Shown here one piece after another: positions 1 through 64,000 of a stretch of 64,000 bases of DNA (position 1 is its first letter; every line of letters begins with the position of its first letter). The notes under the pieces were generated by a model. That model saw nothing but the letters and a program-made list of their open reading frames with translations. It was not told where the DNA came from and searched no databases. The position numbers were made by a program, and so were the translations under genes. The DNA lies in contig NZ_JAANAS010000061.1 of the NCBI RefSeq assembly GCF_011089875.1, positions 1 to 64,000 of the forward strand, written 5' to 3'. Source of the DNA: Psychroflexus maritimus (GTDB lineage Bacteria; Bacteroidota; Bacteroidia; Flavobacteriales; Flavobacteriaceae).

Positions 1-108
1 TCACGATAGCTAAGGCTATCCTTCAAAAAATTGCCTTGTAACTGAATATCCTTATTGATTTTGACTTTGTGATTATAATCGAACTCAGGTTAATATTAAG
101 TACAGCGA

Positions 109-345
109 ATTAAGAATTAAGAAATAAGAAGAGAGAAGTTTGGAACTCAGCATCTAAATTTGATTTCAAAACAAAAAACACCCCAACCCCTCCCCTCCGA
201 GGGGGGAAATTTGATTGTAACTAAAAATATGATGTTGAATTCAAAACAAATTGTTTCCCCTAGAGGGAAATGCCGCAGGCAATGGGGTTTTGGAAAGTGA
301 ATTGGAACTTAAATTATGATTTTGATTTCAAAACAACACTCCCCT
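109..345. repeat. Direct repeat, copy 1, upstream of the FISUMP gene
   Basis: This stretch recurs in diverged form at about 1816-2080, on the other side of the FISUMP gene. Shared landmarks in order are a segment rich in ATTAAGAA, a C-run/G-run element (CTCCGAGGGGGGAAA near 195), GATGTTGAATTCAAAACAAA (231-250), a G/C hairpin near 256-270 and a GCAATGGGG segment near 279. The short reading frame at 270-452 lies inside repeat sequence and has no recognisable protein features, so it is not called. The rest of 1-705 shows nothing else convincing beyond a small hairpin at 5-20. Confidence 0.7.
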
Positions 346-705
346 CCTTCGGAGAGCCTGTCCCGATACTTCCGGCTTCGAGAGGTAGGGGGAGGCTTCA
401 GCTTCTGAGGGAAGCTTTTTTAACCCAAAAAATCACACATAAGACGCACTAGCACCAAGTTTAGAGCTAGGACTATTACTACAAAGCTTAAAAACAGACC
501 TTTAAATTACAAAAACACAACATTCATCCAAAAAAAGCAACTTTAAGGTAAAATTTGTATTCATTTAGTCTGAATTAATTTCAAAAAAGTAACTAATTGC
601 ACTCTGGTATTTTCATAAATGAAATGATTCATTTTCAACTTACTTTTTGAGATGTACATTTAATTGTGAATTACTAAACAATCAAATAAGTAAAACCAAA
701 TTAAA

Positions 706-1635
706 ATGGAAAAAACAATTTTACTTCTAGCGCTTGCCTTTCTAGGCTTAAACATCACTAACGCTCAAGTGGGCATTGGTACAACATCACCAGATGCCTC
801 AGCGGCATTAGATTTGGAATCCACAGAAAAAGGCTTCTTGCCACCGCGGATAGATCCCGCACAGCGCGATGAAATAACAAGCCCGGCTAAAGGTCTAACG
901 ATTTATAATACCGATACTAATTGTCTGCAATTTTATACAGGGGCAACATGGTATAACACCTGTAATATTAACCTTGTTACACCATCAGTTTATAGTCCTA
1001 GCACAGGTCAAATCTGGATGGACCGCAACCTTGGTGCTAACCAAGTAGCTACTTCTCCCACTGATACCGATAGCTATAGCTATGGTAATCTTTACCAATG
1101 GGGGCGAGGAACAGACGGACATCAGCTAAGGTCTTTAGACTGTAGTAACGCTGCAGATTGTTTTGATGCAGGTGGTGATAACACTAACCTACCAGCAACG
1201 GCTGCAGATGTGACTAACGCAACTTGGAATGGTAAGTTTATCATTAATATGGAAAATGGAGTTTTAGATCCACGTGATTGGATTCAGGGCCCTTCTGATA
1301 ATTCGCTTTGGCAAGGTGTTGACGGGATAAATAACCCCTGTCCTGCAGGTTATCGTGTACCTACTGTTGCAGAGTGGGAAGCAGAACTATTAACCTGGGC
1401 GGATAACAACGCATCTGAAGCTTTTGCCTCGCCGCTTAAATTGCCCACGGGAGGCTTTCGCAATAGAGCTGATGGCTCGCTAGTTTATGATGATACTGGC
1501 CGCTATTGGTCTAGTACAGCACCTTCAGGCTCAAATGCTTTCAGTGCTGGCTACCTTTTCTTCAGTAGCACCAATGCATTGACGAACAACTTCCCTCGTG
1601 CTCAAGGTTTCTCTGTACGTTGTTTACAAGAGTAG
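706..1635 (+). CDS. Secreted FISUMP-domain protein
   Basis: A 309-residue protein with a clear N-terminal signal peptide ending near NITNAQ, so it is probably exported. Residues of about 20-85 are the GIGTTSPDASAALDLES... module that is widespread in secreted Bacteroidota proteins. Residues of about 100-308 match the Fibrobacter succinogenes major paralogous (FISUMP) domain, with QIWMDRNLGA, YGNLYQWGR, CPAGYRVPTVAEWEAEL and RYWSSTA, ending in SVRCLQ. Several paired cysteines are present. No C-terminal type IX secretion domain is seen. The family is linked to cell surfaces but has no established activity. The gene stands alone, followed by a good terminator, and is bracketed by diverged direct repeats. 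Confidence 0.88.
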   Translation: MEKTILLLALAFLGLNITNAQVGIGTTSPDASAALDLESTEKGFLPPRIDPAQRDEITSPAKGLTIYNTDTNCLQFYTGATWYNTCNINLVTPSVYSPSTGQIWMDRNLGANQVATSPTDTDSYSYGNLYQWGRGTDGHQLRSLDCSNAADCFDAGGDNTNLPATAADVTNATWNGKFIINMENGVLDPRDWIQGPSDNSLWQGVDGINNPCPAGYRVPTVAEWEAELLTWADNNASEAFASPLKLPTGGFRNRADGSLVYDDTGRYWSSTAPSGSNAFSAGYLFFSSTNALTNNFPRAQGFSVRCLQE

Positions 1636-1648
1636 AAGCCCCTCCTAG

Positions 1649-1665
1649 CCTCCCCAAAGGGGAGG
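1649..1665. repeat. G/C-run palindrome
   Basis: A perfect 7-bp inverted repeat, CCTCCCC and GGGGAGG around AAA, just after the FISUMP gene. It has no T-run, so it is not a terminator. It resembles the other C-run/G-run palindromes near 195, 1265 bp further into the FISUMP flank repeat, 61470 and 63909-63982. Confidence 0.6.
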
Positions 1666-1756
1666 AATGAAAAATATGAACTGGAAAGTTAGAAAGCTGC
1701 TTAAGTTTAGTTACTTTCAAACTTGAAACTCTAGAAAGCTCCGGCTTAACCAACTC

Positions 1757-1800
1757 AAAAACCTTCTTCTTGCATTTATGGCAGGAGGGAGGTTTTTTTT
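1757..1800 (+). terminator. Rho-independent terminator of the FISUMP gene
   Basis: A 13-bp stem (1761-1773 with 1781-1793), fully paired when G-U pairs are allowed, has a 7-nt loop and is followed by eight T residues. A-residues before the stem pair with the T-run, so it could also work from the opposite strand. Confidence 0.85.
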
Positions 1801-1815
1801 GTGAAGTGGAAGGAA

Positions 1816-2080
1816 TAAAGTATTAAGTATTAAGAAATTAGAAGAGAAAACTTTAGCATTTGAATTATGAATTTGATTTAAAAACATCAAGAACACCCCC
1901 CTGCCCCCCTTACTTCGATTATACTCAGCACAGGCCGAGGGGGGAAATTTGATTGGAACTAAAAATACGATGTTGAATTCAAAACAAATTGTTTCCCCCA
2001 GGGGGAAATGCCTTTAGGCAATGGGGGTTTGGGATGTGAATGGGAATTCAATACGTCAATCTAATTTCAAAAAAACAGAA
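1816..2080. repeat. Direct repeat, copy 2, downstream of the FISUMP gene
   Basis: Diverged copy of the repeat at 109-345. The segment from about 1937 (GAGGGGGGAAATTTGATTG) through GATGTTGAATTCAAAACAAA and the G/C hairpin near 1994-2008 aligns with copy 1. Relative to copy 1 this copy carries extra bases around 1911-1935, including ACTTCGATTATACTCAGC. That is a degenerate form of the CTTCGAC...CTCAG motif also present near 61510. No gene is seen in 1636-2314. Confidence 0.7.
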
Positions 2081-2255
2081 CAATAGATAGTGAAAACTTA
2101 AAAAATGCACCCTAGTTCATTCTTTTTTTTTAAAAAACCGACTTTTATTGAATTTATTACTACTTTTTTCATAAATAAAGCTAATGATATTAAGTACCTA
2201 GCCTTTAAAAGGTAAATTTTGTAGTAAAAATAATGATAGGATAACGCAAATAATA

Positions 2256-2263
2256 TATTTTTG
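2256..2263 (+). promoter_or_regulatory. Possible -7 element (TATTTTTG)
   Basis: Matches the Bacteroidota TAnnTTTG -7 box, about 65 nt before the next start codon. No good TTTG -33 box lies at the expected spacing, so this is only a weak candidate. Confidence 0.35.
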
Positions 2264-2329
2264 TACTTAATTTTGTTTTTCTGAAAAAATTTAATATTAA
2301 TTTATCTACTTTTTATGTACTTAAAAAAA

Positions 2330-2920
2330 ATGAACAACAAATACAGAATAATTGCAATTGCCTTATTTGTTATTTGTTCCGTCAATCAATCTTTTTCTCA
2401 AAATGAGTCTAAGTTTTTGGTTACTTCTGGTTTATCAATTATAGATGATAATTTTACAACCAACTACAATCCCGTTGATGTTTCTGAGCATTGGCATTTT
2501 GGTTATTATTTAGGAATGGAGTATGCTCTTTCTAAGGGTTTGTCATTTAGCTTGTCATATTCATTTAACGCTTATGAAGAAGGAAAACAAGTTGACGGAA
2601 GTTTATTGGAAGAGGATTCTGAATTCCATTTTATTAATTTAAAAATGGGTTATAGGTTTCAAGAGGTTTTAAACCTTAATCCAGCAATAGACCCCTTCGC
2701 TTTTATAGGTATTGGAAATATTAATTTGTACGACGAAGATAGGTTTGTGTTTAATTTAGGCTTGGGCTTAAGGTACTGGATTCCAATTACTATAGCTAGA
2801 AGGCTATACTCACGCAAGTTAGCTATTGAAGTTAGTTCGTCTGGAATTTTAAATTATGAAATTCCCGACTATGGAAGGCAAATTCAACACCAATTAGGAA
2901 TCATTTATAGCATTAACTAA
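2330..2920 (+). CDS. Small outer-membrane beta-barrel-like protein
   Basis: A protein of about 196 residues with a signal peptide (hydrophobic IIAIALFVICSV, cleavage near SFSQ). The mature part alternates aromatic and hydrophobic residues, as in YYLGMEYALSKGLSFSLSYSF and LGLGLRYWIPI, the usual look of an eight-stranded OmpW/OmpX-like barrel. It should sit in the outer membrane. An in-frame ATG at 2315 would add five residues. I prefer 2330 because the A-rich stretch in front suits this phylum and the signal peptide is more canonical. No specific family or function is recognised. Confidence 0.7.
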   Translation: MNNKYRIIAIALFVICSVNQSFSQNESKFLVTSGLSIIDDNFTTNYNPVDVSEHWHFGYYLGMEYALSKGLSFSLSYSFNAYEEGKQVDGSLLEEDSEFHFINLKMGYRFQEVLNLNPAIDPFAFIGIGNINLYDEDRFVFNLGLGLRYWIPITIARRLYSRKLAIEVSSSGILNYEIPDYGRQIQHQLGIIYSIN

Positions 2921-2960
2921 TAATTTTTAAATCAATTATATTTATAAACAATCATATATC

Positions 2961-4343
2961 ATGAAAAGAGTTATACTTCTATTTTTATTTGTTTTTATTC
3001 AGACTAATGTTTTTTTTGCACAGCAAATTAAAGGTCAGTTTTCAGCATTGCCTAATCAATCAATCAAACTTCAAGGTTTTGATAATTTTGATACTTATGT
3101 TATTGATAGTACTCAAACCGATGCTGCAGGTAACTTTACACTTCAATTTACACAGCAAGATTATGGTATGGGATTATTAGTACCAGAAAAAAACAAGTCT
3201 TTCATTACTGTATTAAGCAATGAAGATGTAAAATTAAAAGGCTCTACAACAGCAGCGCCTGAGTCTATCAAATTAACAGAAGGGACTCAAAATATAGCCT
3301 TTATTGATTATGTTAGTCAACAACCAAAACGCGATCAAGCTTTAAGTGCTTGGAGTTATTTGCAAAAAATGTATGCAACAGAGGACATATTTAGTGAAGA
3401 GAAATCGCCAAAAAAAGCCATTACTAAAGAGATTAAACGCATCCATAAAAGTGAAGCTTCTTTTCTTAAGGATTTGCCTGAAGAAAGTTATGTTAAATGG
3501 TATATTCCAACCCGAAAACTATTGGGTAGTGTAGCTCAAGTGGCTCAGTACAGAACGGAGGAAATTCCAGCTACTCGTGAAGCATTGCGCGAAATGAATT
3601 TTGCCGATGAACGCTTATATAAAAGCGGTCTTCTTAAAGAAGCTATTGAAAATCACATTTGGTTTATTGAAAATAGTAGCGGAAATTTAGATCAGGTATT
3701 TGCAGACTTGAATACTTCAGTTGACATTATTTTAGACCAACTCACCGAAGACAATGAAAAATTTAATCTTGTTGCTTCTAAAATGTTTGAAGTTCTAGAA
3801 GAACGCAGTTTGTTTACTTCCAGCGAATACCTGAGTAAAAAATTATTAGAAAGCGATGATTGTGGTTGCTTGAATATCGACTTAGAAAAGCGTTTACATA
3901 AATATGGTAAAATGGCTACCGGGGCAAAGGCTCAAGATATTACCTTTACTGAATATACATATTTTCCTGAAGGAGTATCAGCTACTAAAATGAGCGAACT
4001 AAAAGCCGATTATTACTTGGTTGTGTTTGCCGCTGGTTGGTGTCCTCATTGTACAGAAAGCCTTCCAAAAATAGCTAAGATGTATCCTGAGTTTAAAGAA
4101 AAAAATGTTGAAGTAATATTGGTTTCATTAGACGAAAATGCTAAAGATTTTGCTCAATTTGCAGCTCCTTTTCCTTTTATTAGTACTACAGATTACCAAA
4201 AATGGGATGGAAAAGCAGTAGCTGACTATCAAGTATTTGGAACCCCAAGTTATTTTATGCTTGACCAAGAACTTACTATTGTTAAGAAATTGAAGTCGGT
4301 AGATCATATCAAGTCATATATTGATTATAAAATAAAAGAATAA
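2961..4343 (+). CDS. Secreted thioredoxin-fold protein (TlpA-like)
   Basis: A 460-residue protein with a signal peptide ending near VFFAQ. Residues of about 20-110 look like the beta-rich DUF4369-type module common in Bacteroidota TlpA-like proteins, followed by a helical middle region. The C-terminal part from about residue 325 is a TlpA/AhpC-type thioredoxin fold with the redox motif WCPHC and the usual cis-proline segment GTPSYF. It probably acts as a periplasmic or surface thiol-disulfide oxidoreductase; its partner is unknown. It follows the barrel gene by 40 nt, possibly in the same transcript, and ends before a shared bidirectional terminator. Confidence 0.85.
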   Translation: MKRVILLFLFVFIQTNVFFAQQIKGQFSALPNQSIKLQGFDNFDTYVIDSTQTDAAGNFTLQFTQQDYGMGLLVPEKNKSFITVLSNEDVKLKGSTTAAPESIKLTEGTQNIAFIDYVSQQPKRDQALSAWSYLQKMYATEDIFSEEKSPKKAITKEIKRIHKSEASFLKDLPEESYVKWYIPTRKLLGSVAQVAQYRTEEIPATREALREMNFADERLYKSGLLKEAIENHIWFIENSSGNLDQVFADLNTSVDIILDQLTEDNEKFNLVASKMFEVLEERSLFTSSEYLSKKLLESDDCGCLNIDLEKRLHKYGKMATGAKAQDITFTEYTYFPEGVSATKMSELKADYYLVVFAAGWCPHCTESLPKIAKMYPEFKEKNVEVILVSLDENAKDFAQFAAPFPFISTTDYQKWDGKAVADYQVFGTPSYFMLDQELTIVKKLKSVDHIKSYIDYKIKE

Positions 4344-4486
4344 TTACAGGTCATGTTCTATATTTTAAAAAAAATTATGCTGACTGTGTAATGATTACTT
4401 TTTTTAAATTTATGGATGTGCTACCTAACCATCAAATGACGCTATTTAGCTCTATTAACGACATCTAATAGTCAAATAGGTATAAT

Positions 4487-4529
4487 AAATAAGCCCTCCT
4501 TAAAATTAAATTTCAAGGGGGGCTTTATT
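4487..4529. terminator. Bidirectional terminator between convergent genes
   Basis: A 9-bp G/C-rich stem (GCCCTCCTT with AAGGGGGGC, one G-U pair) is flanked by AATAA and TTTATT on the two sides. It lies between the converging TlpA-like and S9 peptidase genes. The rest of 4344-4592 shows no gene. Confidence 0.75.
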
Positions 4530-4592
4530 ATAAAAATTACTTGTTTTCTCTTTCTTACAGTAGTGAGAAAAAGGGATATTCAAAACTATAAC

Positions 4593-6728
4593 TTACAGTT
4601 CTTTAACTCCCATGTTGTAAAATGTAAATGCAAAGATATCTGCGTATTCTTCAATGATTTTTGAAGTTGGTTTTCCAGCCCCGTGGCCAGCATCTGTTTC
4701 AATTCTTATCAGCGTAGGATTATTTCCCGATTGTTTGCTTTGTAATTCGGCAGCAAACTTAAAACTATGTGCCGGTACTACGCGGTCGTCATGATCTCCA
4801 GTAGTTACTAATGTAGCGGGATATTTTTCGCCTTCTTCTACATTATGTAGTGGTGAATATCCTAACAGGTATTCAAACATTTCTTGATTGTCTTCAGAAG
4901 TACCATAATCGTATGCCCAACCAGCCCCTGAAGTGAAGGTGTGGTAACGCAACATATCTAAAACACCAACGGCAGGAAGTGCTACTTGAAATAAATCTGG
5001 ACGTTGCGTCATACAAGCGCCAACAAGAAGCCCTCCGTTAGAGCCTCCACGAATGGCTAATTTTTTTGAAGAGGTGTAATTTTCTTCAATCAGAAATTCA
5101 GCAGCAGCTATAAAATCATCAAATACATTTTGTTTTTGAAGTTTGGTCCCAGCTTTATGCCATTCTTTTCCATATTCACCACCTCCACGAAGATTAGCTA
5201 CAGCATATACTCCTCCGTTTTCTAACCAAACGGTGTTTGCTGTGCTAAATGAAGGTGTAAGTGGAATGTTAAAACCGCCGTAACCGTAAAGCATAGTTGG
5301 ATTATTTCCGTTGAGTTCAATTCCTTTTTTATGTGTAATAATCATAGGAACTTTAGTGCCGTCTTTAGAGGTATAAAACACTTGTTTGCTCTCAAAATCT
5401 TCAGGATTGAAATCAATTTCTGGACTAACGTATAATTCAGATTTACCTTCTTCAATAGCGTATTTGTAAATACTTCCTGGTGTGGTATAATTCGTAAACG
5501 AATAATACAAGTGGTCTTCCTCTTTTTTAGCTCCAAACCCACTAGCCGTTCCAACACCGGGGAGTTCAATAGCTCTTACAAGTTCACCTTGGTAATCGTA
5601 TTGTTTTACCTGAGTAATGGCATCCACCATATAAGAAGCAAAGAAATACCCGCCTCCAGTTGATGGAGAAAGTACATTTTCAGTTTCTGGAATAAAATCC
5701 TCCCAATTATCGGGCGTTGGATTTTTAGCATCAACGGTAACCACGCGTTTGTTAGGTGCATTTAAGTTGGTGACCATAAAAAGTTTACTGCCTTCATTTT
5801 CAATTACCGACACATCATTGTCGTAATGGTCAATCACTGAAATTAAATCACCATCTTTTTCTAAATCTTTAATAAACAAGCGATTTCCAGAAGTAGCTAC
5901 TGAAGCCGAAATGACTAAATACCTGTCATCTTCAGTTACATAGCCACCAACATAACGGTGTTTTTCTTCTTCAGTACCACCAAAAACAACTTGATCTTCT
6001 GTTTGAGGAGTTCCAAGTTTATGGTAGTACAATTTATGTTGATCGGTTTTTGCTGAAAGCTCACTTCCCTCAGGTTTGTCATAGCTTGAGTAGTAAAATC
6101 CTTGATTTTTATACCAAGAAACTCCGCTAAACTTCACATCTACAAGCGTATCTTCAATTTGCTCTTTAGTTTCAGTATTCAGGAGAATGATTTTTCGCCA
6201 ATCGCTTCCACCTTCAGAAATGGAATAAGCTAGGATTTCTCCATCTTCGGTAAAACTTGCCCCTGCTAACGAGGTGGTTCCTTCTTCGCTAAATTGGTTG
6301 GGGTCTAGGAAAACTTCAGCGTTTTCAGGATCTTCGCTAGTTTTGTAACGGTACATCACCGATTGATTTTGCAATCCGTCATTTTTGTAGAAATAAGTGT
6401 AATCACCTCGAACAAATGGAGCACCAATTTTTTCATAATTCCATATTTCGGTCAGTCTTTCTTCTATGCTTTTTCGATAAGGAATTTCCTTCAGGTAACC
6501 AAAGGTAACTTCATTTTGAGCTTTGACCCAAGCTTCTGTTTCTTCGCTTCGGTCGTCTTCTAACCAGCGATAAGGATCATTGATTTCGCGGTCAAAATAA
6601 GTGTCTTTGGTATCGTCTTTTCTGGTTTCTGGATATTGAATAGAACTCACTTCATCAGGTTTTTCTTTCTCCTCTTGGCAAGAAATCAGTGTTCCAGCAA
6701 GAAGAATAGGTAAAATTATTTTTCTCAT
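4593..6728 (-). CDS. Prolyl oligopeptidase family S9A, lipoprotein
   Basis: A 711-residue serine peptidase that cleaves short peptides, usually after proline. The N-terminus has a lipoprotein signal (LLAGTLISC), so the enzyme is probably anchored in the envelope. A seven-bladed propeller spans about residues 85-440. The C-terminal alpha/beta-hydrolase domain has LRGGGEYG, the nucleophile motif GGSNGG (Ser near 563), the acid region GDHDDRVVP and the catalytic His in DAGHGAGKP (near 682). Length is standard for the family. It is monocistronic and divergent from nothing nearby; lspA follows on the same strand about 110 bp downstream of its promoter side. Confidence 0.95.
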
Positions 6729-6842
6729 AGTTATTGTATTTTGTTAGTAAAGGTAGATAAATTGTTCAAAATTTAAAAACTTTACAAGGCGAAGTCGGTA
6801 GTTATTTTTTCAATATTAGTTTAAGCATTAGCAAGGAGGCAT

Positions 6843-7442
6843 TTAATCTTCCTTAGGAAAAGCTTTTTTATTAAACAGAATTAGTAAAGCAAAACCAAGG
6901 CTTATAGCAGAATCGGCAATATTAAACACAGGTTCAAAAAAGACAAAACGCTCGCCTCCCCAAATGGGCATCCATTCGGGTAAAATGCCATCGTAAAGAG
7001 GGAAGTATAACATATCAACCACATTTCCTTTTAGCCAATGGCCATAATTGTCTTCCGCAAACAAACTAGCTACTTGGCTCATACTATGATCAAAAATAAC
7101 TCCGTAAAATACAGAATCTAATATATTACCTAAAGCTCCAGCAAAGATTAGACTTACACTTAAAATAAGAACTTTTGGCGCATTATCTTGAATGCTTTTC
7201 CATAGCCAATAACCAATACCCACAATGGCAAAAAGGCGAAAAGTAGTTAAAATAATTTTACCATAATCACCGGGTATTTTAGCGCCCCAAGCCATGCCTT
7301 CGTTTTCTACAAATAAAATACGAAACCAACTAAAGACTTCTACTTGTTCTCCCAACATGAAGTTGGTTTTGATATAAATTTTAGAAATTTGATCAATTAG
7401 TAAAATCAAGACAATGAGTAAACTTGCTTTTTTTAAGCTCAT
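6843..7442 (-). CDS. lspA: Lipoprotein signal peptidase II
   Basis: This inner-membrane aspartyl protease removes signal peptides from prolipoproteins. The 199-residue protein has four predicted membrane spans. Both catalytic aspartate motifs are visible, NILDS and FNIADSAIS, along with the conserved early segment VENEGMAWG. It is somewhat longer than the enterobacterial enzyme because of an insert before the last span, which is usual in Bacteroidota. Its substrates would include the lipoproteins encoded nearby. The downstream neighbour at 7474 is on the same strand and ends 31 bp upstream of the lspA start. Confidence 0.95.
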   Translation of the reverse strand: MSLKKASLLIVLILLIDQISKIYIKTNFMLGEQVEVFSWFRILFVENEGMAWGAKIPGDYGKIILTTFRLFAIVGIGYWLWKSIQDNAPKVLILSVSLIFAGALGNILDSVFYGVIFDHSMSQVASLFAEDNYGHWLKGNVVDMLYFPLYDGILPEWMPIWGGERFVFFEPVFNIADSAISLGFALLILFNKKAFPKED

Positions 7443-7473
7443 AATTTTTGAATGATTGGCAAAAGTAAAATAT

Positions 7474-8112
7474 TTAATTGAAACTTACCACTTTAATATC
7501 ACCTTCAATAGATTGGAGTTGAATTAAATTTTTAGGATAATAAAAATCATCTACTTCAACTTCTCCTTTTCTTGATGTAGCTTCTACTTTTGCATCTTGG
7601 GTACTTAAATTAATATGACCTCGGTAAGTAGAAATCTTAGCTTTACCTGTGAATGGTTTTAAATCAATGTCACCATATTTTAAATCGGCTGTAAACGAAT
7701 AAAATTTACCGCTTACTTCTACAAAACCAACATTAGACTCTAGGTATAATTGGGTGTTTTCTGGAACTTTTATTTCAACTTCAAAAACCAAGACTTTATG
7801 TGAGCTCAATTTGTCAAAGCCACTACTTAATAGTTTAGGGTAAGTGGTAAATAGGCGGAGTTCTTCCTCGTTTTGCTCATAATCTAAGCGCATTTGATTT
7901 TCATAAACACCTTCCGATTTACTTTTAACTTCAATATAGTCTATGGCTTTATCAGCAGTAATTTTAATGATAAAACACTCATCTAAATTTAAATCAATTT
8001 TCATTCCTTCAGTATAAGGCAATTGAAAGGAAGCAGTTTCTTGAGCGTTATTTTTTGTGAAATATAAAAATGTACTAAAGCAAATAAAATAAAGTTTTAA
8101 AAAATTTACCAT
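7474..8112 (-). CDS. Secreted DUF4097-like beta-repeat protein
   Basis: A 212-residue protein with an N-terminal hydrophobic signal (LYFICFSTFLYF) and a likely cleavage near NNAQ. The second half has short repeating beta strands ending in a charged turn (YGDIDLKPF, RGHINLS, RKGEVEVDDF, EGDIKVV). This is the pattern of the DUF4097/DUF2807 putative adhesin beta-helix. The function is unknown. It lies directly upstream of lspA on the same strand and may be co-transcribed with it. The 224-bp gap before the next gene shows no other feature. Confidence 0.65.
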   Translation of the reverse strand: MVNFLKLYFICFSTFLYFTKNNAQETASFQLPYTEGMKIDLNLDECFIIKITADKAIDYIEVKSKSEGVYENQMRLDYEQNEEELRLFTTYPKLLSSGFDKLSSHKVLVFEVEIKVPENTQLYLESNVGFVEVSGKFYSFTADLKYGDIDLKPFTGKAKISTYRGHINLSTQDAKVEATSRKGEVEVDDFYYPKNLIQLQSIEGDIKVVSFN

Positions 8113-8336
8113 GTTCAGAATTACGAAATATGAAGTTTAATTAGGAAATAGAAAAACATAATTTATTTTCCAAAATCTTCCTTATTTGTCAAAGTTACAA
8201 ATAATTATAATGATTTTCAGTTTCGTTTGAGAATTACCGAAGATGTAAATCTAAGCGTATTCATTTTTATATTTGACGGTAAAGGAAATAGTGGGTTTTT
8301 CCCTATATTTTCAAGAGTAAATCTAGGTTATAATTT

Positions 8337-9281
8337 TTAATTTTTTTTTCCAAAATCTCTTGCAATTTTATCAACTATAGTTTGCGCTAATTTCTGTTTA
8401 CTTTCAACAGTCCAGCCACCAATATGAGGAGATAATAGCACATTTTTAGCTCGAATTAAATAATTGAATTCGGGAGGGATTTCGCCTTCAAATAAACTTT
8501 CAAAAGAAGATTTTTCGTATTCTAAAACATCTAATCCAGCGCCTAAGATTTTCCCAGATTTTAGCCCCGCTACCAAGTCTTTGGTAACAACCGATTTTCC
8601 CCTAGCGGTATTAATCAACCAAAATGGTTTGGCAAAAGCTTCAATCATTTGCTGGTCAATTAAATGAATAGTACTGCTGGTTAATGGCGTATGTAAACTA
8701 AGTATATCCGCTTTTTGTTGAAGCTCCTTTAGACTAACGGCCTTGGCATATTCATTAGCGGGTAAATTTTGAATATCGTAAAAAATCACTTCGCAATCAA
8801 AACCTAATAGTTTTTTGGCAAAAGCTTTTCCCATATTCCCGTAGCCAATTATACCTATACATTTTCCTTCAATTTCTACTCCTCGGTTTTCTTCTCTCTT
8901 CCAAATTCCTTCGCAAACTTCTTGGTGCGCCGTATGAAGTTTATTCATTAATGAAAGTAACATACCAAGAGCGTGTTCGCCCACAGCATTTCGATTTCCT
9001 TCAGGTGCATTGTAGAGTTTTATTCCTCTTTTTTTTGCTTCTTTTTCGTCAATATTCTCCAGCCCTGCACCCACGCGACCAATAAACTTGAGGTTTTTAG
9101 CTTCTTGAAGAAATTCAGCATCAATAGGAAACCGACTTCTAATTACAATTCCGTCGTAGTGATTAATCTTCTTCATGATTTCCGCTTTTGATGAAATACA
9201 ATCTTCATCATTTTGAAAACCTAAACGTTCAAGTTCGCTGATTAAAATTTCGTGATTGGGGTCCAGGTGTAAAATTTTCAT
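8337..9281 (-). CDS. D-2-hydroxyacid dehydrogenase (SerA-like)
   Basis: A 314-residue NAD-dependent dehydrogenase. The Rossmann motif is GIIGYGNMG (residues of about 145-153). The family's catalytic Arg, Glu and His are seen in NTARGKS, LDVLEYE and LLSPHIGG. It lacks the C-terminal ACT domain of long SerA enzymes, so it could be a short phosphoglycerate dehydrogenase or a general 2-hydroxyacid reductase. The start ATG shares one base with the TGA of the preceding thioesterase gene (TGATG), which implies translational coupling. Confidence 0.9.
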   Translation of the reverse strand: MKILHLDPNHEILISELERLGFQNDEDCISSKAEIMKKINHYDGIVIRSRFPIDAEFLQEAKNLKFIGRVGAGLENIDEKEAKKRGIKLYNAPEGNRNAVGEHALGMLLSLMNKLHTAHQEVCEGIWKREENRGVEIEGKCIGIIGYGNMGKAFAKKLLGFDCEVIFYDIQNLPANEYAKAVSLKELQQKADILSLHTPLTSSTIHLIDQQMIEAFAKPFWLINTARGKSVVTKDLVAGLKSGKILGAGLDVLEYEKSSFESLFEGEIPPEFNYLIRAKNVLLSPHIGGWTVESKQKLAQTIVDKIARDFGKKN

Positions 9282-9682
9282 CAGTCTTCAAAAAAGGGGG
9301 TTACTACTTCGCTAAAAATAGAGGCAGGTTTTTGCTTCTCTTGGTCAATAAAACACCAATTAGTCTCAGAATAAGCTACTACTTTTTGATCGGATATCCG
9401 TTTCATTTCTACCGCTCTTAAGGACTTAAACTTTCCATGACTTTTAATCCACGTACTTATTTCAAGTTCGTCACCTAAAAAGGCTGGACTTTTGTAATAC
9501 ATGTGATGCTCTAAAACTACCCAAGCATATTGATCTATGATTTCTTTATAAGCAATTTCTTTCCAATGTTCTTCCGCAATTTCCATCACCCATTTCATGT
9601 AAGTCAAATTATTTACATGATTGAGCGTATCTATGTGCTCAGGTTGAACTTGAATGGTTTTGGAATACTTTATAGCGTTCAT
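9281..9682 (-). CDS. Acyl-CoA thioesterase, hot-dog fold (4HBT)
   Basis: A 133-residue single hot-dog-fold protein of the 4-hydroxybenzoyl-CoA/YbgC type. The conserved N-terminal segment HIDTLNHVNNLTYMKWVMEI carries the usual Asp/Asn active-site region, followed by the long hot-dog helix. It should hydrolyse an acyl-CoA in the cytoplasm, but the chain specificity cannot be read from sequence. It is the first gene of a two-gene unit with the dehydrogenase, overlapping it by one base. Confidence 0.85.
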   Translation of the reverse strand: MNAIKYSKTIQVQPEHIDTLNHVNNLTYMKWVMEIAEEHWKEIAYKEIIDQYAWVVLEHHMYYKSPAFLGDELEISTWIKSHGKFKSLRAVEMKRISDQKVVAYSETNWCFIDQEKQKPASIFSEVVTPFFED

Positions 9683-9763
9683 TTTTGGTTCAAAGTTAGG
9701 CGATTTAATTCAAGTTTTAGTTAGCTAAAGGCATAAAGATTTTAAATTGACTTTTATAAAAAG

Positions 9764-10351
9764 TTAAGCTTCTTCTTCAACATCAAGTTTTTTGTTTTTA
9801 TTTTTCAAAAAGCCAAACATAATTACATCGTAAAGGAAATGGGCAGTCATTGCAGCATAAATGCCAAAGTACTCCATTAAATAGCCAAAACCAGCAGCTA
9901 CAAAAATCAAGTAAACACCGTATAAACTTCGAGGCAGATTTTTTGGCGTGATGTAGCCGTGCAGTAATACAAAAATAATGGCGGTAGGCCAAATACCTAG
10001 AAAAGGTTGAATGGCTCCTCGAAACAAAATTTCCTCACCTACACCGGCACAAAATGAATAAAAAAGCACGTCGGCCCAGCTTAAATCTAGGTCTTTAAAA
10101 AGCTTTCCAAAAAAGCGATTGACTTCATTAAAAATAGGGGCTTTTAAGATGCTTAAACCTAAAAAACCCGTGAGCAAACCTGCTAAAACTCCGTAAATAG
10201 TACTAGTAAAAGGTTGGGCTATGTCAAAAATTTCATCGTAGTTATAGGTATCGCTAAATCCTAAAATAATATAAGCTATAAAACTGAATCCAAATAAGGT
10301 AAATATGGATAGTAATAAAAGCGATTTTTTATTGAGTTGATTTCCTTGCAT
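9764..10351 (-). CDS. CPBP-family intramembrane metalloprotease
   Basis: A 195-residue polytopic membrane protein of the CAAX-protease and bacteriocin-processing (Abi/CPBP) family. The diagnostic motifs are present: GVGEEILFRG (EExxxR), LLHGY and AHFLYDVIMF. They supply the Glu and His residues of the intramembrane active site. Five or six hydrophobic spans are visible. Members process prenylated or bacteriocin peptides or have unknown substrates; no substrate gene lies next door. It is divergent from the AddA-like gene across about 170 bp. Confidence 0.9.
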   Translation of the reverse strand: MQGNQLNKKSLLLLSIFTLFGFSFIAYIILGFSDTYNYDEIFDIAQPFTSTIYGVLAGLLTGFLGLSILKAPIFNEVNRFFGKLFKDLDLSWADVLFYSFCAGVGEEILFRGAIQPFLGIWPTAIIFVLLHGYITPKNLPRSLYGVYLIFVAAGFGYLMEYFGIYAAMTAHFLYDVIMFGFLKNKNKKLDVEEEA

Positions 10352-10522
10352 GCAACAAAATTACAAACTAATGGCTAAACTTTTCAGCAAAAAAATAGTA
10401 ATTTCACTGCTTTAAATGAAGTTTGTTGCAACTGTTGTTTGAAAATTATTCAATTTATTTCTTTCATTATTGATTTTCAGACAACTATTGGTTTTATCAA
10501 TTCTAATTTATATAAAAAAAGT

Positions 10523-13500
10523 ATGGAAAGCTCCTTAGATTTTAAAATATACGATGCTTCAGCTGGAGCAGGAAAGACTTTTACCTTAGCGGTAGATTAC
10601 TTAAGCTTACTTTTGAAAGCGGAAGATCATTTTGCTTTTCAGAAGATTTTAGCCATCACTTTTACCAATAAAGCCGTGGGTGAAATGAAAACGAGAATTT
10701 TATCTTATTTAGTTGATTTTTCGAAGGGAAAAATGGAAGGTGATAACCGTGATTTTTTTCTTCAAGTGAAAGCAAAAACGGAATTGTTAAAGGAGGAAAT
10801 TCAAAAGAAATCAAAGCTAATTGTACGTCAGATTTTAAATAATTACGGGGGGTTTGAAATCTCTACCATTGATGCTTTTACTCACAGAATTATTCGAACT
10901 TTTGCTAAGGATTTAGGGCTGACTACCAATTTTGAAATTGAATTAAATACCTTAGAATTACTTGCTGAAGCTGTTGATCGATTAATTGACCAAGCCGGCG
11001 AGGAAAGCGAGTTAACTCAGGTGTTAGTAGATTTTGTGATTGAGAAAACCAATGAAGATAAAAGTGGCGACATTAGCAGAGATGTATTAGCTATTTCTAC
11101 AATTCTATTGAATGAAAATCATATTCACCAAGTCAAGACACTAGCTAAATTTAAGCTTTCTTCTTTTAAAGCCACGCAGCTTGCCTTGCAAAAAAACAGC
11201 AAAACTGCTCAAACTTCTATTCGAGAAAACGCCCAGTCTTTTTTTGATGCTTTGAAAACTAACGGCTTAGAAGAAACCCATTTTATAAGACAAAGCATTC
11301 CTAAGTTTTTCCGAAATATACAAACAAATAAAACCGTAAAATTTGATGCTAAATGGCAAGAACATATTGAAGAGGGAGGCTATTATAAAAAGTCTGAAGA
11401 CGAATTTATTAAGGCGAAAATAGACCAACTTACTCCGCAGATTGTAGCTTGGTTTTATGCTTGTAAAGAGGCTTATTATAAATTGACTTTTTATCAGGCT
11501 GTGGGTAAAAATTTAACTCAATTAGCGCTGCTTAATCAAGTGCAACATCAGCTTAATCAAATCAAAAAAGATAAGAATTTACTACTGATTTCTGATTTCA
11601 ACCAGAAGATTAGTCAGCAGATTAAAAATCAACCTACACCCTTTATTTATGAACGTTTAGGCGATCGGTTTCAGCATTATTTTATCGATGAGTTTCAGGA
11701 TACATCTATCATGCAATGGGAGAATATTCAACCTTTGGCGGTAGATGCTATGCAGGGAGTTTTTGCCAACGGAAACCCTGGAAGTCTTACCTTAGTTGGT
11801 GATGCCAAACAATCCATTTACGCTTGGCGAGGTGGGGAGGCACAACAATTTATAGACCTCACTCGGCAAAAAAACAAAAACCTTCCGGCAAAAGTAATTC
11901 CTTTGGCTTATAACTTTAGGAGTGAAAAAGAAATCATTGACTTCAACAATCAATTTTTTGAGTTTGTAAGTAAAGCATCCGACTTTGAATTAGTAAAAGA
12001 ATTGTTTTCTGACGCACATCAGAAGCAAGTAGAAGACACCAAAAAAAACAAAGGATATGTAGAAATTTCCTTTCTTGAGGCGGCCAACGTAGAAGAAAAA
12101 AATGAAGTTCATCCTGAAAAAGTAACTCAAATTATTCGCCAGCGAATAGCTGATTCAGCGGCCACTTATGGCGATTTCTGTATTTTGGTTCGCAGTAAAA
12201 AAGACGGGGTTGTGCTTGCCGAATATTTAACTGCACAAGAAATTCCTATCATTTCTTCTGAAACGTTGTTGATCCAAAATAATCCCGAAGTACAATTTCT
12301 TGAAGCTTTGATGCAGCACTGTTTGCAACCCGATGATGCGGAATGGAAATATAAAGTTTTAATTTATTTATACAGAAAATTTGAACAACCACCTCAATTT
12401 GAAAATTTAATTATTGATTTACATCAAAAAAGTTTCAGTAGTATTATAACGAATTTTGAAATTCAGTTTTCACTCACTAAATTTGAATCGCTTCCCGTAT
12501 ATGATGCTATTGAATACGCTATTCAGTCGTTTCAACTTCATCAAGAAAGCTCAGCACACTTGCTTTTCTTCCTCGATGAAATTTTTCAGTTTAGCCAAAA
12601 AAATCAATCGGATATAGGTAGTTTTATTAGGTTTTGGGGAAATCAAAAAGAAAGCAAAAGCATTAGTGCTCCAGCGGGAGAAAATGCAGTGCAAATCATG
12701 ACCATTCACAAAAGTAAAGGCTTGCAGTTTCCAATAGTAATTTTACCTTATTTAGATCAAAGTATAGGCGATTTGAGCAAGGACAAGTTTTGGGTGCCCT
12801 TAGAAAATTATCCAATTCCACTAGCTTTAATTAATGGCAGTGATGAATTAGAAAATTATTTACCTGCATCAATTCAACCTTTGTTTGACGTTTGGAAAGG
12901 CAAAAAAACCTTAGAAGACTTAAACGTTTTGTACGTTGCTTTAACTCGTGCGGCTAAAGAAATGTATTTGCTTTCTTCTTACAAGACTTCAAAAAACGGC
13001 ATGTCTTTTGGCAAAAATGCATACGCTTCGTTTATTCAGCAGTTTCTTGTTAAGCTTGAAGTTTTTCAGGAGGAAAAATTAACGTATTCGTTTGGAACAC
13101 CCTTTAATTTTCAAAAATTAAACTCAGCAACTCAAAAGTCAAGTCAGAAAAATGATTTCATGTTTACTTCTAGAAGCATAAGACAAGATTTGCACTTTGC
13201 AGGGCAAGGCGTAAATTTATGGCAAGATGAAAGAAATCAAGCCCTTGAAGAAGGTAATATTATTCATTGGATTTTATCAAAAACACTTTATGCTAAAGAT
13301 GTTACTAAAGCTATAGACCTAGCTTTACGTCAGGGAATAATTACAGAAGAAAAGCGAATTCATTACAGCTCAAACTTAGCAACTATTATTCAGCATCCAT
13401 TACTCAAAGCTTATTTTGAAGGGCATTGGGAAATAAAAAATGAACAAGATATAGCTTTTGAAGGAAAAATATATCGTCCAGACCGTTTGTGTTTGCAAGC

Positions 13501-13666
13501 TAATAATGCGGTAATTATTGATTATAAAACAGGCGAACAAAATTTGAAGCATCACGAACAAGTGAAGTTTTATCAAACTATTCTTGAAGCTTTAGGGTAT
13601 AAGGTGCAAAACTTGCTTTTGGTTTACATAAAAGCAACAAAGCTTGAGGTGATTGAGGTTAAATAG
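10523..13666 (+). CDS. AddA-like UvrD/Rep helicase with C-terminal nuclease
   Basis: A superfamily 1A DNA helicase of about 1047 residues fused to a RecB-type nuclease, resembling AddA of the AddAB recombination complex. Visible motifs are Walker A ASAGAGKTFTL, the DEFQDTS box, GDAKQSIYAWRGGE, YNFRSEKE, TIHKSKGLQFP and LYVALTRAAKEM. The end has the PD-(D/E)XK core, YRPDRLCL followed by VIIDYKTG. The frame is open to 10439, but the ATG at 10523 starts right at the conserved N-terminus, so that start is used. An AddB-like partner is not in this window. Confidence 0.92.
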   Translation: MESSLDFKIYDASAGAGKTFTLAVDYLSLLLKAEDHFAFQKILAITFTNKAVGEMKTRILSYLVDFSKGKMEGDNRDFFLQVKAKTELLKEEIQKKSKLIVRQILNNYGGFEISTIDAFTHRIIRTFAKDLGLTTNFEIELNTLELLAEAVDRLIDQAGEESELTQVLVDFVIEKTNEDKSGDISRDVLAISTILLNENHIHQVKTLAKFKLSSFKATQLALQKNSKTAQTSIRENAQSFFDALKTNGLEETHFIRQSIPKFFRNIQTNKTVKFDAKWQEHIEEGGYYKKSEDEFIKAKIDQLTPQIVAWFYACKEAYYKLTFYQAVGKNLTQLALLNQVQHQLNQIKKDKNLLLISDFNQKISQQIKNQPTPFIYERLGDRFQHYFIDEFQDTSIMQWENIQPLAVDAMQGVFANGNPGSLTLVGDAKQSIYAWRGGEAQQFIDLTRQKNKNLPAKVIPLAYNFRSEKEIIDFNNQFFEFVSKASDFELVKELFSDAHQKQVEDTKKNKGYVEISFLEAANVEEKNEVHPEKVTQIIRQRIADSAATYGDFCILVRSKKDGVVLAEYLTAQEIPIISSETLLIQNNPEVQFLEALMQHCLQPDDAEWKYKVLIYLYRKFEQPPQFENLIIDLHQKSFSSIITNFEIQFSLTKFESLPVYDAIEYAIQSFQLHQESSAHLLFFLDEIFQFSQKNQSDIGSFIRFWGNQKESKSISAPAGENAVQIMTIHKSKGLQFPIVILPYLDQSIGDLSKDKFWVPLENYPIPLALINGSDELENYLPASIQPLFDVWKGKKTLEDLNVLYVALTRAAKEMYLLSSYKTSKNGMSFGKNAYASFIQQFLVKLEVFQEEKLTYSFGTPFNFQKLNSATQKSSQKNDFMFTSRSIRQDLHFAGQGVNLWQDERNQALEEGNIIHWILSKTLYAKDVTKAIDLALRQGIITEEKRIHYSSNLATIIQHPLLKAYFEGHWEIKNEQDIAFEGKIYRPDRLCLQANNAVIIDYKTGEQNLKHHEQVKFYQTILEALGYKVQNLLLVYIKATKLEVIEVK

Positions 13667-13684
13667 GTATAAAAATAAAAGTTT

Positions 13685-14386
13685 TTAGTTGCTCTCTTCC
13701 GCTTCAAATAATTCAAGAAAATGCTTCTTTAGTTTTTGTTTTACTTCTTGAAGAGGAATTTCTTTCTTTCCTAATTCAACATTTAGTGAAGTAACCGCTT
13801 TGTCTTTAATTCCACAGGGAACGATGTGATCAAAATAACCCAAGTCGGCATTTACATTAAGCGCAAATCCGTGCATAGTAACCCAACGAGAAGCTCTTAC
13901 GCCCATGGCACAAATTTTTCTTGCAAAAGGCGTCCCAACATCAAGCCAAACTCCCGTTTCGCCTTTACTTTGTTCTGCGTTAAGCCCATATTCTTTTAAG
14001 GTAAGTATGACCATTTCTTCCAACAGGCGTAGGTATTTATGAATATCGGTAAAAAAGTTTTCTAAATCTATAATAGGGTAGCCCACAATTTGTCCAGGAC
14101 CGTGATAGGTAATATCACCCCCTCGATTAATTTTATAAAAAACGGCTTTTTTTTCTTTCAACTGACTTTCATCAAGCAGTAAATTAGATAAATCGCCACT
14201 TTTACCTAAGGTATAAACGTGAGGATGTTCTACAAAAAGAAAATGATTAGGTGTAGAGAGATTTAAGCTTTCTCTTCGATTTCTGATTTTTAAATTCAGA
14301 ATTTCTTCAAAGAGTGATTCTTGAAAATCCCAAGTTTCTTTGTAATCTTTTTGCCCTAAATCAGCTACTTTTATTTCTTTATTCAT
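13685..14386 (-). CDS. lipB: Octanoyltransferase
   Basis: Transfers octanoate from acyl-carrier protein to the lipoyl domains of 2-oxoacid dehydrogenases and GcvH, the first step of lipoate synthesis. The 233-residue protein has the family motifs GGDITYHGPGQ, RKICAMGVRASRWVTMHGFA (catalytic Lys) and the catalytic Cys in VPCGI. The frame could begin at a TTG three codons upstream, but ATG at 14386 fits a -7 box just in front. It converges on the AddA-like gene. No lipA lies in the window. Confidence 0.95.
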   Translation of the reverse strand: MNKEIKVADLGQKDYKETWDFQESLFEEILNLKIRNRRESLNLSTPNHFLFVEHPHVYTLGKSGDLSNLLLDESQLKEKKAVFYKINRGGDITYHGPGQIVGYPIIDLENFFTDIHKYLRLLEEMVILTLKEYGLNAEQSKGETGVWLDVGTPFARKICAMGVRASRWVTMHGFALNVNADLGYFDHIVPCGIKDKAVTSLNVELGKKEIPLQEVKQKLKKHFLELFEAEESN

Positions 14387-14392
14387 AAGTAG

Positions 14393-14400
14393 CAAAGTTA
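14393..14400 (-). promoter_or_regulatory. -7 element for lipB (TAACTTTG)
   Basis: Exact match to the Bacteroidota TAnnTTTG box on the minus strand, a few bases before the lipB ATG. It predicts a very short or absent leader and supports the ATG at 14386 over an upstream TTG. Confidence 0.5.
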
Positions 14401-14611
14401 AACAATTTGCCTGCTTTAATTAGAGGTGTTGAGGTTTTTTTGAATATTTGATGTAGGAGTGGGGTATTATTAATACCTTAATTATTTGATTTTTAATTTA
14501 CATTCAAGCTACTTTAACCATTAAATGATACTAGATAGTTCATTTATATTTCATACATTTTCTTGTTTTCAATTTCGTTCTTTTTTATTTTTCAAATTTA
14601 TATTAATGTCT

Positions 14612-17221
14612 TTACAAGTAAGATTTGGCTTCTTGCAAAGCTTGATTAATTCCTTGTGGATTTTTACCACCAGCAGTAGCAAAAAACGCTTGACCGCCGC
14701 CACCACCTTGAATAAATTTTCCTAATTCTCTTACTACTTGACCAGCGTTAAGCCCTTGCTTTTCTGCAAGTTTTTTGTCGATAAAGCAGGTTAGTAGGGC
14801 TTTACCGTTGACTTCTGCACCTAAAATAATGAACACTTGGTCAACTTCGCCTCCTAATTGAAAAGCTAAATCTTTCATTCCGTTGGCATCTAAATCTACT
14901 TTTTCTGCTAAGAAATTGACGCCATTAATCGGCTGAAATTGTTTTTTTAAATCGGCTTTTAGGTTTTTAGCCTGGGCTCTTTTTAACCCTTCTATTTCTT
15001 TTTTTAGCAAGGTGTTTTCGTCTTGTAGATTTCCTAGTGCTTTGATGGGGTCTTGAGCATTATTGAGTAAGGTTTTTACTTCATCAAAAGCGGTGGCTTT
15101 TTGAGTTAAGTAATTTTTTGCTTCGTCTTTTGTAATGGCCTCAATTCTTCTAATTCCAGCGGCAACAGAAGTTTCTTGAGTGATGGTGAAATGCCAAATT
15201 TCGGAGGTGTTTTGTACATGAGTACCTCCGCATAATTCCATAGATTCACCAAATTTTACAGTCCTTACGGCATCGCCATATTTTTCTCCAAATAAAGCTA
15301 TAGCTCCAGCTTCTAGGGCTTTTTTGTAAGGAATATTCCGGTTTTCTTCAAAAGGAATACTATCTTGAATCCGGGCATTTACAAAATTTTCTATCTGTTG
15401 CAATTCGTCATCGGTGAGTTTGCTGAAATGCGAAAAGTCAAACCGAAGATAAGCACTTCTAACCAAGGAACCTTTTTGTTCAACGTGGGTTCCTAAAAGG
15501 CTTCTTAAGGCTTGGTGAAGTAGGTGAGTAGCGGTGTGATTACAAGCCGTTCTTTGTCGTTGTTTGGTATCTACAAAAGCTTGAAAAACTCCTTCTAATT
15601 GTTTAGGCAATTGTTTGGTAAAGTGAACAATGAGGTTGTTTTCTTTTTTAGTATCAACGATGTAAATTGTATCTCCGTTAGGTGATTTCAAATAGCCTTT
15701 ATCGCCTACTTGGCCTCCTCCTTCTGGGTAAAAAGGGGTTAAATTGAATACCAACTGATACATTTCACCCTCTTTTTTACTGGTTATTTTTCGGTACTTA
15801 ACCAGCTTTACTTCTGCATCTAAATAATCGTAACCAATAAATTCTTCTTCATCGTCTTCTCGTAAAATGACCCAATCACTCGTAGTTGAAGCGGCCGCGT
15901 CCTTAGAACGATTTTTTTGTTGCTGCAAAGCTTTTTTGAATTCTTCTTCATCTAGTTGATAGCCTTTTTCTTCTAAAATTAAAGAAGTTAAATCAATGGG
16001 GAATCCATAAGTATCGTAGAGTTCAAATGCTTTTGTTCCAGCAAGTGTTTTTCCTTTACTTTGGGCTATCATTTGATCAAGTAATGATAGTCCTTGTGCT
16101 AAGGTTCTTAAAAATGAAATTTCTTCCTCTTGTATAACATTTTCGCATAAATGTTGTTGTTTTTTAATTTCAGGAAAAGCTTCCCCTAGTTCAATTACTA
16201 ATGTTTTTACCAGTTTATAAATAAATGCTTCATTCGTGTTGAGGAAGGTAAAACCGTAGCGAATAGCTCTTCGTAAAATTCTTCTAATCACATAACCTGC
16301 TCCGGTATTGCTAGGAAGTTGACCGTCTGCAATAGCAAAAGCTACCGCCCTTACATGGTCGGCAATCACACGAATAGCAATGTTCGTTGCTTCATCTTTT
16401 CCGTAGGTAAATCCTGTAATGGTTTCAATTTCAGCAATTATTGGTGTAAAAACATCGGTATCGTAATTGGATTGAACACCTTGCATAACCATGCTTAAGC
16501 GTTCAAAGCCCATACCTGTGTCAATGTGTTTGGCAGGTAATTCTTGAAGTTTACCGCTGGCCAAACGGTTAAATTGAATGAAAACTAAATTCCAAATCTC
16601 TACAACTTGCGGGTGGTCTTGATTAATCAAGTCTTTTCCAGGAACCTTTGCTTTTTCTTCATCAGAGCGAATATCTACATGAATTTCTGAAGCTGGACCA
16701 CATGGCCCTTGGTCACCCATTTCCCAAAAGTTATCTTTTTTATTGCCTAATAAAATCCTTTTTTCATCTATGATTTCTTTCCAAATTTCAAAAGCTTCTT
16801 GGTCTTTTTCCAAGCCATCTTCTTTGTGGCCTTCAAAAATAGTAACATACAAGTGGTTTGGATTGATTTTTAATTCTTTGGTTAGAAATTCCCAAGCCCA
16901 TTCTATGGCTTCTTTTTTAAAATAATCTCCTATACTCCAATTCCCTAACATTTCAAACATGGTATGGTGGTAGGTGTCTTTGCCAACTTCTTCTAAATCG
17001 TTGTGTTTTCCGCTAACGCGAAGGCATTTTTGGGTATCAGCAATGCGTGTATGTTTAGGAATTGAGTTGCCTAAGAAGTATTCCTTAAATTGATTCATGC
17101 CTGCATTGGTAAACATCAATGAGGGGTCATCTTTTAAGACAATAGGGGCAGAAGCTACGATGGTATGCGATTTATTTTTGTAAAAATCTAAAAATCGCTG
17201 GCGAATTTCTTTTGATTTCAT
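14612..17221 (-). CDS. alaS: Alanyl-tRNA synthetase
   Basis: Charges tRNA-Ala in the cytoplasm. This is a full-length class II synthetase of about 869 residues. Seen in order are the motif-1 region with [15 protein letters not shown], the motif-3 region [17 protein letters not shown], the editing-domain zinc/catalytic motifs HTATHLLH and CGGTHV, and the glycine-rich C-terminal C-Ala segment [15 protein letters not shown]. The ATG at 17221 is preferred. An upstream TTG at 17227 would add two residues. It is divergent from the M23 peptidase gene, with a promoter for each direction in the gap. Confidence 0.97.
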
Positions 17222-17241
17222 GTTCAAAATTTATGAGTTTG

Positions 17242-17249
17242 CAAACATA
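17242..17249 (-). promoter_or_regulatory. -7 element for alaS (TATGTTTG)
   Basis: Matches TAnnTTTG on the minus strand. An ATTG lies 18 nt upstream as a possible -33 box. Transcription would start about 8-10 nt before the alaS ATG. Confidence 0.5.
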
Positions 17250-17274
17250 AAAAGCTAGATTAAAAAACAATCTT

Positions 17275-17282
17275 TATCTTTG
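17275..17282 (+). promoter_or_regulatory. -7 element for the M23 peptidase gene (TATCTTTG)
   Basis: Matches TAnnTTTG about 59 nt before the ATG at 17341. No clear -33 TTTG is at standard spacing. Confidence 0.45.
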
Positions 17283-17340
17283 CTTTTTTGTGCGCTAAAA
17301 ATTAATTTAAATTCAGTGGCAAAAATACACAAAATAAACT

Positions 17341-18315
17341 ATGAGTAAGGTAAAATATTATTACGATACAGAAACACTTTCTTACCGAAAGATTGAACCT
17401 AAAAAAGGGAAAGCTTTTGGTATAGTTATTTTGTATGTATTAAGTGTTATGTTAGTTTCAGTGGCTTTATTAATTACTTACTTGAGTATTCCAGATTTAG
17501 AAACGCCTAAGGAAAAAGCCTACAAACGAGAATTACAACACATGGAGTTGCAGTTTGAATCTTTAAACAGAAAAATGAACCAGGTAACTGAAGTGCTTCA
17601 TAACTTAGAAGATCGAGACGATAATATTTACCGCGTTTATTTTGGAGCAAATCCAATTTCTAAAGAACAAAGAAAAGCAGGTTTTGGAGGGGTAAACCGC
17701 TACCAATCTTTAGAAGGCTATAACAATTCTGCCTTGATTATTGAAAGCGCTAAGCGAATGGATGAATTAACAAAACGCATTGTTGTTCACTCAAAATCTT
17801 TGGATGAAATCTATGAAATGGCGAAGAATAAAGAAGATAAATTAGCTAGTATTCCTGCGGTACAACCTGTAAAAAATGAAGAATTAACTCGAATGGCTTC
17901 GGGGTATGGAATGCGAATACACCCCATTTATGGTCACCGAAGAATGCACAATGGAATGGATTTTTCTGCTCCCGTAGGAACTCTGGTTTATGCTACTGGA
18001 AATGCAAAAGTGAAACAGGCTAAAACTTCGGGTGCTTTTGGAAAATTGATCATTTTGGATCACGGTTATGGAATAGAAACTTATTACGCGCATCTAGACG
18101 GTTTTAACGTAAGAGCAGGTCAGGAAGTAGTTCGGGGTGAGCATATAGGTTATGTAGGAGATACGGGAAGGTCAACTGCACCGCATTTGCATTATGAAGT
18201 TAGAAGAAACGGGCATGCAGTAAATCCGATTAATTATTACTACAATGATTTAACCTCAGAAGAATATGATTTGATGATGAATAGAGCCTTGCAAGAAAAT
18301 CAATCGCTAGACTAA
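17341..18315 (+). CDS. M23 peptidoglycan endopeptidase, membrane-anchored
   Basis: A 324-residue zinc metallopeptidase that probably cuts peptidoglycan cross-bridges. One N-terminal membrane span lies near residues 26-48 (FGIVILYVLSVMLVSVALLI). A helical region of about residues 55-110 may form a coiled coil. The LytM domain shows the zinc ligands in HNGMDFSAP and HLHYEVRRNG. The layout matches MepM/NlpD-like proteins of Bacteroidota. Its TAA overlaps the ATG of the MerR regulator gene by one base, so the two are coupled. Confidence 0.93.
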   Translation: MSKVKYYYDTETLSYRKIEPKKGKAFGIVILYVLSVMLVSVALLITYLSIPDLETPKEKAYKRELQHMELQFESLNRKMNQVTEVLHNLEDRDDNIYRVYFGANPISKEQRKAGFGGVNRYQSLEGYNNSALIIESAKRMDELTKRIVVHSKSLDEIYEMAKNKEDKLASIPAVQPVKNEELTRMASGYGMRIHPIYGHRRMHNGMDFSAPVGTLVYATGNAKVKQAKTSGAFGKLIILDHGYGIETYYAHLDGFNVRAGQEVVRGEHIGYVGDTGRSTAPHLHYEVRRNGHAVNPINYYYNDLTSEEYDLMMNRALQENQSLD

Positions 18316-18653
18316 TGATGAACACCTTAGAAGGAAAACTTTACTACAGTATTGGAGAAGTGGCAGAAGCCTTTAACGTAAATACGTCGTTAATTCGTTT
18401 TTGGGAAAAAGAATTTGATCAAATTCAACCTAGAAAAAACGCAAAAGGCAACCGAAAGTTTTCTAATGAAGATGTGAAGACCCTTGAATTGATCTTTCAT
18501 TTGGTAAAAGAACGTGGGTTTACTTTGGAAGGGGCCAAAATTCACTTAAAAGAAGAGAAAAAAGAAACCCTTAGTAAATTTGAAATAATAAGTAAACTCA
18601 AAAAAATTAAACGTGAATTATTAGAAATCAAACAAAGCTTAGATTATAATTAA
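18315..18653 (+). CDS. MerR-family regulator
   Basis: A 112-residue protein with an N-terminal MerR winged helix-turn-helix (YYSIGEVAEAFNVNTSLIRFW followed by the KGNRKFSNEDV wing) and a short helical tail. There is no C-terminal effector or metal-binding domain and no cysteine pair. This matches the small MerR-like proteins commonly found beside M23 peptidases in Bacteroidota. It probably binds DNA as a dimer through the tail; targets are unknown. It is translationally coupled to the peptidase and followed by a strong terminator. Confidence 0.88.
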   Translation: MMNTLEGKLYYSIGEVAEAFNVNTSLIRFWEKEFDQIQPRKNAKGNRKFSNEDVKTLELIFHLVKERGFTLEGAKIHLKEEKKETLSKFEIISKLKKIKRELLEIKQSLDYN

Positions 18654-18665
18654 AAGTAAAAAATC

Positions 18666-18711
18666 AATGAAGGGCAAGTAGTTTAGAATTAAGCTTGTCC
18701 TTCATTTTTTT
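18666..18711 (+). terminator. Rho-independent terminator after the M23-MerR unit
   Basis: A 13-bp stem (AATGAAGGGCAAG with CTTGTCCTTCATT, one G-U pair) is followed by a T-run. It ends the two-gene unit and separates it from mlaE. Confidence 0.9.
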
Positions 18712-18741
18712 ATAGTATTTTAGCTCGATAATAATAAATTA

Positions 18742-19479
18742 ATGAATTACATTTTTTCCATTGGTCGGTATTTTTTGATGATTAAAGGTACTTTTAAAAA
18801 AATGACCAAAAGAAGAGTTTTATGGAACTTAATCTTTCAGGAAGTGAATGATTTGGTAATTAAGTCATTGGGAATCATTATTTTTATTTCCTTTTTTATA
18901 GGTGCTGTAGTTACTATACAAACAGCACTTAATCTAACTAATCCTTTAATACCTAGAGAATTAATTGGTTTCGCAGCAAGACAATCTATCATTTTAGAAT
19001 TTGCTCCTACTTTTGTTTCTGTAATTATGGCAGGAAAGGTTGGCTCTTTTATTACTTCAAGTATTGGTACGATGCGTGTTACTGAACAAATTGATGCCCT
19101 GGAAGTAATGGGAATCAATTCTTTAAATTACCTTGTTTTTCCTAAAATAATAGCTATGCTTTTTTATCCTTTTGCAATTGCTATTGCTATGTTTGTAGGT
19201 ATTGGTGGAGCTTATTTAGCAGGTGTGTATGGTGGGTTTTTAGAAGCTGATGAGTTTTTGAACGGACTTACCGATGATTTTACACCTTTTCATATATTTT
19301 ATGCCTTTTTCAAAACCTTTATTTTTGCTTTTTTATTAGCCACAATTCCCGCTTATCACGGCTATTACATGAAAGGAGGCGCCTTAGAAGTAGGGAAGGC
19401 AAGTACCACCTCATTTGTTTGGACAAGTGTAGTAATAATTATAGCAAACTATATCATCACTCAATTACTCTTAAGCTAA
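18742..19479 (+). CDS. MlaE-family ABC transporter permease
   Basis: A 245-residue inner-membrane permease of the MlaE type, part of phospholipid trafficking between the membranes (Mla system). Five or so hydrophobic spans are visible. The conserved core is EFAPTFVSVIMAGKVGSFITSSIGTMRVTEQIDALEVMGI, split across residues of about 91-130. The stop codon shares one base with the start of the ATPase gene (TAATG), so the two are one operon. An MCE-domain (MlaD) partner is not in the window. Confidence 0.93.
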   Translation: MNYIFSIGRYFLMIKGTFKKMTKRRVLWNLIFQEVNDLVIKSLGIIIFISFFIGAVVTIQTALNLTNPLIPRELIGFAARQSIILEFAPTFVSVIMAGKVGSFITSSIGTMRVTEQIDALEVMGINSLNYLVFPKIIAMLFYPFAIAIAMFVGIGGAYLAGVYGGFLEADEFLNGLTDDFTPFHIFYAFFKTFIFAFLLATIPAYHGYYMKGGALEVGKASTTSFVWTSVVIIIANYIITQLLLS

Positions 19480-20243
19480 TGATTAAAGTTGAAAATTTAC
19501 ATAAGTCGTTTGGAGAAACTAAAGTGTTGAAAGGAATATCAACCACTTTTGAACAAGGTAAAACCAACCTAATTATTGGTCAATCGGGTTCAGGAAAAAC
19601 CGTGTTTCTTAAAAATCTAATTGGTTTATTTGAGCCTAATGAAGGAAATATATTTTATGACCAACAAAAATATGGCGATTTATCTACCTCTAACCGAACT
19701 GAACTGAGAAAAAAAATAGGAATGGTTTTTCAAGGGGGAGCTTTGTTTGACTCCATGACGGTTGAGGAAAATGTAATGTTTCCGCTAAAAATGTTTACCA
19801 AAAAATCTAATGCAGAAATGCTTCATCGGGTGCACGAAGTACTTGAGCGTGTAAATTTAAATGAAGCTAATCAAAAATATCCTGCAGAAATTAGTGGGGG
19901 AATGCAAAAGCGTGTTTCTATTGCTAGAGCTATTGTGAACTATCCAAAGTTCTTATTTTGTGATGAACCTAATTCTGGTTTAGACCCAAGAACGGCAACA
20001 GTTATCGATAAATTAATTCAAGAAATTACCAAAGAAAACAACATTACTACGGTGATTAATACCCATGATATGAATTCTGTTTTTGAAATTGGAGAAAAAA
20101 TAATTTACCTTCAAGATGGTATCCTAGCTTGGGAAGGAACAAAAGATGAAATTCATCATAGTAACAACAAAGACTTATCCGATTTTGTGTATTCTTCTAA
20201 TTTATTTAGAAAGGTACGTCAAGCTTATCAAAAAGGCTTGTAA
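19479..20243 (+). CDS. MlaF-type ABC transporter ATPase
   Basis: A 254-residue nucleotide-binding subunit that powers the MlaE permease. Visible elements are Walker A GQSGSGKT, the Q-loop VFQGGALF, the ABC signature ISGGMQKR and Walker B FLFCDEPNSGLDP followed by the switch His in NTHD. The frame is open upstream to 19419, but that part overlaps mlaE. The ATG at 19479, starting MIKVENLHKSF, is the natural start. It converges on the DUF389 gene with only 14 bp between. Confidence 0.95.
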   Translation: MIKVENLHKSFGETKVLKGISTTFEQGKTNLIIGQSGSGKTVFLKNLIGLFEPNEGNIFYDQQKYGDLSTSNRTELRKKIGMVFQGGALFDSMTVEENVMFPLKMFTKKSNAEMLHRVHEVLERVNLNEANQKYPAEISGGMQKRVSIARAIVNYPKFLFCDEPNSGLDPRTATVIDKLIQEITKENNITTVINTHDMNSVFEIGEKIIYLQDGILAWEGTKDEIHHSNNKDLSDFVYSSNLFRKVRQAYQKGL

Positions 20244-20257
20244 GTTTTACTCAACCT

Positions 20258-21694
20258 CTATTGCTCCACAATCTCCACTTTAATCTTTTCTTGCTTCAGT
20301 TTAAAGCTAAGCCATTTACTCAATTTTTCTTCAAATTCTTGTTTCTCTTCTTTTTCTAGAACCGATTTCCATAAAATTTGAAAATAAGGTAATGTATCTG
20401 TTCCGTTGAATTCTGTAGTGAGCATTTCGCCAAACTTTACTCTTTTGGCTTCAGGATAATTCAACTTAATTTCTTCAGCGACATCTTCAAAAGGCACAAA
20501 TTTTTTCTTTTCTTTGAGTTGGTCTAATTCTTTTTTGAGGAACTCAATTTCCTTCGATTTCTCAATCACACCTAATGAATCTCTTCGCTTTAGCTCCATC
20601 AAATACTTCATTTGATCAAAATTGTCTGAACTTTCATTTTGAAGAATTCTGAGTTTTGTTTCTGTTAAAGCCGAATAAGAGGCTAATTTATCTTCCCAAA
20701 GATTAATTACCGATTCAGGAATTTCTTTTCCTAGAAAAGAAGCTTCAATTTCAGGTTGTAAGCCAGAATTATAATTGATAACAGTCGAGTTTTTCTGCAA
20801 AAAAGCACCTTTGTAAACCATCAACTCCTGTTCTACAAATCGCTTTGCATCTTGTTCAAAATAAGATTCTTTCAGTAAATTATAGAACAAATAAATACTA
20901 GGAATCATTACAATAATAGCAATGGTAGAAGCTATTTGAGCAATTCTCTTTCTTCGTAATGAGTTGGCATATTTAACTAAGGGAAACTTTAGCAACTTAG
21001 AAACCATAAAAGTAGATAGGGCAATAAAAATAGTATTGATGGTAAACAAATACATGGCTCCTCCAAAATAGCTCAAGTTCCAAATAGCTAACCCATATCC
21101 TGCTGTACAAAGTGGCGGCATTAAGGCTGTGGCAATAGCTACACCAGAGATTACCGTGATGATTGTTCCTTTTTTAGTTTTAGCAATGATGAGCGCTAAT
21201 CCACCAAAAATAGCAACTAAAACATCTAAAATAGTGGGATAAGTTCGGGCTTCTAATTCGGGGGTTAACTCGGTTAATGGCGAAAGTTTAAAGTACAAAA
21301 AGGCAGTAATTATACTCAAACCAACCATCACTCCTAAGTTAATTAAAGACCTCCTCAGCGTATCTACATCATTGATGGCTACTGAAAACCCTAAACCAAC
21401 AATAGGCCCCATAAGCGGAGAAATTAACATGGCACCAATTACCACAGCGGTAGAACTTACATTTAATCCAACCGAAGCCACAATAATCGAGAAAATTAAA
21501 ATCCAAGCCGTATGGCCTTTAAATGGTATATCTTTTAAAATCGCCTCCATCGTAGAATCTCGATCGGTATCTTCCCGGATATCTAAGAGTTCTTTTAAGA
21601 AACTACGTATGCTACCGTATGTTTGTTTTACATTCTTCTGAATTTCATTCTTCTGATTTCCAGAATTTTCGTTTTGTTGTTGGTTTTCTTCCAT
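20258..21694 (-). CDS. DUF389 (TIGR00341) membrane protein
   Basis: A 478-residue inner-membrane protein. The DUF389 core lies at about residues 55-260, with the hallmark VNSSxxVIGAMLISPLMGPI-like stretch (here GLNVSSTAVVIGAMLISPLM) and six or so membrane spans. The C-terminal half is soluble and charged, with a predicted coiled coil near residues 360-395. The function of the family is not established. Its start codon overlaps the stop of the manC gene by one base (both at 21694), so the two are coupled. Confidence 0.9.
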   Translation of the reverse strand: MEENQQQNENSGNQKNEIQKNVKQTYGSIRSFLKELLDIREDTDRDSTMEAILKDIPFKGHTAWILIFSIIVASVGLNVSSTAVVIGAMLISPLMGPIVGLGFSVAINDVDTLRRSLINLGVMVGLSIITAFLYFKLSPLTELTPELEARTYPTILDVLVAIFGGLALIIAKTKKGTIITVISGVAIATALMPPLCTAGYGLAIWNLSYFGGAMYLFTINTIFIALSTFMVSKLLKFPLVKYANSLRRKRIAQIASTIAIIVMIPSIYLFYNLLKESYFEQDAKRFVEQELMVYKGAFLQKNSTVINYNSGLQPEIEASFLGKEIPESVINLWEDKLASYSALTETKLRILQNESSDNFDQMKYLMELKRRDSLGVIEKSKEIEFLKKELDQLKEKKKFVPFEDVAEEIKLNYPEAKRVKFGEMLTTEFNGTDTLPYFQILWKSVLEKEEKQEFEEKLSKWLSFKLKQEKIKVEIVEQ

Positions 21695-22782
21695 TATTCA
21701 AATTGCTTTCCATATTTTTCAATGGCCGCTCTGCGAATTTGTTTGATGTCTTGTTCTTTTTCTTTAGAAACAATGACTAACTCGTCTTCAGTTTCAATAA
21801 CCATGTATTTTTTTAGACCTTCCAAAACTACTAATTTATTTGTTGAAGTTCTCACAATATTTTCTGAGGAATTAATTTCGATTAGTTGATTTGAATTAAT
21901 CACTACATTTTCTTGCTCATTTTTTGGAAGCTGCTCATAAAGAGAACCCCAAGTACCTAGGTCATTCCAGTCAAATGATGCCGTAAGCATATAAATATTT
22001 GAGGCCTTTTCTAAAATGGCGTAATCAATTGAAATATTTTCTGCTTTACTGTAATCACTAGTTAAAAATTTATTTTCTGCTGAAGTGTTTAAGACTTCAT
22101 AACCTTTAGCAAATAAGCTTTTCATGCTTGGCTGATGCTGCTCAAAGGCTTCTAAAATTGCTTTTGCGCTCCAAATAAAAATACCTGCATTCCACGTATA
22201 ATTGCCTTCTTGAAGAAACTTCTTCGCCGTTAAGTAATCTGGTTTTTCAGTAAATTTTTCAACGGCTTTGATGGTTGATTTATCGTTCTCTAAAAATTTG
22301 ATGTACCCATAGCCCGTATTTGGAAATGAAGGCTGAATACCTAAAGTCATTAAAATTGACTGACGCTGACAAGCATCAAAACTCATTTGCAAATTTGAAG
22401 TAAAGGCTTCTTCATCTTCAATCCAATGATCGCTAGGGGCAACTGCCATGAGCGCATTGGGATTTTCTTTGTAGATTTTTAAACTGGCTAACAAAATACA
22501 GGGAGCAGTGTTTCGCATGGCTGGTTCCAAAACCAGCTGCCTTTCTGTAATTTCAGGAAGCTGTTTTTGAACTAGCGCTTGGTAATTGGCATTGGTTAAA
22601 ATAAAGATATTTTCTGTAGGAATGATTTTTTGCAAGCGACTAAAAGTGGATTGTAAAAGGCTTTTTCCTGTTCCTAGCATATCATGAAATTGCTTAGGGT
22701 AAGTAGCTTTACTTACAGGCCAAAACCTTGAACCAACTCCACCGGCCATTAAAATAGCGTAGTAATTTGCATTTTTTTTCAT
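21694..22782 (-). CDS. manC: Mannose-1-phosphate guanylyltransferase
   Basis: Makes GDP-mannose from mannose-1-phosphate and GTP, a precursor for mannose and fucose in surface glycans. The 362-residue protein has the nucleotidyltransferase signature LMAGGVGSRFWPVSKATYPKQF, given here in part as GGVGSRFWPVS, then APSDHWIEDEEAF and the family segment FTEKPD. It lacks the C-terminal isomerase half of bifunctional ManC/AlgA enzymes. GDP-mannose would also feed GDP-fucose synthesis, for which only broken fcl pieces are seen at 41188-45722. Confidence 0.93.
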   Translation of the reverse strand: MKKNANYYAILMAGGVGSRFWPVSKATYPKQFHDMLGTGKSLLQSTFSRLQKIIPTENIFILTNANYQALVQKQLPEITERQLVLEPAMRNTAPCILLASLKIYKENPNALMAVAPSDHWIEDEEAFTSNLQMSFDACQRQSILMTLGIQPSFPNTGYGYIKFLENDKSTIKAVEKFTEKPDYLTAKKFLQEGNYTWNAGIFIWSAKAILEAFEQHQPSMKSLFAKGYEVLNTSAENKFLTSDYSKAENISIDYAILEKASNIYMLTASFDWNDLGTWGSLYEQLPKNEQENVVINSNQLIEINSSENIVRTSTNKLVVLEGLKKYMVIETEDELVIVSKEKEQDIKQIRRAAIEKYGKQFE

Positions 22783-22801
22783 TCTGAATTTTTATAAAGT
22801 T

Positions 22802-23410
22802 TTAGATTGAGCTTTCTGCTAATAATTCTACTTCTGCATGAGGTTGAAAAACATACTTTTGTTTAGTTTGTACACACAGACACTCATACCTTTTTATTCG
22901 TTTTTCTCCTTTTATAAACACCCTGCCTTTTTTGGTTCTAAATTTACTTCCAATAGGAATTTCAAAGATATAACTATTTTGATTAGGTTGGTCGTAGGCT
23001 TTTAAAAGTATGGTTAAACGGGCATCGGTGTCGCTACTTGCGGTAGGGTTTCTAAAATGACTTGCAAGCGAAGGCAGAAGTTTTTGAGGAAATATTTCGG
23101 GATGAATAAAAGGCAGCATTAGTTTTTGAAAGCTTTTTTTCCATTCTATACCATGAGGTTTAATACCAAACCCAAAATCTTCGTAGGCTTTTAAATGGGC
23201 AAATTCATGAATTAAAGTAATTAGGAATCGGTATTTGTTTAAACTGTTATTTACGGTAATCTTAACTTGCCCTGAAGCTAGCTTTCGGTAATCGCCATGC
23301 CTTGTTTTTCGTTCGCCTACAATATGCAACTGTACCTTGTGTTGCTTGATTAAGCTAACACAAGGTTCAACCGCCCTTTCAGGTAAATATTTAGCTAAGA
23401 TTTTTTCCAA
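22802..23410 (-). CDS. SprT-like zinc metalloprotease-domain protein
   Basis: A 202-residue protein with the zinc motif HEFAH (in ITLIHEFAHLKAYEDFG) and a SprT-like layout. The C-terminal part (residues of about 140-195) has cysteines and basic residues resembling a degenerate zinc ribbon. The start must be TTG at 23410: an in-frame TAA lies two codons upstream and the first internal ATG falls beyond the HExxH motif. It starts 4 bp after the stop of the SDR gene, so the two are probably co-transcribed. The role is unknown; relatives are linked to DNA-protein crosslink repair in eukaryotes. Confidence 0.85.
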   Translation of the reverse strand: MEKILAKYLPERAVEPCVSLIKQHKVQLHIVGERKTRHGDYRKLASGQVKITVNNSLNKYRFLITLIHEFAHLKAYEDFGFGIKPHGIEWKKSFQKLMLPFIHPEIFPQKLLPSLASHFRNPTASSDTDARLTILLKAYDQPNQNSYIFEIPIGSKFRTKKGRVFIKGEKRIKRYECLCVQTKQKYVFQPHAEVELLAESSI

Positions 23411-23413
23411 AGC

Positions 23414-24097
23414 TTAAGGAGTTGAATTGGAAACTTGCATTAATTTACCGTTGTAATACTTGTGTCCGTTAAGCGAAAAATCAGCAATATATTGCCCCAT
23501 TTCTTCTGCTGTTACCGGAGCTTCAAAACCAGGAAAAGCTTCTGCTAACATTTCAGTTTGTACAGCGCCTAATGCTAACACATTAAAACTAGGGCCGTTT
23601 TCTTTATATTCTTCAGCAAGGAGTTCGGTCATGGTAATTATTGCTGCTTTACTTGAGCTATAGGCGGCTAAACCTGGAAATTTTACGCTTCCTTGAACGC
23701 CTCCCATGCTACTAATGGTCACTATATGCGAGTTTTCGTTTGTAAAGGGCAAAAGCTGATGCGTTAAATCAAATACCGAAAATACATTGACTTCATAAAC
23801 TTTTTTTACTTCGCTCATTTTAGTTTGGCTGAAATCTTGTTTTAAAAACTTTCCTGCATTATTAATTAAAACATCTACCGTTTCCCAATTTTGCTTTACG
23901 TAATCCACCGCTTTTTTTAGGTGAATAGCCTCTCCTAAGTCGCATGAAATAGCGGTTACATTAGGAAGTTTTAGTTGGGCTACTGGACTTTCATTTCTTG
24001 ACAAGGCTAAGATTTGATGACCTTGAGCTGCTAAAATCTTTACTAATTCAAATCCAATTCCTCTGCTTGTTCCCGTTATAACTATGTTTTTCTTCAC
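23414..24097 (-). CDS. Short-chain dehydrogenase/reductase
   Basis: A 227-residue classical SDR. The cofactor motif is TGTSRGIG (TGxxxGIG), followed by the structural NNAG and the catalytic Ser (TISSMGG) and YSSSK (YxxxK) residues. It should reduce or oxidise a small carbonyl compound with NAD(P)H; the substrate cannot be told. The start is a GTG at 24097, directly before the conserved KKNIVITG. It is the upstream gene of a pair with the SprT-like gene. Confidence 0.9.
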   Translation of the reverse strand: MKKNIVITGTSRGIGFELVKILAAQGHQILALSRNESPVAQLKLPNVTAISCDLGEAIHLKKAVDYVKQNWETVDVLINNAGKFLKQDFSQTKMSEVKKVYEVNVFSVFDLTHQLLPFTNENSHIVTISSMGGVQGSVKFPGLAAYSSSKAAIITMTELLAEEYKENGPSFNVLALGAVQTEMLAEAFPGFEAPVTAEEMGQYIADFSLNGHKYYNGKLMQVSNSTP

Positions 24098-24232
24098 TTT
24101 TTTTTAGTTTAAATTTTATTGATGGAATAATTTCTAACAGATGCGAAGTTACAAACTTCATGCGAATCTAGGTTTGAAGCTACCAACTTCTAACAACAAA
24201 ACCACCTAAACTTTACATAGTATTAAATCACT

Positions 24233-25165
24233 TTAATTTTTATTCATTTTGACTTCATCTTTTTTAGAATTGGCAATGCCTTCAATACCCAAAGAAAAAT
24301 TATAAATCAATTGATTCATGTGGTCAATGTTCATCAACTCTGCTTCGTCATTAGGATGGTGGTAGAATTCGTAATTTTGGAAATCGAAAGTGCAAACTGT
24401 GTGAGAAGGAATACCAAATTCTTGGTAAAACGGATAATTATCACTTCGCTTAAATAATTGCATTTTATCGGCTTGTTCAAGGTAGCCTAATACTTTTTCT
24501 TCAGCGGCTTGATTAAAAATTTCAGCAAAATTAGATTTCTTTATTCCTGTAAAATAAGCCTTAAACTCTACATTTTCCATAGGAATACCAATCATTTCAA
24601 TATTGAATACCGAGTGTAAATTATGTTTTTCGTTTTTCATGCGTTTGGCCAGATGCCTAGAACCTAACAAGCCTAATTCTTCGGCCGAATACAAGGTAAA
24701 CAGCAAGCTTCTTTTGGGAGGATTTTCAGCAAAATGCTGGGCTAACTGCATTACAGCTACTACACTAACGGCATTGTCGTTTGCTCCATTTACAATCGAA
24801 TCGCTGGCTATTTTTTTATGGGTAATCCCAATATGGTCATAATGCGCACCCACCATTACCAATTCGTTTTTTAGTTTTTTGTCGGTGCCTTCTACTACGG
24901 CAATAATGTTGTAGGCGTGTTTGTTTTTCACCATAAAACTATCACGATAAGTTTCATAAAAAGGCTTGATGTTATGTTTTTTGAAATGTTTTTCAAGGTA
25001 TTGAGCGGCTAGTTCAATTCCTTCAGAGCCAGTATCTCTTCCCAGCAATTCATCAGAAGCTAAGTAAAATAAATGCTTCTCTATGTGATCTTTAGAAAAT
25101 CGTGTTTCTTGAGCGTAGGTTTGAAAGGCAAAAACAAAACTGAATAAATAAATTATTTTTAGCAT
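24233..25165 (-). CDS. Secreted M28 zinc aminopeptidase
   Basis: A 310-residue exported peptidase with a signal peptide ending near FQTYAQ. The M28 metal-binding and catalytic segments are visible: VGAHYDHIG, NGANDNAVSVVAV, YSAEELGLLGS and FNIEMIG, with a late zinc His in the FYHHPNDE region. It releases N-terminal amino acids from peptides in the periplasm or outside. It is monocistronic, between the SDR gene and a small lipoprotein gene on the same strand. Confidence 0.93.
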   Translation of the reverse strand: MLKIIYLFSFVFAFQTYAQETRFSKDHIEKHLFYLASDELLGRDTGSEGIELAAQYLEKHFKKHNIKPFYETYRDSFMVKNKHAYNIIAVVEGTDKKLKNELVMVGAHYDHIGITHKKIASDSIVNGANDNAVSVVAVMQLAQHFAENPPKRSLLFTLYSAEELGLLGSRHLAKRMKNEKHNLHSVFNIEMIGIPMENVEFKAYFTGIKKSNFAEIFNQAAEEKVLGYLEQADKMQLFKRSDNYPFYQEFGIPSHTVCTFDFQNYEFYHHPNDEAELMNIDHMNQLIYNFSLGIEGIANSKKDEVKMNKN

Positions 25166-25326
25166 GGGTAAATGTATGTTTAATCTTTTAAAATTTGATT
25201 TGCTTGATTGAAGTGGTTAATAATATAATTTTAATCAACTTTTTAGGCTAATAAATTATTCTTTAAGATGAGAAGATACAATCTTCGCATAACATTCTCG
25301 CTCTTTTCTAGGCTGTAAGTGTTTTT

Positions 25327-25764
25327 TTAATAGGCATAAATTATTTGTTCATCCCACCCCTCAATAGTTAGTGGGATTTCATTTTGTCCATCGACTTGAA
25401 ATGGGGTTAAATTAAATGAAACAGTCTTTTGAAAAACAGCTTGACACAATTGTTCATTTATCAGCTCTATCTTTACCACTCTTTGTAATGGAAATACAGT
25501 GTAAAACGCATCTACACTATATAGGTTCATCTCCCAAGATTCAGGTTCACAGCCACTTGAACGGATAGTGATTTCTAAACACTCATCGTTTAACGCAATT
25601 TCAGTTACCTCATAATTAGCGGTGCTTATTGCATTAAAGTCCTCTTCATAAATAACCTCAGCTAAAGCTTCACAAGTATTAATGCTTGAAGGATTATCAT
25701 CATCATTGGAACAAGAAAAGAAGAGAACCCCCAATAATACTGTAAAAAGATAAACATTTTTCAT
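25327..25764 (-). CDS. Small lipoprotein of unknown function
   Basis: A 145-residue protein with a classical lipobox (LLGVLFFSC) and the acidic tail SNDDDN after the cysteine. That is a lipoprotein export signal for the outer surface in Bacteroidota. The remainder is short beta-rich sequence with three further cysteines and no family I recognise. It stands alone between the M28 peptidase and lpxB. Confidence 0.75.
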   Translation of the reverse strand: MKNVYLFTVLLGVLFFSCSNDDDNPSSINTCEALAEVIYEEDFNAISTANYEVTEIALNDECLEITIRSSGCEPESWEMNLYSVDAFYTVFPLQRVVKIELINEQLCQAVFQKTVSFNLTPFQVDGQNEIPLTIEGWDEQIIYAY

Positions 25765-25866
25765 AGAAATATTATTTTAATTTATAATCAACTTATGCAT
25801 AATTTTTTTTTACAATCGCAGTTCATTTATTTTATAAAAACTTAGTTAGCACAAAGCCGCATAAGC

Positions 25867-26982
25867 TTATTTCTTTAAAGACTTCAGCAGCAATGATGCA
25901 GTTTTTTCACTAGCGCCTTGGCCCCCTAATTTTTTCTTTAAAAGTTGATAATCGGCTAAAATTTCTGTTCGTTTCTCTGTAGAAAGAATTTTTTCTAGCT
26001 CTAATTGAAGTTGCTTTTCATTAAACTCATCTTGAATTAATTCCTTCACCACTTCTCGGTCCATAATTAAATTAACTAGCGAAATATAATTCAGTTTTAC
26101 AATGCGTTTGGCAATGTGATAGGAGATCAAATTTCCTTTATAACAGACCACTTCAGGTACGTTAAACAAAGCCGTTTCAAGCGTAGCTGTACCTGAGGTT
26201 ACCAAGGCAGCCTGAGCCACACTTAATAAGTCATAAGTTTTGTTTTTGATGAAGTTTACTTTTTGATTTCCAATAAACTTTTGATAAAATTCATCTTCTT
26301 GTCCTGGTGCGCCTGCAATTACAAATTGATAGTTGGGAAAATGAGGCGTCATTTTCAGCATCAACTCCAGCATTTTGGTAATTTCTTGCTTTCTGCTTCC
26401 CGGAAGTAGAGCAATTATTGGTAATTCAGAAAGTTGATGTTGTTTTTGAAAAGCTTCAACTGAAACAGATGCTCTATTTTGAATAGCATCTAAAAGCGGA
26501 TGCCCTACAAAATGAACAGGAAATTTATGTTTTTCTTCGTAAAATTCTTTTTCAAAAGGAAGAATAACATACATTTCATCTACATCTCGTTTAATGGCAT
26601 TAATTCGGTTTTCTTTCCATGCCCAAATTTGGGGCGAAATATAATAATGAGTAGGAATTCCTCTTGGTTTAGCCCACTTAGCAATGCGCATATTAAACCC
26701 CGGATAATCAATAAAAATCAACGCGTCAGGCTGAAATTCATCAATATCTTTTTTGCAAAAAGCAATATTATTAAGAATGGTTTTCAGGTTGGTAATTACT
26801 TCCCAAAAGCCCATAAACGCTAACTCTCTGTAATGCTTTACCAAAGTAGCACCAGCTTCCTGCATTAAATCGCCTCCCCAGGCCCTAATTTGAGCAGATG
26901 CGTCTTTTTGCTTCAAGGCTTTGATTAAATTTGCCGCGTGTAAATCGCCTGAAGCTTCACCAGCGATGATATAATACTTCAT
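25867..26982 (-). CDS. lpxB: Lipid-A-disaccharide synthase
   Basis: Condenses UDP-2,3-diacylglucosamine with lipid X to form the lipid A disaccharide (GT19). The 371-residue length is standard. The N-terminus YYIIAGEASGDLHAANLI is the family signature. Later come FIDYPGFNMRIAKWAK, YISPQIWAWKENR, LPGSRKQEI and ATLETALFNVPEVVCYKG. It is peripheral on the inner membrane. It is divergent from the histidine kinase gene across about 170 bp. Confidence 0.96.
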   Translation of the reverse strand: MKYYIIAGEASGDLHAANLIKALKQKDASAQIRAWGGDLMQEAGATLVKHYRELAFMGFWEVITNLKTILNNIAFCKKDIDEFQPDALIFIDYPGFNMRIAKWAKPRGIPTHYYISPQIWAWKENRINAIKRDVDEMYVILPFEKEFYEEKHKFPVHFVGHPLLDAIQNRASVSVEAFQKQHQLSELPIIALLPGSRKQEITKMLELMLKMTPHFPNYQFVIAGAPGQEDEFYQKFIGNQKVNFIKNKTYDLLSVAQAALVTSGTATLETALFNVPEVVCYKGNLISYHIAKRIVKLNYISLVNLIMDREVVKELIQDEFNEKQLQLELEKILSTEKRTEILADYQLLKKKLGGQGASEKTASLLLKSLKK

Positions 26983-27152
26983 GAAAAGTAAGTTCTTTAA
27001 ATAACAAAGTTACTTAAGTTTTTTGAAATAACTTGAAACTAAAAGCGGACTTCTATTTTAGAACGGCTCAAAAAGAACTTCTAAAGGCGTAGGATTCTAA
27101 TTTTTGTTTTTACATTTACAAAATACAAGGTTTATTTTTTGTAAGTAAAATT

Positions 27153-28313
27153 ATGCGAATTATTAAAGACAAAAACGTACTTAGGTTCATCATCATTGGC
27201 ATTTCGTTGGTAATTATTGGTTTAATTACTTGGAATGTGATTTCTTTTTACGACCGAATTAAAAAGGAAGAACGCAATAAAATGTTCATTTATTCCATGG
27301 CGCTGCAATCGGTTAACCGAGCCGATTTAAAGGATTCTGATATCAATTTTGAGCTGAATATTTTAAATAGAAACGAAAATATTCCTGTTGTGATTTATGA
27401 TATATATGGTGAAGTTGTTGAAGTTGTGAATATCGATGAAGCTATCCTTGACCGCCCTAAAGCTTTAAAGCGAAAATTAGATAAAATCAGGGCTGAAAAC
27501 GAACCTATTGAATTGGATTTAAAAGACGGTAATAAGCAGTTTTTATTTTATGGAAATTCTTCTGTACTGAATAAAATTACTTACTATCCATTTATTTTAA
27601 TTGTAATTATAGCTCTTCTTGTTACTTTGGTTTACTTTTTTTACATCACCTCTAAATCTAGCGAACAAAACAAATTATGGGCAGGAATGGCAAAGGAAAC
27701 CGCTCATCAAATTGGCACACCGCTTTCTTCTTTAATAGGGTGGTTAGAAATTTTAAGGGCCGAAAATGTTGATCCTTCCTATCTAGAAGAGATGGAAAAA
27801 GATATTCATCGCCTTAATACCATTACCGATCGATTTTCGAAAGTAGGTTCACACGTAAAATTAGAAAAAAACGATGTGGTCGCTACAACCAAATTGGCTG
27901 CCGAATACCTAAAATCTAGAAGTTCTAAATTAATTCAGTTTAAAATTGATTTACCAACCGAACCTGTTTATGTAATGCTGAATGAAGCTTTATTTTCCTG
28001 GACCATTGAAAACTTGGTAAAAAATGCCATTGATGCCATGCGTGGAAAAGGAAATTTAGAAATTGAATTGGCGCGCAGCGAAGATTGTGTCAAAATTTTA
28101 ATAAAGGATACCGGAAAAGGTATTCCGATTAAAAATTTCACAAAGGTCTTTGCGCCTGGATTCAGTACAAAAAAAAGAGGCTGGGGGCTCGGCTTATCTT
28201 TAGCTAAGCGAATTATTGAAGACTTTCATCACGGAAAAATTTATGTGGCTTACAGTGAAATTAACAAAGGAACCACCTTTGAAATTAGATTAAACAAGGT
28301 GGTAAATGAATGA
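27153..28313 (+). CDS. Orphan sensor histidine kinase
   Basis: A 386-residue membrane kinase. Two spans near residues 10-32 and 143-166 bracket an extracytoplasmic sensor region of about 110 residues with no recognised fold. The cytoplasmic part has the H-box MAKETAHQIGTPLSSL (phosphorylated His), the N-box ENLVKNAIDAM, the G1 box DTGKGIP and the G2 box GWGLGLSLAKR. There is no HAMP or receiver domain, and no response regulator gene is next to it, so its partner is elsewhere. Confidence 0.92.
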   Translation: MRIIKDKNVLRFIIIGISLVIIGLITWNVISFYDRIKKEERNKMFIYSMALQSVNRADLKDSDINFELNILNRNENIPVVIYDIYGEVVEVVNIDEAILDRPKALKRKLDKIRAENEPIELDLKDGNKQFLFYGNSSVLNKITYYPFILIVIIALLVTLVYFFYITSKSSEQNKLWAGMAKETAHQIGTPLSSLIGWLEILRAENVDPSYLEEMEKDIHRLNTITDRFSKVGSHVKLEKNDVVATTKLAAEYLKSRSSKLIQFKIDLPTEPVYVMLNEALFSWTIENLVKNAIDAMRGKGNLEIELARSEDCVKILIKDTGKGIPIKNFTKVFAPGFSTKKRGWGLGLSLAKRIIEDFHHGKIYVAYSEINKGTTFEIRLNKVVNE

Positions 28314-28480
28314 TTTTAGGGGTGTAAACCCTTCTGCAATATCCGTTTCACAATTTCTAGTTAAGAAAAAAAAACACCCTAAAAAACTAGTTTATTGTTT
28401 CATTCAAAAAACAAATTCAACATGCGCTAAAATTTCGGTTAATTGTAACCTGCGTCACATTTTAATCCTAGTTAAATACG

Positions 28481-28488
28481 TAAATTTG
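28481..28488 (+). promoter_or_regulatory. -7 element for the SCO gene (TAAATTTG)
   Basis: Matches TAnnTTTG 17 nt before the ATG at 28505, predicting a leader of about 10 nt. The short frame at 28306-28500 has no protein features and is not called. Confidence 0.5.
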
Positions 28489-28504
28489 CATAAAAAATAA
28501 TGCT

Positions 28505-29179
28505 ATGATTAAGTTTTTTGCTAAGTACAAGTTCTTTGCTATTGTCATGCTTTTTTTGTCGGCTATAATTATTGCATTTATCTACAATGCCTTAAAAGTA
28601 GAACCTCAACTTCCGGTTTATCAACCGGATATGGTGACCGCCGATTTGGTTGATTCTACTGTGCAGCACGTTCGGAAATTTCACAAAGTGAAAGACTTTG
28701 AGCTCATTAACCAAAATGGCGATACCCTCACTCAAAAAGAGTTTGATGGTTTTATCTACATTACCGATTTCTTTTTTACTACTTGTCAAACTATTTGCCC
28801 AGTAATGACAGATAATATGAAAGTAGTACAAGATGAATTTATAGCTGATGAAGAAATTAAATTACTCTCACACACTGTAACGCCGCAAATTGATACCGTA
28901 GAAAAACTTAGAGCTCATGCCGATGAAATGGGTTTAATTGATGGAAAATGGCACATGGTAACGGGAGATAAAAAGCATATTTACGATTTGGCTAGAAAAG
29001 AATACTTGGCTTCTAAATCAAGTGGTGATGGAGGCCCTTATGATTTAGTACATACCGAAAATTTTGTTTTAGTTGATAAAGAAAAAAGAATTAGGGGGTT
29101 TTATGATGGAACGAACGATGATGAAATTGAAAAACTAATTAAAGACGTTGCTATTCTTAAAAAGGAATACCAAGAATAA
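28505..29179 (+). CDS. SCO1/SenC-family copper chaperone or thiol reductase
   Basis: A 224-residue thioredoxin-fold protein with one N-terminal membrane span (FFAIVMLFLSAIIIAFIY) that anchors it facing the periplasm. The copper and redox motif CQTICPV (CxxxC) and the late metal-binding His in DLVHTENFVLVD are present. The family delivers copper to, or keeps thiols reduced in, the CuA centre of cytochrome c oxidase. No oxidase gene is nearby. It converges on the nitrilase gene with 18 bp between. Confidence 0.93.
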   Translation: MIKFFAKYKFFAIVMLFLSAIIIAFIYNALKVEPQLPVYQPDMVTADLVDSTVQHVRKFHKVKDFELINQNGDTLTQKEFDGFIYITDFFFTTCQTICPVMTDNMKVVQDEFIADEEIKLLSHTVTPQIDTVEKLRAHADEMGLIDGKWHMVTGDKKHIYDLARKEYLASKSSGDGGPYDLVHTENFVLVDKEKRIRGFYDGTNDDEIEKLIKDVAILKKEYQE

Positions 29180-29197
29180 TCGAACTAAGATTTATCC

Positions 29198-29983
29198 TTA
29201 ATGATTTAGCTTAAAACCATCGCGGTCTTTTAGAAAACCGAATTGATGGCGAATCTCAGTAAGGTGTTCTGCTTCCAATGCAATTACCTCGGTAAAATTT
29301 GTGTGATGATGAAATGGATTTGAAATTTGCTTTCCTAACCCGTTAAATATAGCAGAATGACCAGCATGTTCAAACCCCTTGCCGTCTTCACCAACACGAT
29401 TTACACCCACGGTATAGCACATATTTTCAATAGCTCTTGCTTTTAATAAAGCATCCCAAGCAGAAATTCTTTTTTCAGGCCAATTCGCAACCAAAATAAG
29501 TAAGTCGTAATCTTCCGTATTTCTAGCAAAAACAGGAAATCGTAAATCGTAGCAAATTAACGGACAAATCTTCCAATCTTTATAAGTAACAATGAGTTTC
29601 TCTTTGCCTGCTGTATAAATTTGTTCTTCTTTGGCAAGTGAAAATAAATGGCGTTTGTTGTACGTTTTGTAAGTTCCATCAGGAAATACAAAATACAAGC
29701 GATTGTAATACTTGCCGTTTTCTTTTACCATTAAACTTCCGGTAACGCAAGCTTGTTTTTGTTTAGCCCACTTTTTTAAACACCCAAAGCTTTCTCCCTC
29801 AGTTGATTCAGCTAAAGTTTCAACATGCATACTAAAGCCAGTAGAAAACATTTCAGGAAGAACAATTAAATCGACTTCTTTTTTAACACGATTAATTTTT
29901 TCATCAAAAAGTTTTCGGTTTTCAGCAGGATTTTCCCAGATTAATTCAGACTGAATAATTGCTACACGCAAATTTTCTTTCAT
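29198..29983 (-). CDS. Nitrilase-superfamily amidase (omega-amidase, YafV-like)
   Basis: A 261-residue carbon-nitrogen hydrolase. The Glu-Lys-Cys triad is visible in LPEMFSTGFS (Glu), YNKRHLFSLA (Lys) and PLICYDLRFPVFAR (Cys). FSTGFSM and NWPEKR fit the omega-amidase branch, which deaminates alpha-ketoglutaramate and related amides to repair metabolites. It lies 13 bp downstream of the ChaN-like gene's stop side on the same strand, so the two may be co-transcribed. Confidence 0.9.
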   Translation of the reverse strand: MKENLRVAIIQSELIWENPAENRKLFDEKINRVKKEVDLIVLPEMFSTGFSMHVETLAESTEGESFGCLKKWAKQKQACVTGSLMVKENGKYYNRLYFVFPDGTYKTYNKRHLFSLAKEEQIYTAGKEKLIVTYKDWKICPLICYDLRFPVFARNTEDYDLLILVANWPEKRISAWDALLKARAIENMCYTVGVNRVGEDGKGFEHAGHSAIFNGLGKQISNPFHHHTNFTEVIALEAEHLTEIRHQFGFLKDRDGFKLNH

Positions 29984-29996
29984 GGTTTTAAGCTTA

Positions 29997-30860
29997 TTAG
30001 TAAGTTTTAGTCATACTTTCGGGGACACAAATAATATAATCGGCTATTTCTTTGTATTCTTCGTCAAGTGTGTAAATGTCTTTTTGTTCAACAGTGGTTA
30101 AGGTAATAATCTCTATGTTTTCTGCATATTGGTTTAAATACCAGGCAATTCCTTCGTAAAAGTTGGAGTGATAAGCTCCGTTGAGGTGAAGAAATAAATG
30201 CTCATCTTTTAAGTTATTCCAAATAAAATAAGCCATTGTGGCATCTTTTATGGCTTGTGCTTTTACGATGTCTGGATTGGCATGTTCGCCTCCCATCAGT
30301 TCAAGCATGTTTTTATAGGTTTTCAAATTTTTATCATAAGGAATAGGCAAGGGGGCAACCCAAGATTTTTCATTTTCAGAAAGCCCTTCTAATGCCTCAA
30401 ATCCCCCTTCCTTATATACCTTTGAAGCAAAAGCTCTCGGGACGTTGGTGGCCGTCCATTGGACTTTATTTTGTTTTGCCCATTCAAAAAGTGGCTGGTA
30501 ATCGGTAGTGAAATTTGGCCACAAACGCATTTTTTGTTCAAATTCATCTGCAGAAATAGAATCCTTAACGTACAAATTGATGAATTCTTGTTGGTCGGTT
30601 TCAAACATTTCTGCTCCTATACTTAGTGGCACATCTTTCTTCTTCAAATCCTTTGCTATTTCAAGCTGAAGCCAATGAGAAATAGGGTTGTTGTGATATT
30701 CGCCAAAAAGAACGACTTGCGCTTTAGGAAGCTTTTTTAGCATTCGTTTGTAGGAAATTTTTCTGGCGTTAGATTTGTAAATGACATAGGCCTCCTTTTT
30801 TTGGGCATAAAGCCCCAAACTAATAAGTAAAACCAATAAAACAAATATGTTTTTCTTCAT
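29997..30860 (-). CDS. ChaN/Tiki-like protein
   Basis: A 287-residue exported protein with a signal peptide ending near GLYAQ. VLFGEYHNNPISHWLQLEIA, in part GEYHNNPISHWL, is the hallmark of the ChaN/DUF399 family. Later conserved parts are GAEMFETDQQ, ATNVPRAFAS and HLNGAYHSNF. Family members bind haem or act as metal-dependent peptidases, so the activity here is uncertain. It sits upstream of the nitrilase gene on the same strand. Confidence 0.88.
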   Translation of the reverse strand: MKKNIFVLLVLLISLGLYAQKKEAYVIYKSNARKISYKRMLKKLPKAQVVLFGEYHNNPISHWLQLEIAKDLKKKDVPLSIGAEMFETDQQEFINLYVKDSISADEFEQKMRLWPNFTTDYQPLFEWAKQNKVQWTATNVPRAFASKVYKEGGFEALEGLSENEKSWVAPLPIPYDKNLKTYKNMLELMGGEHANPDIVKAQAIKDATMAYFIWNNLKDEHLFLHLNGAYHSNFYEGIAWYLNQYAENIEIITLTTVEQKDIYTLDEEYKEIADYIICVPESMTKTY

Positions 30861-30903
30861 TGTAGCTAGGTATAAGGGGTTGTTTGCTGCTTTACGAATA
30901 ATA

Positions 30904-31125
30904 CTATTTCGGGCCTAATAGAGGTGGAGATTTAAAAGGTAGTTCGATAATTATCGGGATTTGGCTTGCCTGTATTTCGGCTTGATACTCAAGCTTTAAT
31001 GCTTGTTTATAAATTCCGCCAGTGGTTTTCATAGCTATGTTGTAGCCTGCTTTTTTAGTGTAGTAATCAAAACTATTTTCAAGTTCCCTTCCGGAAAACC
31101 CTATGCAATATACTTCTAATACCAT
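30904..31125 (-). pseudogene. Truncated RelE/ParE-type toxin gene
   Basis: The first 48 or so residues (VLEVYCIGFSGRELENSFDY, then YTKKAGYNIAMK and GIYKQALKLE) resemble the start of Bacteroidota ParE/RelE toxins. After about residue 50 the sequence departs into ASQIPIIIELPF, unlike a toxin C-terminus, and stops at 73 residues against about 95-100 expected. The normal core (usually with a YRV/FRYL-type strand and a final basic patch) is missing. The departing segment contains the self-complementary CGATAATTATCG. The start overlaps the antitoxin gene by 10 bp, the usual toxin-antitoxin layout. Confidence 0.6.
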
Positions 31126-31343
31126 TTCTGCACTTTTGCTTTTAAGTCACTTGCTTTGGTTAATCTTCCATTTTTAGAATCCTCCATTGATTTGTCCATT
31201 CTTTGATTAAACTCTTCAATGCCCATTTGCTTAAAATTTTCATTTTCTTTTTGTAAAATTTTCTCAAGACGAATAATTACTTCTTCGTTCTGAATTTTTA
31301 GAAACTCTTGCACAAATGCTATTTTTCTAGTTTGAATATCCAT
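31116..31343 (-). CDS. Antitoxin-like protein of a ParE/RelE-type pair
   Basis: A protein of about 75 residues (MDIQTRKIAFVQEFLKIQNE...) that is helical and charged, with the typical late segment SMEDSKNGRLTKASDL. This matches the small antitoxins that precede RelE/ParE toxins in Flavobacteriaceae. The frame extends to 31361, but ATG at 31343 gives the usual family N-terminus. It overlaps a toxin gene that looks truncated, so the module is probably dead or reduced to an orphan antitoxin. Confidence 0.6.
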   Translation of the reverse strand: MDIQTRKIAFVQEFLKIQNEEVIIRLEKILQKENENFKQMGIEEFNQRMDKSMEDSKNGRLTKASDLKAKVQKWY

Positions 31344-31361
31344 TTCTACGATTTTTATCAA

Positions 31362-31675
31362 ATGTACAAATTAAAACCTATAAGTTTATAGTTTAGTTTA
31401 AAGAGGTTTTAAGAGCTAATTTAAGCTAACCTATAAAATCTAAGCCTCAAATCTTGTCTTTTTTCTAGTTTGATGAGTGATGGTTTTGATTAATTTAATT
31501 TAACTTTACAGAAAATTGAAGGGTAGATTTTTAAAGATTATTCATTAATTCTATTTAATCTGCGCTAAAAATATTGAATTTGATCAATAAGCTTAAATTC
31601 TAAATACGAGTTTGTTTAAAATGATGTTTTTTTGAAATTTCTTAGCGAACAAAAAAAATTAGAAAATAAAAGTTA
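31362..31675. other. AT-rich gap, no gene seen
   Basis: This 314-bp stretch between the antitoxin gene and the SulP gene should hold promoters for both directions. I find no reading frame, RNA gene, terminator or clear repeat in it, and no full TTTG / TAnnTTTG pair. Confidence 0.6.
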
Positions 31676-33286
31676 ATGAGTAGAAAAATTAGAAGCAGGA
31701 ATACAAGTTTAACTGGTTTAGCTAAGTTAAAAGCGTATTGGAAGCAGGATATGCTTGCTGGTTTTATGGTTTTTCTTATTGCTTTGCCTTTGAGTTTAGG
31801 GATAGCAAAAGCTAGTGGATTTCCTCCCGCTATGGGGGTTTTAACCGCTATAGTTGGAGGTATTTTTACCCCTATTTTTCGCGTTTCAGAATTGAGTATT
31901 AAAGGCCCTGCTGCAGGACTTATTACTATTTGCGCTGCCAGTGTAATGGAGTTTGGTGGCGATGAACAAGCTTGGATGATTACTTGTGCCGCCATTGTTG
32001 TTATGGCTATTTTACAAATCATTTTATCCTTGCTTAAGTTTGGAGATTATGCCGATTTCTTTCCTCATTCTGCGGTACATGGGATGCTGTCAGCTATTGG
32101 AATTATTATTATTGCCAAACAAATTCCTGTTTTGTTAGGCGAAAACCCAACTGCCTACGCTGGAGAAGGTCCAATTGAGCTTTTGCTTGATATTCCAAGG
32201 TTTATTAGTCATGCTAATTGGCCAGTTGCTGTGGTGGGCTTTGTAGGTCTTTTGGCGATGTTTTTAATTCCTGTAATTAAATTAAAACTCATTCAAAAAA
32301 TACCCGCACCAATGTGGGTGTTGCTTTTAACTGTTCCGCTCTCAATTTATTGGCAGTTTGGCGATATGAAAGGAAATTACACTCTAGTACAAGTAGGAGA
32401 CTTTTGGGGTAGTTTTGGCTTTCATTTTGATTTTTCAGCCATAGCTACTTTTGCTTTTTGGAAGTATGTTTTTATGCTTTTGTTTGTCAATAGCTTAGAG
32501 TCTATGCTTACGGTAAAAGCGGTGGATGACTTGCAGCCAGAAACTGAAAAATCGGATGCTAATGGCGATTTAATGGGGAATGGATTTGGAAACATAATCA
32601 CTGGTTTTTTAGGCGCAACACCCATGATTTCTGAAGTAGTTAGAAGTTCTGCCAACATTGGTTTTAAAGCCAAAAGCAAGTGGGCTAATTTTTTTCACGG
32701 GGCTTTTTTGTTATTGGCTATGATATTTTTAATTCCTATTATTGAGAAAATTCCTAATGCTGCCTTAGCCGCTATTTTGATTTATGCCGGCTATCGCCTT
32801 GTTGCTCCTAGAGAATTTTTGCTTACTTATCGTGTAGGAAAAGAACAACTAGCCGCTTTTTTAGTAACCATTGTTGTTACTTTAGCCCAAGACTTGTTGA
32901 TTGGTATATTGGCAGGTTTAATTGTAGAGCTTAGTATTTATTTGTTCATGGGGGTAAAGCTTTCAAATTTAGTTAAAGCTAATTATCAATTAGTAGAGCG
33001 CGATAAAGAGTTAGTAGTGGTTTTAAAAGGAGCTGCTTTATTTACCAATATTATAGGATTTAAAAAAGTATTTTATAGAATTCCAGAAAAATCTACCTTC
33101 TTTTTAGATTGCAGTGAAGCTAAATTAATCGATCATTCATTTTTGTTTTTCATTCAGGTATTTCAAAAAGATTATAACCGCAAAGGTGGGCATTTTAAGC
33201 TTATAGGAATGCAAAACCACAGTCGGTTTTCAAGCCACAAATTGGCCACGCGAATCAAGAAGGAAAAAGAAGGTTCAAATGAATAA
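31676..33286 (+). CDS. SulP-family anion transporter
   Basis: A 536-residue polytopic inner-membrane protein of the SulP/SLC26 family. The opening WKQDMLAGFMVFLIALPLSLGIA, in part DMLAGFMVFLIALPLSLGIA, and the ELSIKGPAAGLITI signature are clear. About 11-13 spans are followed by a short STAS-like cytoplasmic tail from about residue 440. It could import sulfate or bicarbonate. If sulfate, it would help supply the sulfotransferases of the polysaccharide locus 20 kb away, but that is only a guess. No carbonic anhydrase gene is adjacent. Confidence 0.9.
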   Translation: MSRKIRSRNTSLTGLAKLKAYWKQDMLAGFMVFLIALPLSLGIAKASGFPPAMGVLTAIVGGIFTPIFRVSELSIKGPAAGLITICAASVMEFGGDEQAWMITCAAIVVMAILQIILSLLKFGDYADFFPHSAVHGMLSAIGIIIIAKQIPVLLGENPTAYAGEGPIELLLDIPRFISHANWPVAVVGFVGLLAMFLIPVIKLKLIQKIPAPMWVLLLTVPLSIYWQFGDMKGNYTLVQVGDFWGSFGFHFDFSAIATFAFWKYVFMLLFVNSLESMLTVKAVDDLQPETEKSDANGDLMGNGFGNIITGFLGATPMISEVVRSSANIGFKAKSKWANFFHGAFLLLAMIFLIPIIEKIPNAALAAILIYAGYRLVAPREFLLTYRVGKEQLAAFLVTIVVTLAQDLLIGILAGLIVELSIYLFMGVKLSNLVKANYQLVERDKELVVVLKGAALFTNIIGFKKVFYRIPEKSTFFLDCSEAKLIDHSFLFFIQVFQKDYNRKGGHFKLIGMQNHSRFSSHKLATRIKKEKEGSNE

Positions 33287-33340
33287 TTGTATTCTAAACT
33301 TGAAGTAAAAAGCTGTGAATTAAATTGAAAACCAAGAACT

Positions 33341-33973
33341 ATGCTTAGAAAAACTATTCTTTTATTTGTTTTGCTTATTGGGTTTACCCTTAGTTTTCTT
33401 TTAATCAGCGATGGGTACGTAAAGTCAACTGCAAAAGATCACCTTCACTCGGATGTAGCATCAATTCCTTCAGCTAAAGTAGGAATTGTATTAGGTACGT
33501 CAAAACACTTAAAGTCGGGCCAAGAAAAATTGTATTTTAAGTACCGCATTGCAGCAGCGGTAGAATTGTATAAAGCGGGGAAAATCGAAAAAATTTTGGT
33601 AAGTGGAGATAACAGGCATAGAAGCTATAACGAACCGAAAGATATGCAACAAAGTCTGTTAGCTTTAGGTATTCCAAAAGAAGCTATTGTATTAGATTAT
33701 GCTGGTCTCAGGACCTTAGATTCCATGCACCGAGTTAAGTTTGTGTTTGGCCAAGAAGAGGTCATTGTTATTTCGCAAAAATTCCACAATGAGCGGGCTG
33801 TTGTTATTGCGGCATCTATTGGATTAAAGGCTCATGCTTACAATGCAAAAGACGTATCGGTGAGCTACGGTATAAAAACTAAGATTAGAGAAAAATTTGC
33901 GCGCACAAAGTTAGTTTTAGACTTGCTGCTTAATAAACAACCTAAATTCCTTGGTGAAAAAGAAGTCATTTAA
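33341..33973 (+). CDS. SanA/YdcF-like DUF218 protein
   Basis: A 210-residue protein with an N-terminal membrane span (ILLFVLLIGFTLSFLLI) and a DUF218 domain. Visible family segments are GIVLGTSKH, YFKYRIAAAVELYKAGKI, ILVSGDN and DYAGLRTLDSMHRV. It resembles SanA, implicated in envelope barrier function in enterobacteria, though the biochemical role is unknown. It follows the SulP gene by 54 bp on the same strand and converges on pdxA. Confidence 0.87.
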   Translation: MLRKTILLFVLLIGFTLSFLLISDGYVKSTAKDHLHSDVASIPSAKVGIVLGTSKHLKSGQEKLYFKYRIAAAVELYKAGKIEKILVSGDNRHRSYNEPKDMQQSLLALGIPKEAIVLDYAGLRTLDSMHRVKFVFGQEEVIVISQKFHNERAVVIAASIGLKAHAYNAKDVSVSYGIKTKIREKFARTKLVLDLLLNKQPKFLGEKEVI

Positions 33974-33987
33974 ACGCCTAATAAAAC

Positions 33988-35046
33988 CTAGCCTTTACTT
34001 CGGTGGCGTTTTTGAATTTCTAGTGGATTTTTAGTAATTGCTATATAATCCATTCGATTCTTAAAAATTTCAATGGCTTTAAACACTGCTTCAGCAAATG
34101 AAGAATGATCAGCTTCTCCTTTTCCTGCAATATCAAATGCTGTTCCATGGTCGGGAGAAGTTCTTATGCGATTCATGCCTGCTGTGTAATTTACTCCTTT
34201 TCCAAAACTTAATGTTTTAAATGGAATTAAACCTTGATCATGATAAGCCGCCAAAACTGCGTCAAAGTTTTCATGATTTTTACTCCCAAAGAAACTATCG
34301 GCGGCATAAGGGCCAAAAACTAATTCGCCTTGCATATCGTTAATTTTATGGATGGTAGGTTTTAATATTCGGTCGTCTTCATCGCCAATTACTCCATTGT
34401 CGCCAGAATGAGGATTAATGCCTAATACAGCAATTTTAGGTTTTCTAATACCAAAATCCTTGCGTAAAGATGCACTCATAATGCCTACTTTTTTCTCAAT
34501 TAATTCGGGAGTAATATGGTTGGCTACATCCTTCACCGGAACGTGGTCGGTGAGTAAACCCACGCGAATTTTATCTGAAACCATAAACATCATGTTATCG
34601 CCTTTCAAAGCTTGTGCAAAATAATCGGTATGTCCAGGAAATTTAAATTCTTCAGATTGAATGCTATTTTTATTAATGGGGGCGGTAACTAGCACATCTA
34701 TATGTTTTTTGATGAGTGCTTGGGTAGCAACTTCAATAGAGCGCACAGCGTATTTTCCAGCAACTTTGTCTTCTTCGCCAAAATTCACCTTAAAATTAGA
34801 CTTCCACGCATTTACCACATTTAATTTACCATCCACTACCTTTTCAGAATGAGGAGCGGTAAAAAACCTATTTTCTAGACCAAAATGTTTTTTAAAAAAC
34901 GAAAGCATTTTTACATTAGCAAAAATAACTGGCGTACACAACTCCATCATTCTTGGGTCTTCAAAAGTTTTTAAAACAATCTCAGGACCAATACCGTTTA
35001 AATCGCCAATGCTAATACCAACTTTTACTTTCTTTGTTTCGCTCAT
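33988..35046 (-). CDS. pdxA: 4-hydroxythreonine-4-phosphate dehydrogenase
   Basis: Oxidises 4-phosphohydroxy-L-threonine in the deoxyxylulose-5-phosphate-dependent route to pyridoxal phosphate. The 352-residue protein has the family start GISIGDLNGIGPEIVLKTF, then VTAPINKNSI, the metal-binding region FPGHTDYFA, GINPHSGDNG, YHDQGLIPFK and the closing RTSPDHGTAFDIAGKG. It is divergent from ribE. No pdxJ lies in the window. Confidence 0.96.
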   Translation of the reverse strand: MSETKKVKVGISIGDLNGIGPEIVLKTFEDPRMMELCTPVIFANVKMLSFFKKHFGLENRFFTAPHSEKVVDGKLNVVNAWKSNFKVNFGEEDKVAGKYAVRSIEVATQALIKKHIDVLVTAPINKNSIQSEEFKFPGHTDYFAQALKGDNMMFMVSDKIRVGLLTDHVPVKDVANHITPELIEKKVGIMSASLRKDFGIRKPKIAVLGINPHSGDNGVIGDEDDRILKPTIHKINDMQGELVFGPYAADSFFGSKNHENFDAVLAAYHDQGLIPFKTLSFGKGVNYTAGMNRIRTSPDHGTAFDIAGKGEADHSSFAEAVFKAIEIFKNRMDYIAITKNPLEIQKRHRSKG

Positions 35047-35114
35047 AGGTGCATAATTTTATTTAAAAATAGATAAAGTTATGATAAGAAACCCAAGTCC
35101 CTTTAAAAAACATC

Positions 35115-35122
35115 TATTTTTG
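35115..35122 (+). promoter_or_regulatory. -7 element for ribE (TATTTTTG)
   Basis: Matches TAnnTTTG 26 nt before the ribE ATG. No FMN riboswitch structure is recognisable in the short leader. Confidence 0.5.
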
Positions 35123-35148
35123 CAAAGGTAATTAAATATTCTACAACA

Positions 35149-35751
35149 ATGTTTACAGGAATCATAGAAGAAATAGGTCATATTAGAAAAATTTTGCAAG
35201 AAGGCGAAAATATACATTTTTATGTGGAAGCCAATTTTACCCCCGAATTAAAAATTGACCAAAGTGTAGCTCACAATGGGGTTTGTCTTACGGTGGTAGA
35301 AATTTCTGACCCAATATACAAAGTTACAGCCATTCAAGAAACGCTGGACAAAACTGCTTTGGGGCAGCTGCAAATTAATGATGCTGTTAATTTAGAACGG
35401 GGTATGAAAATGAATGCGCATTTAGACGGCCACATCGTACAAGGGCACGTTGACCAAACTGCCACTTGTGTTCACCGGGAAGAAAAAAATGGAAGTTGGA
35501 TTTTTACTTTTTCGTATGCTCCTCAACAACAAAATGTAACCATAGAAAAAGGAAGTATTACTATTAACGGAGTAAGTTTAACGTTAGTTAATAGCCAACT
35601 TAACCAATTTAGCGTCGCTATTATTCCGTTTACTTATGCGCATACCACTTTCAGAAACCTCCAAAAAGGAGACACCGTCAACTTAGAATTTGATGTTATC
35701 GGGAAGTACGTAAAACGCTTAATGGAACTTCAAATCCATCAGAAAAAGTAA
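35149..35751 (+). CDS. ribE: Riboflavin synthase, alpha subunit
   Basis: Dismutates two 6,7-dimethyl-8-ribityllumazine molecules to riboflavin. The 200-residue protein has the two tandem lumazine-binding barrels expected. The N-terminus MFTGIIEEIG, the first-domain SVAHNGVCLTV, the linking HLDGHIVQGHVD and the second-domain GSITINGVSLTLV are all present. It is a lone gene here, divergent from pdxA. Confidence 0.96.
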   Translation: MFTGIIEEIGHIRKILQEGENIHFYVEANFTPELKIDQSVAHNGVCLTVVEISDPIYKVTAIQETLDKTALGQLQINDAVNLERGMKMNAHLDGHIVQGHVDQTATCVHREEKNGSWIFTFSYAPQQQNVTIEKGSITINGVSLTLVNSQLNQFSVAIIPFTYAHTTFRNLQKGDTVNLEFDVIGKYVKRLMELQIHQKK

Positions 35752-35912
35752 TCACTTCTGTTGATGCTTAAGCGCAAGCTATCGTATTTTTGATGCAGTA
35801 AAGCACAGCAAACTAATAAATGGACTGTTTTTTTTATAAATAGAACACAGCATCTTACAAAATATCCCTCAAAAAATAAACTTAAGATCAAATTCAAGTA
35901 CCTAGTTTTTGC

Positions 35913-35920
35913 TACTTTTG
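35913..35920 (+). promoter_or_regulatory. -7 element for the S1/P1 nuclease gene (TACTTTTG)
   Basis: Matches TAnnTTTG 14 nt before the ATG at 35935. A good -33 TTTG is not seen. Confidence 0.45.
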
Positions 35921-35934
35921 AAGCAAAAATTGAT

Positions 35935-36711
35935 ATGCGTATTTTAATTTATTGTTTTAGCTTTTTGTTTTTTTCATCTGCGGTTTTTGCTAATGAAGAT
36001 TGGGGAAAGAATGGTCATCGAGCCGTAGCTCAAATTGCTGAATCTTACCTTTCTAACAAAGCCCGCGATCAAATTGAAAAACTACTAGAAGGCGAATCTA
36101 TGGCAACAGCCTCAACTTTTGCCGATGAAATTAAAAGTGATTCGCGCTACGACGAATTTAACACCTGGCATTATGTTAATGTGGATTTTGATGCGACTTA
36201 TCAAACGGTTGATAAAAACCCCGCAGGAGATCTTCTTCAAGGAATTAAAACCTGCCTAACGCAACTAGAAGATACAACTACCTCAGCAAATGATAAAACA
36301 TTCTATCTAAAAATGCTGATTCATTTGATAGCCGACATGCATCAACCGTTGCATTTAGGCTTGGAAGAAGACCGTGGTGCTAACGATATTAAAGTTACTT
36401 GGTTTGGTAATTCAACTAACTTGCACCGTGTTTGGGATACAAATATGATTGAATCTTACAACATGAGTTTTACTGAATTAGCGCATCATAAATTTCCACT
36501 TACAGAAGATGAAATAAACATTTATCAAGAAGGCAACCTCATGGACTGGTTTGATGAAACTAGAATCTTGACTCAGGAAGTTTATCTTTCTGCCCAAGAT
36601 GGCGATGCTTTAGGATATGCTTATTCTTACCAATGGCTGCCTAGGCTTCGTAAACAATTACACAAAGCTGGAATTCGGTTAGCTCAAATGCTGAATGAGC
36701 TTTACGGGTAA
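35935..36711 (+). CDS. Secreted S1/P1-type zinc nuclease
   Basis: A 258-residue exported nuclease with a signal peptide ending near VFANEDW. S1/P1 enzymes use a trinuclear zinc site whose ligands include an N-terminal Trp and several His and Asp residues. Here the candidates are WGKNGHRAV, TWHYVN, LIADMHQPLHLG and NLHRVWD. It should degrade single-stranded RNA or DNA and remove 3' phosphates outside the cytoplasm, probably for phosphate or nucleotide scavenging. It is monocistronic and precedes the polysaccharide locus. Confidence 0.93.
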   Translation: MRILIYCFSFLFFSSAVFANEDWGKNGHRAVAQIAESYLSNKARDQIEKLLEGESMATASTFADEIKSDSRYDEFNTWHYVNVDFDATYQTVDKNPAGDLLQGIKTCLTQLEDTTTSANDKTFYLKMLIHLIADMHQPLHLGLEEDRGANDIKVTWFGNSTNLHRVWDTNMIESYNMSFTELAHHKFPLTEDEINIYQEGNLMDWFDETRILTQEVYLSAQDGDALGYAYSYQWLPRLRKQLHKAGIRLAQMLNELYG

Positions 36712-36836
36712 GTTTTGAAATAAAAATACCTTAAAAACAGCCATTACTAGCTCTAATCAAAAAAAGTGAGCTAACTAATAGGAAGTAAGTAACTGCAAAT
36801 TTCAAAATAATTCTTAACAAATTAAACCCCTAAAAG

Positions 36837-36869
36837 TTTGTATAATTCTAGTAAGTTTCCTTATATTTG
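36837..36869 (+). promoter_or_regulatory. Promoter of the polysaccharide locus
   Basis: The best promoter in the window: TTTG at 36837-36840 and TATATTTG at 36862-36869, separated by 21 nt, which is within the known spacing for the Bacteroidota primary sigma factor. Transcription would begin near 36876 and run about 420 nt before the ugd start codon. Confidence 0.75.
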
Positions 36870-37293
36870 CTACCTGATTAAAATAGCCAATTTTAAAGTG
36901 CAAGAAAAAACAGACTTTTCAATATCAATATTCTAAAGTTAACTGTAAATCAGCTTTTTTGAAATTCAAGAGCTGAATTTTTTGTGCCTTTTTTTGAAAT
37001 CGTGAGTTGTTAAATGGGACTCGCGACGGCGAAGCCGTGCAAAATTTCACCCAAAACCAATGTCAGCTCGAGTGTTTTTTTAAATGAAGCACAGCGAAAT
37101 TCAAAAAAAAATGTATCGAGAACCTTTATGGAATAAGCTCTCGTTACATTCGCCGTACCGAACACTCGAGCTAATAGAAAACGAGCTATTAGTTAAAAAA
37201 ACAGAAAATGAAACACGCATGTTTAAAGCTTCTGCAATGGGACAATGATTATATGTGTTGCATCTGACAACTAAAAAGCAATAAAATAAACCG
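36870..37293 (+). promoter_or_regulatory. Long 5' leader of the polysaccharide locus
   Basis: No gene is seen in this stretch. It contains a terminator-like hairpin (36947-36983), a small hairpin ACGGC/GCCGT near 37026-37038, an exact 11-bp inverted repeat AGCTCGAGTGT (37065-37075) with its complement (37162-37172), and a TGTATCGAGAACC segment near 37111. The last two share the GAGTG...TGTATCGA arm pattern of the palindromic units downstream. The long structured leader could allow transcript-elongation control, as in other Bacteroidota capsule loci, but no UpxY/NusG-like gene is present here. Confidence 0.45.
36947..36983 (+). terminator. Terminator-like hairpin in the leader
   Basis: AAATCAGCT pairs with AGCTGAATTT (one bulge), followed by a T-run to 36983. 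It lies about 70 nt after the predicted transcription start and 310 nt before ugd, so it is an attenuator candidate. The core stem is only 6 bp plus A-T pairs. Confidence 0.4.
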
Positions 37294-38712
37294 ATGAAAA
37301 AAATCAAAACAATCACCTGTATTGGTGCGGGATATGTAGGCGGGCCTACCATGGCTGTCATTGCTAGTAAATGTCCCGAGATAAAAGTAAATGTAGTTGA
37401 TATTAATGAAAAACGCATTGCTCAATGGAACGATGCTGATGTAAATAATATCCCTATTTATGAACCAGGACTTGCTGAAATTGTAGCTGAAACGCGTGAT
37501 AAAAACTTATTTTTCTCTACAGAAGTCGATCAAGCGATTGATGAAGCAGAGATGATTTTTATTTCGGTAAACACGCCAACCAAAACTTATGGAATAGGAA
37601 AAGGAAAAGCAGCCGATTTAAAATATATTGAACTCTGTGCGCGTCAGATTGCTCGCGTGGCAAAAGACGATAAAATTGTAGTTGAAAAATCAACTTTACC
37701 CGTGCGGACGGCAGAGGCCTTAACAAGTATTTTGCATAATACTGGTAATGGAGTGAAGTATCACATTCTTTCTAATCCTGAATTCCTAGCCGAAGGAACA
37801 GCAATTCAGGATTTATTAAAACCCGATCGAATTTTAATTGGCGGTGATTCAGATACCCAAGAAGCAAGAGAGGCTATGCAGGCTTTGGTAGATGTATATG
37901 CGCATTGGCTAACCGATGAGCAAATCTTAACCACTAATGTTTGGAGTTCTGAATTGTCTAAATTAACCGCCAATGCCTTTTTAGCTCAACGCATCTCCAG
38001 CATCAATGCCATGAGTGAATTATGTGAAAAAACAGAAGCCGATGTAGATGAAGTAGCCAAAGCTATTGGCATGGATTCTAGAATTGGCCCTAAATTTTTA
38101 AAAGCCTCTGTTGGATTTGGAGGTTCTTGTTTTCAAAAAGATATTTTGAACTTAGTTTATATCTCACAATCTTTAGGCTTGCAAGAAGTAGCCGATTATT
38201 GGGAGCAGGTCATTATCATGAACGATCACCAAAAAAGAAGATTTGCACAACACATTGTAAAAACCTTATACAATACCGTTTCAGGAAAAAAGATAAGCTT
38301 ATTAGGGTGGGCGTTCAAAAAAGACACCAATGATACACGAGAAAGTGCGGCTATTTATGTTTCCGATTACTTGCTAAGTGAACATGCAAAAATAGTGGTT
38401 TACGACCCTAAAGTTTCTTCAGAGCAAGTTTATGCCGACTTAGAATACCTTGGTACCCACGACCCAGCATTTATTAGGGAACAAGTGAAAGTAGTGAGTT
38501 CACCAACCGAAGCTTGTTTTCAGGCTCATGCTGTGGCTATTATGACAGAGTGGAACGAGTTCAATACTTACAACTGGAAAGAAATCTACCAACACATGAT
38601 GAAACCCGCATTTTTATTTGATGGACGTAATATTTTAAATCGCTATGAAATGAAAGAAATTGGTTTTGAGGTGTATGCGATAGGGAAAGGCCCTTCGATA
38701 CAAATCGCTTAA
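37294..38712 (+). CDS. ugd: UDP-glucose 6-dehydrogenase
   Basis: Oxidises UDP-glucose to UDP-glucuronate, the acidic precursor for the surface polymer. The 472-residue protein has the NAD-binding [16 protein letters not shown] at the N-terminus, the catalytic cysteine in [12 protein letters not shown] (residues of about 270-281) and the C-terminal UDP-binding [14 protein letters not shown]. It resembles the long type also found in animals. It is the first gene after the leader. A second, truncated copy lies at 45898-46455. Palindromic units begin 21 bp before its stop codon. Confidence 0.96.
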
Positions 38713-39097
38713 CAGCGATTCACTCAGGGACCTTTGTTCCTTGTTATAAAAAGTGGGCTTCGATATATTTTTATTTCGTTCCCTGAGTGTTCCGATGGTA
38801 ATCGGAACGTATCGAAGGGCGAAATAAAAACTCTCAGCCACCTTTTAAAATACGTTAAATAGAAAATTTAATACTGAAAACTAAATAATAGATCCCTGAG
38901 TGTTCCGATTATAATCGGAACGTATCGAAGGGAAACATAGGTTCCTGAGTGATTTTGCGATAGCAAAATTGTACCGAAGAATTTTTCTCTATTGAAAACC
39001 AAAACATAGGTCCCTGAGTGATTTTAAAAACGATCCCTGAGTGATTTTGTGATAGCAAAATTGTATCGAAGGGCCTTTTTAAAATTGTATCGAAGGG
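38691..39097. repeat. Palindromic-unit array 1
   Basis: Complete 40-nt units lie at 38691-38730 (minus), 38780-38819, 38893-38932, 38942-38981 and 39034-39073 (plus). Every unit reads TCCCTGAGTG, 7-nt stem, 4-nt loop, complementary 7-nt stem, one base, GTATCGAAGGG. Stems differ: AATCGCT, TTCCGAT and ATTTTGC/ATTTTGT. The unit at 39034 sits inside a larger palindrome whose halves are 39011-39033 and 39074-39097. The first unit overlaps the end of ugd and supplies its last codons. The 38930-39113 part shows no gene. Confidence 0.9.
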
Positions 39098-39113
39098 CCG
39101 ATAAATAATAACC

Positions 39114-39980
39114 ATGAAAGGAATCATACTTGCAGGAGGATCAGGAACACGCTTACATCCGCTAACTTTAGCGGTATCTAAGCAACTGCTACCCATTTAC
39201 GACAAACCCATGATTTATTATCCTTTGTCGGTATTAATGCTGGCAGGCATTCGGGAAATTCTTATCATTTCTACGCCACACGACTTGCCAAACTTTAAGC
39301 GCTTGCTGGGTGACGGCTCGCAATTTGGAATTGATTTATCTTACAAAGAACAACCCAGTCCCGATGGCTTGGCACAGGCTTTTATTTTAGGCGAAGATTT
39401 TATAGGAGATGAGGACGTATGTTTGGTACTTGGTGACAATATATTTTATGGGGCTGGCTTGCAAAAACTACTCTCAAACGCAGTTGAAACTGTAACGCAA
39501 AAAAGCAAAGCCGTAGTCTTTGGAAATTATGTGATTGATCCTGAACGCTATGGCGTAGCCGAATTTAACAAGGAAAAAAATGTGATCAGCATAGAAGAAA
39601 AACCGCAGCAACCCAAAAGTAATTTTGCGGTGGTTGGACTTTATTTTTATCCCAACAGCGTTGTGGATATGGCTAAAAAAGTGAAACCATCCAAGCGTGG
39701 AGAGCTTGAAATTACCTCAGTGAACCAAGCTTACCTGCAGCAAGAAAATTTAAAAATGGAAATTTTAAGTCGTGGTTTTGCCTGGCTAGACACCGGCACT
39801 CATGAAGCGCTCTCGGAAGCCACAGAATTTGTAAAAGCCGTTGAAAAACGTACCGGTTTAAAAATTGCTTGCTTAGAAGAAATTGGATTGCGTTTTGGCT
39901 GGATTAAGCAAACAAAAATAGCCTCAGATATACAAGGAAAAAAAGGCGAATACTATAAATACTTAAAGGGACTACTTTAG
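39114..39980 (+). CDS. rfbA: Glucose-1-phosphate thymidylyltransferase, copy 1
   Basis: Makes dTDP-glucose from glucose-1-phosphate and dTTP, the first step to dTDP-rhamnose and related sugars. The 288-residue protein has [20 protein letters not shown] (nucleotide loop), DNIFYGAGL and [19 protein letters not shown], in part [11 protein letters not shown]. It is nearly identical to the second copy at 47707 up to about residue 248, then the tails differ. It lies between palindromic arrays 1 and 2, apart from any other rfb gene, so it looks like a displaced cassette. Confidence 0.95.
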
Positions 39981-40026
39981 GGATAAAAGTCTAGGTATTT
40001 TGGGAAGTTTGGGAGTTTAAAAAGTG

Positions 40027-40377
40027 CCCTTCGATACAAATCGCTTAACAGCGATTCACTCAGGGACCTTTGTTCCTGATTTTAAAAGTGCCCTTCGGTA
40101 CAATCTCGTTAACACGAGATCACTCAGGGGCCTTTGTTCCTTGTTATAAAAAGTGGGCTTCGATACATTTTTATTTCGTTCCCTGAGTGTTCCGATGGTA
40201 ATCGGAATGTATCGAAGGGCGAACTAAAAACACTCAGCCACCTTTTAAAATACATTAAAGAAAAAAATTAATACTGAAAACTAATAATAGATCCCTGAGT
40301 AATTTTAAAAGGCTCCCTGAGTGATTTTGCGATAGCAAAATTGTATCGAAGGGTCTTTTTAAAATTGTATCGAAGGG
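40027..40377. repeat. Palindromic-unit array 2
   Basis: Complete 40-nt units lie at 40027-40066 (minus), 40091-40130 (minus), 40180-40219 (plus) and 40314-40353 (plus). Stems are AATCGCT, ATCTCGT, TTCCGAT and ATTTTGC. The unit at 40314 is nested in a larger palindrome with halves at 40292-40313 and 40354-40377, exactly as in array 1. Much of the array, including the spacers (CAGCCACCTTTTAAAATAC), is a long direct repeat of array 1. No gene is seen in 39981-40390 otherwise. Confidence 0.9.
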
Positions 40378-40699
40378 CCGACTCACAAAAATGAAAGCCT
40401 ATACCTACATTCTCAAATGTTCAAATGGTAGTTATTATGTGGGGAGTACAAAAGATTTGAATAGAAGAATTGAAGAGCATCAATCAGGGGAAGGAGCCAA
40501 GCATACTAAAAAGTATTTGCCCGTAGAATTGATTTATTACGAAGAATACACCAGAATAGATGATGCTTTTTATAGGGAAAAACAACTTCAAAAGTGGAGT
40601 AGAAAGAAAAAAGAGGCCTTAATCAATGGGAATATGAAATTATTACCAGATTTAGCTAAGAAAGTATTTGTTAGCTAACCACCCGGCCCTTCGATACAA
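40365..40699. mobile_element. GIY-YIG gene between inverted palindrome arms
   Basis: The 16-bp TTGTATCGAAGGGCCG (40365-40380) recurs exactly inverted at 40684-40699. Both are right arms of the palindromic units plus CCG. Between them lies only the GIY-YIG gene. The layout mirrors the 291-bp insert at 42477. Mobility is inferred; no empty site or target duplication can be shown here. Confidence 0.5.
40391..40678 (+). CDS. Small GIY-YIG nuclease-domain protein A
   Basis: A 95-residue single-domain protein of the COG2827 (URI/GIY-YIG) group. The YTYILKCSNGSYYVGSTKDL segment contains the paired YI and YVG motifs. A conserved Arg follows in LNRRIEEH, and FYREKQLQKWSRKKK is the typical end. Related domains cut DNA using a single metal ion. 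The gene is not linked to ugd or rfbA by function. It begins 10 bp after one palindrome arm and ends 5 bp before an inverted arm, so it may act on or move these palindromes. Confidence 0.85.
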   Translation: MKAYTYILKCSNGSYYVGSTKDLNRRIEEHQSGEGAKHTKKYLPVELIYYEEYTRIDDAFYREKQLQKWSRKKKEALINGNMKLLPDLAKKVFVS

Positions 40700-40862
40700 A
40701 TCGCTTAACAGCGATTCACTCAGGGGGCGAACTAAAAACACTCAGCCACCTTTTAAAATACATTAAAGAAAAAAATTAATACTTAAAACTAAATAATAGA
40801 TCCCTAAGTAATTTTAAAAGGCTCCCTGAGTGATTTTGCGATAGCAAAATTGTATCGAAGGG
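40687..40862. repeat. Palindromic-unit array 3
   Basis: Complete 40-nt units lie at 40687-40726 (minus, stem AATCGCT) and 40823-40862 (plus, stem ATTTTGC). A left half of the outer palindrome is at 40801-40822, but its right half is missing. The spacer with CAGCCACCTTTTAAAATAC is shared with arrays 1 and 2. The rest of 40679-41005, from about 40905, holds a related but degenerate mix of TCGAG/CTCGA motifs and no clear gene. Confidence 0.85.
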
Positions 40863-41029
40863 CCAACAAATGTTAGCCAAAATAATGTAATATTTGTTTC
40901 AAGTTCGAGCGGAGTCGAGAACCAACTACATCTCGATACTTCGACTATCGCTCACTACTGGCACGCTCGATGCTAAAACTTATATTAAACGTCACTTTAT
41001 ATTAAATGAACTACCAAAATTTCCAAAGG

Positions 41030-41076
41030 CTCGAATTGACAGAATTTTGTCAAAATGCACAAGGAGTTTTATTCAG
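41030..41076 (+). repeat. 47-bp direct repeat, copy 1
   Basis: CTCGAATTGACAGAATTTTG and the following bases recur at 45772-45818 with two mismatches. The two copies flank the block of fcl remnants, AlbA_2 genes and ATPase, so they may be traces of a duplication or exchange. Confidence 0.75.
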
Positions 41077-41237
41077 TTGGCAGCCTGCTGTAGACTTTGC
41101 AGATTATACCATTTCATTGACAGAAAATCTTCAATCCAATCGAAAGCATTATCGTTTAGTGGAACAATTTGAATCCTCTGCAACGTCAGTAGCGATGATT
41201 CGCAAGTTCCACGAAGCGAAAGTATCAAGTTCCAAGA

Positions 41238-41283
41238 GCGAAACCCCCCTTGGGGGGGCAGGGGGGAATTCAACAGTTAACCT
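41238..41283 (+). repeat. 46-bp G/C-run repeat inside fcl remnant A
   Basis: Exact copy of 45331-45376. It contains C-run, TTG, G-run, CAG, G-run and runs straight into fcl coding sequence. It is translated in frame in both places, and the flanking fcl sequence suggests it entered the gene before duplication. Confidence 0.8.
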
Positions 41284-41693
41284 TTGGGGAAGTGGCACAC
41301 CCATGCGCGAATTCCTACACGTAGACGACCTGGCAGAGGCGGTTTCTTTTGCTTTAGAACATAAATTAGAAGAAAACTTGTACAACATTGGTACAGGGAA
41401 AGACTTAACCATCAAAGAACTCGCAGAAACCATACAAGAAATCGTTGGCCACAAAGGAGAAATCATCTGGGATAGCTCCAAACCAGACGGAACACCTCGG
41501 AAGCTGATGGATGTATCAAAAATGAATGCCCAGGGTTGGGAGGCGAAGATTGACTTGAAGGAAGGAATAAAAGAAACGTATAAATGGTTTTTGGTCAAAG
41601 AAAGGGAGTTTAAGGAAGTCAAGATTAAAAGCTCTAACCTCTAAACCTTTAGCATGAGTTTGAAGAAAGGTATAACTTAGAACCCAAAAGCAA

Positions 41694-42476
41694 ATGACCG
41701 AAAACAACCGAATAGAATATAAAAAACAAGTAACCGACATGTTCGAAAAAGAAGTCGTTGCATTTTTAAACTATATCGGAGGAGGAATCATTTATATTGG
41801 AATAGACGATGATGGTTCTGTTGTAGGTATTGAAAATTCTGATAAACTACAGCTACAAATTAAAGACCGTATAAGAAACAATATTTCTCCATCATGCATG
41901 GGGCTTTTTGATATTGTTGAAGAATATAGAGAAGAAAAACCGGTAATAAAGTTAATCGTAGCGAGCGGACAAGAACGACCATACTACATTAAGAAATACG
42001 GAATGTCATCAAAAGGAGCATTCATGAGAAATGGAAGCGCTTCAGAGCCGATGACCGGGAGAATGATAGAAGACCTATTTTCAAAAAGAATAAAAACTTC
42101 TATCGGTAAAATAGAATCACCAAATCAGGAGTTGAAATTTGAACAACTTCGGATTTATTACGACACAATAGGAAAACCTCTAAAAAAACAATTTGCTAAA
42201 TCTTTAGAGCTTTTAAATCCAGATAAAAAATACAATTATGTAGCGTATTTGTTGGCTGATAACAATAACGTTTCTGTAAAAGTAGCGAAATACGCTGATA
42301 CATCACGAGTTGATTTGGTACAAAATGAAGAGTTTGGTTACTGCTCATTGATAAAGGCCACTAAACTAGTACTTGACAAAATAGATGTTGAAAATAAAAC
42401 TTTTACGAAGATTACTTCAAAAGAACGCTTGGAAAAAAAGCAATGGGATACTGTTGCCCTGAGAGAAGCAGTTATT
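41694..42476 (+). pseudogene. AlbA_2/HTH protein gene, 5' part, split by an insert
   Basis: Residues of about 1-261 of a COG2865-type protein: a Schlafen-like AlbA_2 domain (RIEYKKQVTDMFEKEVVAFLNY, in part EYKKQVTDMFEKEVVAFLN, then GGGIIYIGIDDDGSVVGIEN) followed by an ATPase-like region up to ALREAVI. In relatives the text continues NAIVHNDYS. Here the 291-bp element at 42477 intervenes and the frame ends after DPVRYCIY at 42503. The rest resumes, in the same frame, at 42768. Such proteins are thought to be nucleic-acid-linked regulators. It lies 49 bp after fcl remnant A. Confidence 0.8.
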
Positions 42477-42767
42477 GACCCCGTTAGATATTGTATTTAT
42501 TAAAAAATTGGTGATGTATTATGTGTATGTCTTAAGAAGTGAAGTAGATAATAATTTCTATGTTGGATATTCCAGTAATTTGGAAAATAGACTAATTCAA
42601 CACGAAAAAGGATTAGTAAATTCAACAAAAAACAGAAGACCTTTAGAATTAGTTTATTATGAGGGTTGTTTAAATCAACAAGATGCAACCCACAGGGAGA
42701 AATATCTCAAAACATCGTGGGGAAAACGTTATATAAAGAGTAGGTTGAAAAATTATCTAACGGGGTA
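42477..42767 (+). mobile_element. 291-bp GIY-YIG element with terminal inverted repeats
   Basis: ACCCCGTTAGATA at 42478-42490 is matched by its exact complement at 42754-42766. The insert splits the codons EAVI and NAMVHND of the AlbA_2 gene and is 97 codons long, so the outer frame is kept in phase but meets a stop. Only one gene, a GIY-YIG nuclease, lies inside. The last four codons of that gene (YLTG) are the right inverted repeat. No target duplication is visible at the joints. Confidence 0.8.
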
Positions 42768-42768
42768 A
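42514..42768 (+). CDS. Small GIY-YIG nuclease-domain protein B
   Basis: An 84-residue single GIY-YIG domain: YYVYVLRSEVDNNFYVGYSS carries the Y-V-Y and YVG motifs, then NRLIQHEKG with the conserved Arg, and a basic end KSRLKNYLTG-like (here IKSRLKNYLTG). It starts at ATG 42514, 23 nt after the left terminal repeat. The stop codon spans the element's right boundary. It belongs to the same broad COG2827 group as protein A at 40391 but is a different branch. It is the only candidate mobility enzyme of the element around it. Confidence 0.85.
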   Translation: MYYVYVLRSEVDNNFYVGYSSNLENRLIQHEKGLVNSTKNRRPLELVYYEGCLNQQDATHREKYLKTSWGKRYIKSRLKNYLTG

Positions 42769-43295
42769 ATGCTATGGTACACAATGACTATTCGTATGAA
42801 TTAGCTCCAAAGTTTGAATTTTTCTCTGATCGTTTTGAAATTACATCTTATGGAGGTTTACCACAAGGCCTTTCTAAAGAAGAGTTTTTCTTAGGAGTAT
42901 CTATTCCTAGAAGTAAAGAAATAATGCGTATTTACAGAGATATGGAATTAGTAGAACAACTAGGTTCCGGTGTGCCAAGAATTCTAAAAACTTATGGAGA
43001 GGAATGTTTCTACTTTTCAGAAAACTTTGTTAGGATGAGTTTCCCTGCTGAAAAGGTCGTAGAAAAAGTCGTAGAAAAGGTCGTAGAAAAGGTCGTAGAA
43101 AAAATATCAGAAAATCAAATGAAAATAGTAGAATTAATGAATCAAGACTCAAGTATCTCGGCGCTACAAATTTCAAAAGAAATAGGAATTTCACAACGAA
43201 AGACACAAGAAAATATTGCAAAACTTAAAGAACTAGAAATTATCGAACGAATCGGACCAGCCAAAGGCGGCTATTGGAAGCTATTAAAGAAATAA
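42768..43295 (+). pseudogene. AlbA_2/HTH protein gene, 3' part
   Basis: Continuation of the gene interrupted at 42476: NAMVHNDYSYELAPKFEFF, then EITSYGGLPQGLSKEEFF and IPRSKEIMRIYRDMEL. A linker of VVEK repeats (four to five copies of a 12-bp unit near 43053-43103) leads to a winged-helix domain ending GPAKGGYWKLLKK. An ATG at 42774 would allow a separate 173-residue C-terminal protein. Its last codons overlap a 69-bp sequence that starts the next cassette. Confidence 0.75.
42915..42983 (+). repeat. 69-bp repeat, copy 1 (codes KEIMRIYRDMEL)
   Basis: Identical to 43286-43354. Its first part also recurs with upstream flank at 43731-43781. It encodes the conserved C-terminal motif of the AlbA_2 protein and marks the junctions of the cassettes that follow. 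Confidence 0.9.
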
Positions 43296-43666
43296 TGCGT
43301 ATTTACAGAGATATGGAATTAGTAGAACAACTAGGTTCCGGTGTGCCAAGAATTTTACAAACCTACGGGGAGGTATGTTACTACTTTTCAGAAAATTTTA
43401 TTCGTATGAGTTTTCAAATGGAGAAACAAGTAGGGAAGACTGTGGGAAAGACTGTGGGAAAGACTGTGGGAAAGACTCAATTAGATATATTACAATTACT
43501 TATTGTTGATCCACAAATTACCAATAAAAAGATAGCTGAAAAGTTGAAATTAAGTGTTCGTGGAGTAGAGTATAACATAAAAAAATTAAAAGACAACGAC
43601 ATTATTCAAAGAAGAGGAGGAAGAAAAGAGGGGTATTGGATAGTTTTAGAACAACTTGAATTATAA
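43286..43666 (+). pseudogene. AlbA_2 C-terminal cassette 2
   Basis: A second C-terminal piece with no N-terminal domain and no ATG of its own in front. It begins at the exact 69-bp repeat (KEIMRIYRDMELVEQLGSG), has its own linker of VGKT repeats (a 12-bp unit, about four copies near 43435-43477) and a different winged-helix end (RGVEYNIKKLKDNDIIQRRG, GYWIVLEQLEL). It could replace the C-terminus of the upstream gene by recombination at the 69-bp repeat. It may simply be a remnant of a related gene. Confidence 0.65.
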
Positions 43667-43797
43667 ATCGATTGTTTATGGAGGAATTCCCGATGGATTA
43701 GGAGAAAAAGAATTCTTTGAAGGCTACACCATTCCTAGAAGTAAAGAAATAATGCGTATTTACAGAGATATGGAATTAGTAAAACAGCTTGACTCAG
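43666..43797 (+). pseudogene. AlbA_2 fragment 3
   Basis: A short internal piece of a third AlbA_2-type gene, translated as SIVYGGIPDGLGEKEFFEGY and IPRSKEIMRIYRDMELVKQL, that stops abruptly at SG and runs in frame into fcl remnant B. The 51 bp at 43731-43781 match 42903-42953 exactly. It cannot encode a working protein. Confidence 0.65.
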
Positions 43798-44033
43798 GTA
43801 AGTGTATTACCATCAAAGAACTCGCAGAAACCATACAAGAAATCGTTGGCCACAAAGGAGAAATCATCTGGGATAGCTCCAAACCAGACGGAACACCTCG
43901 GAAGCTGATGGATGTATCAAAAATAAAAGCACAGGGTTGGGAGGCGAAGATTGATTTGAAGGAAGGAATAAAAGAAACGTATAAATGGTTTTTGGTCAAC
44001 GAAACAGATTTCAAAGAAGTCAAAATCAATTAA
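43798..44033 (+). pseudogene. 3' remnant B of GDP-L-fucose synthase
   Basis: Codes ITIKELAETIQEIVGHKGEI and the following C-terminal end of fcl. The nucleotide sequence from about 43810 is nearly identical to remnant A from 41418, which points to a recent duplication. Only about 75 codons remain. It is fused in frame to the AlbA_2 fragment before it. Confidence 0.75.
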
Positions 44034-44103
44034 TTCTAACTTTAGATCTCAAAAAATTGGAATATACTCCAATAAATAGCTATATTCGATCTATATTTGG
44101 AAT

Positions 44104-45297
44104 ATGAAACAAATAAATAGACCACAATATTTGCAATTTCTTACATCATGGAAGGATGAAGATGTAATTAAAGTAGTGTCGGGAGTTCGACGCTGCGGGA
44201 AGTCTACCTTATTTGAAATGTTTAAACAACAGCTACGAAATGAAGGAGTAAAGGAAGATCAAATCATTAGCATCAACTTTGAAGATATTAATTTCGACAA
44301 CCTTCTCACCCCAACAGCCTTAAATAACTATATAAAGGAACGCATACAAGAGAAAAACAACTATTATGTTTTTTTAGATGAAATTCAAAATGTTACTGCC
44401 TTTGAGCGGGTAGTAAATAGCTTACAACTGAATAAAAATCTAGACATCTATCTCACTGGTTCTAATGCTTATTTTTTAAGTGGTGAGCTAGCTACTTTAT
44501 TAACGGGTAGATACGTAGAACTAAAAATGTTGCCCTTATCATTTAAGGAATACCTTACGGTGAACAAGAATGAAAACCAACTTGAAGCCTATAATAATTA
44601 CCTTAAGTCTAGTTTTCCTTACGCCATAACACTAGATGAACTAAAAAAACGTCAGTATTTAGAGGGGATTTATTCGACAGTTGTATTAAAAGATATTGTA
44701 AAACGTTTAGGTGTAGCGGATGTAAGTGTTTTGGAGCAATTAATCCGTTATATGTATGCTGAAATCGGTAACCTGCACAGCATTAACAAAATAACAAATA
44801 CCTTAAACAGTTCGGGAAGTAAGATTACCAACAAAACAGTAGCAAATTATGTAAGCGGTATTGAAGACAGCATGTTGGTCTATCGTGCTGATCGTTATAA
44901 TGTGAAAGGTAGAAAAGTTTTTTCGAGTAATTCGAAATATTATGCGGTAGATATTGGTCTCCGCCGATTAATCGCTGGAGATAGAACGGAAGATTATGGA
45001 CATATCCTAGAAAATATTATCTATTTGGAATTGTTGAGAAGAGGATATCAAGTGTTCGTAGGTGTGGTGGATAACTTGGAAGTAGATTTCTTGGCTATCG
45101 GATCAGGGGAAGAACGACTTTATATACAGGTTGCCTACTCCACTGAACAGGAGGAAACCTTAAAGCGTGAACTGCGGCCGTTAGAGCTTATAAAAGATAA
45201 TTACCCAAAGCTATTATTAACGATGGACACAGTCCTTCCCGAACAAAATTTTGGAGGAATACAAAAAACAAATGCATTAAACTGGCTAGCGAATTAG
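44104..45297 (+). CDS. AAA ATPase with DUF4143
   Basis: A 397-residue protein of the AAA_14/DUF4143 group. The Walker A motif is GVRRCGKST, Walker B is YYVFLDEIQN, and LTGSNAYFLSGELATLLTGR follows. The C-terminal DUF4143 half has a possible nuclease-like ending around NLEVDFLAIG and YIQVAYS, as in many members. These proteins are common in accessory DNA of Bacteroidota; their role is not known. Here the gene lies intact between fcl remnants B and C, unrelated to sugar metabolism. A TATATTTG box directly before the ATG (44092-44099) would give a leaderless transcript. Confidence 0.88.
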   Translation: MKQINRPQYLQFLTSWKDEDVIKVVSGVRRCGKSTLFEMFKQQLRNEGVKEDQIISINFEDINFDNLLTPTALNNYIKERIQEKNNYYVFLDEIQNVTAFERVVNSLQLNKNLDIYLTGSNAYFLSGELATLLTGRYVELKMLPLSFKEYLTVNKNENQLEAYNNYLKSSFPYAITLDELKKRQYLEGIYSTVVLKDIVKRLGVADVSVLEQLIRYMYAEIGNLHSINKITNTLNSSGSKITNKTVANYVSGIEDSMLVYRADRYNVKGRKVFSSNSKYYAVDIGLRRLIAGDRTEDYGHILENIIYLELLRRGYQVFVGVVDNLEVDFLAIGSGEERLYIQVAYSTEQEETLKRELRPLELIKDNYPKLLLTMDTVLPEQNFGGIQKTNALNWLAN

Positions 45298-45311
45298 TCC
45301 TGAGCAGCGGA

Positions 45312-45722
45312 GCGAATCGGGAAGCCAACAGCGAAACCCCCCTTGGGGGGGCAGGGGGGAATTCAACAGTTAACCTATGGGGTTCCGGTGCTCCCATGCG
45401 CGAATTCCTACACGTAGACGACCTGGCGGAAGCGGTGTCTTTTGCTCTAGAGCATCAACTAGACGAAAACTTATATAATGTTGGAACAGGTACAGACCTC
45501 ACTATTAAAGAACTTGCAGAAACCATTCAGGAGATCGTTGGCCACGAAAGCGATATCCAATGGGACAGCAGCAAACCCGATGGCACGCCGCGAAAACTCA
45601 TGGACGTCTCCAAAATGAATGCCCAGGGCTGGGAGGCAAAAATTGACCTGAAAGAAGGCATCCGAGACACTTACCAGTGGTTTTTTGATAAAAAAATCGT
45701 ATCGAGAACAAATTCATATTGA
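45312..45722 (+). pseudogene. 3' remnant C of GDP-L-fucose synthase
   Basis: The frame opens around 45312 and includes the same in-frame G/C-run insertion (SETPLGGAGGNST) before VNLWGSGAPMREFLHVDDLA and the fcl C-terminus ending in EGIRDTYQWFF. It is more diverged from remnants A and B than they are from each other. The N-terminal Rossmann fold and YxxxK are absent. An ATG at 45396 exists, but the product would be inactive. Confidence 0.75.
45331..45376 (+). repeat. 46-bp G/C-run repeat inside fcl remnant C
   Basis: Exact copy of 41238-41283. See there for its content. Confidence 0.8.
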
Positions 45723-45731
45723 AAATTCTTA

Positions 45732-45777
45732 TTCTCGATACAAATTTCACTCATTCCAATCGTGAAATTTACTCGAA
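45732..45777. repeat. Related palindromic element (TCGA arms)
   Basis: Arms TTCTCGATACA and TACTCGA surround an 8-bp stem, AATTTCAC (45743-45750) with GTGAAATT (45762-45769), and an 11-nt loop. Read on the minus strand it follows the order CGAGT, stem, TGTATCGAGAA. That resembles the 40-nt units but with a different end sequence. Confidence 0.6.
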
Positions 45778-45818
45778 TTGACAGAATTTTGGCAAAATGC
45801 ACAGGGAGTTTTATTCAG
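45772..45818 (+). repeat. 47-bp direct repeat, copy 2
   Basis: Matches 41030-41076 with two mismatches. It lies between fcl remnant C and the ugd remnant; nothing else is recognised from 45819 to 45897. Confidence 0.75.
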
Positions 45819-45897
45819 TATCTTTGTATATCAAGAGGTTCCCTGTATGAGACAGTAACTTTGGCTATTTTATTTAGCAGACGGAGCTAATTACTAA

Positions 45898-46455
45898 AAA
45901 GACATACTTAATTTAGTCTACATCGCCAAGTCTTTAGGGCTGACTAAAGTGGCGGATTACTGGGAACAGGTGATCATTATGAATGACCACCAGAAAAACC
46001 GTTTTGCTAGTAAAATTGTAAGCACGCTATTTAATACAGTTTCTGGTAAGAAAATAGCCTTTTTAGGCTGGGCGTTTAAGAAAGACACTAACGATACCCG
46101 GGAGTCTGCCGCTATCTATGTAGCAGATCAATTAATTGATGAACAGGCTAAGGTTTGCGTATTTGACCCCAAAGTGAAGACTCAAAAAATCTATGAGGAT
46201 CTTAACTACCTCGATAGCCGCAAAGAAGAATTAAACCAGGAGCATCTGCAGGTGGTTTCAGATCCTTATGAGGCTTGCAAAGATGCACATGCTATTGCCA
46301 TTTTAACCGAATGGGATGAGTTTAAAGACTACGACTGGCAACGCATTTATGACCAGATGAAAAAACCGGCTTTTGTTTTTGATGGAAGAAGACTTTTGGA
46401 TAGAGCTCAACTTGAAAATATAGGTTTTAAAACCTATAAGATAGGGCATGTATAA
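45898..46455 (+). pseudogene. 3' remnant of a second ugd
   Basis: Begins at [20 protein letters not shown], directly after an in-frame TAA (45895-45897), and continues through [18 protein letters not shown] to the normal end. This is the C-terminal 40 percent of UDP-glucose dehydrogenase; the NAD-binding domain and the catalytic Cys are lost (the text starts just after GSCFQ). A GTG at 45949 could start a 168-residue product, but it would be inactive. It is clearly related to, but diverged from, the intact ugd at 37294. Confidence 0.85.
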
Positions 46456-46548
46456 CTTGAAATATAGTTAACGTTGTAAAAAAAATTAAACAAAGACAAA
46501 AACTAAGACCTTGACAAGTTTACGTTAAGCTCAAAGGCAAAAAAATTT

Positions 46549-47586
46549 ATGCATACAAATCAATCTAATACATCAGAAAGCAAAACCATCCTAGTAACCG
46601 GCGCAGCAGGATTCATCGGTTACCACTTATCTAAGAAGTTGTTAGATCAAGGGCATCAAGTCATAGGCTTGGATAACATAAATGGATATTATTTAGTACA
46701 ACTTAAACTTGACCGTCTTAAACAACTTGGAATTAATGAAGTTGCAGAAGGAGAGTTAGTTTCCAGCAAGGCCTATGGCGAACAATTTCTATTTATTAAA
46801 TTGGATTTGGAAAACCGAAATGAACTTCCTAAGTTATTTGAAAAATTTAATTTTGATGTCGTCTGCAATTTAGCGGCACAGGCAGGCGTAAGATATAGTA
46901 TTGAAAACCCAAATGCATATATCGATGCTAATGTCGTAGGGTTTGTCAATTTAATGGAATGTATGAGACACCACAGCGTAAAAAAATTAGTGTATGCCTC
47001 CAGTTCCAGCGTTTACGGCATGAACGAAAAAATTCCATTTGAAACTACAGATCGTGTGGACCATCCCATCAGTCTATATGCTGCAACCAAAAAGTCAAAT
47101 GAGTTGATGGCTTATACGTACAGCCACTTATATGATATGCAGTGTATTGGCTTACGTTTTTTTACGGTGTATGGCCCCTGGGGCAGGCCCGACATGGCTA
47201 TGTTCTTATTCACAGGTGCAATCCTTAATGATAAACCCATAAAGGTATTTAACGAAGGTTATCTCTCACGAGATTTCACGTATATAGATGATATCGTAGA
47301 GGGTGTACAAAAAACAATACTTGAAGAACAACCAGAACAAAAGCCGTATAGTTTATATAACATAGGCAATAGCAATCCTGTAAAACTTTTAGACTTTATT
47401 GAAGCTATAGAAAAAAGCACAGGGAAAACTGCCCAAAAGCAAATGCTGCCCATGCAACCCGGAGATGTGGAGCAAACCTGGGCAGATACCAAAGATTTAG
47501 AAAAAGATTTTAACTATAAGCCTCATACTCCTATTCAAAAAGGGGTAGATAAGTTTGTAGAGTGGTATAAAGATTATTATAATTAA
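46549..47586 (+). CDS. NAD-dependent epimerase, UDP-glucuronate 4-epimerase-like
   Basis: A 345-residue extended SDR. The cofactor motif is GAAGFIGYHL, with the catalytic Ser in SSSSVYG and YAATKKSNEL (YxxxK). AAQAGVRYSIENPNAYIDANV and GPWGRPDMAMFLF are typical of UDP-glucuronate 4-epimerases that make UDP-galacturonate. It would use the product of ugd, so the polymer may contain galacturonate. It is the first intact gene after the scarred zone and is followed by a 120-bp gap with a hairpin. Confidence 0.92.
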   Translation: MHTNQSNTSESKTILVTGAAGFIGYHLSKKLLDQGHQVIGLDNINGYYLVQLKLDRLKQLGINEVAEGELVSSKAYGEQFLFIKLDLENRNELPKLFEKFNFDVVCNLAAQAGVRYSIENPNAYIDANVVGFVNLMECMRHHSVKKLVYASSSSVYGMNEKIPFETTDRVDHPISLYAATKKSNELMAYTYSHLYDMQCIGLRFFTVYGPWGRPDMAMFLFTGAILNDKPIKVFNEGYLSRDFTYIDDIVEGVQKTILEEQPEQKPYSLYNIGNSNPVKLLDFIEAIEKSTGKTAQKQMLPMQPGDVEQTWADTKDLEKDFNYKPHTPIQKGVDKFVEWYKDYYN

Positions 47587-47622
47587 GTTGTAAATTAGCA
47601 GATTGTAGTCTTTATAAACATG

Positions 47623-47660
47623 GTAAAGCGTATAGCAGCAAAACACCTGCTATTCTTTAC
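47623..47660 (+). other. Hairpin before the second rfbA
   Basis: GTAAAG and ATAGCAG of the left side (47623-47638) pair with CTGCTAT and CTTTAC of the right side (47647-47660) around an 8-nt loop, with a 2-nt bulge. No T-run follows, so it is not a standard terminator. It may be a processing or regulatory structure. Confidence 0.4.
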
Positions 47661-47706
47661 CCCTACTTAATTAAGCCATTACCGTTTAAATTAATTTATT
47701 AAGGAT

Positions 47707-48585
47707 ATGAAAGGAATCATACTCGCCGGAGGTTCGGGAACACGGCTACATCCATTAACCTTGGCCGTATCTAAGCAATTGTTGCCGATTTATGACAAGC
47801 CGATGATTTACTATCCCTTATCGGTATTAATGCTAGCAGGAATAAGAGAAATACTCATCATCTCAACCCCTCAGGATTTACCAAATTTCGAAAGATTACT
47901 TGGTGACGGATCTCGTTTTGGGATTGAATTATCCTATAAAGAACAACCTTCTCCAGACGGGCTGGCACAGGCTTTTATTTTAGGGGAAGAGTTTATAGGT
48001 GAGGATGATGTATGTTTAGTATTAGGCGATAATATATTTTATGGTGCCGGCCTGCAAAAACTGCTTTCGAACGCAGTTGAAACCGTAAAACAAGAAAACA
48101 AGGCCGTAGTCTTTGGAAATTATGTGAATGATCCAGAACGTTATGGTGTGGCAGAATTTGATCAAGATAAAAATGTAATCAGTATAGAAGAAAAACCAGT
48201 ACAACCGAAATCGAATTATGCTGTGGTTGGGTTGTATTTTTATCCAAATTCTGTGATTGAAGTCGCTAAAAAAGTAAAGCCGTCTCATCGTGGTGAATTA
48301 GAAATTACCTCAGTTAATCAGGATTATCTCAATAAAGGGGAGTTGAAAATGCAAATTTTAAGTCGTGGTTTTGCCTGGCTGGATACTGGGACTCATGAAG
48401 CATTGACGGAAGCCACTGAATTTGTAAAAGCCGTTGAGAAGCGTACAGGTTTAAAAATTGCCAGTCTAGAGGAAGTGTCTTGGAGGATGAAATATATTAG
48501 TGATTCTCAATTGAAGAAATTATCCAAACCACTTATCAAGACTGGATATGGTAAATATTTACAAAGTCTGCTAAAAAAATTATAA
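47707..48585 (+). CDS. rfbA: Glucose-1-phosphate thymidylyltransferase, copy 2
   Basis: Catalyses the same step as the gene at 39114: glucose-1-phosphate plus dTTP to dTDP-glucose. The 292-residue protein has [20 protein letters not shown] and DNIFYGAGL, and the standard RmlA tail ending [11 protein letters not shown]. This copy sits in an intact operon, overlapping rfbC by one base (TAATG), so it is the likely working copy for the cluster. Genes for the next enzymes, RfbB and RfbD, are not in the window. Confidence 0.95.
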
Positions 48586-49151
48586 TGAAAATATTAAAAG
48601 AACCGATACAAAGTCTTTTGGTTTTAGAACCAACAGTTTATAAAGATGAAAGAGGTTTTTTCATGGAAACATGGCAAAAAGAACTCTTCACTAATTTGGG
48701 AATTACCGAACAGTTTGTCCAAGATAATCATAGTAAATCTACGAAAGGAGTTTTAAGAGGGTTACATTATCAAATAAATAACCCTCAGGGAAAACTTGTA
48801 AGAGTTACCAAAGGTGAGGTTTTTGATGTAGCAGTAGATTTAAGAAAAGGATCTAGTACTTTTGGAGAGTGGTTTGGGGAATACATTTCTGATGAAAATA
48901 AATTAATGATGTGGATACCACCCGGATTTGCACACGGATTCTATGTTATGAGTGAATACGCTGAATTTCAATATAAATGTACGGATTTTTATTCACCTGA
49001 AAATGAAAGATGTTTATTATGGAATGATAATAAAGTCAAGATAAAATGGCCGTTTATAAACAAAAATATTCCAATACTATCCAAGAAAGACCAAAAGGGT
49101 AAAAGATTAGAAGACATTGAAAAGATTGTAATTAAGCCTATGAAATACTGA
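48585..49151 (+). CDS. rfbC: dTDP-4-dehydrorhamnose 3,5-epimerase
   Basis: A 188-residue cupin-type epimerase acting on dTDP-4-keto-6-deoxyglucose in the dTDP-rhamnose pathway. Family segments are YKDERGFFMETWQ, FVQDNHSKSTKGVLRGLHYQ (catalytic His region) and WIPPGFAHGFYVMSEYAEF. Both ends overlap neighbours: its start shares one base with rfbA, and its TGA shares one base with the flippase start. This indicates tight operon structure. Confidence 0.95.
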   Translation: MKILKEPIQSLLVLEPTVYKDERGFFMETWQKELFTNLGITEQFVQDNHSKSTKGVLRGLHYQINNPQGKLVRVTKGEVFDVAVDLRKGSSTFGEWFGEYISDENKLMMWIPPGFAHGFYVMSEYAEFQYKCTDFYSPENERCLLWNDNKVKIKWPFINKNIPILSKKDQKGKRLEDIEKIVIKPMKY

Positions 49152-50476
49152 TGAAGCTAATATTCAATAAGTTACTTAAGATTAGTAAAGGTAATAACAT
49201 TAAAGGACAATTAGTGAGAGGAGCGATGGGCGTTGGAGGATTAAAGATTCTTTCTATACCTATTGCCCTAGTTGCTTCTGTATTGATTGCTCGATTTTTA
49301 GGACCTGAAGGATATGGTAAATACTCTTATGTAATGGCAATAATAACAGTGTTATCTCTTCCTGTTGGAGCCGGTATTAAACAACTGGTTACAAGAGAAG
49401 TTGCCTTATATGAATACGATAAAAAATGGAGTTTATTTAAAGGGCTTTTAAAACGGTCCCATCAGTGGGTTGCATTTATCTCATCTGTATGTATCCTTAT
49501 AATGCTTGGCTTGTCCGTTTATTATGCTGAATGGAAGTTTAACGATAATTGGACACTACTTGTAATTGCTATATTTACTCTTCCGCTTATTGGATTTAAG
49601 CAAATTCGTTCAGGAACCCTGCGAGGGCTGGGAAGTGTTGTTAGTGCTCAAATTCCAGATTTAATCGTTGTTCCAGGCGTACATTTAATTAATGTTACAA
49701 TATTAATCTTTATTGGAATGTTAAATCCTGCTACTGCAATATTTAGTCAAATTTTAGGTGCTATTGTGGCTTTTATAGTAGGCACCTATCTGCTTTACAA
49801 GAAAACACCTTCAGAATTAGTTAAAGTGACATCTAAATATGAAAGTAAGAAATGGTTAATTGCCTGGGTTCCATTTACTCTGCTGATGGCAGTAAATATG
49901 TTTAATAATCAAATTGGTATTATTCTGCTTGGTTGGTTAGGTACTGATGAACAAGTAGGAGCATTGAGAGTAGCAGACAAAGGTTCCCAGCTTGTATCAT
50001 TCTCTCTTGCTATAGTTAATATGGTTATTTCACCGTTTATAACAAAATATTTTAAAGAGAACGATAAAAGTAAGCTTCAAAAGCTTTCCAGGCAATCCGC
50101 AAGAGCGGCTTTGGTTTTTGCACTACCTTTGGCACTACCTATGATTTTTTTTGGTGCGCCTATTATAAATTTAGTTTTTGGAGAAGAATACGTTGATTTG
50201 AGCGTTACATCTTTAGCTATTTTGGCTAGCGCACAACTAATAAGTGTTATATTTGGTTCAGTAGGCATGTTTTTAACAATGAGTGGATTTGAAAAAGACA
50301 CACTGTTTGGACAAATATGTTCTCTCGCTATTAATGTATTATTGGCGATTTTACTAATTCCAAACTACGGTGCAGATGGTGCTGCTTTTGCGGCGGCAAT
50401 AGGAGTGATTACCTGGAATTTAATTATGGCATTTAAATTTAAGCAACGCTTAAATTTAAGACCTTCAGCTTTTTAA
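49151..50476 (+). CDS. Wzx-type polysaccharide flippase
   Basis: A 441-residue membrane protein with about 12-14 hydrophobic spans, of the polysaccharide transporter (PST, MOP superfamily) type. The early ARFLGPEGYGKYSYVMAII segment, in part FLGPEGYGKYSY, is typical. It would flip lipid-linked repeat units across the inner membrane, to be joined by the Wzy-like protein at 55607. Together they mark a Wzx/Wzy-dependent pathway. Wza/Wzc export and length-control genes are not in the window. Confidence 0.9.
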   Translation: MKLIFNKLLKISKGNNIKGQLVRGAMGVGGLKILSIPIALVASVLIARFLGPEGYGKYSYVMAIITVLSLPVGAGIKQLVTREVALYEYDKKWSLFKGLLKRSHQWVAFISSVCILIMLGLSVYYAEWKFNDNWTLLVIAIFTLPLIGFKQIRSGTLRGLGSVVSAQIPDLIVVPGVHLINVTILIFIGMLNPATAIFSQILGAIVAFIVGTYLLYKKTPSELVKVTSKYESKKWLIAWVPFTLLMAVNMFNNQIGIILLGWLGTDEQVGALRVADKGSQLVSFSLAIVNMVISPFITKYFKENDKSKLQKLSRQSARAALVFALPLALPMIFFGAPIINLVFGEEYVDLSVTSLAILASAQLISVIFGSVGMFLTMSGFEKDTLFGQICSLAINVLLAILLIPNYGADGAAFAAAIGVITWNLIMAFKFKQRLNLRPSAF

Positions 50477-50486
50477 AATAATATTT

Positions 50487-51305
50487 ATGATTATCAGTGA
50501 TAAATATCGGTTTGTTTTTATTCATATTCCAAAATGTGCTGGAAGTACTGTGCGTAAACAAATAGAATTTTTGGATGATAAAGGAGGAGTCTTTTCAAAC
50601 GTAAAATTACATAAGGAACTGGGGCAAATTGATTATGGACATATACCCTTATTTGTATTAAAAAAATATTTCCCAATTGAGTTTAGAAAAATTGAAAAAT
50701 ATGAATCCGTAACTTTGATAAGAAATCCATATGAAAGATTTCCATCATCTGTTTCACAATATTTAAGGTTTTATGGTGAGTCTGCAATACATAAAATGAA
50801 GAATGCTGAGATTAAAAATAACTTAAACAAAATAATTAATTATTTATATAAGACACCAGACGACCAATTTTTTCTCCCTAAAGAATATATTCATTTCCAG
50901 AAGCAAGTTGATTTTGTTATTGAAAATAAAATCATCTTGACTAATAAAATATTTACAACTAGTGAGGTTGATTTATTAATTGCACACCTTGAAAATCACA
51001 CAGATATCGAAATCCAAAATCAAAGCATTGAAAAAATAGCTCAAAGCAAAGTTTACCGTAATGAGTTCATTCAATTCTTAATGGAAGATATACGGCCGGG
51101 ATTAAAAAAAATTTATAAACCTTTATTACCGAATAATCTAAAAAAGAAATTACTTGATACTTTTCTTGTACCACGGGATGCCCGGTATCAATCTTTGTTT
51201 CAGGCAAACTATGTTATTGACTTTATAGAAGAATATTATAAAGATGATATTGCTTTGTATAATAAAGTCAGTATTGGGAACAACAAGAAAATATCTAATA
51301 TATGA
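50487..51305 (+). CDS. Sulfotransferase (Sulfotransfer_2 type)
   Basis: A 272-residue cytoplasmic enzyme. The PAPS 5'-phosphosulfate loop is VFIHIPKCAGSTVRKQI, in part HIPKCAGST, and the 3'-phosphate segment is VTLIRNPYERFPSSV (RxxxxRFxS-like). The family moves sulfate from PAPS to sugars such as those in chondroitin and other glycans. Its place between flippase and glycosyltransferase genes suggests that it sulfates the repeat unit before export. Its stop overlaps the next start (ATGA). Confidence 0.85.
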   Translation: MIISDKYRFVFIHIPKCAGSTVRKQIEFLDDKGGVFSNVKLHKELGQIDYGHIPLFVLKKYFPIEFRKIEKYESVTLIRNPYERFPSSVSQYLRFYGESAIHKMKNAEIKNNLNKIINYLYKTPDDQFFLPKEYIHFQKQVDFVIENKIILTNKIFTTSEVDLLIAHLENHTDIEIQNQSIEKIAQSKVYRNEFIQFLMEDIRPGLKKIYKPLLPNNLKKKLLDTFLVPRDARYQSLFQANYVIDFIEEYYKDDIALYNKVSIGNNKKISNI

Positions 51306-52288
51306 AAATTTCTATTGCTATGGCCACATATAATGGAGAAAGATTTTTACAGGAACAGTTAGATAGTTTCGTGGCACAGTCAAGACTACCTGATGAATTG
51401 GTTGTTTCCGATGATTGCTCTACAGATGGTACTCTCGAAATTTTAGAGCGTTTTGCCAAGGAAGCACCTTTTGAGGTTATTATAAATAAGAACAAAAATA
51501 ACCTTGGTTATGCTGGTAATTTTAATCGCGCTTTAGAACTTACTACTGGTGATCTTGTATTTTTAAGTGATCAAGATGATGTTTGGTTTGATAATAAGAT
51601 TGAAGTAATGTGTAATCATGCATCAAATACAGATAAAATGGTATTGCTTAATGATGCAGTAATTACGGACACTGAATTAAAGGACACTGGCGTAACACAA
51701 TTGGGGCAAATAAAATCTGGTAACCTCCCTGAAAGTTTGTATGTTTTGGGATGTTCTGTATTAATTAAAAGACAATTTTTTAAAGTGTGCCTGCCAATAC
51801 CTAAAGGATATTCTTCACACGATGGGTGGATAGTAAAGTTAGCTGAAGGATTAAATAATAAATTAATTATCGATGAGCCTTTTCAATATTATAGAAGGCA
51901 CAATTCAAATGAAACATCATATGTGGTAAATAAAAAAAAACAACTTAAGAAGGTACATATATTGGTCGATAAATTGAACAAAATTTATCACAGGCGAAAG
52001 GGTACAAGTAAATTTAAGTCGAAAGAATTACTAAATCAGCAAAATACACTTCTAAAGAAAAGATTGACAAGCATTGATAATCAAAAGATTGATTTTTTGG
52101 CATCCGGTATTGTTGAAAATTTTATTGATGTGTTGAATGAAAAGACGAATAATTTGACTGTGAGAGAATCGCTTAGGTCTAAACCAATCTTGCAAAGATT
52201 GACAAGTGGTTATAGTTTATATAAAGATGGTTTTTATGATAAAAATAGTGGGATAATGAGTTACCTCAGAGATATCCTTTTAAGATAG
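51302..52288 (+). CDS. Family 2 glycosyltransferase 1
   Basis: A 328-residue GT-A fold enzyme. ISIAMATYNGERFLQEQLDS is the usual GT2 start. VSDDCSTDGT and the DxD-like FLSDQDDVW follow. The pattern resembles rhamnosyl- or galactosyl-transferases of O-antigen clusters, but the donor cannot be read. It adds a sugar to the lipid-linked repeat unit on the cytoplasmic face. It overlaps the upstream sulfotransferase gene by four bases. Confidence 0.92.
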   Translation: MKISIAMATYNGERFLQEQLDSFVAQSRLPDELVVSDDCSTDGTLEILERFAKEAPFEVIINKNKNNLGYAGNFNRALELTTGDLVFLSDQDDVWFDNKIEVMCNHASNTDKMVLLNDAVITDTELKDTGVTQLGQIKSGNLPESLYVLGCSVLIKRQFFKVCLPIPKGYSSHDGWIVKLAEGLNNKLIIDEPFQYYRRHNSNETSYVVNKKKQLKKVHILVDKLNKIYHRRKGTSKFKSKELLNQQNTLLKKRLTSIDNQKIDFLASGIVENFIDVLNEKTNNLTVRESLRSKPILQRLTSGYSLYKDGFYDKNSGIMSYLRDILLR

Positions 52289-52294
52289 GTAAAT

Positions 52295-53233
52295 ATGTTA
52301 GTAAATTTTTCAATTGTAATTCCTGTTTATAACAAGAAACCGCATATAAAAAGGTGTCTTGATTCAGTCTTGAACCAAACTCACAATGAGTTTGAAGTAA
52401 TTATAGTGGATGATAATTCTACCGATGGTAGCTTTGAGGAAATTAAAAAGTATAATGATCCAAGGATTCAGGTTTTCCAGAGAACCGAGCCAGGTCCAGG
52501 AGGATATGCTGCCAGAAATCTTGGTATTGAAAAAGTACAATATAAATGGATAGCTTTTCTTGATGCAGATGATGAATGGTATCCTAATCATCTTGAAAAT
52601 TTATCAAATACTATAAATAGGTTTTCCGATGTGGGTATTATTGGAGCAGGATTTATAGCTATTTCGAAGAAATTAAAAGTTACACAACCTTATTTTCAGA
52701 TTAATGAAAAAAAAGGTGCTCACCGTCTGACGTTTTCTGATTTTTTAAATATTTACTTGAAGAATCATAGATTTGGAAATACCTCCGTCGTAGCTGTTAA
52801 AAAAGATATTATTGAAAAAGCCGGTTGTTTTCCTGCTGGGAAAACTAATAAAGGAGGGGATCTCTATACCTGGATAAAAGTATTTTCAGAAAGCGACGGA
52901 GCTTGGAGTCCGCATATTGGTGCTAATACCTACCATGATGCAGTCAATAAAGTAACTCACACATCGTATTTTAATATAGATTTTTTTAAATCAGCAGTGA
53001 ATGAAGTAAGGGTTTCTGGACCAGATCAAATGCTTTTAAAACAATATATCAATACGCTCATTTTAAAAGACTTTATACGATTTCTCGTTAGTAATAAATC
53101 TAAAGCTTTTAGTTTGACCAAAGAAGCATTTTTTATTGATATCAAAAGTAAGGCTCTGCATTTAGCGTTAGATATCATTCCTGCTTTTATACTTCGAAAA
53201 TTAATATTAATGAAAAGATCTAATTTGGATTAA
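52295..53233 (+). CDS. Family 2 glycosyltransferase 2
   Basis: A 312-residue GT-A fold enzyme with FSIVIPVYNKKPHIKRCLDS, the nucleotide-binding VDDNSTDGS, ARNLGIE and the DxD motif in AFLDADDEWYP. Late features such as GGDLYTWIKVF are typical of GT2 members with a helical C-terminal region. Sugar donor and acceptor are unknown. It lies between a GT2 gene and the PL22-like gene, with 6 bp and 0 bp gaps respectively. Confidence 0.92.
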   Translation: MLVNFSIVIPVYNKKPHIKRCLDSVLNQTHNEFEVIIVDDNSTDGSFEEIKKYNDPRIQVFQRTEPGPGGYAARNLGIEKVQYKWIAFLDADDEWYPNHLENLSNTINRFSDVGIIGAGFIAISKKLKVTQPYFQINEKKGAHRLTFSDFLNIYLKNHRFGNTSVVAVKKDIIEKAGCFPAGKTNKGGDLYTWIKVFSESDGAWSPHIGANTYHDAVNKVTHTSYFNIDFFKSAVNEVRVSGPDQMLLKQYINTLILKDFIRFLVSNKSKAFSLTKEAFFIDIKSKALHLALDIIPAFILRKLILMKRSNLD

Positions 53234-54481
53234 ATGAAAAAAGACGATTCAACAATTATAGATCAAAAGTCAGGGAATGAGATAATCCAATGGACTGATT
53301 CTGATAAGCATGATCAGCATCTGTATTTTACATCTCCATCCGTGACTGATGATGATCAGTATTTAGTGATTATATCCGAGAGAAAAGGTAAACCTGATCT
53401 GTTTTGTATAGATCGAGGTACCAGTGAAATATCTCAAATAACCGACTCAAAAGGATTGCTCAAATCTTATACCTATCCACAAGGTGGTGAAGTAGGTTTA
53501 AGCAAAGCATCACCGTTTCTCGATTCAAAGAATAAGATTCTATATTGGATTGAAGATGATTGTCTTTGGAAAAAAGACTTAGCTTCGAATGAAGCGCCAA
53601 AAGAAGTTGCTTGCTTACCCAAAGGGTGGTTAACCGGCTATACTCATGTTTCGTCTGATGGAAAAAAAATCTGTGTACCTTGTACAGATCCAAACGCTTT
53701 TACTGAAGAAGACAAAACACAGCACGATCAGCTTAAGAATGTACCAATCATAATGTTAAATGAAGGGTATAAAACCAAAATTATTGTGGTTGATATTGAA
53801 AGTGAAACATGCTCTGCTGAAGTAGAGTTGCCGTTTTGGGTTACTCACGTACAATTTGATCCAAATGACCCAGAAAAAATTCTATGTAACAGCGAAGGAA
53901 GTTTGCCAAGTACGGCAAGAAGAGAGTACCCCTATTGGGGTAGAATTTGGTTAGTAAATACTGATGGTAGTTATCGGCGATTATTCGAACAAGAAGAAGG
54001 GGAGTATGTTAATCATGAGAATTGGTTTAGAAGTGGTGAGGGAATAGTTTACCATGGAAAATATGATCAAACCTTTTTTAAAAAAGCAGGCTACTATGGT
54101 ATGATTGCCTTTAATAAATTTGTTAGAAAATTCTTCTCAAGGCAAAAATTGGATGTAATGTTTGATCATTTTGTGGCAGCCAGAGATAGAAACGGCAAAC
54201 AGTTATTTTCAATAAAAGTAAACCATCCTATTAGTCATGCTGTAGCAGGAACTAAGGGTGAAAATTTTGTTACAGATAGCAGAGATGGAAATATTTATGG
54301 ATACAGAGAAGTCCACAATGATTTCAACAAAAGTTTAATATGTCACCATGGATCCAGTTTGAGTTTTCAAGATGCCCATCCTCATCCTCGTGTAACTAAA
54401 AACGGGAATAGTATTATCTTTACCTCTGACAAAAATGGGTCATGTAATGTTTATGAAGTTAAGTTAAAGGAAACTATATGA
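53234..54481 (+). CDS. Oligogalacturonate lyase-like (PL22) beta-propeller protein
   Basis: A 415-residue protein with a seven-bladed propeller layout resembling oligogalacturonate lyase (family PL22). Family-like segments are FTSPSVTDDDQYLVIISERKG-type blades, EGEYVNHENWFRSGEGIVYHGKY, in part NHENWFRSGEGIVYHGKY, and the final DAHPHPRVTKNGNSIIFTSD, with His-rich positions as expected for the metal site. There is no signal peptide, so it is cytoplasmic. PL22 enzymes split uronic oligomers from degradation, which is unusual inside a biosynthetic cluster. It directly follows one transferase gene and overlaps the next by four bases. Confidence 0.75.
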   Translation: MKKDDSTIIDQKSGNEIIQWTDSDKHDQHLYFTSPSVTDDDQYLVIISERKGKPDLFCIDRGTSEISQITDSKGLLKSYTYPQGGEVGLSKASPFLDSKNKILYWIEDDCLWKKDLASNEAPKEVACLPKGWLTGYTHVSSDGKKICVPCTDPNAFTEEDKTQHDQLKNVPIIMLNEGYKTKIIVVDIESETCSAEVELPFWVTHVQFDPNDPEKILCNSEGSLPSTARREYPYWGRIWLVNTDGSYRRLFEQEEGEYVNHENWFRSGEGIVYHGKYDQTFFKKAGYYGMIAFNKFVRKFFSRQKLDVMFDHFVAARDRNGKQLFSIKVNHPISHAVAGTKGENFVTDSRDGNIYGYREVHNDFNKSLICHHGSSLSFQDAHPHPRVTKNGNSIIFTSDKNGSCNVYEVKLKETI

Positions 54482-55614
54482 ATATTTTACTATGGGCACC
54501 TCATGGTTCTGGGGAACATTATTGGGGACCCGGAATTAGTGCTTATCGATTATATAAATCTGGCCTTCCCGATGGTGTTAAAGTTTACTTAGCTCACGGA
54601 TATAAAGAACAGAAAAAATATCCCGATGTTTTTGAAGATCAATTTTTTATTTCTGATTTAAAGAAAACTAATAGATTTTTTGAATTGGAGTTTCTCTGGA
54701 AGGTGAAAAAATGGATTGCAAAAAATGCAGCAAAATTTGATGCTGTTCATGTTTTAGGGTTATATGAAGTTAGTTTCAGACCAGCTATATGGTTTGAAAA
54801 AAAAGGTATTCCGGCATTCTGCAAGATTACAAGTTTAGGGGAAGGACTGAATGAACAATCTTTACTAAGTAAACTGCTAGGCTTGGCAAGGTATCGCAGA
54901 AATAACATAACTCAAATAACCGGATTTATAGCAATAAGCGAAGAGATAGAGAAAAGTTTAATTGACTATGGAATAGATGAACAGAGTATATTTCGAATTC
55001 CAAATGGTGTTGATACGCAGAGATTCAGACCAGTAGGTGCTCAAAGAAAACAAGATTTGAGAAGTGAACTCAACCTGAGAGACGTATTCACGGTCATATT
55101 CGTCGGGGGTATTTCAGAAAGGAAGCAGCCATATATGTTAGCTGAAGCTGTAAAAGATTTAGTAAAGGAAAAAAGACTTGATATTCAATTAGTTATAGTC
55201 GGACCGGACAGAGATCAGATTGAGTTGAAAAAAATTAAAAACTTAATATCATCAGAGAGACTGAGAAAAAATATTATTCATATAGAAAATTCAAACGAAC
55301 CAGAAAAATATTATCAGGCCTCTGATTTATTCTGTTTGCCCTCAAAACGTGAAGGAATGTCGAATGCATTATTAGAAGCTATGGCCTGTGGTTTACCGGC
55401 TTTAGTTACGCCAATATCAGGGTCGGTTGATTTAGTGGATGATGGTAAAAATGGATACTACGTCAATAATAAAAATGATATTATACAAATAGTAATGGAT
55501 AATATTGATGCAGATTATACTAATATGAAATTTAATATAATGAGTACGATAAAAAAATACAGTTCTGTAAAAGTAGGTATAAGTCATATTAATATTTTCC
55601 GATCAAATGGTTAG
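54478..55614 (+). CDS. Family 4 glycosyltransferase 1
   Basis: A 378-residue GT-B fold enzyme. The N-terminal half (WAPHGSGEHYWGPGISAYRL) is acceptor-binding. The C-terminal half has FVGGISERKQPYMLAEAV and the nucleotide-sugar motif PSKREGMSNALLEAMACGLP (E-x7-E type). It transfers an unknown sugar in repeat-unit assembly. It overlaps the PL22-like gene by four bases (ATGA) and the polymerase gene by eight. Confidence 0.92.
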   Translation: MNILLWAPHGSGEHYWGPGISAYRLYKSGLPDGVKVYLAHGYKEQKKYPDVFEDQFFISDLKKTNRFFELEFLWKVKKWIAKNAAKFDAVHVLGLYEVSFRPAIWFEKKGIPAFCKITSLGEGLNEQSLLSKLLGLARYRRNNITQITGFIAISEEIEKSLIDYGIDEQSIFRIPNGVDTQRFRPVGAQRKQDLRSELNLRDVFTVIFVGGISERKQPYMLAEAVKDLVKEKRLDIQLVIVGPDRDQIELKKIKNLISSERLRKNIIHIENSNEPEKYYQASDLFCLPSKREGMSNALLEAMACGLPALVTPISGSVDLVDDGKNGYYVNNKNDIIQIVMDNIDADYTNMKFNIMSTIKKYSSVKVGISHINIFRSNG

Positions 55615-56791
55615 AAGAGAAAGTTTAAATAAATTTTATAAATTTATAATATTCTTTCTTGGTTTTACTGGATTCTATGCTATTCTTGTGATAATGGTAA
55701 ATTCTGGGTTCGAAAATCAGAGTAGAATAATAACGGTGCCATTAAGATTAGTTGTAATTTTTGGAATTATATTGACAGTTATATCACAAAAAAAACTAAA
55801 GATAGATAAATTATTAACACTATTTTTTATATTTTCATTTTTATATTATGCAAGAATTCTTTTTAGCTTTTTGACTGAAGAAACATATAATATTACTATT
55901 GAATCATTTTTTTTATATTACACTGCATATGTATTTATCCCTATTATAATTGGCTCATTGATAAAATATAGAAGATCTGATATTAACAGATTATATTGGG
56001 CCATAACAATAGGAGGAATTATTTTAGGTATATCTAGTCTCTTGTTTTACGGTGATGCTATTGGAAATGTAAAAAGATTATCTGCAAATTTAGATTCTGG
56101 AGAAGTGTCTCCATTGATATTATCATATAATTCCGCATTGGCAATTGGTGTCTCAACGACTGTCTTTTTGATAAAAAATTGTTCAAAAAAAGTCAAATGG
56201 TATTCAATATTAGTTATTTTAATTAATATAGTACCTTTCTATTTAGGAGCATCCAGAGGCTCAGTCTTAGCTTTAGCATTTCCACTATTATTTATTTTAA
56301 TTACTGGTAGGTTAAATGTCTCAAAAGGTAAGGTCTTAACCATTATTGCAGTGTGTGTTGTTGTATTCTTTATTGGATCTGAATTTTTAGGTTCAGGGCT
56401 TCTTGACAGAATTTTTAAAACAAATGAGGTTTTAAATTATGGTGAAGACGTTAGACTTCAAATGTGGTTTTCAAGTATTGATCAATTATTAAAAGATCCA
56501 ATAATAGGCAATAGCTTGGTAAATAATTTATTTAATATGTATCCACACAATATATTGATTGAAAGTGCATTGGCTACTGGAATAATTGGCTGTCTTATTT
56601 ATATGAGCTTTTTTGGTTTTATATTTAAGCGAATTAAATTTTTAATGAAAAAAGATCCAATATATATGATAGTTTTTGTAATATTTTTGCAGTCTTTTAT
56701 TAAGGCAATGTTTTCAGGCGGTTTATATACGACATTATTGTTGTCATTATCATCTGGAATGATTATTTCAATTTATAAATATAGATCATGA
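55607..56791 (+). CDS. Wzy-like polymerase / O-antigen ligase-type protein
   Basis: A 394-residue membrane protein with about ten hydrophobic spans and a periplasmic loop near residues 280-310 (NYGEDVRLQMW, PHNILIESAL), the typical Wzy_C/O-antigen ligase pattern with conserved Arg and His. It probably joins flipped repeat units into the chain. The base composition from here to about 58700 is visibly more AT-rich than the surrounding genes, a frequent mark of acquired glycan genes. Its stop overlaps the next start. Confidence 0.85.
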   Translation: MVRRESLNKFYKFIIFFLGFTGFYAILVIMVNSGFENQSRIITVPLRLVVIFGIILTVISQKKLKIDKLLTLFFIFSFLYYARILFSFLTEETYNITIESFFLYYTAYVFIPIIIGSLIKYRRSDINRLYWAITIGGIILGISSLLFYGDAIGNVKRLSANLDSGEVSPLILSYNSALAIGVSTTVFLIKNCSKKVKWYSILVILINIVPFYLGASRGSVLALAFPLLFILITGRLNVSKGKVLTIIAVCVVVFFIGSEFLGSGLLDRIFKTNEVLNYGEDVRLQMWFSSIDQLLKDPIIGNSLVNNLFNMYPHNILIESALATGIIGCLIYMSFFGFIFKRIKFLMKKDPIYMIVFVIFLQSFIKAMFSGGLYTTLLLSLSSGMIISIYKYRS

Positions 56792-57912
56792 TATTACATA
56801 TAGCTAATTCATTTAACAGAACAGAAGTATATAAAAATTTATTCAATAAATTAGGGGAAAGTGGTTATAAACAGATAATTTATTGTAATACAAAAGAAGG
56901 AAAAAAAAATCTTTTTGATGTCAGTAAGGTCGAAGCTGACAAGATTGTTTTAAAATATAATGTAAAGAAAATACATAAGTTTTTATTTCGGAATAAAAGC
57001 AACATGATTTTCAATGATATATTGAATGATGAATATTTGAATGATATTAGTATTATGCATTGTCATACACTATATACGGATGGTTATGTAGGGTATAAAA
57101 TTTTTAAAAAATTTAACATACCATACTTAGTAACTATACGAAGTACTGATATTGATTATTTTGACAAATATAGAATTGACTTAAAGTTAATTAAAAATAA
57201 TGTGTTGTCATCAGCATCAAAAATATTATTTACAACACCTGCTCAAAAAAACAAATTCAAAAATAATATAAGCAAAAAAAGATGGAAATCGATCAAAGAT
57301 AAATGTATTGTTGTACCAAATGGTATTGATGAGATTTACTTTAAAAATAAACCTCCATTAAGTTCTAAAAGCAATGATGGGGTGTGTCGAGTATTATATG
57401 TTGGGAAATTTTTAAAAAGAAAGAATGTAGACATATTAATACAGTCAATTAAGGCTATAAGTAAGAATAATAAAATTAAATTGACAATAGTAGGTGGTGG
57501 TGGAAATTGTCATGCTAGAGTAAATGAACTAATAATCGCTAATAAAAATATTGTTGATTATATGGGAAAGATTGAAGATAAAATGAGACTGATAGATATA
57601 TATCGGGCTAATGATATTTTTTGTATGATTAGCAAAAATGAGACATTTGGTCTTGTATATTTTGAAGCTTTGTCTCAAGGCTTGCCAATCATTTATAAGA
57701 GCGGCGATTCAATTGACGGATTAATCACTTGTGATAGTGTAAAAGAAGTAATTATAGATACCTCAAGTTTAAAAGAATTAAAAACTTCTATATTAGAACT
57801 GTATTATAATTTCAATATAGATGTTTCTAAAAAGTGTATTGAAGCATCAAAATTAGCAAATTGGGATGAAGTAATTAAAAAATATAAAAGAATTTATGAT
57901 AATAATATGTAA
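56788..57912 (+). CDS. Family 4 glycosyltransferase 2
   Basis: A 374-residue GT-B fold enzyme. ILYVGKFLKRKNVDILIQSI-like text (here VLYVGKFLKRKNVDI) opens the donor domain, followed by IVGGGGN and the donor motif SKNETFGLVYFEALSQGLPI (E-x7-E). It is AT-rich and lysine-rich. The sugar it transfers is unknown. It overlaps the sulfotransferase gene that follows by 17 bp. Confidence 0.9.
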   Translation: MILHIANSFNRTEVYKNLFNKLGESGYKQIIYCNTKEGKKNLFDVSKVEADKIVLKYNVKKIHKFLFRNKSNMIFNDILNDEYLNDISIMHCHTLYTDGYVGYKIFKKFNIPYLVTIRSTDIDYFDKYRIDLKLIKNNVLSSASKILFTTPAQKNKFKNNISKKRWKSIKDKCIVVPNGIDEIYFKNKPPLSSKSNDGVCRVLYVGKFLKRKNVDILIQSIKAISKNNKIKLTIVGGGGNCHARVNELIIANKNIVDYMGKIEDKMRLIDIYRANDIFCMISKNETFGLVYFEALSQGLPIIYKSGDSIDGLITCDSVKEVIIDTSSLKELKTSILELYYNFNIDVSKKCIEASKLANWDEVIKKYKRIYDNNM

Positions 57913-58699
57913 TGGTGCTTTCAAATCTGGAAGTACTTGGCTTTATTTAATCGTTGAAGAATTACTAAAATTAAAAAAAATCCCTTTTAACGAAAAAACA
58001 AACGAAACATGGATAAGTGAAAAAAACAAAAGTTTTCTTTTTAATGATTCTAATATTGTAAATGCAATAAATCACTACCAAAAAGGGAATGAAGTTTATT
58101 TATCAAAAGTGCATCTTCTAGAGAAAAATTCTTATAAATTTTTAAAAGATAGAGTAAATGGTAGGAATGTGAAAGTTTTATTTACATCAAGGAATCTTGG
58201 TGATGCTTTGGTTTCACATTATCATCATGTAGTCACTCAAACAGAAAAGAAAATGTCGTTTAATAAATATTATAAATTAATTGGACGCTATAAAGCTTAT
58301 GAAATAATAAAATTCAATAAAAATAGAGTTAATTATCTACCAGGCACACTACAAATTAAATTTGAAGATTTGAAATCAAATTTTAATGTCCAAGTTAATA
58401 ATATAGCAAATGAATTAGGTTTGCAAATTTCAGATGCTGATATTAATTTAATAAAGGAAAAGACATCAATTGATAATTTAAAGGACAAAGTAAAAAAAGG
58501 TGAGATATCACAGTATTCTAAAAATTCAGAAAAAGCATCTAAGCTTTTTAGAAAAGGTGAAGTAGGAGAGTCTAGGAAATTTTTCCAGGATAAACAGAAG
58601 GATGATTTAAATAAAATTGCAAAAGGAGAAATGGGTTTCTTTTTTAAACTTTATTATTTTATTTTCTTTGTCTTACGCCGCAATTTTTATAAAATATAA
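57896..58699 (+). CDS. Second sulfotransferase-like enzyme
   Basis: A 267-residue protein with the PAPS loop GAFKSGSTWLYLIVEELL (KSGSTW) and the 3'-phosphate segment VLFTSRNLGDALVSHYHH (SRNxxDxxVS). LQIKFEDLKSNFNVQVNNIA is a typical sulfotransferase-1 segment. It differs from the enzyme at 50487, so two distinct sulfation positions or acceptors are likely. It needs PAPS, whose synthesis genes are not in the window. Confidence 0.85.
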   Translation: MIIICNGAFKSGSTWLYLIVEELLKLKKIPFNEKTNETWISEKNKSFLFNDSNIVNAINHYQKGNEVYLSKVHLLEKNSYKFLKDRVNGRNVKVLFTSRNLGDALVSHYHHVVTQTEKKMSFNKYYKLIGRYKAYEIIKFNKNRVNYLPGTLQIKFEDLKSNFNVQVNNIANELGLQISDADINLIKEKTSIDNLKDKVKKGEISQYSKNSEKASKLFRKGEVGESRKFFQDKQKDDLNKIAKGEMGFFFKLYYFIFFVLRRNFYKI

Positions 58700-58703
58700 A
58701 CTG

Positions 58704-59894
58704 ATGAAAATTCTCTACCTTCATCAGTACTTTAAAACACCTTCAGAACCGGGAGGAACTCGGTCGTATTGGATAGCAAAAGAGCTCATAAAAAACGGGC
58801 ATGAGGTAACAATGATTACTGCCAAAGCATTGCAGAACAAGAATCGTGAAGAAAAAAATATAGATGGCATTAAAGTAATTTATCTCAATGAAGGCTACGA
58901 TCAAAAGATGTCTGTTTTTATACGTTTAAAGACATTTTTAAAATTCGTTTGGAAAAGTACTTATGAAGCAAATAAGTACAAGGATATGGATCTAGTTATT
59001 GCTACATCCACTCCTTTAACAATAGGTATTCCAGCTTTATTTTTAAAATGGTTTAAAAAAACGCCTTTTTTGTTTGAAGTGAGAGATTTATGGCCGGAAG
59101 TGCCTATTCAAATGGGGGCAATAAAAAATTCATTATTAAAAAAACTAGCCAGATTATTTGAAAAAACGATTTATAAAAATGCTCTGCATGTAATTGCTCT
59201 GTCCCCAGGGATGCAGGAGGGCGTATTAAGGTACATTCCAAAAGAAAAAACATCTATGATACCCAATATGGCTAAAAAAGATGAATTTTGGCCACGAAAG
59301 AAAAACGTTCAATTAGAAAAAAATCTTGGGTTAAAAACTTCGAGTTTTAAAGTGATACATTTTGGTGCCTTGGGTTTAGCTAATGGTGCTTATACTATTT
59401 TAGAATCAGCTTTAATCTTGAAAAATGATAACTCAGTGGAATTTTTGTTCGTAGGTGGAGGTGCTACCGAAGAGGAATTAATTAACATTTGTAAAAAAAA
59501 CCAGCTAGATAATGTCAGGTTTTTAGGAAGATTTCCAATGGATGAACTTTCAGAAATTGTGAATCTCTGCGATGTGTCAATTATTTCTTTCAAAGATCTT
59601 CCCATACTCTATACTAACTCTCCAAATAAATTATTTGACTCTTTATCTGCAGGGAAACCAATTATCGTAAACTCTGCAGGTTGGACAAAAGATATAGCTG
59701 AGAAATACAACTGTGGTTATTACGTCAATCCGAATAATCCAGAAGAACTGGCTGAAAAAATTAAATTTTCACAAAAAAATCCTGAAGTGATGATCCAAAT
59801 GAGTTCAAACTCACGAAAACTAGCGGAAGAAAAATATGATAAATCAATTTTATCCAAAAAATTTGTAGAAGTTGTTAATAGCTTAAATATTTAA
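58704..59894 (+). CDS. Family 4 glycosyltransferase 3 (WbuB-like)
   Basis: A protein of about 396 residues with a GT-B fold. The start KILYLHQYFKTPSEPGGTRS is typical of the WbuB/colanic acid group, with VRDLWPEVPIQMG and the donor motif TNSPNKLFDSLSAGKPIIVN. The frame is open from 58617, but that part overlaps the sulfotransferase gene. ATG 58704, four bases after its TAA, is the natural start. WbuB-type enzymes often add the second sugar to the lipid-linked precursor. Confidence 0.92.
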   Translation: MKILYLHQYFKTPSEPGGTRSYWIAKELIKNGHEVTMITAKALQNKNREEKNIDGIKVIYLNEGYDQKMSVFIRLKTFLKFVWKSTYEANKYKDMDLVIATSTPLTIGIPALFLKWFKKTPFLFEVRDLWPEVPIQMGAIKNSLLKKLARLFEKTIYKNALHVIALSPGMQEGVLRYIPKEKTSMIPNMAKKDEFWPRKKNVQLEKNLGLKTSSFKVIHFGALGLANGAYTILESALILKNDNSVEFLFVGGGATEEELINICKKNQLDNVRFLGRFPMDELSEIVNLCDVSIISFKDLPILYTNSPNKLFDSLSAGKPIIVNSAGWTKDIAEKYNCGYYVNPNNPEELAEKIKFSQKNPEVMIQMSSNSRKLAEEKYDKSILSKKFVEVVNSLNI

Positions 59895-59979
59895 AAGCGT
59901 TGATGAATATCTCACTAGTTATAAGTATTGAGTAAACAGTAACTAATCACCAATCACTAATAACCAGTCACTTAACCAA

Positions 59980-60582
59980 ATGTACAAGCCCATCATAAAA
60001 CCTTTCCTTGACTTTCTAGCAGCTCTAATCGGTTTACTCCTACTGAGTCCAATTTTTATTAGTGTTACTCTACTCTTATTCATTGCCAATCAAGGCAAAC
60101 CTTTCTTTTTTCAAAAACGCCCAGGTAATAATGAACGAATTTTTAGTATCATCAAATTTAAGACCATGAACGATAAAAAAGATACAAAGGGCAATTTGCT
60201 GTCGGATGCAGAGCGCTTAACCGCAGTAGGAAAATTTGTCCGAAAGACCTCCTTGGATGAAATTCCGCAGCTAATTAATGTGCTTAAAGGGGATATGAGC
60301 TTGGTCGGACCACGCCCTTTATTACCTGAGTATCTGCCCTTATATAATCCAGAACAGAAAAAACGTCATCAGGTCAAGCCTGGTATCACCGGCTGGGCAC
60401 AGGTGTATGGGCGAAACGCCATTTCATGGGAAGACAAATTCAGACTTGATGTAGAGTATGTAAAGAATCAAAGCTTTTTATTAGATTTAAAAATCCTATT
60501 TTTAACGGTCAAAAAAGTCTTTGTTTCAGAAGGTATAAATCAGGCAGGACAGGCTACAGCAGAAAAATTTAAAGGGAATTAA
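59980..60582 (+). CDS. Initiating sugar-phosphate transferase (PglC/WcaJ core type)
   Basis: A 200-residue monotopic phosphoglycosyl transferase. After one hydrophobic N-terminal segment ([18 protein letters not shown]) come [20 protein letters not shown], in part [18 protein letters not shown], then [24 protein letters not shown], in part [21 protein letters not shown] up to 20 residues, with the catalytic Asp-Glu, and PGITGWAQV. It moves a sugar-1-phosphate to undecaprenyl phosphate, starting the repeat unit. It is followed one base later by the acyltransferase gene. Confidence 0.94.
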
Positions 60583-60583
60583 G

Positions 60584-61195
60584 GTGAAAAAACTAAATTT
60601 ATTCGGAGCCAGTGGTCACGCTAAAGTCGTTATAGATATCATTACAAGTAATGGCTTTGGATTAGCGTATGTTTTTGACGATGATAAGTCTATTCATAAG
60701 CTTTTAGACTATAAAGTAACGACCTCTTATGATTCAAGTTTACTTAAGAGTTATCCATTACTAGTAAGCATTGGAGATAATGTCATCAGAAAAGAAATCG
60801 CTCTGAGAACCAATATCAACCTTTCTGAAGCTTTGATCCATCCATCAGCAATAATTTCTTCAGAAGCAGTCCTAGGAAAAGGAACAGTCGTTATGCCCAA
60901 TGTGGTGATTAATTCAGGTACTAGAATTGGAGAAAATTGTATTATCAATACATCAGCAGTTATAGAACATGACTGCATCATAAAAGACTATGTTCACATT
61001 TCGCCAAATGCCGCTTTGGCGGGAGGGGTGAAGGTAAGGGAGGGTAGCCATGTTGGAATAGGTGCAAATATCATACAATTTATAGAAATTGGAGAATGGT
61101 CAAATATTGGTGCGGGCGCTGTTGTAGTCAGAAATATTCCATCCCATTGTACAGCCGTAGGAATACCCGCCAAACCTATTAAGTTTCATTCTTAA
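60584..61195 (+). CDS. PglD/NeuD-type sugar acyltransferase
   Basis: A 203-residue protein with an N-terminal PglD-like Rossmann part (LNLFGASGHAKVVIDII) and a C-terminal left-handed beta-helix of hexapeptide repeats (VLGKGTVVMPNVVI, GENCIINTSAVIEHDC, HVGIGANIIQF). The His in EHDC is the usual catalytic base. It should acetylate an amino sugar. The usual partner, a DegT-type aminotransferase, is not found next to it. The start is GTG at 60584, the only start near the conserved N-terminus. Confidence 0.92.
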   Translation: MKKLNLFGASGHAKVVIDIITSNGFGLAYVFDDDKSIHKLLDYKVTTSYDSSLLKSYPLLVSIGDNVIRKEIALRTNINLSEALIHPSAIISSEAVLGKGTVVMPNVVINSGTRIGENCIINTSAVIEHDCIIKDYVHISPNAALAGGVKVREGSHVGIGANIIQFIEIGEWSNIGAGAVVVRNIPSHCTAVGIPAKPIKFHS

Positions 61196-61200
61196 ATTGA

Positions 61201-61461
61201 ATGCTTTTTATTCTCTCTGCCAGCCTAAGCTGGAAGAGCTTTTCTAAGACTGAGAAATCTCTTTTTTTAAAGATAGAAGAATACATCCTCAAAGCAGAAG
61301 ATCACGACATCCTGTTTATCCCTGCCGGCTATGTGTCTGCCATCAAACCACTACAAGACAACTCCACCCTCCAGCTCTTTTCAGACCAATCCCTCCAGGA
61401 CTCCCAAAACGACGATTATAGATTTGATAGTGAGAGGTGGTATTACGATTCGTTTATGTAA
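61201..61461 (+). CDS. Short WxcM-like cupin fragment
   Basis: An 86-residue frame directly after the acyltransferase gene. The segment HDILFIPAGYVSAIKPLQDN and the end DDYRFDSERWYYDSF resemble the C-terminal part of WxcM/FdtA-like sugar isomerases and epimerase-like cupins of surface-polysaccharide loci. Full members are about 130-140 residues, so the N-terminal strands appear to be missing. It may be a truncated gene. My recognition rests on this one segment. Confidence 0.5.
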   Translation: MLFILSASLSWKSFSKTEKSLFLKIEEYILKAEDHDILFIPAGYVSAIKPLQDNSTLQLFSDQSLQDSQNDDYRFDSERWYYDSFM

Positions 61462-61929
61462 GCCTCTGGCCCCCAAAGGGGGTAAAAGTCCTCCCCCGAC
61501 CCCTCTTCCAAGCCTGTACTGAGCGCAGTCGAAGTAGAGGGGAGAAGGCCACTCCCGGTACCTTCCGCCTCAGGCGGAGAGTTTGTTAGATGATCTTATG
61601 TTTTCGTCTTTGTCTTCGTCAAGGTTTTCGTTACTGTTCCTTCAAGCGTCCCGCCGATTATACGAAAAAGCGTAGCGATTTACCAACAACCCGCAAATCG
61701 TAATAATTCCGAGTTAGTCGCTGCGCTCCATTGCGAGTTAACCAAGAACCCGTAATAAACAACCCGCAATAACCAAACCCGCAACCCGTAATAATGAACC
61801 CGCAATAACCAAACCCGTAATAACCAACCAGTTTGTTTGAAAGCTTTTAAATGAACTCATAGTGCATTTAAATCAATTTAAATAAACCAAATAAAGAAAT
61901 TTGTTTATTTTAGCCTGAAAAAATGAACT
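61462..61929. repeat. Repeat-rich gap after the polysaccharide cluster
   Basis: No gene is seen. It holds G/C-run palindromes (GGCCCCCAAAGGGGG near 61469), TGTACTGAGCGCAGTCGAAG at 61516-61535 (a CTGAGCG...CGAAG element), a CCGCCTCAGGCGG palindrome near 61566, one copy of the 40-bp direct repeat at 61700-61739 and a degenerate array of AACCCGYAATAA units from about 61741 to 61830. The promoter of the AbiE pair must lie near the end, but no clear box is recognised. Confidence 0.75.
61700..61739 (+). repeat. 40-bp direct repeat flanking the AbiE pair, left
   Basis: Identical over 40 bp to 63638-63677 (GTAATAATTCCGAGTTAGTC then GCTGCGCTCCATTGCGAGTT). The two copies bracket the AbiEi and AbiEii genes, with about 1.9 kb between them. 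Confidence 0.9.
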
Positions 61930-62712
61930 ATGAGTACCGTTAAACCATCCAAAATAAACAGGTTGTTAAAATTACAGCCATCCGGAGTTGTGTTAATTAG
62001 TAGTTGGCTCACAGAGCAAGGCTACAGTCCAGAATTACTCAGGAAGTACCGTAATAGTAATTGGTTAACATCCATAGGAACTGGAGCAATGATAAGGGAA
62101 AATGACCAAGTTAATTATCTTGGTGCCATTTTCAGTCTTCAGCAGCAATTAGGTTTGAACATACATCCTGGAGCTAAAACAGCCTTATCGCTTCATGGAA
62201 AAGCTCATTTTTTAGATTTTGCCCAGCAACAAGTTTACATATTTGGACATTCAAAGGAAAATTTACCCCGATGGTTTCAAAAGTATGATTGGGGAGTGAA
62301 GGTAAATTATTATACCACTTCGTTTCTTCCTGCAGATGAAGGAATGACAACTATTCGTAAGGACAATTTTGAACTGAGCATATCATCACCTGCTCGTGGA
62401 TTAATGGAATGTCTGTTTATAGCTCCGCAATCACAAGATTTGATGGAATGCCTTCAAATTATGCAAGGGCTTAATAACCTACATCCAAAACAGATACAGC
62501 GAATGCTGGAACGATGCACCTCCGTGAAAGTGAAACGTTTATTCCTTTATTTAGCAGAAACTTGTGGACATACCTGGTTTAAATACTTAAATTTAGAACA
62601 AATTGATTTAGGAAAAGGGAACAGAAGTCTAGTAAAAAATGGAGTTTATATACCAAAATATAGAATCACCGTTCCGCAAGAAATGCAAAAAGATGAGTCC
62701 CCAGAATTATAA
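61930..62712 (+). CDS. abiEi: AbiEi-type antitoxin / regulator
   Basis: A 260-residue protein with the type IV antitoxin AbiEi layout: an N-terminal winged helix-turn-helix (residues of about 15-75, SGVVLISSWLTEQGYSPELL and YRNSNWLTSIG) and a C-terminal antitoxin domain (HPGAKTALSLHGKAHFL, SSPARGLMECLFIAP). Members bind their promoter and neutralise the toxin without direct binding. It overlaps the toxin gene by 20 bp. The pair gives abortive infection against phage in studied systems. Confidence 0.9.
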   Translation: MSTVKPSKINRLLKLQPSGVVLISSWLTEQGYSPELLRKYRNSNWLTSIGTGAMIRENDQVNYLGAIFSLQQQLGLNIHPGAKTALSLHGKAHFLDFAQQQVYIFGHSKENLPRWFQKYDWGVKVNYYTTSFLPADEGMTTIRKDNFELSISSPARGLMECLFIAPQSQDLMECLQIMQGLNNLHPKQIQRMLERCTSVKVKRLFLYLAETCGHTWFKYLNLEQIDLGKGNRSLVKNGVYIPKYRITVPQEMQKDESPEL

Positions 62713-63619
62713 AGCGCAAGTAGGTCTATTGTTAGCTGTTCTACCAGAAGTTGCAAAAGAAGATTGTTTTGCCTTACATGGTGGAACGGCCATCAACTTA
62801 TTTAGTAGAAATATGCCTCGATTGTCGGTAGATATAGACCTGACCTACTTACCATTGGAAAATAGAAACGATGCATTACAAGGAATAAGCAAAGCCTTGT
62901 TGCAGATTAAGAAAAATATTGAAGAAGCTTTCACCTTGTTCAAGGTTCAACATCTGGAGAACGAAGCTAAACTTTTGGTAAGCAGTAAAGATGCAACAAT
63001 CAAAATTGAAGTCAATCTAATTAAAAGAGGTTGCTATGCTCCTCCTCAGCAGTTTGCATTATGCGAAAAAGCGCAGGATGATTTTGAGGTTTACACACAG
63101 ATAGCAATTGTTGAACAAGGGCATTTATTTGGGGGTAAAATATGTGCAGCCTTAGACCGTCAGCATCCTCGTGATTTGTTCGATATTAAATACATGCTAG
63201 AGAAAGAAGGGTTTTCACCTGAAATAAAGAAAGGCTTTCTGTTCTATTTAATTAGCTCAAATAGACCTATTGTTGAAGTCTTGTTTCCTGTGTTTAAAGA
63301 TCAAAGTCTAGCATTTAGTAACCAATTTGAAGGAATGTCACAGGCTAAGTTTGATTATTCAGAATATGAAAAGACTAGAGAAGTCCTAGTACGTACTGTA
63401 AACTTAGCTTTAACAAAAGAAGATAAGACATTTTTAGCTAGCATAGAAGAAGGAGAACCTGATTGGAGCAGGTATGATTTTAGTCAATTCCCAGCTGTAC
63501 AGTGGAAATTACAAAATATCAATCTGCTAAAGAAGAAAAACCCAGCCAAGCACAAAAGACTTTATAAAAAACTTAAAATGGAGTTTTCCAAATTTGAAAA
63601 TAATAAAGACTTAAACTAA
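62693..63619 (+). CDS. abiEii: AbiEii-type nucleotidyltransferase toxin
   Basis: A protein of about 308 residues in the AbiEii/MenA DNA-polymerase-beta-like family. Motif I is HGGTAINLF followed by LSVDIDLTYL (the DxD metal site), motif III lies in IKIEVNLIKRG, and the later GHLFGGKICAALDRQHPRDLFD supplies motif IV. Such toxins add nucleotides to tRNA ends or block growth in related ways. The frame is open upstream to 62639, but ATG 62693 matches the family N-terminus. Confidence 0.9.
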   Translation: MSPQNYKAQVGLLLAVLPEVAKEDCFALHGGTAINLFSRNMPRLSVDIDLTYLPLENRNDALQGISKALLQIKKNIEEAFTLFKVQHLENEAKLLVSSKDATIKIEVNLIKRGCYAPPQQFALCEKAQDDFEVYTQIAIVEQGHLFGGKICAALDRQHPRDLFDIKYMLEKEGFSPEIKKGFLFYLISSNRPIVEVLFPVFKDQSLAFSNQFEGMSQAKFDYSEYEKTREVLVRTVNLALTKEDKTFLASIEEGEPDWSRYDFSQFPAVQWKLQNINLLKKKNPAKHKRLYKKLKMEFSKFENNKDLN

Positions 63620-63637
63620 ATAACGCAAAAACAATCT

Positions 63638-63677
63638 GTAATAATTCCGAGTTAGTCGCTGCGCTCCATTGCGAGTT
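63638..63677 (+). repeat. 40-bp direct repeat flanking the AbiE pair, right
   Basis: Exact copy of 61700-61739, starting about 18 bp after the AbiEii stop codon. Confidence 0.9.
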
Positions 63678-63908
63678 TGCGCTTCGCTTTATTCCGAGTT
63701 AACCCGCAACCCATAATAATGAACCCTTAATAAGAAAACCCGCAACCCGCAATAATGAACTCGCAATAAGAAAACCCGCAACCCGTAATAAAACAACCCG
63801 TGATAAGAAACAAGCAATAAGAAAACTCGAAACCCTCACAAACTCACCGTCTCACCACTTCACTGCTTCACTGCCTCACCACCTCACCATTTCACTCCCA
63901 CCATTCCA

Positions 63909-63982
63909 TTCCCCCTTTAGGGGCTAGGGGGCTTCCACTTCTCTTTGTCATTGGTATTCCCCCTTTGGGGGCTAGGGGGCTT
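63909..63982. repeat. Two tandem G/C-run palindromic elements
   Basis: Copies at 63909-63934 and 63957-63982 both read C-run, TTT, G-run, CTA, G-run, CTT. They belong with the intergenic G/C-run palindromes elsewhere in the window (near 195, 1649, 1895, 41243, 45336 and 61469). Confidence 0.75.
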
Positions 63983-64000
63983 GACCACCTCACTGCTTCA

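Follow-up and report, generated by a model that had tools for sequence, protein, structure and literature searches.

The 64,000-nt stretch of Psychroflexus maritimus DNA analysed here (the window) carries a 291-nt insert that consists of one GIY-YIG nuclease gene enclosed by two inverted repeats of ~13 nt. We propose, with a probability of roughly 60%, that this unit is a minimal autonomous mobile element driven by its own nuclease. The unit is real, mobile and widespread, given that terminal inverted repeats (TIRs) recur among its relatives, the repeat arms co-vary, gene-less palindromes share its ends and, at one pair of loci (L073/L078), the element is more alike than the gene around it. 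The nuclease is likely to drive the movement, as judged from sequence comparisons.

The insert, its ends and its empty site

The insert occupies positions 42477-42767 of the plus strand and is composed of a G, a 289-nt core and an A. It splits an AlbA_2/HATPase gene of the same strand at GTTATT|AATGCT into a 5' part (41694-42476) and a 3' part (42768-43295), in which Pfam, applied to the two pieces separately, identifies SLFN_AlbA_2 and HATPase_c_4 plus HTH_24, respectively. The host translation reads LREAVI to the left of the insert and NAMVHNDY to the right, and the host frame is broken on both sides. The left target side ends in ..TATT (42473-42476) and the right begins with AATG.. (42768-42771), which places the TT and AA of a TT|AA-like target at 42475-42476 and 42768-42769 of the plus strand. 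A search of 199 genomes, the window's own among them, with the joined 103-aa AlbA_2 piece (E<=1e-25) yielded 12 uninterrupted genes in 11 genomes besides the window's own. All 12 matches span exactly 309 nt and have, at the junction, AAT or AAC behind an Ile or Leu codon. Because these homologues read through the junction, the insert is defined at codon level as G + 289 + A; its excision restores their frame, and the comparison reveals neither a target duplication nor a lost base.

The left TIR, ACCCCGTTAGATA (42478-42490, plus strand), and the right TIR, TATCTAACGGGGT (42754-42766, plus strand), are perfectly complementary over 13 nt, and the arms are 94% complementary over 17 nt. The right TIR also encodes YLTG, the last codons of the nuclease, and contributes its last base as the first base of the stop codon. 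Exact copies of the TIR are limited to this pair in the window and in the 2.59-Mb genome (one forward, one reverse), and an exact-TIR scan of 199 family genomes found a match in seven, including the window's own. With up to three mismatches, the window contains 11 matches against 11.06 expected from shuffling, a figure that has no bearing on the exact pair. The window genome holds one copy of the unit; its four other GIY-YIG matches are at most 38% identical, and its GIY-YIG relatives on other contigs (L003-L005) have no comparable repeat, the longest being 9 nt.

These results bear out the earlier note on this DNA, which was made from the letters. It had described 13-bp TIRs, an initial G, a closing complement plus A and a right repeat made of the YLTG codons, all of which are correct to the base. 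It had also placed the cut between EAVI and NAMVHND, with a normal join once the insert is removed and no visible target duplication, and the 12 read-through homologues agree to the codon. Uninterrupted genes, the empty sites that it had suggested looking for, exist, and the inserted stretch, which it had considered might belong naturally to AlbA_2 homologues, is missing from all 12.

Rfam matched no family at 42200-43050 (E<=1), which indicates that no known intron fold is present, rules out an intron or ribozyme known to Rfam and fits the earlier failure to recognize an intron fold. Only 37 nt of the insert lie 5' of the nuclease gene, and this Rfam search found no catalytic RNA core of a group I intron. 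An origin in phage or plasmid records was also rejected, with no tblastn match at 1e-5 in either collection.

The window contains further repeated structures. A second, different GIY-YIG gene (40391-40678) is framed at 40365-40699 by a perfect 16-nt inverted repeat, TTGTATCGAAGGGCCG and its complement, in an architecture similar to that of the 291-nt insert and with unrelated ends; its arms are members of a local family of repeats that is matched 10 times in the window (<=3 mismatches), where 0.23 matches are expected. The 3' part of one gene, which we take to be GDP-fucose-synthase-like, is repeated at 41272-41644, 43800-44033 and 45396-45722 after cargo genes, namely the interrupted AlbA_2 gene and an ATPase gene (44104-45297) that matches PADLOC PDC-S01 at 2e-153. 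Fragments of the AlbA_2 C-terminus are found again near 42900, 43283 and 43745.

The GIY-YIG protein

The nuclease gene (42514-42768, plus strand) encodes an 84-aa protein with a UPF0213/SLX1-like fold, and its translation from 42508 matches the Pfam GIY-YIG family with an E-value of 4e-16. It is the sole matched ORF of the insert, as the earlier note had stated. Residues Y16, G18, H30 and E62 are invariant and R26 is nearly so among 31 sequences; we take these to be the catalytic positions of the GIY-YIG domain. The nuclease is conserved, with a median dN/dS of 0.081 (range 0.033-0.427) over the 42 overlapping pairs with usable dS, 33 more having none. The AF2 model has a pLDDT of 94.2. The UPF0213 structure 1zg2 is matched both by sequence (E 1.2e-9) and by Foldseek (9.1e-4), which also finds the SLX1 structure 6sei (3.3e-3), and UPF0213 proteins and SLX1, a structure-specific nuclease, rank before I-TevI as the nearest solved structures. 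The GIY-YIG domain makes up the whole protein; a DNA-binding domain apart from it was not found, and no PADLOC model matches. Neither a known transposase nor, with Pfam, a Y1 domain was found in the unit.

A family with conserved, co-varying ends

A family scan with a six-row alignment against the genomes of 84,980 species gave at least 577 confirmed relatives, of which the best 80 were analysed together with two from viral contigs. Inverted repeats scoring at least 10 enclose 75 of these 82 relatives, as opposed to 3 of 246 controls in which the left flank had been shuffled. The remaining seven score below 10, and the 75 include two loci that pair their repeats in the opposite orientation (L081 and L088) and two composites (L058 and L067). 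Two scans of viral contigs yielded four loci (L014, L015, L125 and L126), among which L125 has clear inverted repeats and L126 does not. Among 66 labelled rows, 22 phylum labels occur, including Bacteroidota, several Patescibacteria groups, Verrucomicrobiota and Ignavibacteriota. The nuclease tree, which leaves out L126, requires 30 phylum changes (minimum possible 21, shuffled mean 36.5); these changes alone are no proof of transfer because the branches are weakly supported (2 starred of 78) and many rows are bins.

The ends were compared in 67 elements, after 16 of 83 (82 loci plus the window) had been dropped: five scoring below 9, four composite or oppositely paired and seven without the outer A. 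Their consensus is TT Y[ACCC Y G T N A R A T A ... T A T Y T N A C R G G G T]R AA, with a core of 265-317 nt. The flanking TT on the left is T in 66 and 65 of the 67 elements, and the AA on the right is A in 61 and 65. Furthermore, the two arms change together: position 5 is C/C in 33 or T/T in 30 elements (3 breaks), position 8 is T/T in 37, G/G in 21 or C/C in 5 (3 breaks), and position 10 is A/A in 34 or G/G in 33 (0 breaks). This co-variation indicates that complementarity is kept, even with the left arm ahead of the gene. The outermost base pair (left/right) is mostly mismatched and takes two mirror forms, C/A (24) and T/G (21), with T/A in 8, C/G in 3 and other pairs in 11 elements (Fisher p 3e-6). 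The mismatch sits exactly at the boundary between insert and target and might mark a strand or a cut. The nuclease tree shows a loose clustering of its two forms (equalled in 2 of 500 shuffles), and the TIR letters cluster as well (0 of 500), which is partly simple inheritance since TIR and nuclease are physically linked.

The suggestion in the earlier note of a minimal mobile unit thus stands: many copies exist, ends are constant in kind, length is nearly constant and uninterrupted genes are found. Its own counter-case, copies of the gene that lack terminal repeats, is answered by the 75 repeat-bearing relatives, and its view that the nuclease moves its own gene is probable. The gene-less derivatives, the TT|AA flanks, the outer mismatch and the repeats around the second GIY-YIG gene of the window are additions to that note.

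Gene-less palindromes

Palindromes of 31-52 nt that have the same ends but no gene occur in 9 of 40 host genomes, and a reversed-pattern control gave 0. The fetched loci contain 19 distinct gene-less palindromes of 31-62 nt, 11 of them flanked by TTY..RAA. One of the 19, the 62-nt palindrome of L046, retains ..SKRYIKNRIKNYLTG, the 3' end of the nuclease gene. Its site, the GHxxV|KTT position of a tyrosine recombinase, is occupied in L105 by a gene-bearing element with the same ATCCCG ends. Similarly, a 48-nt palindrome in L063 lies at an LRDNI| position that is occupied by a gene-bearing one in L049, and L069 carries one behind the same left flank. Shared descent with internal deletion explains both sets as well as independent insertion does.

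At L073 and L078, a gene-less palindrome, ACCCTGTGAAAT..ATTTCACGGGGC, is located ~60 bp to the right of the element, apparently in frame in the 23S_rRNA_IVP-type gene.

Host genes, targets and junctions

Pfam names the interrupted gene in 14 of 34 hosts, which fall into eight different families: AlbA_2/HATPase_c_4 (the window, L045, L047 and L092), 23S_rRNA_IVP (L073, L114 and L124), YhcG nuclease (L055 and L070), phage integrase (L046), PDDEXK_3 (L059), HEPN (L051), Bro-N (L090) and Y2_Tnp (L125). Pfam gave no family for the hosts L049 and L064 or for a joined 60-aa piece of the window. The other 20 hosts were put by eye into the Pfam-named families or RHS-like genes, and the same motifs therefore seem to be hit repeatedly. 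The host families are clustered along the nuclease tree, which requires 11 changes against a shuffled mean of 20.0 (31 rows with partly by-eye labels; none of 500 shuffles gave so few).

By the same partly by-eye labels, the nuclease gene and its host are read in one direction in 33 of 34 cases (p 4e-9) and in 13 of the 14 Pfam-named ones. L094 was counted as co-oriented by eye although its longest frame is on the other strand; six loci with the longest frame on the minus strand (L062, L068, L076, L106, L107 and L121) and unrecognized genes were not counted as hosts. Either expression from the host transcript is selected or insertion is oriented.

Core plus 2 nt, the unit of the window, fits the host frame in 15 of 28 hosts; a further 7 call for one base and 6 for no base beyond the core (modulo 3), the host frames being the longest open ones and some cores being trimmed. 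By eye, GGGTAAATG stands at the right end of L062, L068, L071, L106, L108, L117, L121 and L122, as if just ahead of a start codon. Other junctions argue against a clean TT|AA model: L049 and L063 misfit such an insertion, L114 seems to have lost target bases and L061 may repeat CTT (3 bp), all by eye. The junction reading behind L114 and L061 favours one extra base per side by design, whereas the frame reading does not.

A subset of 25 family loci (L016-L040) shows other surroundings. The YF(T/I)G-type relatives of the window's family (L017-L021) are inserted at the ITGGAGF|IGS motif of host genes that are presumably nucleotide-sugar epimerase-like; by eye, a truncated gene start lies upstream and a complete start downstream, as if the element had supplied a new 5' end and restored the gene. 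A tRNA gene is present in the fetched ~3 kb of all 18 non-YF(T/I)G loci (L022 and L024-L040), and none was found in that of the other seven (L016-L021 and L023). Several of the 18 combine a disrupted 5' tRNA half on the upstream side with a complete tRNA on the downstream side, and tandem copies 300-314 bp apart occur in four genomes.

Evidence of movement

The elements of L073 and L078 are identical at 283 of 286 positions and lie at the same place in the same 23S_rRNA_IVP-type gene, which is itself only ~80% identical (114/147 on the left and 211/260 on the right). By this sequence contrast, the pair appears as one strong case of movement between genomes. Nine pairs were hand-picked for a common host family, and in each of them the element surpasses both flanks in similarity. 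The contrast is barely seen in L049/L053 and is strong in L064/L109 (235/285 for the element against 132/244 and 59/104 for the flanks); a slowly evolving nuclease could explain the milder cases.

Host genomes contain 1-5 relatives each at E<=1e-18, as counted in the 40 genomes of 40 of the best 80 loci. The most alike of 13 within-genome pairs agree at 246/282, 250/298 and 237/299 positions, the last two over a fixed 300-nt stretch. The flanks look unrelated in the first two pairs, and the left flanks are similar in the third. The figure for L177, which is cut at a contig end, is void.

Proposed mechanism and alternatives

What would move a unit of this size? In the proposed mechanism, the palindromic ends, which may form an extruded hairpin or cruciform, would be recognized by the UPF0213/SLX1-like nuclease, and this enzyme would cut TT|AA-like targets and probably the palindrome base as well. 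Host repair would then copy or join the unit into the break, with homing as the outcome where donor and target alleles share flanks and non-homologous insertion otherwise. Gene-less palindromes would be served by the nuclease in trans. GIY-YIG enzymes are hydrolytic nucleases, and non-homologous insertion would need an unnamed partner since we know of no GIY-YIG enzyme that joins DNA. According to the title of structure entry 6sei, SLX1 processes branched DNA, and a hairpin or cruciform formed by the palindromic ends would thus be plausible as a substrate.

Alternatively, the unit may spread by homing only: the nuclease would cut the empty allele, homologous repair would copy the unit without any transposition, and the repeats would be part of the recognition site or a feature of transcription or RNA. 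We regard this as rather unlikely. The L073/L078 pair does resemble recent homing, by eye, particular positions in particular host genes are used repeatedly, host families cluster on the nuclease tree and the gene follows the orientation of its host (33 of 34 by our own labels, 13 of 14 Pfam-named). However, insertions in eight Pfam-named host families suggest that a non-homologous route is used as well, and homing does not readily produce units 84-87% alike at different loci within one genome or gene-less palindromes at many sites.

In a second alternative, the repeats are REP/MITE-like palindromes that are moved by another transposase, such as a Y1 RAYT, and the GIY-YIG gene is mere cargo. 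Gene-less palindromes exist, as such a passenger would lead one to expect, and a scan for Y1_Tnp found genes in 34 of 41 genomes (the 40 host genomes and the window's, which is among the 34). The other seven gave no Y1_Tnp match, although their assemblies may be incomplete, and three of them (G207, G223 and G235) nonetheless have gene-less palindromes. Moreover, such repeats enclose one and the same nuclease lineage in 75 of 82 relatives, with 22 phylum labels, and we consider a passenger role improbable. Finally, repeats that flank an ordinary small gene by coincidence, and likewise an assembly artefact, can be dismissed. One 13-nt pair in one draft genome might arise by chance, but the repeats of 75 of 82 relatives, set beside those of 3 of 246 shuffled controls, rule out a chance repeat, and the gene-less palindromes, arm co-variation and 12 of 12 read-through homologues also stand against both.

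If the nuclease drives movement, the unit, with ~290 bp, 84 aa and no known transposase, would be among the smallest autonomous mobile elements. It would then link a concrete enzyme to the spread of short palindromic repeats through bacterial genomes, a process still to be explained, and would assign a role to many genes that Pfam names only GIY-YIG. The proposed mechanism, if true, also represents a transposase-free route for the proliferation of palindromic repeats, including inside coding genes.

Comparison with known mobile elements

Among the open-access papers listed in full-text searches, none describes, as judged by its title or the beginning of its abstract, a bacterial TIR-bounded GIY-YIG unit, and the earlier note likewise knew of none. 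A term search of a review on prokaryotic MITEs (PMC10969869) gave no mention of GIY-YIG. The unit has some of the defining features of every mobile-element family with which it was compared and lacks others.

GIY-YIG homing endonucleases (I-TevI, Seg and T5orf172) resemble the unit in their catalytic domain, recurrent sites in conserved genes and selfish spread; they are free-standing or intron-borne (phage homing-nuclease survey, PMC10448857). Unlike these, the unit encodes only 84 aa, in which no separate DNA-binding domain was identified, has TIRs, gene-less derivatives and no known intron, and leaves its host gene broken, without survival via an intron, an intein or adjacency.

The Tsy transposon also carries a GIY-YIG nuclease gene; however, as reported in PMC10293859, it requires a tyrosine recombinase, and removal of the nuclease impairs transposition without the nuclease being essential. 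In eukaryotic elements, GIY-YIG is part of Penelope-like ones and Terminons according to a TE classification (PMC5718144). Penelope-like retroelements are mobile with a GIY-YIG endonuclease, as is the unit, but they are eukaryotic and have a reverse transcriptase.

REP/RAYT and REPIN elements share palindromic ends and the occurrence of gene-less palindromes beside a gene-bearing form. In contrast, the enzyme of the unit is a GIY-YIG nuclease and not a Y1 HUH transposase, and its end consensus contains no GTAG tag. Rickettsia palindromic elements lodge in frame within coding genes, and L073 and L078 appear to hold such an in-frame palindrome; we know of no nuclease-bearing form of those elements.

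Insertion sequences and MITEs are like the unit in TIRs, a single gene and an internally deleted, non-autonomous copy. Compared with classical insertion sequences, the unit lacks a known transposase and, in the window, a target duplication, a feature that is absent from some DNA transposon and insertion sequence families, and it is well under the usual insertion sequence size. Only the gene-less forms fit a known kind: as short non-coding copies with the TIRs of a gene-bearing element, they are MITEs. The unit probably represents a new class of autonomous bacterial mobile element, in which an SLX1-like GIY-YIG nuclease of one domain would act as the sole enzyme on palindromic ends, insert at TT|AA-like targets without duplication, spread across phyla and give rise to REP/MITE-like palindromes.
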